Origin: Gammaproteobacteria bacterium | GTDB lineage: Bacteria > Pseudomonadota > Gammaproteobacteria > Arenicellales > Arenicellaceae | NCBI GenBank assembly: GCA_017854775.1 | Contig: JAFMHC010000027.1 | Coordinates: 1-32,483 of the forward strand | DNA: 32,483 bases | Direction: 5' to 3' | Shown: positions 1 through 32,483 of the stretch, piece after piece | Numbering within the stretch: the first letter of the stretch is position 1 | Layout: every line of letters starts with the position of its first letter | The notes under the pieces: generated by a model | Seen by the model: only the letters and a program-made list of their open reading frames with translations | Told to the model about the DNA's origin: nothing | Databases searched by the model: none | Translations under genes and position numbers: made by a program

Positions 1-903
1 TCTACTTGGAATTTTATCGGTGACATTGCCTTTGCCGAAGGGATGGATTCTGTTGCCCGAATTGAAAAACTGTTGGCTCTCAAACCCAGCATAGACAATC
101 CGAGTGACGGTTATCAACCGCACTCCGTCAAAGGCGAAATTGCCTTTAACAATGTATCGTTTAGCTACCCAACGGCCATCAACGCGAGCACGAGCAACGT
201 CAGCTTTACTATGGCCGCCGGGAGTAAGCTGGCGCTGGTCGGCCCTTCCGGTTCCGGAAAATCGACTCTGGCCAAGTTACTGCCACGGTTTTATGATGTC
301 AGCGAGGGCAGTATCACCGTAGATGGGGTCGATGTCAGGCAGTGGTCAGTCAGTCATTTGCGCCAGGCCATTGGCATTGTTTCGCAAGATGTAGTGTTAT
401 TCAACGCCAGCATCTATAACAATATTGTTTATGCTTGTGCTAGTAATAGCGCAGATAAGAACGAGAACAGGTCGTTGCGTGAGGCCGCAGAGGCGGCGGC
501 GAAAAAGGCATTTGCTCATGATTTCATTATGACGTTGCCAAAAGGATATCACACAGTTGTCGGTGAGCGCGGGGTAAAGTTATCGGGTGGCGAAAAGCAA
601 CGTATCGGCATTGCTAGAACAATTTTGCGTGACCCCCCGATATTGATTCTCGACGAAGCCACCTCAGCGCTCGATAGTGAATCAGAAGTGATAGTGACGC
701 AGGCATTGGAACAGATATGCAGAGAACACACGACACTTACCATTGCCCATCGCTTGTCAACGATTCGTCATTGCGATCAAATTTTGTTTTGTGAGCATGG
801 AAAAATTGTTGAACGCGGCGACCATAATTCTTTGATGGCGTTAAAAGGTCGTTACAGCACCCATGTTGAATTACAGAAGCAAAAAGAAATCTTGGAATTC
901 TGA
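1..903 (+). CDS. ABC exporter, C-terminal half with ATPase domain (5' partial)
   Basis: This reading frame is open from the first base of the window, so the gene starts upstream; the ATG at 43 is only an internal methionine. Visible are the end of the membrane part (EGMDSVARIEKLL, the usual linker) and a complete nucleotide-binding domain: Walker A GPSGSGKST at about 241-267, a Q-loop (SQDVVLF), the signature LSGGEKQRIGIAR, Walker B ILILDEAT and the switch histidine in IAHRLST. This architecture is that of MsbA/multidrug-type exporters with membrane and ATPase domains in one chain, which export lipids or amphipathic compounds from the inner membrane. The substrate cannot be read from this half. 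It ends 4 bases from the stop of the convergent PIG-L gene, so it may belong to the same gene cluster, for instance as the product exporter; that link is inference. Confidence 0.93.
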   Translation, partial: STWNFIGDIAFAEGMDSVARIEKLLALKPSIDNPSDGYQPHSVKGEIAFNNVSFSYPTAINASTSNVSFTMAAGSKLALVGPSGSGKSTLAKLLPRFYDVSEGSITVDGVDVRQWSVSHLRQAIGIVSQDVVLFNASIYNNIVYACASNSADKNENRSLREAAEAAAKKAFAHDFIMTLPKGYHTVVGERGVKLSGGEKQRIGIARTILRDPPILILDEATSALDSESEVIVTQALEQICREHTTLTIAHRLSTIRHCDQILFCEHGKIVERGDHNSLMALKGRYSTHVELQKQKEILEF

Positions 904-907
904 AGGC

Positions 908-1663
908 TTAAACGATTCCGTCTCGGCCCCACAATAGATCAAGCGGATTGTTTATAGGCACCGGTGAACGCAACACATACGCTTCACCATACCTGACACC
1001 AATCAAGCTGCCATAATATCGATGTCGGCTTTGCCATTGCTCTAAAAAGTCCGCAGCCGCCAATGGTGTGGTAACTTCTTGCGTGTCGATATCGTAAAGC
1101 TGACTAGCGTAGCATTTCACTGCCGCCAATTTTTTATCAAATACCGTGCTGACATCCTGCACTAAATGCGGCGTGTGCCCCAATCTGTCGAGATAAAATA
1201 AGACTTGCTCTGGGCGATGAGGTGCTGCCTTATCATCGGCACTGTCTAATGGGAAATTACCAATTCCGGAAAGATAACACGCTTGCCTTACCAACATTGA
1301 CGTTGACTGGTGATCAGGGTGATGATCATCCCAGTGAGAAGTGATTACCATTCTAGGCCTATAGTGGCGTATTTTTGCCACAATCCGCTGAATGGTTTCG
1401 GTTTGCACGGCTAGCTGCCCATCGGCTAAACCTAGGTTGTCACGAGCAGACAAACCAAGCAGCCTTGTGGCCACCGCCGCTTCATTCTGACGAATCTCGG
1501 GTGTTCCTCTACTAGCCGCCTCACCCCGAGTTAAATCTAACACGGCTGCTCGCGCGCCTTTTGCTTTCGCCATAAGCAGCAGGCCAGCACAATTCAATTC
1601 AGCGTCGTCGGGGTGCGCGCAAACAGCCAATATATCAACACCTTTTGAGTCGCTTTGGTTCAT
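908..1663 (-). CDS. PIG-L family deacetylase, BshB1-like
   Basis: A 251-residue LmbE/PIG-L zinc-dependent N-acetylglucosaminyl deacetylase. The metal and catalytic motif AHPDDAE lies near residue 17, and the second motif HWDDHHPDH lies near residue 109. Several stretches resemble the bacillithiol enzyme BshB1 rather than general PIG-L proteins: the DLTRGE...SRGTPEIRQNEAA segment, NLGLADG, and a C-terminus with GVRYGEAYVL then a DLL motif. BshB1 removes acetyl from GlcNAc-malate to expose the glucosamine amine. Start ATG at 1663 has AAGGAAA upstream at good spacing. It is the last gene of the minus-strand operon after the BshA-like glycosyltransferase and the Asn-synthetase-like ligase (54-base gap). 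Deacetylation of a GlcNAc conjugate is well supported by family; the exact substrate is not. Confidence 0.9.
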   Translation of the reverse strand: MNQSDSKGVDILAVCAHPDDAELNCAGLLLMAKAKGARAAVLDLTRGEAASRGTPEIRQNEAAVATRLLGLSARDNLGLADGQLAVQTETIQRIVAKIRHYRPRMVITSHWDDHHPDHQSTSMLVRQACYLSGIGNFPLDSADDKAAPHRPEQVLFYLDRLGHTPHLVQDVSTVFDKKLAAVKCYASQLYDIDTQEVTTPLAAADFLEQWQSRHRYYGSLIGVRYGEAYVLRSPVPINNPLDLLWGRDGIV

Positions 1664-1717
1664 AGAAATTTCCTTAAATCAGAGTGTTGGCTATGGTTCT
1701 TTTGGTTATAGTTTTAG

Positions 1718-3370
1718 TCAAGGCCGCAACCAGTGGCCGAGCACAATCGCACGACAGGCCATTTGGATTGCACGATGCTGACTAGCCCTTTCCATTTTAG
1801 CGGCCTGCTGACTGTTTGCTGATAATAATTGGCCGACCTGATACCAGTAAGCGCTATTAAACGGTTCAGGCAGTCGCGCCAGCTTATCTTGGATAAACTC
1901 CGCTAAACCAGGCTGAAACCACAATCGCTGCCAGTTAAAAGCATTCCCGCTTGTGGCAAAACCTTCGGTGGGGTAATAACGCTGAAAACATTGCCGCAAA
2001 ATGCGTTTATCGGTGCGTAAATGGCGAGGTAATTGGCCAATCAAATCGAGTATATCTGGGTCGAGCAAGGGGTTGAAGTTTTCGACAAACGGTGCTCGCT
2101 GTGAATTCAAATGAGCATTTAACGAAGGCAACCGTTCACGACAATAAAGTATATCGCGAACATCGTTTGGCTCATCCGCCACCTGCGATAAGCAGACTAT
2201 ATGCTGAGCATGTAAACCTTGCCAATCCTCTATCTGGCCGTTAAAAGCGTGGTTTAAGCTGACGTCATCATCGGAGAAACACCCTAAACCTACGCGTTTT
2301 AGCGCTGCTTCGCGGCTATTGACCTCTGCGCCATTGGGGCCAAAACATTCATCACCCCGCAACAACGCCTGCCTACCTTGTAATGCCAAGTGTCGAGACC
2401 AGACATAATCGTCAGTATGGCTAATCACGTGACTTGTCATGCCAGATTGGGTGGCAAACAGAGTGTTGAACAAACTTTCGATCCTGGCTTCAATCGGATA
2501 AAACGAAAAAAGTAAGTTGTGTCGCGCGGCCTCACGGGCGGCCCAAGCGGCATCAGAACCCGGCTCAACATTGGGTTCACCCCACAGACAGGTATGTAAC
2601 TGCCCCAGTTCATCCTCTGGTAATAGCTCCGCCAGAGTATTAAGGATATAACGCGAATCTACCCCACCAGAGAGCAGCAAGACAGGCCCATCGGCACGCT
2701 GCCAATGTTGTAATATGGCGCTATCAAGTCGGGCTTTTAGTTCAGGTAAAATTGCATCGGCGTGCAAATTTAAATTTTCTAAGCGGAACTCATACCAGGG
2801 AAATATCTTAAGTCGTTGATCGCCAATGCCATTGAGGCGATGAACGCTGCCTGGCGACAATTGACGCAGTTCAGTAAACAACGAACCTCCCGCAAAAAAC
2901 CGCCCAGCATGAAGAAACTGGAGCAAGTTGGCACCATCGATGGTACGCGTTTTAATCGCGGCCAGCAGTGGCGCTGTGTGCGAGCAATACAGCGTCTCAA
3001 ACCCATTATCAGTGAAAAAGAACGCTCGGCTAGCTAGTTGGTCGCTATAAATTCGAGTCACCCCATTGTGGCTGATCAATAAACGAAAGGACCCGCGCCA
3101 CTGCTTAACGCAAGCCTCGCCATTTTTGATAAAATCAATAATCAACGTCTTAAGCAAGCGATCGCCACGCTCCGCTCGATGGGTAACAAAACCTTCCAAT
3201 GCCAGTACCACGCCATTAATTTCTATGACCCCACTATCACCGCCCCCAACCGCAATCGCTAGTTGCTGGCTGTGATATTCTTCAAGCCCATTGGTATCCG
3301 GAAAATGCTCAAGCAGAGTCGCCAACCGAGCCTTTGCTTGAGGGCCGCAAACAATCAGAAGTCTTGACAT
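1718..3370 (-). CDS. Asparagine-synthetase-like ATP-dependent amide ligase lacking the glutaminase Cys
   Basis: A 550-residue protein with the two-domain plan of class II asparagine synthetases: an Ntn-type N-terminal domain (about 1-190) and a PP-loop ATP pyrophosphatase domain starting at SGGVDS (residues 234-239). In AsnB, residue 2 is the nucleophilic cysteine for glutamine hydrolysis; here the protein begins Met-Ser-Arg and no Cys sits at that place. In related enzymes that lost this Cys (beta-lactam synthetase, lasso cyclase), the carboxylate is adenylated and attacked by an amine of another substrate or of the same molecule. I infer an amide-bond-forming ligase, not an asparagine maker. 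ATG at 3370 follows AGGAG and overlaps the end of the glycosyltransferase gene by 16 bases, so the two are coupled. Exopolysaccharide clusters also carry such amidotransferase-like proteins, so the product remains open. Confidence 0.88.
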   Translation of the reverse strand: MSRLLIVCGPQAKARLATLLEHFPDTNGLEEYHSQQLAIAVGGGDSGVIEINGVVLALEGFVTHRAERGDRLLKTLIIDFIKNGEACVKQWRGSFRLLISHNGVTRIYSDQLASRAFFFTDNGFETLYCSHTAPLLAAIKTRTIDGANLLQFLHAGRFFAGGSLFTELRQLSPGSVHRLNGIGDQRLKIFPWYEFRLENLNLHADAILPELKARLDSAILQHWQRADGPVLLLSGGVDSRYILNTLAELLPEDELGQLHTCLWGEPNVEPGSDAAWAAREAARHNLLFSFYPIEARIESLFNTLFATQSGMTSHVISHTDDYVWSRHLALQGRQALLRGDECFGPNGAEVNSREAALKRVGLGCFSDDDVSLNHAFNGQIEDWQGLHAQHIVCLSQVADEPNDVRDILYCRERLPSLNAHLNSQRAPFVENFNPLLDPDILDLIGQLPRHLRTDKRILRQCFQRYYPTEGFATSGNAFNWQRLWFQPGLAEFIQDKLARLPEPFNSAYWYQVGQLLSANSQQAAKMERASQHRAIQMACRAIVLGHWLRP

Positions 3371-4530
3371 AAGGTGTGCTCCTGCGGTGTTTCTAGTCCC
3401 AGCACTTCATTGTATAACGCCACGTATTGGGCGATTTGTTTGGGGCCATGATACTTTGCCGTAATCGCTTGCATCCGGGCCTGTAAGGTAACCTCGCAGC
3501 CCTGAGCAGCCTGCACCATCGCATCGGAAATACTGACAATCAGCGACTCATCTTGTTGGTCTGGCACCAGATAAGGCCAATCATCGCCGAGCAATTCAGG
3601 CAACGCGCCGACGGCTGGAGCAATAACCGGCACGCTATACAGTAACGCTTCCAATACCACCAACCCAAAACCTTCGAAATCGCTGGTCAAAACAAACGCC
3701 TGTGCACGGGCATATTCCTGAATTAGCAATTGCGGGGCTAAATCGCCATTAATAACGTGCACCCCGTTGCCATCGTGGACATTATTTTTCAGCATTTCAC
3801 GCAGCCGTTTAACCCCATTGTTGGTAGTCACGATAATCAATTGCGCCTCAGATAAGCGACTTTTAACCTGGGCAAACGCACGTAATAAAACTTCAGGTCG
3901 TTTAACACTGCGCAACGACGACACGTGTAAAAAGCGCAGTGGCTGCACATGACAAGTCAACTTCGACTCACGCCAATTGGCGCGAACAAAGTTATTGATG
4001 ACACGAATATTGCTCAGATCAGGCACCTTATGCGACAGCCTGTCGGCGATATATTGTGAGACACAAGTGACTGCAGCGGCCGCACGTAAGACACCGGCAA
4101 CCACCTCGAGGTTGTGATCAAATAAGTGTGGGTTTAAAATATCAGACCCATGACAGGTCACAACATAAGGAACTGAGCGTAACTGATTTAGTTGCTGTGC
4201 TGACAATCCATAGACTTGCACGTTATGCAAATGAAGAAGATCAAATGGCCAGTCATCATGGATACGCAGAAGTTCGCTGACACTGTTCATCGGCCCACCA
4301 AGGCTTTCTGGAATATCTAACAACTGGCTTGATTTGACCCCAGGAGCGCTGTCGATAAAAAAATGATCGCTCAGCGACTGGTCATTTTGCAAATTGCAAT
4401 AACGAACGTCAAAGCCTTGGCTAGGTGGTAGGCTTTGAGCTATTGCCATTCCCAGCTCCTGTGCCACAATAGAGGACCCACCGCTGATCGCCAACATTGC
4501 CATGCAAATACGTGGTTTCGGCGTTAGCAT
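3355..4530 (-). CDS. Family 4 glycosyltransferase, BshA-like
   Basis: A 391-residue GT-B retaining glycosyltransferase. Seen: an N-terminal acceptor-domain loop ISGGSSIVAQELG (15-27) resembling the BshA GGSG..ATELG loop, CHGSD (126-130) at the domain interface, HVSSLRSVKRPEVLLRAF (202-219), and the nucleotide-sugar EX7E motif with Glu286 and Glu294 in EGFGLVVLEAL. BshA transfers GlcNAc from UDP-GlcNAc to L-malate, the first step of bacillithiol synthesis. The HVS..R.VKR and GGS elements are shared with BshA, but they also occur more widely in GT4, so acceptor and donor are inferred mainly from the partner BshB1-like deacetylase. The ATG at 4528-4530 has no Shine-Dalgarno sequence and lies one base after the stop of a small upstream ORF, suggesting translational coupling. 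Confidence 0.88.
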   Translation of the reverse strand: MLTPKPRICMAMLAISGGSSIVAQELGMAIAQSLPPSQGFDVRYCNLQNDQSLSDHFFIDSAPGVKSSQLLDIPESLGGPMNSVSELLRIHDDWPFDLLHLHNVQVYGLSAQQLNQLRSVPYVVTCHGSDILNPHLFDHNLEVVAGVLRAAAAVTCVSQYIADRLSHKVPDLSNIRVINNFVRANWRESKLTCHVQPLRFLHVSSLRSVKRPEVLLRAFAQVKSRLSEAQLIIVTTNNGVKRLREMLKNNVHDGNGVHVINGDLAPQLLIQEYARAQAFVLTSDFEGFGLVVLEALLYSVPVIAPAVGALPELLGDDWPYLVPDQQDESLIVSISDAMVQAAQGCEVTLQARMQAITAKYHGPKQIAQYVALYNEVLGLETPQEHTLCQDF

Positions 4531-4531
4531 A

Positions 4532-4708
4532 TCAACAAGCCATTTTTTCTAAGGCACAGTTAACCGCTTGAATTTGGGTAAACAACCCGTGGCTATCGGC
4601 GATCAGCATGGTTTCATGCACAACCATTTTGTCACTGGCATAGTTGATAAACTTCCTCTGTCTGTGCCCGAAAAATCTAACTGCAGGGCTAGGTTCCAGC
4701 GTATGCAC
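4532..4708 (-). CDS. Small ORF (58 codons) directly ahead of the BshA-like gene
   Basis: A short frame on the minus strand runs from a GTG at 4706-4708 to a TGA at 4532-4534, one base before the ATG of the glycosyltransferase. The predicted peptide starts MHTLEPSPAVRFFG and ends NCALEKMAC, with two cysteines in the last nine residues. I do not recognise it. In favour of it being real: the downstream gene lacks its own ribosome binding site, and the stop/start spacing is typical of coupled genes. Against: the GTG has AAGG immediately adjacent rather than at normal spacing, and an in-frame TGA closes the frame only a few codons upstream. It could be a small protein, a leader peptide, or the decayed 3' end of a lost operon gene. 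Confidence 0.4.
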   Translation of the reverse strand: MHTLEPSPAVRFFGHRQRKFINYASDKMVVHETMLIADSHGLFTQIQAVNCALEKMAC

Positions 4709-4834
4709 CTTGCAGCTACAGCATGGAGCGTCTCATTCCTTCGATGTTAAGTAGTACAAGAATCATAAACCCCACATTCGCCTAAATCAATAAGTATCAG
4801 CCCGTATAGAGATCTTGCAATCTCCGTAGAAAAT

Positions 4835-4860
4835 AACCAAATAAATCAACCAAATAAATC
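4835..4860. repeat. Perfect 13-bp tandem duplication upstream of the BshA-like operon
   Basis: The 13-base unit AACCAAATAAATC occurs twice, head to tail, with no mismatch (4835-4847 and 4848-4860). It lies in the gene-free stretch 4741-4987, between the LysR gene and the glycosyltransferase operon, where the operon promoter should be. The rest of that stretch is AT-rich with no further gene visible. The repeat could be a direct-repeat binding site or a simple duplication. Confidence 0.6.
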
Positions 4861-4987
4861 AGACACCCATGCGCGTTAAAAATAGTGTCGACAATCTTGA
4901 TAGTAGAAAAGCATGAACAAGAAAAAACCTACTTACTAACGGATTCCACGCAGCGATTATAGCCATCGTGCCCCAGAACTCTATGAC

Positions 4988-5893
4988 CTAGTACCTATCC
5001 TTAATACGGTCAACCAAGAAGTCCACGGCCACTTTGACCTTGGGCACCAAGTAACGTTGCTTTTGATATAAAAGATAGACAGCCAGAGCGCTGTTTTGTG
5101 TCACCTTCAGCTCAGGTTCTATCGCTAATATTTGTAAATCGCCTCGCCGAATATAATCGGCTAGCGTCCATTGCGGCGCCATCATAACGCCCTCACCGTT
5201 TACCGCTTTATCCACCAGCCATTTCCCACTATTAGAGATTGCCGCTTCGGGAACGGTCGCGGTATGCCATTGATCGTCATGTTGGTAAAACCAGCTTTGT
5301 GGGCCTACAGGCGTACGGTAGACCAGACTCCGATGTTGACGCAAGTCATTGGGGTGTTTAGGCATACCATGCTTAGCCAGATAACTTGGCGCAGCGACCA
5401 AAATAAATTCATTGTCCATCAGGCGAACAGCCTGAACTCTTTCGTTTGGCGCATAGCCTCCACGAACCGCTATGTCGACATCATCACGCCCAAGAGCAGA
5501 CAACTCATCGCTAAGACTGATGTCGAGAACGACTTCTGGATAAAGCTGGCTGAATTCTGCGAATAAGGGCAACAATATGCGCTCACCAAAACCTACCATC
5601 GAACTGACCTTAAGCCGCCCCATGGGTCTCGCATGGTAGCTGCGCACCGACTCATTGCTTTGTTCCAATTGGTGCAAAATATCTTGCACTTGTGAATAAT
5701 AATCACGACCAATTTCAGTTAACTGCACACTGCGCGTGGTGCGCTTTAATAGGCTTGCACCAAGACTCTTTTCCAAATCAGCAAGCCGGCGCGACAAGGA
5801 TGACGGCGGCACCGAAAATTGCTTTGCGGCCTTGGTGAAACTGCTCGTCTCAGCGACCGCAACGAAGTATTTAAGGGCTCGTAATTGATCCAT
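4988..5893 (-). CDS. LysR-family transcriptional regulator
   Basis: A 301-residue LysR-type regulator. The N-terminal winged helix-turn-helix is clear: FVAVAETSSFTKAAKQF, then PPSSLSRRLADLEKSLG, then LLKRTTRSVQLTEIG. The remainder is the usual co-inducer-binding domain with RLKVSSMVGFGERILLPLF at its start. It resembles the large CrgA/DmlR-like branch often found beside oxidoreductase genes. I chose the ATG at 5891-5893 (MDQLRALKYF), preceded by GGA at six bases, over a TTG two codons upstream. It is divergent from the CurA-like reductase gene, with a perfect palindrome in the shared upstream region, so it probably controls that gene and itself. The effector is unknown. On the same strand, the glycosyltransferase operon follows about 280 bases downstream. 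Confidence 0.93.
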   Translation of the reverse strand: MDQLRALKYFVAVAETSSFTKAAKQFSVPPSSLSRRLADLEKSLGASLLKRTTRSVQLTEIGRDYYSQVQDILHQLEQSNESVRSYHARPMGRLKVSSMVGFGERILLPLFAEFSQLYPEVVLDISLSDELSALGRDDVDIAVRGGYAPNERVQAVRLMDNEFILVAAPSYLAKHGMPKHPNDLRQHRSLVYRTPVGPQSWFYQHDDQWHTATVPEAAISNSGKWLVDKAVNGEGVMMAPQWTLADYIRRGDLQILAIEPELKVTQNSALAVYLLYQKQRYLVPKVKVAVDFLVDRIKDRY

Positions 5894-5904
5894 GATCAAT
5901 CCAA

Positions 5905-5925
5905 TTATTGTCTAAAAGACAATAA
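5905..5925. promoter_or_regulatory. Palindromic operator candidate in the lysR/reductase intergenic region
   Basis: Arms TTATTGTCT (5905-5913) and AGACAATAA (5917-5925) form a perfect 9-bp inverted repeat around AAA. The site fits the LysR-type T-N11-A plan and starts 12 bases upstream of the lysR ATG, about 100 bases upstream of the reductase start. Binding by the adjacent LysR protein is inferred. Confidence 0.65.
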
Positions 5926-6023
5926 AGATTAACATAACACCCCCTATATCTCTTCATTAGCAACAGCAATAATATCAGCACTAACACTCTTTAACCCAAA
6001 AAGCCTATGTGCGGAGAATTACA

Positions 6024-7022
6024 ATGAGTACCTATACATCAATCAAACTTATCGCCCGTCCCGAGCCAGGCCCGATCAGCCCAGATCTTTTTGAAATTAC
6101 TCAACAAGAGGTTCCCCAAGCTGGGTCGAATGAAATTCTAGTAAAACAAACACATATGTCATTAGACCCAGCCATGCGCGGCTGGATGAGCCCGGATCCA
6201 GAAAGCTATATCCCGCCGGTTGCGCTGGGTGAAGTGATGCGCTCAGCTGGTTTAGGTGAAGTTATTGAAAGTAACAACGCCGATTTTAAGGTTGGCGATC
6301 GAGTAATGGGCATGATGGGGTGGACAGAATACTACCTTGGTTCTGGAGAAGGTCTTAGACAAGTTCAAGCGAGCCTCGATGCCGAAATGGCATTGTCGAT
6401 ATTTGCCCTGCCAGGCTTAACAGCCACTCAAGGCTTGTATGGCTTTAGTGAGCCTAAAGCGGGCGAAACTATTGTTGTTAGCGGAGCAGCCGGTTCTGTT
6501 GGATCGCTAGTCGGGCAGCTAGCCAAGGCTGATGGCTTAACCGTTATTGGTGTTGCTGGCAGTGAAGAGAAATGCAACTGGCTGACCAATGACCTGGGGT
6601 TCGACGGCGCAATCAACTACAAAACAGATGATCTCGAAGCACGATTAACTCAGCTAGCACCGAAAGGGATCGATATGTATTTCGAAAATACCGGAGGCCC
6701 GATTCAACAGCATGTGATTAATCATATGAATGCCCATGGTCGTATCGTTGTCTGCGGCATGATCTCAGATTACGCCGCCGCTGAGCCGAGCGCTGGACCG
6801 AACTGGATTCCGATCATCAAAAAGCGCTTAACCATTCGTGGCTTTGCTATGCCTGATCACTTTGGTGATGTGCCAGCTCTTATAGCAAAACTGACGCCCT
6901 ATGTTATGGCTGGTAAAATCAAACATCGCGCACATATTATTGATGGTCTGGAATCGTCTATCGATGGTTTGAACCTGCTGTTTACCGGCGGCAACAAAGG
7001 CAAGTTAATCGTCAAACTTTAA
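6024..7022 (+). CDS. NADP-dependent MDR-family oxidoreductase, CurA-like
   Basis: A 332-residue zinc-free medium-chain reductase of the leukotriene B4 12-hydroxydehydrogenase / curcumin reductase CurA group, which reduces the alpha,beta double bond of enones with NADPH. Seen: the N-terminal acceptor-side motif HMSLDPAMRGWM, GDRVMGMMGWTEY, LPGLTATQGLYGF, and the nucleotide-binding loop SGAAGSVGSLVGQLAK, followed by DMYFENTGG and VCGMISDY. Length is normal for the family. The frame opens at a GTG (6009), but the ATG at 6024 is preferred because GGAG lies just ahead of it and family members start MS. It is divergent from the LysR gene. A weak hairpin follows the stop. Confidence 0.93.
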   Translation: MSTYTSIKLIARPEPGPISPDLFEITQQEVPQAGSNEILVKQTHMSLDPAMRGWMSPDPESYIPPVALGEVMRSAGLGEVIESNNADFKVGDRVMGMMGWTEYYLGSGEGLRQVQASLDAEMALSIFALPGLTATQGLYGFSEPKAGETIVVSGAAGSVGSLVGQLAKADGLTVIGVAGSEEKCNWLTNDLGFDGAINYKTDDLEARLTQLAPKGIDMYFENTGGPIQQHVINHMNAHGRIVVCGMISDYAAAEPSAGPNWIPIIKKRLTIRGFAMPDHFGDVPALIAKLTPYVMAGKIKHRAHIIDGLESSIDGLNLLFTGGNKGKLIVKL

Positions 7023-7028
7023 TCTTTG

Positions 7029-7066
7029 ACGGCGTTCACTCACTATCTAAATCGGCACGCCGTTTT
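7029..7066 (+). terminator. Possible terminator after the CurA-like gene
   Basis: ACGGCGT (7029-7035) can pair with ACGCCGT (7057-7063) and is followed by TTTT. The 21-base loop is long and the T-run short, so this is a weak candidate. Confidence 0.35.
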
Positions 7067-7148
7067 CGACCAGAGCAACTCTGATGTGAGTGTTCGCTAG
7101 CCATCAATCGCCTATTTGGTTAACTATCGCGTGGCAAAGATATGAATG

Positions 7149-7202
7149 CACTTAAGCGCATGGTCTCGCAGCGACACTTAAGCACATGGTCTCGCAGCGA
7201 CA
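7149..7202. repeat. 26-bp tandem duplication
   Basis: Two head-to-tail copies of a 26-base unit (7149-7174 and 7175-7200) differ at one base (G at 7158 versus A at 7184); CA at 7201-7202 begins a third. The core is CATGGTCTCGCAGCGA. It lies between the convergent reductase and DUF2306-like genes, with no coding role evident. A recent duplication by slippage is the simplest reading. Confidence 0.75.
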
Positions 7203-7216
7203 ACGCTGGTCAGACC

Positions 7217-7705
7217 TTATCCACGGGCTCTCTTTTTAAGCCAGAAAAACTGAAAAGCATAACCAACAAAGAAGATCACCAGAAAGAGCAAATAGAACCC
7301 TCTTAGCATGGGGTCATGAATGGTGGTTAGTATCGGGTCGTTAACCGGCAGGCGTAATAACCCGTCGGTAATGGCTGGGATCATGTGGAACAACAAAGTA
7401 GCTGTGTAGCAAAACGCCTGAAAGTAGGCCGCAATCTTTGAAAGTGCCGATATTTTTCTCACCAAAAAACCAGCAATTAAGGCCAATAAGGTGAGCACGG
7501 CAAGCATGTGTGCGGGACCAAATCCGCCCTGGTTGTATATCATTAAGGCTGTTACGGCCGCTATTAAGGTAAAGCCTAAATAAAGCTGCCCTGATTTATG
7601 TTCGAGCGTAATAACTTTATAAACGACCAACGTGTAGAAACCGGCAAGCAATGCAATAATCGCAATTATTGTATGGAACCAGCCGAGCAAGGTGATTTCA
7701 GGCAT
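7217..7705 (-). CDS. Four-helix inner-membrane protein, DUF2306-like
   Basis: A 162-residue hydrophobic protein with about four membrane helices and no signal peptide. Helix 1 carries GWFHTIIAIIALLAG. The conserved-looking middle holds SGQLYLGFTL and MIYNQGGFGPAHML, and the third helix region holds LLFHMIPAITDGLLRLP. Histidines in or near helices (HTI, GPAHML, LFHM) would suit metal or heme binding, but nothing proves it. I assign it tentatively to the DUF2306-type predicted membrane proteins. AGAGGA precedes the ATG at normal spacing. It follows the SDR gene by 47 bases on the same strand, so it is probably in the TetR-controlled unit. Function unknown. Confidence 0.8.
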   Translation of the reverse strand: MPEITLLGWFHTIIAIIALLAGFYTLVVYKVITLEHKSGQLYLGFTLIAAVTALMIYNQGGFGPAHMLAVLTLLALIAGFLVRKISALSKIAAYFQAFCYTATLLFHMIPAITDGLLRLPVNDPILTTIHDPMLRGFYLLFLVIFFVGYAFQFFWLKKRARG

Positions 7706-7752
7706 ATTGTTTTCCTCTTTTATTTAAGTGAAGTTGGCGATTAAAGGGCCAA

Positions 7753-8628
7753 CTAGAGCATATCGAGCTCTTGATTAACGATATGCTGAAGCAGTGGGCT
7801 TTTTGCCGCTCGTTCAAATGCGGCGTCAATCGCCGCAGATCGTTGCTGTATTATCGGGCGATAATTAGGGTGAGTGAAAATATACATTTCGCCCTGACTA
7901 AGCGCTTCGACTACTCGTTTCCCAACAATCGACGGCTCAATACCGCGCTCCACCATTTCTTTAGCCTTGGTTGAAGAAGCACCGTCATCAGCCTCGGCAA
8001 CCGCATCGGATTGATAACGGTCAGGGCGATTCCGCTGAGATTCATAAATGCGGGTCTGTACAAAGGCGGGGCATAAAACTGACACCTTAATATCAGCCTG
8101 CTTCAACTCAACGGACCAGCTTTCAGAAAGCGCGACAACCGCAGTTTTTGTCGCGGTATACGCGCCGCTATATGGAACGCCGCCCATACCGGCCATCGAT
8201 GCTACGTTAATAACCCAGCCACCTTCGCCATGTTGTTTAATCAACGGAACCATTACCTTAGCGCCATAGACCACGCCCATAAGATTCACATCGATAGTCC
8301 ATTGCCATGCCTTTGCATCTTGCCCCTCTATCGGCCCAGAGCCCCCGCCGACCCCGGCATTATTGACAACCATGTGCACCTTACCAAAACGTTCAATGGC
8401 CCGCTCAGCGACTTCTTGCCACTGTGCTTCTTCGGCCACATTTAGAACAACAGCCAGCACCGAGGCACCGGCACTTTCCAGCTCCAAATAAGCTTTTTCA
8501 AGGTTTATTTCGTCAATATCAGCGAGCACGATGTTCATCTTCTGTTCGCCTAAGGCTTTAGCAATAGAGAGGCCAATTCCTTCAGCACCGCCGCTAATTA
8601 CAGCTGTTTTTCCAGCAAATTGAGACAT
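7753..8628 (-). CDS. Short-chain dehydrogenase/reductase (SDR)
   Basis: A 291-residue classical SDR. The nucleotide-binding glycine motif reads SGGAEGIG (12-19), followed by ADID at the end of the second strand, where an acidic residue usually favours NAD(H). NNAG is at 89-92. The catalytic triad is complete: Ser144, Tyr157 and Lys161 (YTATK). The tail past about residue 190 is longer than in minimal SDRs and holds an insertion rich in acidic and polar residues. AGGAGA lies ahead of the ATG at 8628. It sits between a TetR regulator gene (95 bases upstream) and a membrane protein gene, all on the minus strand, and is the likely regulated enzyme. The alcohol or ketone substrate is not predictable. 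Confidence 0.93.
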   Translation of the reverse strand: MSQFAGKTAVISGGAEGIGLSIAKALGEQKMNIVLADIDEINLEKAYLELESAGASVLAVVLNVAEEAQWQEVAERAIERFGKVHMVVNNAGVGGGSGPIEGQDAKAWQWTIDVNLMGVVYGAKVMVPLIKQHGEGGWVINVASMAGMGGVPYSGAYTATKTAVVALSESWSVELKQADIKVSVLCPAFVQTRIYESQRNRPDRYQSDAVAEADDGASSTKAKEMVERGIEPSIVGKRVVEALSQGEMYIFTHPNYRPIIQQRSAAIDAAFERAAKSPLLQHIVNQELDML

Positions 8629-8723
8629 GTTAGTTTTCTCCTATGATTTTCAACTTCAAATTTACCCACCCACTTTTACTTACTACTGGTCTATACGTGA
8701 CGTCATATTTTGTTGTTATTCAA

Positions 8724-9314
8724 TTAGTTGCCTTTAAATATATGGTCTTGCATTGCGCGAAATAACTCATCAAAGGTTGCACCCTGATTAAGTTGACTAG
8801 ACAAATTCAAAGACACTAAACCGTGAGTCGACGCCCACAATGTGTGCGCCAGTAACACAGGATCTCCCTGTATATCCCCTGATTCCACGGCTCGGCGAGT
8901 TGCACAAAACAAGACATCTTGGGTTCTCTGTTGCGCTCGAATAACGTCAAGGTAAGTGCCTAACTGGCCTGTTGGGATCATGTAAAGCAGTCGATACGCA
9001 TCCGGCTGTTGGTGCGCAAAGTCAGCATACGCTTTGCCTAGATTTCTTAAGTAATTCAGCGCTGTCTGAGCCTCACACACCGCTTCAAGAGCGTCTGCCA
9101 GAGCATCAAATCGTATTGCTCTAAGCGCAGCGAAGACCGCTTCTTTATTATCAAAGTAACGGTAGGCCATCATCGGGCTGCACTTCAACACCTTTGCTAT
9201 CCCGCGCATCGTTACTGCATCGTAGCCTTTTTGCACATAGAGCTCATACGCTGCTTCGCAAAAGGTATTGCGGAAGCTTTCTATCTCACTTTTAGTCAAT
9301 GGCTTTCTTGGCAT
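8724..9314 (-). CDS. TetR-family transcriptional repressor
   Basis: A 196-residue TetR-type regulator. The N-terminal DNA-binding domain is evident: FCEAAYELYVQKGYDAVTM, then RGIAKVLKCSPMMAYRYF, then DNKEAVFAAL. The all-helical C-terminal part has the WASTHGLVSL segment seen in the ligand-binding domains of this family. The ATG at 9312-9314 has no clear Shine-Dalgarno site, because a long perfect palindrome begins four bases upstream. Repressor bound there would block its own expression and, by read-through, that of the SDR and membrane protein genes downstream on the same strand. The ligand is unknown. Confidence 0.93.
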   Translation of the reverse strand: MPRKPLTKSEIESFRNTFCEAAYELYVQKGYDAVTMRGIAKVLKCSPMMAYRYFDNKEAVFAALRAIRFDALADALEAVCEAQTALNYLRNLGKAYADFAHQQPDAYRLLYMIPTGQLGTYLDVIRAQQRTQDVLFCATRRAVESGDIQGDPVLLAHTLWASTHGLVSLNLSSQLNQGATFDELFRAMQDHIFKGN

Positions 9315-9317
9315 TAA

Positions 9318-9340
9318 TATATCTTACACTGTAAGATATA
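9318..9340. promoter_or_regulatory. TetR operator (23-bp perfect palindrome)
   Basis: TATATCTTACA (9318-9328) and TGTAAGATATA (9330-9340) are exact reverse complements around a single C. Position four bases upstream of the tetR ATG, length and symmetry match TetR autoregulatory operators. No second copy is visible before the SDR gene. Confidence 0.8.
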
Positions 9341-9374
9341 AAAAGTGTATTGTCATTTTCTAGATCTGCAATAG

Positions 9375-9473
9375 CATTACGGTTACACGTTCAGGAGGAG
9401 ACCCTACTGGTTTAAAAGAGGCCATCAACTCTATTGACAATGCAGGGACCGAGATCGCTAGTTAATTTTAATT
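9375..9473 (+). pseudogene. Decayed fragment of the beta-helix protein gene
   Basis: These 99 bases align closely with 11693-11792, inside the intact secreted beta-helix gene, sharing blocks such as TCAGGAGGAGA, ATCAACTCTATTG and TTAATTTTAATT. Translated, the fragment gives ITVTRSGGDPTGLKEAINS, against the parent's ITVARSGGDFTSLEEAINS, then drifts to a stop after two bases are lost. There is no start, signal peptide or remainder, so it is a relic. It is in direct orientation to the parent, and the two copies flank the DUF885 gene, as expected after a duplication whose one copy decayed. Confidence 0.85.
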
Positions 9474-9557
9474 AGCTCGAGTCGCTTTAGGCGCCTCTGA
9501 TCAAGGTTATCTAGTGAGCTTGCTGGCGGTCATGAGGCTTGCCGGCCGTCAAGGCTC

Positions 9558-11246
9558 TTAGCGTGAAAGCTCAGCAAGTTTCGCATCAAGTGATTGGTAA
9601 TCCCAAAACTGCTGAACTTCGTCATCGAGCCCGGTAATCTCATAACGAATGAGAGCGAACGGAATGCCGCCTGCCGCCATCACCTGGTCATGAAACTCTC
9701 GAAGCACAAATTTATCACGTAGTTGCTGTTTACGGTCCGCGAGAAGTTTGTACATCTGGAAACTACCCACGGTGTAACCAAGCCCATAGCCCGGTGGTCG
9801 GCGCAAGTAAATTTCAGCGTCAACACGCGCGACATTGGCGTCTAACCAAGGTGTCTTAGAGCGCCAAAATGTGACCGCTTCAGAAATGCTGATTTGATTC
9901 CGCTGTAGACGGATATCGCCAAGGGTTCGCGCAGCGCGAAAAATACCGAAGTTATAGATCAGCTCGCGAACGCGTGGCCGTGTCTCATAAAAGCCGAGCT
10001 GTAACGGTGCCTCTTCGAGATAAAGTGCCCAGCCCTCCATGCGTCCGCCATCGCGGAAATACTTGCGGATCGGGTGCTCATTGGTGTTCAGCATGATCGC
10101 GTCAACTTTGTGACCGGGTATATGTGCATGCCAGTGATCCGGCGACGGATCTCGATACTGGATTTGCTCCCAATAATTTGGGCCTCCGTCTCTTTCGATC
10201 CAAGGCACATTGAAGCCAATTTCACGAAAATCATGCGGAACATAATCGGGCAGAGTCATGAATTCTTCGGTCTTTATAAAGTTGCGTATATCGCGATCGA
10301 CTGCAGCGATTCGGGCTTCGTATTGTTGCTGCGATGTAGCTAATGTCAGCTGCGGTAGCTTACGGTTACGATGCTGCTCTAGTGCATAGAATGCCCAAGT
10401 GCGCTCAAGCTCGCGTTGCCCGAGTGCCTCAATATCGTCTGAGCTATAGGGCATGAATTTAACCTGCATCAGATACCAATCCAATAGCTCCTCACCCACC
10501 CCAGCTTTAGCGGTCATCGTCGCTTGATTTTTCAACAGCCAAGCATGTAGATTTTTGACCTTGTCTCGTGCTAATTCAATTTCGCTAAGCAATTCTGGCT
10601 GTGAGCCACGTGCGCGCTGAAGTAGGTCTTCATACCAGCCAATAACGCCAGCTGGCGGATCGCTACGGTAGGGGTGTCCGTGTCCGACGCCGTCAGCTTG
10701 CGTCAAGTTGTGAATCGCCAGCGCGGCGAAATCAGCGGGAACATTATTAAGATTGCGTTTTGCTCTCTCGACTAACGATACGGTTGAACGCAAACCGACC
10801 TGAAGCTTCTTTAACGCATCGCCGGTAACGGGCAGATCTACAAACGTCAGTCGTAGCATACGATCGATGTAGAAGCCCGGATCGCGCTCCCACGGTTTGG
10901 ATATCTGAAGCATAAAATCATGCTCATCCATAGCCGAACGTAAAGCTAGGTAGTCAACCTGCTCTGCACGCTGCCAATCTGCTGCCGCCATATTTTTTAG
11001 CCGCAGTTGCAACCTTTTCAAATCTTGAAGGTGGCTAGCAGCCTGCTCAGCGGATCGCTCCAAAGGATCACTACCATCGCTCTTCCATGCAAAGAATTGC
11101 TCGGTGAGCCTTATTAAGCTAGCGTAGTCGCCTTTAGCCGCGGGGGATGCAGCCACACTCAGATGTGAAAGAACCAGAGCAACGACTGCACCGGTGGTAA
11201 TGATTTTAAACAGTCGGCCTTGCCGACTATTGCTCGTACGTGTCAT
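9558..11246 (-). CDS. Exported DUF885-family protein with altered HExxPGH motif
   Basis: A 562-residue protein with an N-terminal signal peptide (hydrophobic stretch at about 14-33, ending SVAASPAA), so it is periplasmic or exported. The C-terminal part matches DUF885, a family of presumed zinc metallopeptidases: GRMEGWALYLEE, RRPPGYGLGYTVGSFQMYKL and FVLREFHDQVMAAGGIPFALI. In DUF885 the expected motif is His-Glu-x-x-Pro-Gly-His about 30 residues before EGWALY. Here the aligned stretch reads HAHIPGH, with Ala in place of the Glu. The protein may be inactive, or use a variant metal site with the extra His. GAGG precedes the ATG at 11246. The gene is divergent from the beta-helix gene and shares a 342-base upstream region with it. 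Confidence 0.85.
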   Translation of the reverse strand: MTRTSNSRQGRLFKIITTGAVVALVLSHLSVAASPAAKGDYASLIRLTEQFFAWKSDGSDPLERSAEQAASHLQDLKRLQLRLKNMAAADWQRAEQVDYLALRSAMDEHDFMLQISKPWERDPGFYIDRMLRLTFVDLPVTGDALKKLQVGLRSTVSLVERAKRNLNNVPADFAALAIHNLTQADGVGHGHPYRSDPPAGVIGWYEDLLQRARGSQPELLSEIELARDKVKNLHAWLLKNQATMTAKAGVGEELLDWYLMQVKFMPYSSDDIEALGQRELERTWAFYALEQHRNRKLPQLTLATSQQQYEARIAAVDRDIRNFIKTEEFMTLPDYVPHDFREIGFNVPWIERDGGPNYWEQIQYRDPSPDHWHAHIPGHKVDAIMLNTNEHPIRKYFRDGGRMEGWALYLEEAPLQLGFYETRPRVRELIYNFGIFRAARTLGDIRLQRNQISISEAVTFWRSKTPWLDANVARVDAEIYLRRPPGYGLGYTVGSFQMYKLLADRKQQLRDKFVLREFHDQVMAAGGIPFALIRYEITGLDDEVQQFWDYQSLDAKLAELSR

Positions 11247-11384
11247 TAGTCACCTCGCGAGAGTGAGCAGCTAAGATTCAATGAGATTGAAATAATAAGA
11301 GTCATACTCGACCGATAATAAATTAGACACTCTAAAAAACAAAATAAATCAGTAACTGTATCCTCACTATTGGCTCGATTCCTA

Positions 11385-11403
11385 ATTAGTTTAAAAAACT
11401 AAT
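11385..11403. promoter_or_regulatory. 19-bp palindrome between divergent DUF885 and beta-helix genes
   Basis: ATTAGTTT (11385-11392) and AAACTAAT (11396-11403) are a perfect inverted repeat around AAA, in the 342-base divergent region 11247-11588. The symmetry suggests an operator. It could also be an AT-rich cruciform. I see no other structure in this gene-free stretch and no convincing -35/-10 pair. Confidence 0.45.
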
Positions 11404-11588
11404 CTATCGATCCATATTTATGAAAACGTTTAATTGCCTTTTTCAGGCCTCGCTCTGGCTATACGTAATAGGCTGTAATACCTAAGTCGTTTTTGGTCAA
11501 TAAAAAAGGTTATGATGTCTCTACAAGATCCCTTTTTGAATGCCCGTACCTTATCATTCAAAAAGTTACCCGAATTGGAGATGCTTAA

Positions 11589-12524
11589 ATGTTTAAATTG
11601 GAAAAACGCCGTTTACTGTCGTTACTTGCTTTATTTGCTCTATCAACACACAGTTATGCGGCAATCGCTGGAATGCAAAACCAGGAAAATACCATTACCG
11701 TTGCTCGCTCAGGAGGAGACTTTACTAGTTTAGAAGAGGCAATCAACTCTATTGGTAAGGCGGGGGAGCGGAATCGCTACTTAATTTTAATTGGCCCGGG
11801 TAGCTTTAAGATACTAGAACCAATAGAAATGAAGAGGTGGGTAAGTATTTCGGGACGCGGGAAGAACGTCACTCGATTGCAAGGCGCTACTGGCGACGAT
11901 AACAGGCCACTTTTTCATGGTTCAAGAGACTCAAATATTTCAAACCTAGAAATAAAGATGGGAATGAACTCCACTAACAGAAGTAACACCGCTATTCGAA
12001 ATTTCTCTAACGGCTGCTCAGATCTCCAGAATGTGGCTATTACTATTAAGGCTTCGAGCGGAATCAGCCCGACTGCGCTATCCTCGGATTCGGGATGTAG
12101 CTTCGTTCTTGACAATGTAGACATCTCAGTTAATCGCAGTCGAGGAGGGCGAGCAGTCGCAATCGCATCACTCGACTCCTTCAACATGAGAAACTCTAGA
12201 GTTACTGCAAACATTGCAATAGCGGCTGAAGACAATAGCTTCACGGTTAACGCCTCTCGCATATCAGGTTTGATAGAGACATATGATGCCGACCCAAGCA
12301 ACACTTCAGGCAAGTTCTATGACAGTATTTTGCAGAGCGCTAATGAATTGGTAGTTGCACAGAGCACGCAAATTGAAGGGCCGCTCCCGCTATTCTTCAC
12401 AAGATGCAGCTTTATTACACCAAACGGACTACCGGAGTTTGCTGGCAACTCCGATGTATCCTGCACGTTATCAGACAACGATAGGGGATCTGCGCTCAAT
12501 TCAAACTGCGCAGTCACACGATAG
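11589..12524 (+). CDS. Secreted right-handed beta-helix protein, pectinesterase-like fold
   Basis: A 311-residue protein with a signal peptide (KRR, a leucine-rich core, cleavage likely after SYA at about 24). The mature start ITVARSGGDFTSLEEAINSIG...YLILIGPGSF follows the pattern of pectinesterase-type beta-helix proteins (VxxxGSGDFxTIxxAIxxA...IxIxPGxY). The rest shows the short repeating strands of a beta-helix: SNISNLEIKMG, SDLQNVAITI, SFVLDNVDISV, SFNMRNSRVTAN, NSFTVNASRISG. I do not see the pectinesterase catalytic Asp/Arg motifs, so enzymatic activity is doubtful; adhesion or scaffolding is possible. Four cysteines in the C-terminal two-thirds could form disulfides. TTGGAG precedes the ATG. 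A relic copy lies at 9375-9473. Confidence 0.8.
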   Translation: MFKLEKRRLLSLLALFALSTHSYAAIAGMQNQENTITVARSGGDFTSLEEAINSIGKAGERNRYLILIGPGSFKILEPIEMKRWVSISGRGKNVTRLQGATGDDNRPLFHGSRDSNISNLEIKMGMNSTNRSNTAIRNFSNGCSDLQNVAITIKASSGISPTALSSDSGCSFVLDNVDISVNRSRGGRAVAIASLDSFNMRNSRVTANIAIAAEDNSFTVNASRISGLIETYDADPSNTSGKFYDSILQSANELVVAQSTQIEGPLPLFFTRCSFITPNGLPEFAGNSDVSCTLSDNDRGSALNSNCAVTR

Positions 12525-12584
12525 GATAGCTAACGAAATTTACCTTCCGTATTACCGAAGGTTATGACAAATTGGGAGTTGCGC

Positions 12585-12977
12585 GTGAGAAAAAAGAAAG
12601 ATCTTAAAGAGTCAGAACAAGCAGACATTGATGTAACACCAATGTTAAATGTTTTGTATATTTTGCTTTTCTTTTTTGTAATTGGAAGTCAGTTTGACCG
12701 CGATGTGGGCATTGGTTTAAATAAAGCTGAGGTACACCCAACTCATAACCCGCTTACGATAGTCATTGAGGTAATGCGTAATGGAGATATTCATATCCAA
12801 GACCGAAAAGTATTTCATCAGGCAATCACAGCCACGATCAACCGCCTAAAGGGCAATAACGCAGATGCTCCTCTTGTAGTGAGAATAGATAGCAGAGCAA
12901 AAACGAAGTACTTGGTTCGTGCTATAGACAATATTCGTGCGGCGAACGTTCTTTTGCCTACCGTTTCCATCTTTTAA
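12585..12977 (+). CDS. Orphan ExbD/TolR-like protein with Asp-to-Asn in the membrane helix
   Basis: A 130-residue ExbD/TolR relative. Order: a basic cytoplasmic N-terminus, the hallmark IDVTPML, one membrane helix (VLYILLFFFVIGSQF), and a small periplasmic domain with IVIEVMRNGDIHI and APLVVRIDSRAKTKYLVRAID. ExbD anchors in the inner membrane and, with ExbB, converts proton flow into motion of TonB-type partners; it needs the Asp in TPMLDV. Here that residue is Asn22 (codon AAT), and no exbB or tonB is nearby, so proton conduction as normally understood is unlikely. I prefer the GTG at 12585, since GGAG sits six bases ahead and family members begin close to IDVTPM; the ATG at 12564 would add seven residues with poor spacing. 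It follows the beta-helix gene closely. Confidence 0.8.
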   Translation: MRKKKDLKESEQADIDVTPMLNVLYILLFFFVIGSQFDRDVGIGLNKAEVHPTHNPLTIVIEVMRNGDIHIQDRKVFHQAITATINRLKGNNADAPLVVRIDSRAKTKYLVRAIDNIRAANVLLPTVSIF

Positions 12978-13152
12978 ACCAATGAACAAGGTAGGGATTG
13001 CAAAATGTCAGCGGCCAGCTTGAGTCTCAGGCCGAATTAGGAAAAATGAGGTGCTAATATTTATGGTTCGATCTGTATTTGTCTGAGCTGACTTCTTGTT
13101 AATAAGCACTCGAAGATCTATTCTCATTGTTAAATCATAAATTCTTAATAAT

Positions 13153-14367
13153 ATGAAAAATCTACTGCTTTTATTTGTCATCACCTTATTTTCGATCACC
13201 CTAGTCGCGTTTCCGGCACAGGGTGAATCGTTAACCGAAGTTTCTGAGCGAGCTAAACAAATAGCTCAGAAAATGATTATTGTTGACGGGCATATCGACG
13301 TTCCTTATCGCGTTTTTGAGTCATGGGAGGACGTTAACTTGGCAACTAAATCAGGTGATTTTGATTACCCTAGGGCAACAGTAGGAGGGTTAAACGCTCC
13401 GTTTATGTCGATTTACATACCGGCCACACAAGATGATTCAGAGCAATCGATTCAAACCGCTCATGTGTTAATCGATTCTATTGAAGCACTGGTTCAAAGA
13501 AGCGAGGGGAAATTCGCGATAGCAAAATCACCTAAGGATATTCGGGAACATCATAGTCAAAACAAAATCTCGTTACCATTGGGTATGGAGAATGGCTCGC
13601 CGATACAGGGCGAACTCGATCGATTGAAAATATTTTACGATCGAGGCATTCGATACATCACATTAACTCATGCAAAGTCTAACCATATTTCAGATTCGTC
13701 CTATGACGATAATAAACAATGGCAAGGGCTTAGCCCATTTGGTGAACAGGTGGTCGAAGAAATGAACCGTTTGGGCATCATGGTTGATGTGTCACATGTG
13801 TCGGATGACGCTTTTTGGGATGCGATCAAAATCAGCAAGGCTCCGATGATTGCTTCACATTCTTCTGCTCGTCATTTTACCCCAGGGTTTGAACGTAATA
13901 TGAGTGACAAAATGATTCAAGCATTAGCAAATGCCGATGGCATCATCATGGTAAATTTTGGATCAACTTTCTTGACTGCCGAAGCACGAGAATGGAGCGA
14001 CAGACAAAAATTAGCCAAACAAAAATTGGAAAAGGAATTTGGCAAAGACGGGCCAGAACTTAAAGATTTTTCGGCAGAATATCGGGCCAAACACCCTCTT
14101 CCATTCGCTGATTTAAGTGATGTTTTGGACCATATCGACCATATAGTCAAAATTGCAGGAATTGATGCGGTTGGCCTGGGCTCAGACTACGATGGCGTGG
14201 GAGATTCTCTACCAAGCAATCTCAAGTCTGTAGCAGACTACCCGAAACTTATCGACGGCCTGATTAAACGCGGTTATAAGGAGTCGGATATAGAGAAAAT
14301 TTTAGGTGAGAATCTATTACGCGTTTGGCAAGCAGTTGAAACACACGCAAGTAACAAGCCAGGCTAA
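13153..14367 (+). CDS. Membrane dipeptidase, peptidase family M19 (renal dipeptidase type)
   Basis: A 404-residue M19 zinc dipeptidase with a signal peptide (residues 1-24, core LLLLFVITLFSITLVAF, cleavage near AQG), so it acts in the periplasm or at the envelope. The metal ligands and active site are in place: His47 and Asp49 in DGHID, Glu146 in GMENG, His215 in DVSHVSD, His236 in SHSSARH, and Asp345 in GSDYDG. M19 enzymes cleave a broad range of dipeptides, including D-amino-acid dipeptides. There is no good Shine-Dalgarno sequence before the ATG. It is followed by a convergent serine hydrolase gene; 13012-13034 upstream holds a small inverted repeat (CGGCC/GGCCG) of unknown role. Confidence 0.93.
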   Translation: MKNLLLLFVITLFSITLVAFPAQGESLTEVSERAKQIAQKMIIVDGHIDVPYRVFESWEDVNLATKSGDFDYPRATVGGLNAPFMSIYIPATQDDSEQSIQTAHVLIDSIEALVQRSEGKFAIAKSPKDIREHHSQNKISLPLGMENGSPIQGELDRLKIFYDRGIRYITLTHAKSNHISDSSYDDNKQWQGLSPFGEQVVEEMNRLGIMVDVSHVSDDAFWDAIKISKAPMIASHSSARHFTPGFERNMSDKMIQALANADGIIMVNFGSTFLTAEAREWSDRQKLAKQKLEKEFGKDGPELKDFSAEYRAKHPLPFADLSDVLDHIDHIVKIAGIDAVGLGSDYDGVGDSLPSNLKSVADYPKLIDGLIKRGYKESDIEKILGENLLRVWQAVETHASNKPG

Positions 14368-14494
14368 TTTTTTAGGCAAAAAATCAAACAGTCAAAGCCC
14401 TCTTCTTCCTAGTTGAACGTTTTTAAACGTCAGCTGCGGCTAGCGTCACTATCAAATTTGTTTTATGTCACCTGATAACGTCGTTACCAACCTG

Positions 14495-14544
14495 CCGAAG
14501 GGTCTTGCAGTTGCCTCTAAGAGGAGTCTCAATGACCACTTCGG
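14495..14544. terminator. Nested stem-loop between convergent genes
   Basis: CCGAAG-GGTC (14495-14504) pairs with GACC-A-CTTCGG (14534-14544) with one bulged A. Within the loop, CCTCT (14514-14518) pairs with AGAGG (14520-14524). It lies in the gap between the M19 and serine hydrolase genes, which converge here, so a bidirectional transcription stop is plausible. There is no strong T-run on either side, so other RNA roles remain open. Confidence 0.4.
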
Positions 14545-14573
14545 TTTGAGATAGTAAGAAAGTAGAAGCCTCT

Positions 14574-15782
14574 TCAATGACTAGCTGGCACTAAATTGGC
14601 CTTAATAGCCTGATAGGCATTGCGCAGTATTGAGGAGGTTAAAGTCGAACAATCACAATTAACCTGAGCGACGAAGACAGCATCGGCTTCTGGCCATGCA
14701 AACGCGACGGTTTGATAGCCGAACACGTCGCCTGTATGCCCGATTAGCGTGTTGCCATCTTTGCTTGTGATTGTAGTCAGCCCCACGCCTTGTTTCTCAT
14801 GGCTCCCATCGCCTTCAACCATGGTTTGCAACATTTGCCTACCAATCGATTTCAGTTTGCCGTTGTCAAAGGTCAATGCCTCAAGAAAGCGCGCTGCTTC
14901 CGAGGCTGTGGCGAGCATGCCTGCGTCGGGCCCAGAATGCTCCCACAAGTCATAGGTATCTGCCCAGGGACGAAGTAGAGTACCGTAACCGTGGATGATG
15001 CTTTTGTCCGCGTGTTTTACGTTGTAATAGGTATTCGACAACGACAAGGGGCTTGATATTTGTTGGGTAATTAGCTCGCCCAAATTTTGACCAGTCACTC
15101 TTTCGGCAATCTCACCTAATAAAATGTAGCCCATGTTCGAGTACTCGAATTTTTCGCCAGCTGCATGCGAGCTTTCTCTGCGCTTCGCAACTGGCAAAGT
15201 TCGCTCTAGAGTGATGGGTTGAGTCCAATCTTGAGTTAAGTAGCTGCGAATATCGTAATAATCGGGTATGCCGCCGGTATGGTTTAACAATTGGCGGATT
15301 GTTGCGGCGTCTGCATTATGCAAGTCATCAGTAACGTCTCTCGGCAGGTAATCACTGATTCTGTCGTCGAGCTTGAGTAAGCCTTGGTTTGCTAGGGCTA
15401 GAATAACGGTGGCCGTATACACCTTCGACACGCTGCCAATACGAAGTGGTTCGTCAGTAGGCATGGCTTGCTGTGTCTGTTTGTTGGCTAAGCCGGACGC
15501 AGCAATAAAATCTTCGCCATTTTTGCGAATCAATATAACAGCGCCGGGCGCGCCTCCTTCTACCGTTGCAGCGGCTATGGCTTCAACTGCGTATTGTAAG
15601 CCATTGCCTTCAAATTGCTCAGCGCTAAAGCGTGGTGGTGTGGTTTTGTCGTGATAGACACTCCATGCTCCTGATACCGCTATGGCAAGAAAGCCGATGA
15701 AAAAGAGAGATCGACGAGTGATTTTTTTGCGTAATACATTTTTTGCTGGAGCCTTATTTTGTGTGTGTGTGGTGTGTTTCAT
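14574..15782 (-). CDS. Serine hydrolase, class C beta-lactamase / DD-peptidase family
   Basis: A 402-residue protein with an N-terminal membrane anchor or signal (RRSLFFIGFLAIAVSGAW, about 24-40), placing it in the periplasm. The active-site signature is complete: Ser117-x-x-Lys120 in SVSK, Tyr214-x-Asn216 in YSN, and HTG near residue 345 in the place of KTG. HTG is common in the esterase and DD-peptidase members of this family rather than in true AmpC, so I favour a peptidase or esterase over an antibiotic-resistance enzyme. The N-terminus is long and polar before the anchor, and no clear ribosome site precedes the ATG. The gene lies 106 bases after a membrane AraC-type regulator gene on the same strand, which may control it. 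Confidence 0.9.
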   Translation of the reverse strand: MKHTTHTQNKAPAKNVLRKKITRRSLFFIGFLAIAVSGAWSVYHDKTTPPRFSAEQFEGNGLQYAVEAIAAATVEGGAPGAVILIRKNGEDFIAASGLANKQTQQAMPTDEPLRIGSVSKVYTATVILALANQGLLKLDDRISDYLPRDVTDDLHNADAATIRQLLNHTGGIPDYYDIRSYLTQDWTQPITLERTLPVAKRRESSHAAGEKFEYSNMGYILLGEIAERVTGQNLGELITQQISSPLSLSNTYYNVKHADKSIIHGYGTLLRPWADTYDLWEHSGPDAGMLATASEAARFLEALTFDNGKLKSIGRQMLQTMVEGDGSHEKQGVGLTTITSKDGNTLIGHTGDVFGYQTVAFAWPEADAVFVAQVNCDCSTLTSSILRNAYQAIKANLVPASH

Positions 15783-15888
15783 GAGTCTGTCTGGTTTTGT
15801 TTTCGACTGAACTCATACAAACAAAACTTAACTTAAAAATCGTCTTTCCATACAGGGAGAGACAACAAATAATTTACAAATAGCCTTT

Positions 15889-16989
15889 TTAGGACTTTCT
15901 TAGCGATTTTTTATAGGCAGAAGGCGTCTGTCCTGTGGTTTTTTTGAAGGCGTTATAAAACGAAGATCGCGAATTGAACCCAACTTCCTCGGCTATAGCC
16001 AGCACGGTAAGGGTGGAATCGTCTAGCCGCTGTTTCGCTTCTTCAACACGCCAACGGTTAACGTAGTCGAAAAAAGACTCACCAATTTCTTGGTTTAACG
16101 CCTGTGATACATAGCTTGGCAACTCAACTATGTGCTTAGATAAGGAGCGCAAAGACAAACCGGGATCACGGTATAAATTGGCTTGCTGCATGCCAATAGC
16201 AATCTTCTTGGCAATAGCGCGTCTCTGGTCCTCGGTTAACCCCGAGTGTTTATAACGACTATCTCCTTTTTGATTAAACTCGTGTGTGGCCGCCAACTCT
16301 GTCGCGAGGCCGAGTTTTTGACGCAACCCCCAAGCGATAACAAACCACAACAAAGCGAGATCAATCATGCTTTCCCATGGTTCAAGTAAAATTGGGTTAT
16401 CGGCGATTGCGCTTATCAAACTGACAAATGCATAGACGATTAAAAATACCGCCAACCAACGGACCCATCTGAGTTCTAAATGCTCAGTACTGGCGAAAAG
16501 TTGCACTAATTCAATGCGGTGCTGTTCAAGCCGTCGCAAGATCAACGCAATATAAAATGTAACTTGAACAATCACCGACGCTTCGAGAATTTTAATTGAC
16601 CAGATGAGGGCAAATTGAGAGCTGCTTGTATGTAAACGCGGGCGTTCAAATAAGTTTAAGAACTCGTCATGGCCAATAAAGATGGTAAGGCCCGGAATGC
16701 ACAATGCGATTAAAGCGGGTAAGAAATGACAATAGTCTTTACTGCGCCATACACTAATTTTTTTGGACGTTAATTCTCGAACGTATATCCAAAAAAGCGG
16801 CACAAGCACTAAATGCAAAGGCAGAGTGAAAATAGCGATTAAACGGGGCCAAAGCACATACACTTCAGTAACTTTCGGAAGTACAAGTAATGATGTCAGT
16901 TCGGTAACGGCGTTAGCAATAAAGAACAAGGCCAATGGCAAGTAGACTTTAGCCAAGTTTTTGTTTTCTTGCCCTGCCCATACGCGCAA
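15889..16989 (-). CDS. Membrane-embedded AraC-family regulator (start uncertain)
   Basis: The N-terminal two-thirds has about six hydrophobic helices and the C-terminal 100 residues form an AraC-type double helix-turn-helix: LSLRSLSKHIVELPSYVSQALN, then FFDYVNRWRVEEAKQRL, then TVLAIAEEVGFNSRSSFYNAFKK and TGQTPSAY. This plan is known from integral-membrane AraC regulators that sense envelope signals. The first usable start is a TTG at 16987-16989, giving 366 residues. The frame, however, stays open for 30 more codons and encodes another good helix (FIITNLLITILTASALGISL), reaching a TTA at 17080-17082 where a start would be expected. The true protein probably has seven helices with an unusual start, or its start has mutated. 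The likely target is the serine hydrolase gene downstream. Confidence 0.85.
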   Translation of the reverse strand: MRVWAGQENKNLAKVYLPLALFFIANAVTELTSLLVLPKVTEVYVLWPRLIAIFTLPLHLVLVPLFWIYVRELTSKKISVWRSKDYCHFLPALIALCIPGLTIFIGHDEFLNLFERPRLHTSSSQFALIWSIKILEASVIVQVTFYIALILRRLEQHRIELVQLFASTEHLELRWVRWLAVFLIVYAFVSLISAIADNPILLEPWESMIDLALLWFVIAWGLRQKLGLATELAATHEFNQKGDSRYKHSGLTEDQRRAIAKKIAIGMQQANLYRDPGLSLRSLSKHIVELPSYVSQALNQEIGESFFDYVNRWRVEEAKQRLDDSTLTVLAIAEEVGFNSRSSFYNAFKKTTGQTPSAYKKSLRKS

Positions 16990-17260
16990 ACACAGTAAAT
17001 GTGCGGCCAGAAGAGATATGCCAAGCGCCGACGCGGTCAGGATGGTAATTAGTAAATTAGTGATAATGAATGCCCAGTCTAATCTTTAGTGAAAAGAGAC
17101 GTCAATGAGGTATCAAATCTTAGGCGCTTAACCCGTTCGATTGCAAGCCAGACGGTTACTACGTAAAGGCGATAGAGAGTTCAACGAAAATATTAAACAG
17201 CCAAAAAACCAATTAACTTAAACCCTCGAACGCGGCCCCATTACCGTCTTAATAATAAGG

Positions 17261-18217
17261 TTATTTAAAATTTTCTACTACGAACTCAACCCGCTGTTCA
17301 ATACTTGGGCCTCGCTTGCCGACTATCGCCTCGATTGCCCGCAATCTAGGTAACATGCCCATACGGTTTGCTGTTTGTATCGCCAAACCTGGGCGAGCAT
17401 TGAGTTCCAAAATCATAGGCCCGCGATTACGGTCTAGCACCACGTCTGCACCAAGATACCCTAGGCCTGACATTTCATAACAGCTAGCTGATAAATGCAG
17501 CATTTCTTGCCAGCCTTCGATTTTAATATCTAAAAGATCTCTACCCGTGTCGGGATGGGTGCTGACTGGGCGGTTGTATTGCACTGCGGCCTTGGCTGTG
17601 CCATCGACAATATTGATGCCTACCCCTACTGCACCTTGATGCAGGTTTGCCTTGCCGTCGCTCGCGTGCGTGGCGAGTCTGAGCATTGCCATCATTGGGT
17701 ATCCCTTGAATACAATTATACGAATATCAGGCACCCCTTCATGGCTCAATCCTGTAAATGCAGGGTCGAATTCGATCAGCGCCTCAATCATTGCAACATC
17801 AGCGGCACCGCCGAGACTGAATAGACCCGCTAGAATATTGGTAACATGACGTATGATGTCATCATAAGTAACATACTCACCGCTGGCCTTTTTATAGCCC
17901 TTTTCATCTGAGCTGATAATCACTAGGATGCCTTTGCCACCGCTGCCTTTGGACGGCTTAATACAAAACCCTTGGTGTTGATCGAGTATCTTAGAAACCT
18001 CAGCCACATCATGCTGATAACGCACTACTCCGAGCAATTCAGGCACGGTTAAACCATAATCCAGCGCCAGGACCTTAGTTTTTAATTTATCATCTACGTT
18101 AGGAAAAAATTTTCGCTGGTTATAACGCGATATATACGAGAAGTTACGCTTATTCATTCCCATCACTCCGCGATCGCGAAGCTTGTAAGGGTTTGCCAGG
18201 TTAAGCAGACCGAACAC
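17261..18217 (-). CDS. RimK-like ATP-grasp ligase (alpha-L-glutamate ligase-related)
   Basis: A 318-residue ATP-grasp enzyme. Seen: the ATP-binding loop KPSKGSGGKGI (about 87-97), VPDIRIIVF in the middle, and the magnesium-binding end GADVVLD...PMILELNARPG. It belongs to the alpha-L-glutamate ligase-related group, relatives of RimK, which adds glutamates to a protein C-terminus; the substrate of this group is unknown. The start is a GTG at 18215-18217 that overlaps the TAG of the preceding gene, with GGAGGA at ideal spacing inside that gene's end. It is the last gene of the operon with the inactive transglutaminase-7TM, retropepsin and AstE-like genes. This association has been predicted from comparative genomics to make or remove peptide tags; no product is established. 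No terminator is visible downstream. Confidence 0.92.
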   Translation of the reverse strand: MFGLLNLANPYKLRDRGVMGMNKRNFSYISRYNQRKFFPNVDDKLKTKVLALDYGLTVPELLGVVRYQHDVAEVSKILDQHQGFCIKPSKGSGGKGILVIISSDEKGYKKASGEYVTYDDIIRHVTNILAGLFSLGGAADVAMIEALIEFDPAFTGLSHEGVPDIRIIVFKGYPMMAMLRLATHASDGKANLHQGAVGVGINIVDGTAKAAVQYNRPVSTHPDTGRDLLDIKIEGWQEMLHLSASCYEMSGLGYLGADVVLDRNRGPMILELNARPGLAIQTANRMGMLPRLRAIEAIVGKRGPSIEQRVEFVVENFK

Positions 18218-19713
18218 TAATAGTCCTCCATCGGTTTAAAACGCCTTAGCTCTAACAATCGGTATCCTGTGTACTGCCCCATCAATAGCACTGCTGCCAT
18301 AATTAATGCATGCACGCCAAGAAAATTAAACGCCCAATGACGAATCAAGGCGTTGTCCATCATCAAGTACGCGATTACCGCCACAAGCAAGCTACCGCCG
18401 CCTTGGACTAGCACTTCTTTGCCACCTTCCTCTTCCCATAGAATCGACATACGCTCAATGGTCCAAGCCATGATAACCATCGGAAAGAAGGTAATCGTGA
18501 GCGCATCGGTAAGGCCAAAACGAAAGGCAATAATGGTGAACAGGGTAATAATACCAATCACTAATATCACCACCGCCGATATTCTCGACACCAGCAGCAA
18601 GTTCAAACGCGACAAATAAGAGCGTATCACCAAGCCGGTAGAGACGATCAAAAGAAATCCAATAACCCCGTTGAGTAATTCGGTTTGAATAAACGAAGTA
18701 GCTATCAGAATTGGCATAAAAGTACCGCTACATTTCAAGCCGATAATGACGCGCAAAAAGACCACCACCAAGGCACCGATTGGTAATAGCAATATTCCTT
18801 TAAATAAATTTTGTTCAGCGATCGGCAGATTGTAGAGCCCCGAGTTAAATAGGTCAGCGTCGACCGATAAACTCTGCGCTTCCTTAAGCGCACTTCTGGT
18901 GACGCTACTTATCGAAAATGAGATATCTGAATTGCCGGCTCCCTCTACGTCTAGCAGCCAAGGTGAATCTTGCCGCCAAATCAAAATCGGCGACTCAGGG
19001 TCTAGACCCGATGATTCTAGATCAAATAGCTCCCATTGCTTATCCACGTAGACTCTTACCAATGGTATCAATGATTGATTTCGGCGACCATCTTCCAGCA
19101 CCAAGCCACCTACTCGTTTAGAAGGCACCCCAGCCATTTCTAATAGGTGCACAAAAACCTCAGTTCGCGTATAGCGCGTTAGTAACAAGGCAACACTTTG
19201 GTTCTGTGCGCGCAGGCTGTTCTGAATTTCACGCAGTAAAAGTTCATCATTACTGGAGCGGTCAAAGGCCTCCTTTAACAGTGTCGACGCGGTACTCTGA
19301 TAAGGCTCATCCCAGACGTCAGCCTGAATTAGATCGGTCGGTGCAGGGTCGGCTTCAGGATCCAAGACTTCTTTGTATGAGCCCCTGTAATAGAGGGTTT
19401 GACGACCCTCTGCCTTGCGCTTGCTCCAGACAACCTTAGGCGGTATCTGCTCTCTCAAAACATTAACCCCATAAGCTGGCGAGGCGGTATATTCTTCGAC
19501 TAACTTAAATTTCCCGTCTTTGGGCAGGGTTAGTTGGGCATTGACGGCTCCTTGTTCGCCGGTAAAAGCAATCTGCGCTTCGACCTCCCATATCGTTACC
19601 TGTTCGCCGGTTGTCAGAGGCACACCGGTTTCAACGTGACGATAGTATATGGTAGAGATGCCAACCGCCACCAAGATGAAAATGAGAAAAAAGAAAGGAG
19701 CTCTTTCGGACAT
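18217..19713 (-). CDS. Inactive transglutaminase-like domain fused to seven membrane helices
   Basis: A 498-residue protein: one N-terminal helix (FFFLIFILVAVGISTIYY), a periplasmic region of about 250 residues, then seven helices (about 300-485). The periplasmic part has a transglutaminase-like fold (RYTRTEVFVHLLEMAGVPSKRVGG, VRVYVDKQWELFDLE), but the catalytic Cys is replaced (TRTEVF where a Cys-Glu/Trp is usual) and the His of the triad is missing, so it should bind peptide rather than cut or cross-link it. The membrane part carries the family motif KCSGTFMPILIATSF. Its stop overlaps the start of the ATP-grasp gene by one base, and it begins two bases after the retropepsin gene. I infer a periplasmic peptide receptor or transporter that feeds the cytoplasmic ligase. 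Confidence 0.92.
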   Translation of the reverse strand: MSERAPFFFLIFILVAVGISTIYYRHVETGVPLTTGEQVTIWEVEAQIAFTGEQGAVNAQLTLPKDGKFKLVEEYTASPAYGVNVLREQIPPKVVWSKRKAEGRQTLYYRGSYKEVLDPEADPAPTDLIQADVWDEPYQSTASTLLKEAFDRSSNDELLLREIQNSLRAQNQSVALLLTRYTRTEVFVHLLEMAGVPSKRVGGLVLEDGRRNQSLIPLVRVYVDKQWELFDLESSGLDPESPILIWRQDSPWLLDVEGAGNSDISFSISSVTRSALKEAQSLSVDADLFNSGLYNLPIAEQNLFKGILLLPIGALVVVFLRVIIGLKCSGTFMPILIATSFIQTELLNGVIGFLLIVSTGLVIRSYLSRLNLLLVSRISAVVILVIGIITLFTIIAFRFGLTDALTITFFPMVIMAWTIERMSILWEEEGGKEVLVQGGGSLLVAVIAYLMMDNALIRHWAFNFLGVHALIMAAVLLMGQYTGYRLLELRRFKPMEDY

Positions 19714-19715
19714 AA

Positions 19716-20405
19716 CTATTTTGGCCTCTGAAGGTTTCTACGGCTGACATCAACAACAGCAATATCTCTTAAAAAACTACGCCCGATTAATAATTGGTAT
19801 TTCAAGTGACTACGGTCGGCTAAGTTGAAAATTTGGTTTTTGTATTTAACACCACCCATCTCGATATCCATCTTAATCTCAATACGATCCGCCGTTTCTG
19901 TACTACTCACCTTAATCCGAATGGTGTCAAATATTGGGTATTCAAACCTTGTCGCAGCGTCATCATCTTGAAGAGAAAAACGAACCCAATTTTCACTATC
20001 ACGCTCAAATGTTTTGATATTGTAAACACCAACAGAAGAGAAATCGGCGCCGGTGTCTATACGCGCATCGTAGGCAATTTTTTCTTTGACCAATCTGATG
20101 TTCTCAACCGCGCCAACTCGTAGCTTGCCATCAATCGTTTTAGACCTTTTTTTGACACTCTTCTTTTTACTTGAACAGCGCTCCACCACTTTGGTGATGA
20201 TTTTAGGTTCAATTTTTTGCTCTAGTTGCTCAATCTTCTGAGCGCAGCTTAACAAAAATTGCTCGGAGAGCTCGGCGTTCAGGGAGTCAATTCGGTCTGA
20301 TACTCTCTGCATGTCAGATACCCTATCGGGGTCAATTGCCGGCTGTGAAATGCACGCGCTCAAGCAGAACACTAGAGGTGCGAGGAAAGCGGTAGTTTGA
20401 TACAT
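19716..20405 (-). CDS. Retropepsin-like aspartic protease lipoprotein ("ATP-dependent zinc protease" family)
   Basis: A 229-residue protein with a lipoprotein signal: a hydrophobic stretch ending in the lipobox LSAC, with Cys18 as the lipidated residue. A coiled, charged region follows (about 25-70), then a Lys/Arg-rich segment KKKSVKKRSKT, then a retropepsin fold with catalytic DTGADFSSV (Asp117) and the paired LLIGRSFLRD near the end. Databases often call this family ATP-dependent zinc protease, but the visible motif is that of an aspartic protease. It would be anchored to the envelope, facing the periplasm. It sits at the head of the three tightly packed genes with the transglutaminase-7TM and ATP-grasp genes, and may process the peptide they handle. 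Confidence 0.9.
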   Translation of the reverse strand: MYQTTAFLAPLVFCLSACISQPAIDPDRVSDMQRVSDRIDSLNAELSEQFLLSCAQKIEQLEQKIEPKIITKVVERCSSKKKSVKKRSKTIDGKLRVGAVENIRLVKEKIAYDARIDTGADFSSVGVYNIKTFERDSENWVRFSLQDDDAATRFEYPIFDTIRIKVSSTETADRIEIKMDIEMGGVKYKNQIFNLADRSHLKYQLLIGRSFLRDIAVVDVSRRNLQRPK

Positions 20406-20426
20406 AGGCTTTATTATTTTTTATTT

Positions 20427-20457
20427 AGTATAGCTGGAATTTTTATTAAGTTAGCAA
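20427..20457 (-). promoter_or_regulatory. Promoter candidate for the retropepsin operon
   Basis: On the minus strand, TTGCTA (20452-20457) and TATACT (20427-20432) are separated by 19 bases, in the AT-rich 138-base gap ahead of the retropepsin gene. The -10 is good, the spacing slightly long. It suggests the three downstream genes can be transcribed without the AstE-like gene. Confidence 0.4.
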
Positions 20458-20543
20458 ATAGTTTAATTACCCGCTTTAACCTACCGCCTAGATAAATAAA
20501 CTAGGTCGTAAGTTGGCCCACACAATCCCGTCACCGATTGCCA

Positions 20544-22397
20544 CTAATCGTCGTCTAAGGCGTCGTGCATCGGCACTTCCACGGGGACGGAATTATCAAC
20601 GCCCTCAACAATCGGTTCTAGACCTAAAGCGGGTTCATCCTCATTCGGGTTTTCTTCAGTCAACTGACCTTCTTCTATCAACAGCGCTTCTGGCGTCTGA
20701 ATGCCGATATGGTAAATAGCAAAACCGGGTAACACTACTTGATCCAATGCCATCCCTAAAATACGACCACGATGAGGTGACAGTATTTCGCTGCGTCTAT
20801 TAGTAATCGGATCAGTCACCGTGCCAAGAGCCTCGCCTTCAACCACGCGCTCGCCAAGCGACGCATCGCTAATAAAGATACCGCTTTGGTTGGCTCGCAC
20901 CCATGCTGATTTATAATAGACGGGTGCAGTTCTGGATGACTTTCTAGGGCTCCTACCATACATGTCCATTGTCGCCATCATTTTTTCGATTGCCTTTGTA
21001 CCTTCAGCCACCACGTCGCGCTGAATTCGCATAGGTTCGCCTGCCTCTATGGTAACGCTAGGAATGCCTGCGCGCACTGCAGCCGCGCGCAATGAACGTG
21101 GGTTACCGCGACTGTTGAGCACCGCGATAGGACCAAAACTTTTTGCCATCGACACCACTTGTTGATTAGATAAATCGGCTCGTAATTGTGTCAAATTGGT
21201 GCGGTTTAGCGAGCCTGTATGAATATCAATCAACAGATCGCAGTGAAGAATAATTTTTGTGAAAAAAGAGTGTGCGATGCGCGACGCTGAACTACCTCGA
21301 GTATTGCCGGGGAAGTAACGGTTCAAATCGCGACGATCTGGCAGATAGCGAGAATTACGGCGAAAGCCCATCAGATTAACCACGGGTATACCGATCACGG
21401 TACCGGTAAGCTTATCCGCGTCGAGTTGGTACATAATCTGGCGAATCATTTCGATTCCATTCAATTCATCGCCATGCACAGCCCCAGTCAGGCATAGGGT
21501 TTCTCCGGCCAATTTGCCATTGACAACCAACACAGGAGTCCGTTCAGCGAGACCGCCTGCTTTGTTTTCGGGTGTCCAAATCAGTCGAGTGGCGGTATTG
21601 GCAGGCACTTCCATGCCGAGAATAAATTTAGACTTCCCCTCGGGCGGTTTGTCCTTCGGCTCAACTTGCTCATCAGGCTTCTGTTCTTCGCCGCCAGCTG
21701 TTTGTTGCTCTATCGAGGTTTGCTGCTCTATCGAGGTTTGCTGCTCTATCGCGGCTTGCTCCTCTATCGCCGCTTGCTCTTCTATCGCTGCTTGCTGGGC
21801 TATCGCCGCTTGCTCTACGAGCGCCGCCTGCCGATCGATGGCCGCCTGTTGCTCAATAGCGGCCTGTTGCTCAATAAGCGCTTGAGGCGCTTGTTCCTCA
21901 GTAACAGCTTGTTCTTCAATAAGCGATTGTGAATCCACAGGTAGCAAATCGTTTTCCGAGGCAACGGTCGGTTTCGGTAAAGCATTCTCAGGCGGCACAA
22001 GCTCTTCAGACTCATCAACAACGTCTTTGAGATCTACATTTGGCGCTGTAGGTAACTTTTGCTTCTTGCGCTTGAGCGTTATCGGCGGGCCATCTACAGA
22101 TTTATCAATAGCCAGAGACACAGAAGGTGCTGGCAAAACAGTCACGGAGGGAACCGCCTCTTCAGCCTCAGTAACAACCTCTTTGAGATCTACATGTGCT
22201 GCTGTAGGTAACTTTTGAGGCGTAACTTCGGCTTTTGTAGAGGCCGTATCCAGCGATTTATCCGTGGTTTGAGACACAGAAAGCGTTGCCGCCTCAGGTA
22301 ACACACTTTCTTGCGCTTGAGCAACATTGGCAAGCATCAACCCTGCACTCAAATAGCTATAGAATAGCCAAGAAAAGCAAAAACCTTTTTTATTCAC
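20544..22397 (-). CDS. Periplasmic AstE/aspartoacylase-like M14-family deacylase with repeat-rich N-terminus
   Basis: A 617-residue protein in two halves. The N-terminal half has a signal peptide (cleavage after NVAQA, about 28), then a low-complexity region: two imperfect copies of a roughly 53-residue segment (KLPTAxxVDLKxVV, near 62 and 115) and ten hexapeptide repeats of the type IEQQAA (about 174-233). The C-terminal half is a succinylglutamate desuccinylase/aspartoacylase-type zinc hydrolase: HGDE (about 308-311), DLNRYFPG, DIHTGS (His about 393) and the catalytic Glu in TIEAGE. Such enzymes cut amide bonds of acylated or amidated amino acids. I prefer the GTG at 22395-22397, with AGGTGG six bases ahead, over a TTG one codon upstream. 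It is 138 bases from the retropepsin-transglutaminase-ATP-grasp set and probably edits the same peptide tag. Confidence 0.9.
   Translation of the reverse strand: MNKKGFCFSWLFYSYLSAGLMLANVAQAQESVLPEAATLSVSQTTDKSLDTASTKAEVTPQKLPTAAHVDLKEVVTEAEEAVPSVTVLPAPSVSLAIDKSVDGPPITLKRKKQKLPTAPNVDLKDVVDESEELVPPENALPKPTVASENDLLPVDSQSLIEEQAVTEEQAPQALIEQQAAIEQQAAIDRQAALVEQAAIAQQAAIEEQAAIEEQAAIEQQTSIEQQTSIEQQTAGGEEQKPDEQVEPKDKPPEGKSKFILGMEVPANTATRLIWTPENKAGGLAERTPVLVVNGKLAGETLCLTGAVHGDELNGIEMIRQIMYQLDADKLTGTVIGIPVVNLMGFRRNSRYLPDRRDLNRYFPGNTRGSSASRIAHSFFTKIILHCDLLIDIHTGSLNRTNLTQLRADLSNQQVVSMAKSFGPIAVLNSRGNPRSLRAAAVRAGIPSVTIEAGEPMRIQRDVVAEGTKAIEKMMATMDMYGRSPRKSSRTAPVYYKSAWVRANQSGIFISDASLGERVVEGEALGTVTDPITNRRSEILSPHRGRILGMALDQVVLPGFAIYHIGIQTPEALLIEEGQLTEENPNEDEPALGLEPIVEGVDNSVPVEVPMHDALDDD
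21699..21878 (-). repeat. Ten hexapeptide (18-bp) repeats inside the AstE-like gene
   Basis: Ten consecutive 18-base units encode variants of A-I-E-Q-Q-A. The units at the 21700 end are nearly identical at DNA level (CTCTATCGAGGTTTGCTG), which points to recent expansion, while those near 21850 have diverged. The peptide is Gln/Glu/Ala/Ile-rich and likely an extended helix or spacer between the signal peptide and the enzyme domain. Confidence 0.9.
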
Positions 22398-22489
22398 CAA
22401 CAGCCACCTGAGTATTCATCTGTGATATTCATAACTCAGGCAGTGTAGTATATCTGTGGCTTTAGCTCACCCTTTGATCTGCATTGCCC

Positions 22490-22566
22490 GCCAGTATTGA
22501 ACTCGGTCTTGCCAGTATTAAACCCGGTCTTGCCAGTATTAAACCCGGTCTTGCCAGTATTGAACC
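22490..22566. repeat. 21-bp tandem repeats, 3.7 copies
   Basis: Copies at 22490-22510, 22511-22531, 22532-22552 and a partial at 22553-22566 share the core GCCAGTATTAAACCCGGTCTT; copies two and three are identical and the first differs at two positions. The period equals two DNA turns, placing each copy on the same helix face. The array fills the gap between the DUF6702 stop and the AstE-like gene, so it lies in the transcribed or promoter region of the latter. There are no unique spacers, so it is not CRISPR. Confidence 0.9.
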
Positions 22567-22567
22567 T

Positions 22568-23068
22568 TCAATCTAAACGAATTGTATGCCAACCCGAATC
22601 ATTTTCCTTTTGCAGTCTCACCGACTTAACCCAGCCATCTTTTTCGACATTGATATGATTGGTTTGAGTCGGCCAAAGTTCGTGCAATGCTGAATGCCGT
22701 AGCTTAAGCGTTTCGGTGTTAGGAATCTTCGCCTCCTGATACACCCAAAAGTACTTACCTTCAACTTCATAGCCAACCGACTCAAGAACAATAGGTTCGT
22801 TGTCGTCGGAGGCTACTGCGAAATGTTGCTGCACATACTCAGAAAATTTTCGTTGCGTCAATGGATCGACGCTCAAGTCGCCAGCACCATCAAGAACTAA
22901 GCCCAACCCATGCTCTGCATCATGCAATAAGAAGCGATGACTCACCTCTATATTGCCAGTGCGAGGGTTAAACAGCAGGCTAATGTAAGCCTCTTTTTGC
23001 TGATGCCCAATGCTATTGCTGGCGTAGCTGCCAAGCACTAGGATGCAGATTAATATTAAGTGTCGCAT
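22568..23068 (-). CDS. DUF6702-like exported small protein
   Basis: A 166-residue protein with a signal peptide (MRHLILICILVLGSYASNSIG). The mature part begins HQQKEAYISLLFNPRTGNIEVSHRFLLHDAEHGL, a pattern of the DUF6702 family, whose members often neighbour M1-type metallopeptidases. It has several histidines near the start (SHRF, LHDAEHGL) that could bind metal. Its ATG overlaps the TAA of the M1 peptidase gene by one base (TAATG), so the two are translationally coupled, and it may be a partner or substrate-binding accessory of that peptidase. No biochemical role is known to me. Confidence 0.8.
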   Translation of the reverse strand: MRHLILICILVLGSYASNSIGHQQKEAYISLLFNPRTGNIEVSHRFLLHDAEHGLGLVLDGAGDLSVDPLTQRKFSEYVQQHFAVASDDNEPIVLESVGYEVEGKYFWVYQEAKIPNTETLKLRHSALHELWPTQTNHINVEKDGWVKSVRLQKENDSGWHTIRLD

Positions 23069-25515
23069 TACTTTTTATGCGGCTTCTTCTTTGGGGCTTC
23101 TAGCTCAGTTTTGATGTCATGCATTATGTCGCGGCCCACAGGTTCCTCATTCTTCTCTTTCTTAAACGCTTCGATTCGAGATGGTATTATCCTGCGCGGG
23201 TAGTGATTATTTTCAATATCGACATCAGCCGTTTCCCAGTTTGCATCGACTACTACCGATTCCAATTTTTTACTCTTCTCAGTAATCAATAACTTGCTGA
23301 CTTGATTAGGCGTGCGACGCCAAATTTCGGCAGGCAAAACCAGCTCTTCTGTTTCGCCATTAGTGTAGGTGAGTTGCAAAAGTATCGGCATCACTAAGCC
23401 GCCTTTATTCGAAAAGCTCATTACGTAGTAATTTTTGTCTTCTTTAACAGCGCGCGCTAATGCCTCTCGCTCACGAGGATTAATGTCTTCGAGCATTTGC
23501 TGATATTTATTACGCTCTAAATTGGTCGGTGTAAATCTATCGTGCTGGTCGTAGAAGTCGGTAATATCTTTATTTAAATCAATCCACAATTTTCGACCTT
23601 CTGCTTGATTACGCTGCTCAAACAATGGCCTTGGTTCGCCCGCCTCTTCGGCTCGGCGACGCTTAGAATCAATGTCTGGATTCAGGGTATCGAGCTGTAG
23701 CTTATAAACTCTATCAAGCGCTATATCCACATGATCTGTGGTGTAGAACCAACCATGCCAAAACCAATCTAAATCGACACCCGACGCTTCTTCCATAGTA
23801 CGAAAAAAGTCGGATGGGGTAGGTCGTTTATTCTCCCAGCGAATGGCGTATTCTTGAAACGCAAAGTCGAACAATTCGCGCCCTAGAATAACCTCTCGAA
23901 GAATATTCAGCGCTGCAGCCGGTTTAGTGTAGGCATTGGGGCCAAGTCTTAAAACACTATCTGACTGCGTCATAATTGGCACTTGTGCATCTGACTTCAT
24001 ATAGTCAACGATGTCACGCGGCTCAACACCCCAAGGAATTTCAGGGTCCCACTCGCGGCCAGCAACACCATCTAAGAAGCTGTTTAAACCTTCGTCCATC
24101 CAAGTCCACTGACGCTCGTCTGAGTTCACAATCATAGGGAAGTAGTTATGCCCAACTTCGTGAATAACCACACCTAGTAGAAAACGTTTCTCAGCTAAGG
24201 TGTAAGTACGCGAGCCATCATCTTGCAGTTTAGTGCGCGGGCCGTTGAAGGTAATCATGGGGTATTCCATGCCTCCCACTGGACCATTGACGCTGATTGA
24301 TACTGGGTACGGGTAATCAAAGGTGTAGCGCGAATATACGTCTAACGCGTGTATCACCGATTCAGTTGAATATTTCCTCCATAGCTCACCACCTTCTTTG
24401 GGGAAATAGGACATCGCCATTACTAACTCTTGCGCAGCGCCAGGTTGCTTATGGCCTTTAGCATCCCACATAAATTTACGTGATGACGACCAAGCAAAAT
24501 CACGAACATTTACCGCGTTAAAGTGCCATGTCTTAGTTTCTGATGTACCAGAGGCTTCGTTTGCCAATGCTTCTTCGGCGGTAACCACAAACACCGGTCT
24601 CTTTGCATCTTCGGCTTCCTTTAGGCGTTGACGTTGGGCTACGGTTAGAACCTCATCAGCGTTTTGAAGACGACCAGTAGAGGCAACAATATGATCGGCT
24701 GGCACCGTCATACTTACTTCGTAGTTGCCAAATTCAAGAGTAAATTCGCCACGACCAAGAAACTCCTTATTATGCCAAGCTTCATAATCGGAATAGGCCG
24801 CAACGCGAGGAAACCATTGCGCGAATAAAAAGATATCATTGCCGCCTTTACGCGCATCATCAGGGAAATGCTCATAGCCCGAACGTGCCACAACCGCGTT
24901 TTCTTCTAATATGTTATAGGCATACTCTAAGCGGTATTGAAAAGACCCGCCACTTTCGATAGGCGTTGGTAAGTCTATGCGCATTTGCGCGCCAGAGACT
25001 ATGTATTCAAGCTGGTTACCTGAGGCATCAACGATGTTACTCAGCGTATAGCCAATCTCAACATCGTCATAAAATTGATTTCTTCGTAACTCAGCCATAC
25101 TGATTTTTGCAGGCGCATCACTATTAGGAAGCTCGGTTTTAAAACCACGACGAGAATCGTCACCAAACGGCGCTGAGCGTTCCGCCATAGAGTCAGAGCG
25201 AAAGCGATTTTGCTCTAACTGCACCCAAAGATACTTCAAACGATAAGGCGAGTTATTAGTATAAGTAACGCTTTGCTTTGCCGATATACGTCGCGCCTTT
25301 TCATCAAGAACCACATCAATCTTGTAGTCAACTTGTTGCTGCCAGTATTCCTTACCCGGTTCACCGGCGGCATTGCGATAGTCATTTGGTGTTGGCAGTA
25401 TTTCTTCTAGCTGACGGAACTTATCAACAAAGTCTCCTTTGCTTTGCACTACCGCTGCATTTACAGAAACGCATACGAATATGCCCACTAAAAAGCTTAT
25501 TAGGTTTCGAGTCAT
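23068..25515 (-). CDS. M1-family (gluzincin) metallopeptidase, exported
   Basis: An 815-residue M1-type peptidase with a signal peptide (MTRNLISFLVGIFVCVSVNAA). The zinc site is intact: HEVGH, followed by Glu in WMDEGLNSF at the usual distance. The substrate-binding GxMEN element reads GGMEYPMITF, and a Tyr sits in the expected C-terminal place (HGWFYTTDHVDIAL). The Asn-to-Tyr change in GxMEN is found in distant bacterial M1 relatives. I chose the ATG at 25513-25515, because it begins directly with the signal peptide, over a TTG 15 codons upstream. The C-terminus is highly charged (KKPHKK). It is divergent from dnaG and coupled to the DUF6702 gene. Likely a periplasmic aminopeptidase or peptide-handling enzyme. 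Confidence 0.9.
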   Translation of the reverse strand: MTRNLISFLVGIFVCVSVNAAVVQSKGDFVDKFRQLEEILPTPNDYRNAAGEPGKEYWQQQVDYKIDVVLDEKARRISAKQSVTYTNNSPYRLKYLWVQLEQNRFRSDSMAERSAPFGDDSRRGFKTELPNSDAPAKISMAELRRNQFYDDVEIGYTLSNIVDASGNQLEYIVSGAQMRIDLPTPIESGGSFQYRLEYAYNILEENAVVARSGYEHFPDDARKGGNDIFLFAQWFPRVAAYSDYEAWHNKEFLGRGEFTLEFGNYEVSMTVPADHIVASTGRLQNADEVLTVAQRQRLKEAEDAKRPVFVVTAEEALANEASGTSETKTWHFNAVNVRDFAWSSSRKFMWDAKGHKQPGAAQELVMAMSYFPKEGGELWRKYSTESVIHALDVYSRYTFDYPYPVSISVNGPVGGMEYPMITFNGPRTKLQDDGSRTYTLAEKRFLLGVVIHEVGHNYFPMIVNSDERQWTWMDEGLNSFLDGVAGREWDPEIPWGVEPRDIVDYMKSDAQVPIMTQSDSVLRLGPNAYTKPAAALNILREVILGRELFDFAFQEYAIRWENKRPTPSDFFRTMEEASGVDLDWFWHGWFYTTDHVDIALDRVYKLQLDTLNPDIDSKRRRAEEAGEPRPLFEQRNQAEGRKLWIDLNKDITDFYDQHDRFTPTNLERNKYQQMLEDINPREREALARAVKEDKNYYVMSFSNKGGLVMPILLQLTYTNGETEELVLPAEIWRRTPNQVSKLLITEKSKKLESVVVDANWETADVDIENNHYPRRIIPSRIEAFKKEKNEEPVGRDIMHDIKTELEAPKKKPHKK

Positions 25516-25602
25516 GGATGTCTTTTCACGTTTAGTTTTTGAGCGGCCAGTGTTCGCCAATATTGGTAACAGCTTAAGTTTGCCACTGCTTCGATGCGAA
25601 GT

Positions 25603-25629
25603 TTTGCACCCCTGCTAGGGAATTGCAAA
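25603..25629. promoter_or_regulatory. Hairpin in the M1 peptidase / dnaG divergent region
   Basis: TTTGCA (25603-25608) and TGCAAA (25624-25629) enclose CCCT-GCT-AGGG (25610-25620), giving a two-level inverted repeat in the 190-base gap between divergent genes. It could be an operator. I see no reliable -35/-10 pair for dnaG here; TTAGAAT at about 25692 is a possible -10. Confidence 0.35.
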
Positions 25630-25705
25630 TCTGTCTGCTTTATTGTGATCAAAGTAGTTATCCGACAGGCCTACCAAGCACCGCGAAAGAGGTTAGAATA
25701 CGCCC

Positions 25706-27643
25706 ATGGCTGGCAGAATCCCTCAATACTTCATAGATCAACTTTTAAATCGCATTGATATTGTGGATTTGATCGATGGTTACGTGCCGCTGAAAAAGGC
25801 GGGCGCTAACTATAAGGCCTGCTGCCCGTTTCATGGCGAGAAGTCGCCCTCGTTTACAGTGTCACCGACTAAGCAGTTTTATCATTGCTTTGGCTGCGGC
25901 GTAAATGGCACAGCCATCAGCTTCTTGATGGAATACGACCACATGGAATTCCGTGAGGCCATCGAAAAACTCGCCTCCGGCGCTGGCATGGAGATACCGG
26001 AAGAATCGCAGGGCTTCACACCAAAGCAAACCGTCTCTGAGGGCATAGACTTATATCAATTGATGAACCAAGTTAATGAGTTCTATCAAAAGCAATTACG
26101 CCAACATCCAGAGAAACAAGAAGCGGTAGACTATTTGCAGAAACGAGGCTTGAGCGGCGAGACCGCAAAGCGCTTCGGCATGGGCTTTGCACCAGAAGGC
26201 TGGGATAACCTAATGTCAACGCTCGGTGTTAGTGCGTCAGCGCAAAAGGCACTGCTTGACACAGGCATGCTCACCCAGAATGAGAAGAAACGCACATATG
26301 ACCGCTTTCGGCATCGTATTATGTTTCCGATTCACGACCATCGAGGTCGTGTAGTTGGCTTTGGTGGTCGCGTATTAGAACAAGCTGAACCACAGCCAGG
26401 CAACCCCAAGTATCTAAACTCGCCTGAAACCCCGATCTTTCATAAAGGCTCAGAACTTTACGGCTTGTTTGGTGCTCGCGGTGGCATCAAAGTCGCTGAT
26501 GGCGTGTTAGTGGTCGAAGGCTATATGGATGTCGTGGCGCTGGCTGAGGCCGGTATAGATAATGCAGTTGCAACCCTTGGTACAGCAACCACGCCGATGC
26601 ATTTACAACGGCTGTTTCGACATACTCCGAATATTACCTTTAGCTTCGACGGCGACCGAGCTGGCCGAGCGGCTGCCTGGAAAGCACTGGAAACATCTCT
26701 ACCGTCCTTACAAGATGGCTTTCAGGTGAGCTTCTTATTTTTGCCCGATGGCGAAGACCCTGACACAATGGTTAAAAAGGTAGGCAAAGACGGGTTCGAA
26801 GAGCTGATCAAAAAAGCCACGCCATTACCCGACTTCTTAATCGACTCCCTTACCAAGCAAGCCGATATAAACCGTCTTGATGGTCGTGCCAAACTAAGCA
26901 ATTTGGCCAAGCCATTGTTAGAGAAATTTCCTAACGGGGTTTTAAAGAAACTAGTACTAGAACGCTTGTCAGCACTTACCCAAGTGAGCCCACATGACCT
27001 ATTGGGCATTGAGCCACCGGTTAGCCAAGAACCATTTACTGGGAACTCTAGTTATGGAAACTCTAGTTATGGAAACTCTGGCTATGGAAACTCTAGCTTT
27101 GGAACCAATAATAAAGGCTACGGGGGCGGCAAAGGCTACGATGGAAATAACTTTCGAAAATTCAATCGTGCGCCTCAGCAATCGGCTCGCGAACCCTACA
27201 TAACTCCGGTACGAAGAGCTATATCGTTGCTTTTACAATATCCCAAGCTTCATCCCGAATTTGAGGTTTTAGAGGCGATTCCTGATGAACAGGTGCGCGG
27301 AATCGGCATGCTGCATGAATTGCGCCGAATGTGTAAAGAAAACCCAACTATAAATACCGCCGCGTTGCTGGAGAGGTACCGCGGCCAGCCATTTCTAGAT
27401 ACCTTGGCAAAACTTGCCAATCATCACCATCACAACTTAGAAACGCTTGAAGAAGAAGAAGCGATTAATCAGATACAAGGTACCGCTAGTAAGATTATTG
27501 CAGAGTTTAATTCTTCGCAACCCGAAAGGATTTTCAAAGAACTCGAAGACTTACAAAAGCGCGCGACACTAACTAAACTTAGCCCTGACGAAGAAGCGCG
27601 TAAAGAGGTTCTAGCTAGCTATATTCGAGCCAGCTACAAATAG
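25706..27643 (+). CDS. dnaG: DNA primase DnaG
   Basis: A 645-residue replicative primase, which makes RNA primers at the fork with DnaB helicase. Domains in order: the N-terminal zinc-binding domain (ACCPFHGEKSPSF...YHCFGCG, about 38-66), the RNA polymerase core with the DnaG signature RFRHRIMFPI and a TOPRIM fold (VVEGYMDVVAL, then FSFDGDRAGR), and the C-terminal helicase-binding domain (about 490-645). Between core and C-terminal domain, a Gly/Asn/Ser/Tyr-rich linker holds four GNSSY-type repeats. The length exceeds that of E. coli DnaG (581), largely because of this linker. The order dnaG-rpoD is conserved, but rpsU, which normally precedes dnaG, is not in the gap upstream. Its stop is followed by a weak hairpin. 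Confidence 0.98.
   Translation: MAGRIPQYFIDQLLNRIDIVDLIDGYVPLKKAGANYKACCPFHGEKSPSFTVSPTKQFYHCFGCGVNGTAISFLMEYDHMEFREAIEKLASGAGMEIPEESQGFTPKQTVSEGIDLYQLMNQVNEFYQKQLRQHPEKQEAVDYLQKRGLSGETAKRFGMGFAPEGWDNLMSTLGVSASAQKALLDTGMLTQNEKKRTYDRFRHRIMFPIHDHRGRVVGFGGRVLEQAEPQPGNPKYLNSPETPIFHKGSELYGLFGARGGIKVADGVLVVEGYMDVVALAEAGIDNAVATLGTATTPMHLQRLFRHTPNITFSFDGDRAGRAAAWKALETSLPSLQDGFQVSFLFLPDGEDPDTMVKKVGKDGFEELIKKATPLPDFLIDSLTKQADINRLDGRAKLSNLAKPLLEKFPNGVLKKLVLERLSALTQVSPHDLLGIEPPVSQEPFTGNSSYGNSSYGNSGYGNSSFGTNNKGYGGGKGYDGNNFRKFNRAPQQSAREPYITPVRRAISLLLQYPKLHPEFEVLEAIPDEQVRGIGMLHELRRMCKENPTINTAALLERYRGQPFLDTLAKLANHHHHNLETLEEEEAINQIQGTASKIIAEFNSSQPERIFKELEDLQKRATLTKLSPDEEARKEVLASYIRASYK
27041..27100 (+). repeat. 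Four 15-bp repeats in the DnaG linker
   Basis: Four in-frame 15-base units (GGAAACTCTAGTTAT and variants) encode GNSSY, GNSSY, GNSGY and GNSSF from residue 446. Near identity at DNA level implies recent slippage expansion in an otherwise essential gene. Confidence 0.9.
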
Positions 27644-27668
27644 GCTCTTAGCTTATAACTAAGCCTTT
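27643..27668 (+). terminator. Weak terminator or attenuator after dnaG
   Basis: GGC-TTAG (27643-27651, with a two-base bulge) pairs with CTAAGCC (27659-27665), followed by TTT. It overlaps the last base of the dnaG stop. It is weak, so partial read-through into rpoD is expected. Confidence 0.35.
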
Positions 27669-27775
27669 AAGCCTGTAATAAATAAGATTTTCGAAAGAAA
27701 CTCCAATCAATATCTTACTCCGCAACGGCTAATCTTTAAATAAACGTAAACTACAGTAACAAATACGACCTTTTT

Positions 27776-27804
27776 GTTGCAAAACGTAGATTTAGACCCC
27801 ATGT
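27776..27804 (+). promoter_or_regulatory. Heat-shock (sigma-32) promoter candidate for rpoD
   Basis: GTTGCAAA (27776-27783) and CCCCATGT (27797-27804), 13 bases apart, match the sigma-32 consensus CTTGAAA / CCCCATNT, with the -10 exact. It lies in the 332-base gap between dnaG and rpoD. The E. coli rpoD gene is known to have a heat-shock promoter near this place, inside dnaG. The rest of the gap is AT-rich, with a possible sigma-70 -10 (TAAAAT, about 27886). Confidence 0.45.
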
Positions 27805-27975
27805 TGTAAACTAGAAATTAGCAACTTTAAGCGAAAAAAGGGCGCATTAATTATCATTCTGTTATATGGTCGATAGTTAACCGTAGTAAAATCCTTTTCC
27901 CCGAAATGGCAATATTCCCGCGTTATTTGTTGAATCTTAAACGAATAGTGCGTGTTTCAGTGTGAGGTCCTATTA

Positions 27976-29802
27976 ATGGATTCGAGTAGCAAAAAAACCG
28001 AATTAAAACGTTTAATCCTGAAAGGTAAAGAGCAAGGCTTTTTAACTTATAGGGAGATCAACGACCACCTTCCCGAAGACATGAATGACACTGATCAAAT
28101 TGAATCAGTGGTAAACATGATCAACGACATGGGCATTGACGTATTCGATGCAGTGCCCGATGCAGATACATTATTGCATAAAGCCGCTTCTGACAAAGAA
28201 GCCGAAGAAGACGACGATAATACCGATGCTGTTTTAGCCACCGCGGTCGAGAGTGAGTTCGGACGAACCACCGACCCCGTACGTATGTACATGCGCGAAA
28301 TGGGCACGGTAGATCTTCTGACTCGCGCAGACGAAATTAACCTAGCCCAACGCATCGAAGACGGCATTCGCCAGTCAACCGAAGCGATGGCTGCATGCCC
28401 ATCAGCAATTCAGACCATTCTTGATTATTTTGAATCAATTCAAAAAGAAGAAATGCGTTTAACCGATCTGCTGGTCGCTTTCATCGACCCCAACGCTGAG
28501 ATTGACCCTAATCCGGTTCAGTCTGGCTCGGCGGCAAAGAATAAAGAAGAAGACGACGACGAAGAGGAAGAAGAAAAGCCGATTGATACCGGCCCAGATA
28601 TGGACGAAGCTATTGAGCGCTTCAAGTCTATGAAAAAACTTCATAATCGTCACGCCAAAGCGATGGAGACCCATGGCTTCGATAGCAAGCAGTCGCGCAA
28701 TATTCAAGCTGAGATTGTAGCTGGCTTAATGGAGATCAAATTCGTACCAAAGATAATTGAAGCGCTTTGGGAGATGATTCGCATACAGGTTGAAACTGTA
28801 CGTAGCCACGAGAAAGCCATTATGGATATTGCGGTAAGCGATGCCGGCATCTCGCGTAAAGAGTTTATCGACATGTTCGTTGGCTCTGAAGTCGACCAAG
28901 GCTTGTACGATAATCTAATGTCGGCCGCTAAGAACAAAGAAGAAATTGAGATCAATCAAGCATTGATCATCATGTCGCAAGCCAAATTACGCCGCATTGT
29001 CGACGCCCTCTGCATTCCAATTGAAGAGATTAAAGATATCAATCGACGCATGTCGATTGGTGAAGCCAAAGCCCGCCGCGCCAAGAAAGAAATGGTCGAA
29101 GCGAACTTGCGCTTAGTAATCTCAATCGCCAAGAAGTACACCAACCGCGGTTTGCAATTCCTCGATCTAATTCAAGAAGGCAACATCGGCTTGATGAAAG
29201 CCGTAGATAAGTTCGAATACCGTCGTGGTTATAAGTTCTCAACTTATGCAACGTGGTGGATTCGCCAAGCAATTACTCGCTCGATTGCTGACCAAGCGCG
29301 CACTATTCGTATTCCAGTGCACATGATTGAGACAATCAACAAGCTAAACCGAATCTCGCGCCAGATCCTTCAAGAGAAGGGCCGTGAAGCCTTACCTGAA
29401 GAGTTGGCTGAGAAGATGGAAATGCCTGAAGACAAGGTTCGCAAAGTGCTTAAGATCGCGAAAGAACCAATCTCAATGGAAACGCCAATCGGTGACGACG
29501 AAGACTCAAATCTTGGTGACTTCATCGAAGACAAGAATGTAGAAGCACCAATGGATGCCGCTACAACCTCTGGCCTATTGAACGCCACAACCGACATTCT
29601 CGAAAGCCTAACGCCAAGAGAAGCAAAAGTGTTGCGCATGCGCTTCGGTATCGGCATGAACACCGATCACACCTTAGAAGAAGTAGGCAAGCAGTTCGAC
29701 GTAACGCGCGAGCGTATTCGTCAGATTGAAGCCAAGGCATTACGCAAACTTCGTCACCCGAGTCGGTCAGAGCACCTTAAGAGTTTCTTAGAACAGAACT
29801 AA
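27976..29802 (+). CDS. rpoD: RNA polymerase primary sigma factor RpoD (sigma-70)
   Basis: A 608-residue housekeeping sigma factor. Region 1.1 (about 1-80) begins [19 protein letters not shown]; region 1.2 carries [11 protein letters not shown]; a non-conserved region includes an acidic run ([10 protein letters not shown]); regions 2 to 4 are intact: [31 protein letters not shown], the -10-recognising [24 protein letters not shown], and the -35-recognising [20 protein letters not shown]. The ATG at 27976 has GAGG eight bases ahead; a GTG at 27952 is in frame but poorly placed. It follows dnaG, with its own promoter candidate in the gap, and ends at a strong terminator. tRNA-Ile2 follows. Confidence 0.98.
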
Positions 29803-29824
29803 ATAGGGCCAGACTCTAAAAATT

Positions 29825-29857
29825 AGGGCTAACAACGATAAGTTGTTAGCCCTTTTT
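29825..29857 (+). terminator. Strong rho-independent terminator of rpoD
   Basis: A 12-bp perfect stem, AGGGCTAACAAC (29825-29836) and GTTGTTAGCCCT (29842-29853), with a GATAA loop, runs into TTTTT. It is 22 bases after the rpoD stop. Confidence 0.95.
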
Positions 29858-29940
29858 ATTGAGCACTCGGCAAACATAAGCAATAAAAACGGCAAATTTG
29901 GCAATTCGTCAAAAACAATGCCTCGAAACACCTAAAAAGC

Positions 29941-29969
29941 TTCCTACAGCTAGCTGAATTTTGTATTAT
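29941..29969 (+). promoter_or_regulatory. tRNA promoter with GC-rich discriminator
   Basis: TTCCTA (29941-29946) and TATTAT (29964-29969) are 17 bases apart, followed by the discriminator TGCGCCCC. GC-rich discriminators are typical of stringently controlled stable-RNA promoters. The tRNA begins 55 bases after the -10. Confidence 0.55.
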
Positions 29970-30024
29970 TGCGCCCCAACTTAAGAAAGCCTCTAATTGC
30001 TTTCTTAAATAGGTTTAAACGGTA

Positions 30025-30101
30025 GGGCCTGTAGCTCAGTTGGTTAGAGCAGTGGACTCATAATCCATTGGTCCCTGGTTCGAGTCCAGGCGGGCCCACC
30101 A
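30025..30101 (+). tRNA. ileX: tRNA-Ile2 (CAU anticodon)
   Basis: A complete 77-base cloverleaf with encoded CCA. The acceptor stem GGGCCTG pairs with CGGGCCC, the discriminator is A, and the D-loop (TAGCTCAGTTGGTTAGAGC) and T-arm (CTGGTTCGAGTCCAG) are standard. The anticodon CAT is at 30059-30061 in loop CTCATAA. A CAU anticodon can mean Met or lysidine-modified Ile; I choose Ile2 because of its position after rpoD, as for ileX in E. coli, and the G-rich acceptor stem. It would need TilS to read AUA. A short hairpin (AACCCAT 30107-30113 / ATGGGTT 30122-30128) follows. The 3' end is a common integration target, and the AT-rich sequence beyond fits that. Confidence 0.9.
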
Positions 30102-30479
30102 TTTTAAACCCATATAAAACAATGGGTTGCGAACTCGACTTCGTGTCTGCGAAAATTGAATTAGTTGCCCTGACTTCTAGGTCACGAATAGGTCACGTTT
30201 TTCATCGCTAAATTATTTTAAATAATAATTCTAGCCGACCTAACTTTAAACCGATTGATTCAATACTGGCTTAGTGAAGTTGTTCGACCGTCTCATACTG
30301 CGAGACTCCCGCAGACCTCAAGTGTTTTTAGTGCCGCTTGCGCTAAGATCGGATTGGGCGAAAAGCTAGGTATTTATCGGCAGTCGAGATCTTTAGTCAT
30401 CCAGAGGCACTTATTTGCCCAATCCGGACAATCGATTAATTACTGCATATCACAATAAGGGCTTTCACACCTTTAATTT
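30102..30479. other. Gene-free stretch with repeats after the tRNA
   Basis: No credible gene in 378 bases. It holds the hairpin just after the tRNA, a direct repeat TAGGTCACG at 30178-30186 and 30189-30197 (11-base period), and a perfect 10-bp inverted repeat CGGATTGGGC (30350-30359) / GCCCAATCCG (30417-30426) enclosing 57 bases. These look like remains of integration or mobile-element ends, but no integrase or attC core is seen. Confidence 0.5.
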
Positions 30480-30803
30480 TTACGATATGAGGCAGTTAAT
30501 AGCGCAAAAAGAACATGCGTTAATACGCCAAGAAGGATATAGAGATTTAGCGTGAGCAACAGCATTTTGACAATCATTATGAAAACCTAAATCGATCCGA
30601 TTTAAGGGAAATGGAAAATAATCACAAGGTTGTGATAAATAATGAACTTTATGATCCTGTGTTTCAGGTTGTGCGTTTATATTTAATACAAATTTCTTAA
30701 TACCTGTCTCCTTAAAAAAAGTAAAAACTGTGTCGGGGCCTGCCTTTTGCCGATTACCACCAATATCAGCTTTGAGTATGGAACTGCCTCTTATGAAAAG
30801 CAA
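30480..30803 (-). CDS. Small Cys/His-rich hypothetical protein
   Basis: A 107-residue protein not assigned to a named family. It starts MLFIRGSSILKADIGG, has KFVLNINAQPETQDHKVHYLS in the middle, and ends with a dense Cys/His cluster: GFHNDCQNAVAHAKSLYPSW, then INACSFCAINC. Spacing of the His and four or more Cys suggests a structural zinc site. The INxCxxC ending after HAKxxYPS feels like a family of small proteins from integrons and islands, but I cannot confirm this. No Shine-Dalgarno sequence is obvious. It lies 380 bases past the tRNA in AT-rich sequence with the other two orphan genes. Confidence 0.55.
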   Translation of the reverse strand: MLFIRGSSILKADIGGNRQKAGPDTVFTFFKETGIKKFVLNINAQPETQDHKVHYLSQPCDYFPFPLNRIDLGFHNDCQNAVAHAKSLYPSWRINACSFCAINCLIS

Positions 30804-30909
30804 GCCACAGGCTCTAGGTTGCCCTAAGCGGTCAATGGCTGTTTAGATAAAAGACAAGACACGGCCCCGAATTACAGGGACACACTCTGAGCTACTCGGC
30901 AAAAAATTA

Positions 30910-31578
30910 CTAATCTAGCCCTAACGCTTGGTTCACTAGAATTCCCGAGTTAATAGCCTTATTTTTAACTGCATCTGTCGTGACTAATAGTTCTATTAAT
31001 GTCTTGTTTGCGAATGACTTTCCGTTAAAGAAAAAATCCTTAAAAATTAGACCATGTTTATCATTAGCAAAATCTATAGCTTCATTAAATGATATTAGGT
31101 TTCGATGCTTTATTGTATTGACGAATGAATTTACATAGTCAAATTCGGTAGAATCTAGTAACTCATCTAAGTGTGATTTCAACGAACATTGGTCGAGTTT
31201 TTTTCTAACAGCAGAAATAGTACAGTCACGTTCACCTAAGCTACCTTTTAGAAGAAATATGTTTATTACCTGTGCAATAAGGTCGTGAATAGCTCTCGCC
31301 GAGTGGACACACGCTTGCGCATTAGCTTGAGCAATCAAGGTATGTCGATCCTGTTCAATACGATTTTCGCCAAATGCATGAATTGAGTCCATCTGTTCCA
31401 AAACAGTAGGAGCTTGAACGAATTCATTAGATTTAGACGCTTCCTGATGATGGTAGTAGTAGATATCTATGGCTCGGCAAACAGAATTAACTTTTTCTTT
31501 ACACTCAAATGAGTTGTTCCGAGATGTTGAATGATCAATAAGTTTTTTTACATGCCAAGTTAATAAGGGTTTACTCAT
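30910..31578 (-). CDS. Hypothetical protein, possibly HEPN-like
   Basis: A 222-residue, mostly helical, soluble protein with no signal peptide or membrane helix. Notable stretches are RAIHDLIAQVINIFLL, FDYVNSFVNTIKHRNLISF, and FFFNGKSFANKTLIELL. The NTIKHRNLI element and helical makeup recall HEPN-type proteins found in defence loci, but I do not see a convincing catalytic R-x4-6-H motif, so this is only a resemblance. AT-richer than the core genes, next to another orphan gene on the same strand. The stop is at 30910-30912. The gap 30804-30909 to the previous gene carries ACACGGCCCCGAATTACAGG, a sequence of repeat-element character. Confidence 0.6.
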   Translation of the reverse strand: MSKPLLTWHVKKLIDHSTSRNNSFECKEKVNSVCRAIDIYYYHHQEASKSNEFVQAPTVLEQMDSIHAFGENRIEQDRHTLIAQANAQACVHSARAIHDLIAQVINIFLLKGSLGERDCTISAVRKKLDQCSLKSHLDELLDSTEFDYVNSFVNTIKHRNLISFNEAIDFANDKHGLIFKDFFFNGKSFANKTLIELLVTTDAVKNKAINSGILVNQALGLD

Positions 31579-31695
31579 TTAATTTACCTGTGGATCTCAA
31601 ATATTAGGGTGCACCGAGCCTCTTAAATCTTCGCTAACGCGCATGAAATGCGTCCGAGCCGAAGTCGGTAGTTTTGAGACTTGTTAGTAAGCTTT

Positions 31696-32166
31696 TCAGT
31701 TTCCCAACAGTCTTCTAGAATTTTCAATGAGGGTTTCAATCTTAGATATTTGTTCAATTTTATCCATTGCGGGTAAGCCTAATTCAGATCGCATGGCATC
31801 AATCGCTGCATTTAATTTTTCGCGAGCTTGATCTTGATTGCCTTCTAGGGCTATGACCTGAAGATAATCCAATGAGATATCGTTTACCTTCTCTGAAATA
31901 ATAAATTTATTCGAAAGGACATATTCCATTGTTGGCAAATGGTCGGATCCATAGTCTGCTTTGATCTTTAAACCTTTACTAAATTCTATATATCGAAGGA
32001 ACAAGGAGCTTAACTTTTTGGATAGCTCTTCATAAATTCTTAGCTTCGAATCAAAACGCTTGTCTCGTGATGATTTAGAGTAAAGGAGCCACGAGATTAG
32101 CCCGCCGAATATCAATATTAGTGCATCAGTGATCATAGTCTTACTAACAGTTTTGTTATCCAACAT
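31696..32166 (-). CDS. Membrane-anchored hypothetical protein
   Basis: A 156-residue protein with one N-terminal membrane helix (ITDALILIFGGLISWLLY, about 12-29), followed by SKSSRDKRFDSKLRIYEELSKKL, which would place a basic helical domain in the cytoplasm. The rest is helical, with a heptad-like end (MDKIEQISKIETLIENSRRLL). Small proteins of this kind, one helix then a helical bundle, are frequent in islands and prophages, but I do not recognise a family. It is the first gene of the minus-strand pair, 117 bases ahead of the 222-residue gene; that gap has two small hairpins (CGCAT/ATGCG and CCGA/TCGG, about 31640-31670). Confidence 0.55.
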   Translation of the reverse strand: MLDNKTVSKTMITDALILIFGGLISWLLYSKSSRDKRFDSKLRIYEELSKKLSSLFLRYIEFSKGLKIKADYGSDHLPTMEYVLSNKFIISEKVNDISLDYLQVIALEGNQDQAREKLNAAIDAMRSELGLPAMDKIEQISKIETLIENSRRLLGN

Positions 32167-32483
32167 CGTGTCGAGATATTTTTAATATACGGACACAAAA
32201 ATTAGTTCTTCGAAAATGCCAAATGTCCGTTTTGAGTATGGTACAGCCCTCTGCTTGATTCAAATAAATGTAAGCGAAAGGCAAAAATTACTCAATAGCC
32301 TAAAAAAACTAGGTTCTTTCAGCGCATAAGTCACAAGGGTAGTTCGCTCGCGCGTTTCTTTTCTAGCCACAAACTTTTTGAGCTAGGTTACGGTTCATTA
32401 TTCAATGACTTAGTATTTTAGTACACCTAGTCCTTGTTACTCTGTGATATTGAACCTCGCGAGTACTTATCGTAAAGGTAGGG
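32167..32483. other. Gene-free end of window
   Basis: No gene is visible in the last 317 bases. Bases 32233-32252 (TTTGAGTATGGTACAGCCC) resemble 30774-30792, within the start of the 107-residue gene, and in the minus direction read TILK.DI like that protein's SILKADI, so it may be a relic of a related gene. Confidence 0.4.

Follow-up and report, generated by a model that had tools for sequence, protein, structure and literature searches.

Near one end of the window, the whole 32,483-nucleotide stretch of DNA that was analysed, a three-gene minus-strand operon resembles the bacillithiol pathway, except that an Asn-synthetase-like ligase stands in for the last enzyme. Therefore, it probably makes a related, undescribed amino-sugar compound. 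We favour, with moderate confidence, a probably laterally acquired three-step pathway to an N-acyl-glucosaminyl conjugate of bacillithiol type, in which an ATP-dependent amide ligase would act last. In the proposed pathway, a BshA-related GT4 glycosyltransferase would move GlcNAc from UDP-GlcNAc to a small hydroxy-acid-like acceptor, malate or another. A BshB1 deacetylase, as its family membership suggests, would take off the acetyl group and expose the glucosamine amine. Then, a Cys-less Asn-synthetase-like enzyme may turn a carboxylate into an acyl-AMP and join the acyl group to an amine other than glutamine-derived ammonia, most simply the freed glucosamine amine. The product would be an N-acyl-glucosaminyl compound of bacillithiol type, and a thiol only if the acyl group is cysteine.

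The genes run on the minus strand in the order GT4 glycosyltransferase (391 aa, positions 3355-4530), Asn-synthetase-like ligase (550 aa, 1718-3370) and PIG-L deacetylase (251 aa, 908-1663), and all three ORFs are intact. The stop codon of the glycosyltransferase gene and the start codon of the ligase gene lie within a 16-base overlap (3355-3370, minus strand). The same overlap is found in Algicola sp. DT_2 (contig G705:C529), and the ATG and TGA were checked in both. The gene set, its order and the length of the overlap had all been given in the first-pass annotation and were borne out. That annotation carried the region to 4708; the three genes stand, but its right edge does not, because positions 4532-4708 hold a 58-aa ORF with a GTG start. 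As a conserved small protein this ORF was rejected: its best match upstream of the Algicola glycosyltransferase gene has an E value of 0.51 over 11 aa. Since there is no credible match there, the end of the operon was set at 4530. From gene order and overlap, the three genes are apparently one transcript. Between positions 800 and 5000, 7 promoter-like sites were counted versus 5.8 in shuffled sequence (sd 2.1) and 8 terminator-like sites versus 4.8 (sd 2.2), both within about 1.5 sd. The first-pass annotation proposed looking for the trio in other genomes, and it was found in Algicola sp. DT_2, where the same three genes lie in the same order on two separate contigs and the proteins are 60-74% identical. 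The trio is beyond chance, because the deacetylase passes the BshB1 cut-off, BshA is the best model of the glycosyltransferase, and the trio occurs in a second genome.

The deacetylase scores 248.4 bits with the NCBIfam BshB1 model TIGR04001 (cut-off 182.5), the Algicola protein scores 249.8 bits, and the BshB1 model fits the window protein better than MshB models do. In the PIG-L tree, the window and Algicola proteins form a pair (100/99) whose sister group is two Spirochaete rows (100/99), and the whole is nested among BshB1-like rows. Both Spirochaete genomes encode a BshC over cut-off, with a BshA-like glycosyltransferase gene next to it. The segments DLTRGE, SRGTPEIRQ, NLGLADG and GVRYGEAY, by which the protein had first been recognized, are all present, and cut-off and tree place it in BshB1 and not in an exopolysaccharide or LPS family. 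The AHPDD motif (residues 16-20, positions 1604-1618, minus strand) has A16, H17, D19 and D20 invariant in all seven aligned rows, as is the HPDH motif (residues 115-118, positions 1310-1321, minus strand). We take both motifs to have a metal role.

The glycosyltransferase is related to BshA. Its best NCBIfam model is BshA (TIGR03999), with 104.8 bits over profile positions 3-374, almost the entire profile, but it misses the cut-off of 273.7. The Algicola protein also falls below this cut-off, at 98.3 bits, and both proteins cover the profile from position 2 or 3 to 374. Three BshA controls scored 480.6, 530.4 and 577 bits; four other GT4 proteins scored 39-76 bits, with matches beginning at position 138 or later. 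The protein also scores better with BshA than with MshA models, and its best PDB sequence matches are 2jjm, 5d00 and 3mbo (E about 1e-14), of which 5d00 is named BshA and the other two are presumably BshA structures. The acceptor block is changed: all nine BshA-type rows have HVHYAIP, whereas the window and Algicola proteins have HLHN[VL]Q[VI] (HLHNVQVYG in the window, residues 100-108, positions 4207-4233, minus strand). The Tyr of HYAIP is, we assume, a malate contact. Other BshA positions are retained, including GGS..VA.ELG. In this alignment, L029 represents the gene that also appears as L102. The early description of BshA-type elements is borne out by the best model. Because of the missed cut-off and the changed block, the acceptor may not be malate. 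Two builds of the tree gave long branches and no resolution near this protein, the second build being made without L106, L107 and two more GT4 rows each from L136 and L140; one clade of the protein with BshA was not rejected (p-AU 0.537).

The retained positions raise the question of whether the operon makes true bacillithiol, with the glycosyltransferase still acting on malate and the ligase, though not orthologous to BshC, taking its place and coupling cysteine to GlcN-malate. BshC was found in neither host, and the BshB1 protein groups with PIG-L proteins from genomes having BshC and a BshA-like glycosyltransferase, both of which speak for this reading. In the window's genome (G000, an assembly 92.7% complete), the best match to the BshC model TIGR03998 has 8 bits and an E value of 2.26, and the genuine BshC that would have undone the first-pass proposal was thus not found in this assembly. 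At E<=0.001, no BshC was found in G000, G705, G708 or G709, and BshC over cut-off was found in G706, G707 and G710. G708 has a BshA-like glycosyltransferase gene adjoining its PIG-L gene, yet has no BshC match either, so a missing BshC is weak evidence in metagenome-assembled genomes. Against true bacillithiol are the score under the BshA cut-off, the altered acceptor block, the GshA (an enzyme of glutathione synthesis) over cut-off in both hosts, and the fact that nothing links the ligase to cysteine. We doubt this explanation. GshA had no match at E<=0.001 in the three BshC-bearing genomes tested. Since the host encodes GshA, a role as main thiol is less likely than the heading of the first-pass annotation suggests; in gshA-bearing hosts, the product of the favoured pathway is likelier to be a specialised metabolite or an additional thiol than to serve as the main redox buffer.

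The ligase belongs to the N-type ATP pyrophosphatases of the Asn-synthetase superfamily, as judged by its PP-loop SGGxDS and by Pfam Asn_synthase (PF00733, 37.8 bits, cut-off 21). No NCBIfam model was above its cut-off. At E<=0.01 four NCBIfam models matched, the only cyclase among them being NF033561 (albusnodin/ikarugamycin) with 32 bits versus a cut-off of 300. The protein had been described as a PP-loop protein starting with Met-Ser and not Met-Cys, which was confirmed: it carries LLSGGVDSR and falls in a Cys-less subfamily. The window and Algicola ligases start with Met-Ser, whereas all six AsnB-type rows start with Met-Cys. SGGxDSR (SGGVDSR in the window, residues 234-240, positions 2651-2671, minus strand) is found in 11 of 11 Cys-less rows, and the six Met-Cys rows have DSS or DST. 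Although Cys2 is lost, the PP-loop, GDE and K455 are kept. In aspartate, whose hydroxy analogue is malate, Asn synthetase activates the beta-carboxylate. By analogy with beta-lactam synthetases, the ligase might activate the glycosidic acid's own carboxylate and close an intramolecular ring with the freed amine, and the missing glutaminase Cys fits such a reaction. Such a lactam would link the glucosamine amine to the glycosidic-acid carboxylate; with C1 of malate, it would be a fused six-membered morpholinone. An outside acyl donor fits equally, and we consider lactam formation very unlikely. The most far-reaching reading would be a third kind of pathway to small glucosaminyl molecules, alongside those of mycothiol and bacillithiol, with the final amide made by an Asn-synthetase-like ligase; in its boldest form, this amide would be the intramolecular lactam, and the product a bicyclic non-thiol amino-sugar metabolite. 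We regard this as quite improbable. PMC6594144 describes beta-lactam synthetases of this superfamily as forming intramolecular amides, and counts among the N-type ATP pyrophosphatases enzymes in which the amine joined to the carboxylate is not ammonia.

An MsbA-like ABC exporter gene, of which the 3' part remains at the truncated contig end (1-903, plus strand), is convergent with the operon and ends 4 bases from it; its membership is uncertain. The fragment scores 315-317 bits with MsbA-type models, missing their cut-offs of 602 and 780; its listed matches, from 17 other genomes of the genus, are 43-50% identical to it. No large exporter-type ORF was noticed, short of a dedicated scan, on either Algicola contig. 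A lasso peptide or RiPP reading, suggested by an Asn-synthetase homologue beside an ABC exporter, was rejected because NF033561, the one cyclase model that matched, is far below its cut-off; for a precursor peptide, the analysis covered a list of the small ORFs at 4400-5050. The exporter also bears on a possible tailoring of a glycolipid or polysaccharide, in which a lipid or glycan would receive GlcNAc from the glycosyltransferase, the deacetylase would bare the glucosamine, the ligase would amidate it and the MsbA-like neighbour would export the product. In L136 and L140, Cys-less relatives of the ligase adjoin several apparent glycosyltransferase genes in loci that look polysaccharide-like by eye; hence, the ligase may act on another substrate. 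The deacetylase, however, is a BshB1, and the known substrate of BshB1 is soluble. Furthermore, Pfam scans of 20 of the window's 24 ORFs of >=150 aa found no polymerase, flippase or further glycosyltransferase, and the Algicola contigs lack a noticed exporter. We consider tailoring unlikely.

The pathway was probably laterally acquired. Its known carriers are two, the window's host and Algicola; this small number counts against the favoured pathway, as does the split of the Algicola copy over two unjoined contigs. BshB1 was found in one genome out of 109 in the host's order and in one of 369 sampled genomes of the class, that one being the window's. Searches for the ligase covered 61 genomes near the host and the 369 of the class. 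A scan with six exact peptide patterns, all taken from a single sequence, found no ligase relative in genome contigs, and exact-pattern scans found no relative of the trio in viral contigs. These are weak negatives, because the patterns missed the Algicola ligase although the PIG-L scan found Algicola. Blastp on 80 PIG-L loci (of 84 confirmed), with flanks of <=8 kb often ended by a contig edge, found a ligase relative adjoining PIG-L only in L017. Phage carriage was rejected, as the ligase and PIG-L had no match in phage records, and so was plasmid carriage: 4, 30 and 41 records match the ligase, PIG-L and glycosyltransferase, respectively, and each best place is below 60% identity. A defence system was likewise rejected: none of the three operon proteins had a hit in PADLOC, where the ABC fragment gave generic ATPase hits. 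Titles and the beginnings of abstracts in the open-licence literature held no paper describing the trio.

The operon and the bacillithiol pathway (BshA, BshB, BshC) have in common a GT4 of BshA kinship, a BshB1 deacetylase and a third enzyme in the amide-forming position. They differ in that no BshC was found with the trio, its ligase is of the Asn-synthetase superfamily, its glycosyltransferase is sub-cut-off with an altered block, and its host has gshA. The mycothiol pathway (MshA, MshB, MshC, MshD) likewise has a GT4 and a PIG-L protein, and its ATP-dependent ligase activates a carboxylate by adenylation and acylates the GlcN amine, as the ligase of the trio is predicted to do. According to PMC6594144, the substrate that MshC adenylates is cysteine, which it then attaches to GlcN-Ins; PMC2922099 and PMC6594144 make it a relative of cysteinyl-tRNA synthetase, whereas the trio has an N-type ATP pyrophosphatase. 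In beta-lactam synthetase and the lasso cyclase, PP-loop activation of a carboxylate yields amides other than asparagine (PMC6594144 and PMC13060819); the ligase of the trio differs in being partnered by sugar enzymes and in its low score with the cyclase model. Cys-less Asn-synthetase-related proteins of the class share SGGxDSR, GD[EQS]xxG and the lack of an aligned second-position Cys with the ligase, but they are 19-23% identical to it, and no BshB1 accompanies them in the sampled genomes beyond the window's.

Bacillithiol and mycothiol close the same type of amide with unrelated ligases. If the favoured pathway is true, the Asn-synthetase superfamily would provide a third solution, an ATP-dependent one, which would show how easily this scaffold is re-used. 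Such chemistry would then exist beside gshA, in a class where BshB1 is so rare among the sampled genomes. With three genes in all, the trio is small enough to be tried in E. coli for a new metabolite or thiol.

The three genes are complete and follow one another in tandem on the minus strand of the window: a GT4 glycosyltransferase gene (3355-4530, 391 aa), an Asn-synthetase-like ligase gene (1718-3370, 550 aa) and a PIG-L gene (908-1663, 251 aa). The glycosyltransferase and ligase genes overlap by 16 bases, as described in the first-pass annotation, and a gap of 54 bases separates the ligase and PIG-L genes. The search for the same trio in other genomes that the annotation had proposed, a scan of genome contigs, revealed a second copy in Algicola sp. 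DT_2. In locus L017 of this organism, the ligase gene (60% identity) is directly upstream of the PIG-L gene (72%). The glycosyltransferase gene (61%) is at the end of a separate contig, G705:C529; it is followed there by the initial 33 codons of the ligase gene, again with a 16-base overlap. Both contigs break within the same gene, and we infer that they adjoin. The shared gene set, its order and the conserved overlap all point to a single putative pathway in the two organisms. Beyond the trio, no neighbours common to the window and Algicola were seen; the ORF downstream of the Algicola copy (L017 3719-4021) presumably encodes a ParD-like antitoxin. At E<=1e-30, the BshB1 model matched one of 369 class genomes, that of the window, and 3 of 299 phylum genomes, with only the window's genome over the cut-off; the window PIG-L as query at the same threshold matched only its own genome among 109 of the order. 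A search around Algicola at E<=1e-40 found Algicola itself (1/147).

The window is the entire contig G000:C374 and is chromosomal, because dnaG, rpoD and tRNA-Met are on the same contig. The G+C content of the operon is 49.0%, versus 41.5-48.2% in 41 equally large windows taken from four further contigs of the host genome (a fifth, short contig at 47.5% was excluded). Its tetranucleotide distance is 0.240, and that of these windows is 0.172 on average (sd 0.028, maximum 0.264); the stretch of our window from 28801 on reaches 0.244. The operon is thus mildly unusual in composition, which is in line with transfer but is no proof of it. An MsbA-like ABC exporter fragment (1-903, plus strand) is cut by the contig start. 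Among the matches listed from 17 other genomes of the genus it shows 43-50% identity, with no close counterpart, and it may therefore have come with the operon and be foreign like it. No exporter was noticed by eye on the Algicola contigs; that the exporter exports the product of the trio would be a guess. Three adjoining minus-strand genes at 17261-20405 encode ATPgrasp_ST (sugar-transfer ATP-grasp), an inactive transglutaminase with seven TM helices, and a protein annotated as a putative zinc protease that depends on ATP.

The PIG-L protein, in which BshB1-type segments had been read, is BshB1 by NCBIfam (248.4 bits, cut-off 182.5), and the other models score far lower (BshB2 46.3, Mca 30.3, MshB 20.6 bits). 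The AHPDD residues A16, H17, D19 and D20 and the HPDH motif are unchanged in all seven aligned rows. A tree was built from 80 PIG-L rows (78 different), of which only those of the window and Algicola were scored against the BshB1 model. These two are sisters in it (100/99) and are then joined by two Spirochaete rows (100/99), within a 31-row set that also contains Acidobacteria, Bacteroidota and Ignavibacteria. The Spirochaete MAGs (L018 and L019), which hold the nearest kin of the window BshB1 after Algicola, carry a BshB1-like PIG-L, BshC over the cut-off (in G707 split into two fragments that share one reading frame) and, adjoining BshC, a BshA-like glycosyltransferase (480.6 bits against the BshA model in G706), and GshA is not matched in them at E<=0.001; their organisms are likely bacillithiol makers. 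In L041, whose record is titled a Bordetella parapertussis MAG, a BshA-like glycosyltransferase adjoins a PIG-L that groups with Acidobacteria rows, and the genome has no BshC match; it is probably a mislabelled or mixed bin. The window glycosyltransferase has BshA as its top NCBIfam model (104.8 bits, profile positions 3-374; second-best model 68.9), and its top PDB matches by sequence (E about 1e-14) are 5d00, named BshA in the PDB listing, and 2jjm and 3mbo, which we take to be BshA structures. It does not reach the cut-off of 273.7. Its score lies between those of three BshA-type controls (480.6, 530.4 and 577 bits) and four other GT4 controls (39.2, 43.1, 44.1 and 76.1 bits, none beginning before profile position 138), so that by sequence it is distantly related to BshA. 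Of the BshA-type elements, GGS..VA.ELG is retained, but HYAIP, present in all nine BshA-type rows (three of them scored against the BshA model here), is HN[VL]Q[VI] in both trio carriers. The Tyr of this block contacts malate in BshA structures, so the acceptor may differ from malate. The trio glycosyltransferases have no firm place in the tree: in one build the nine BshA-type rows group without them (99/97), and a single clade of all eleven is not rejected (p-AU 0.537).

The first-pass annotation also asked whether a genuine BshC elsewhere completes bacillithiol. No BshC was matched at E<=0.001 in the host (best match 8 bits) or Algicola genome, and BshC is over the cut-off in G706, G707 and G710, the comparison genomes. 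The host genome is 92.7% complete, so a BshC could have been missed, but this would require the gene to be lacking from the two host assemblies alike. BshC was not matched either in G708, where a BshA-like glycosyltransferase lies beside PIG-L, and its absence in a MAG is therefore a weak sign. GshA is found in the host (607.5 bits) and Algicola (603.3 bits; cut-off 393.3), with no match at E<=0.001 in the three comparison genomes; from gshA alone, the trio hosts would be predicted to synthesize glutathione.

The ligase matches Pfam Asn_synthase (37.8 bits, cut-off 21); Pfam found no glutaminase domain in it, and no NCBIfam model came near its own cut-off. It begins Met-Ser and not Met-Cys, as was read from the window, and the Algicola ligase likewise begins MSRLLI. 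We aligned both with nine further homologues and six Met-Cys Asn-synthetase-type proteins. SGGxDSR is present in all 11 ligase-type rows, and DSS or DST in all six Met-Cys rows. The aligned second position is Ser or Pro, never Cys, in the 10 of 11 rows that reach the N-terminus, several true starts being uncertain. K455 is retained in 10 rows (Arg in one), and GATase_7 is matched in four of the 11 proteins, the window ligase not among them. Among 61 genomes around the host no near relative was found (best other 26% identity). The class search gave matches at E<=1e-8 (26-32% identity) in 16 of 368 other genomes; all 16 were also covered by the 369-genome BshB1 search, which matched the window's genome only. 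Two of eight neighbourhoods fetched around these relatives look rich in glycosyltransferases, on visual inspection and from alignment with GT4s: L140 (6266-9827, tandem) and L136 (7648-9348) hold Cys-less Asn-synthetase-related proteins with SGGxDSR beside several apparent glycosyltransferase genes.

BshB1 deacetylation would release an amine, which the Cys-less Asn-synthetase homologue would use. By analogy this is a reasonable role, because the superfamily includes enzymes that join a carboxylate to an amine and not to ammonia (PMC6594144); it also has lactam-forming and lasso members (PMC13060819). The mycothiol enzyme MshC, described as adenylating cysteine and coupling it to the glucosamine amine (PMC6594144, PMC2922099), is a precedent for such chemistry. 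BSH gene sets, defined by bshA-C orthologs, are described in many phyla including Proteobacteria (PMC6282198). The genes, their families, the lack of a BshC match, the second copy and GshA are shown here; substrates, step order, product and transfer of the trio are those that we infer. We therefore describe the trio as working like bacillithiol synthesis and do not class it as such.
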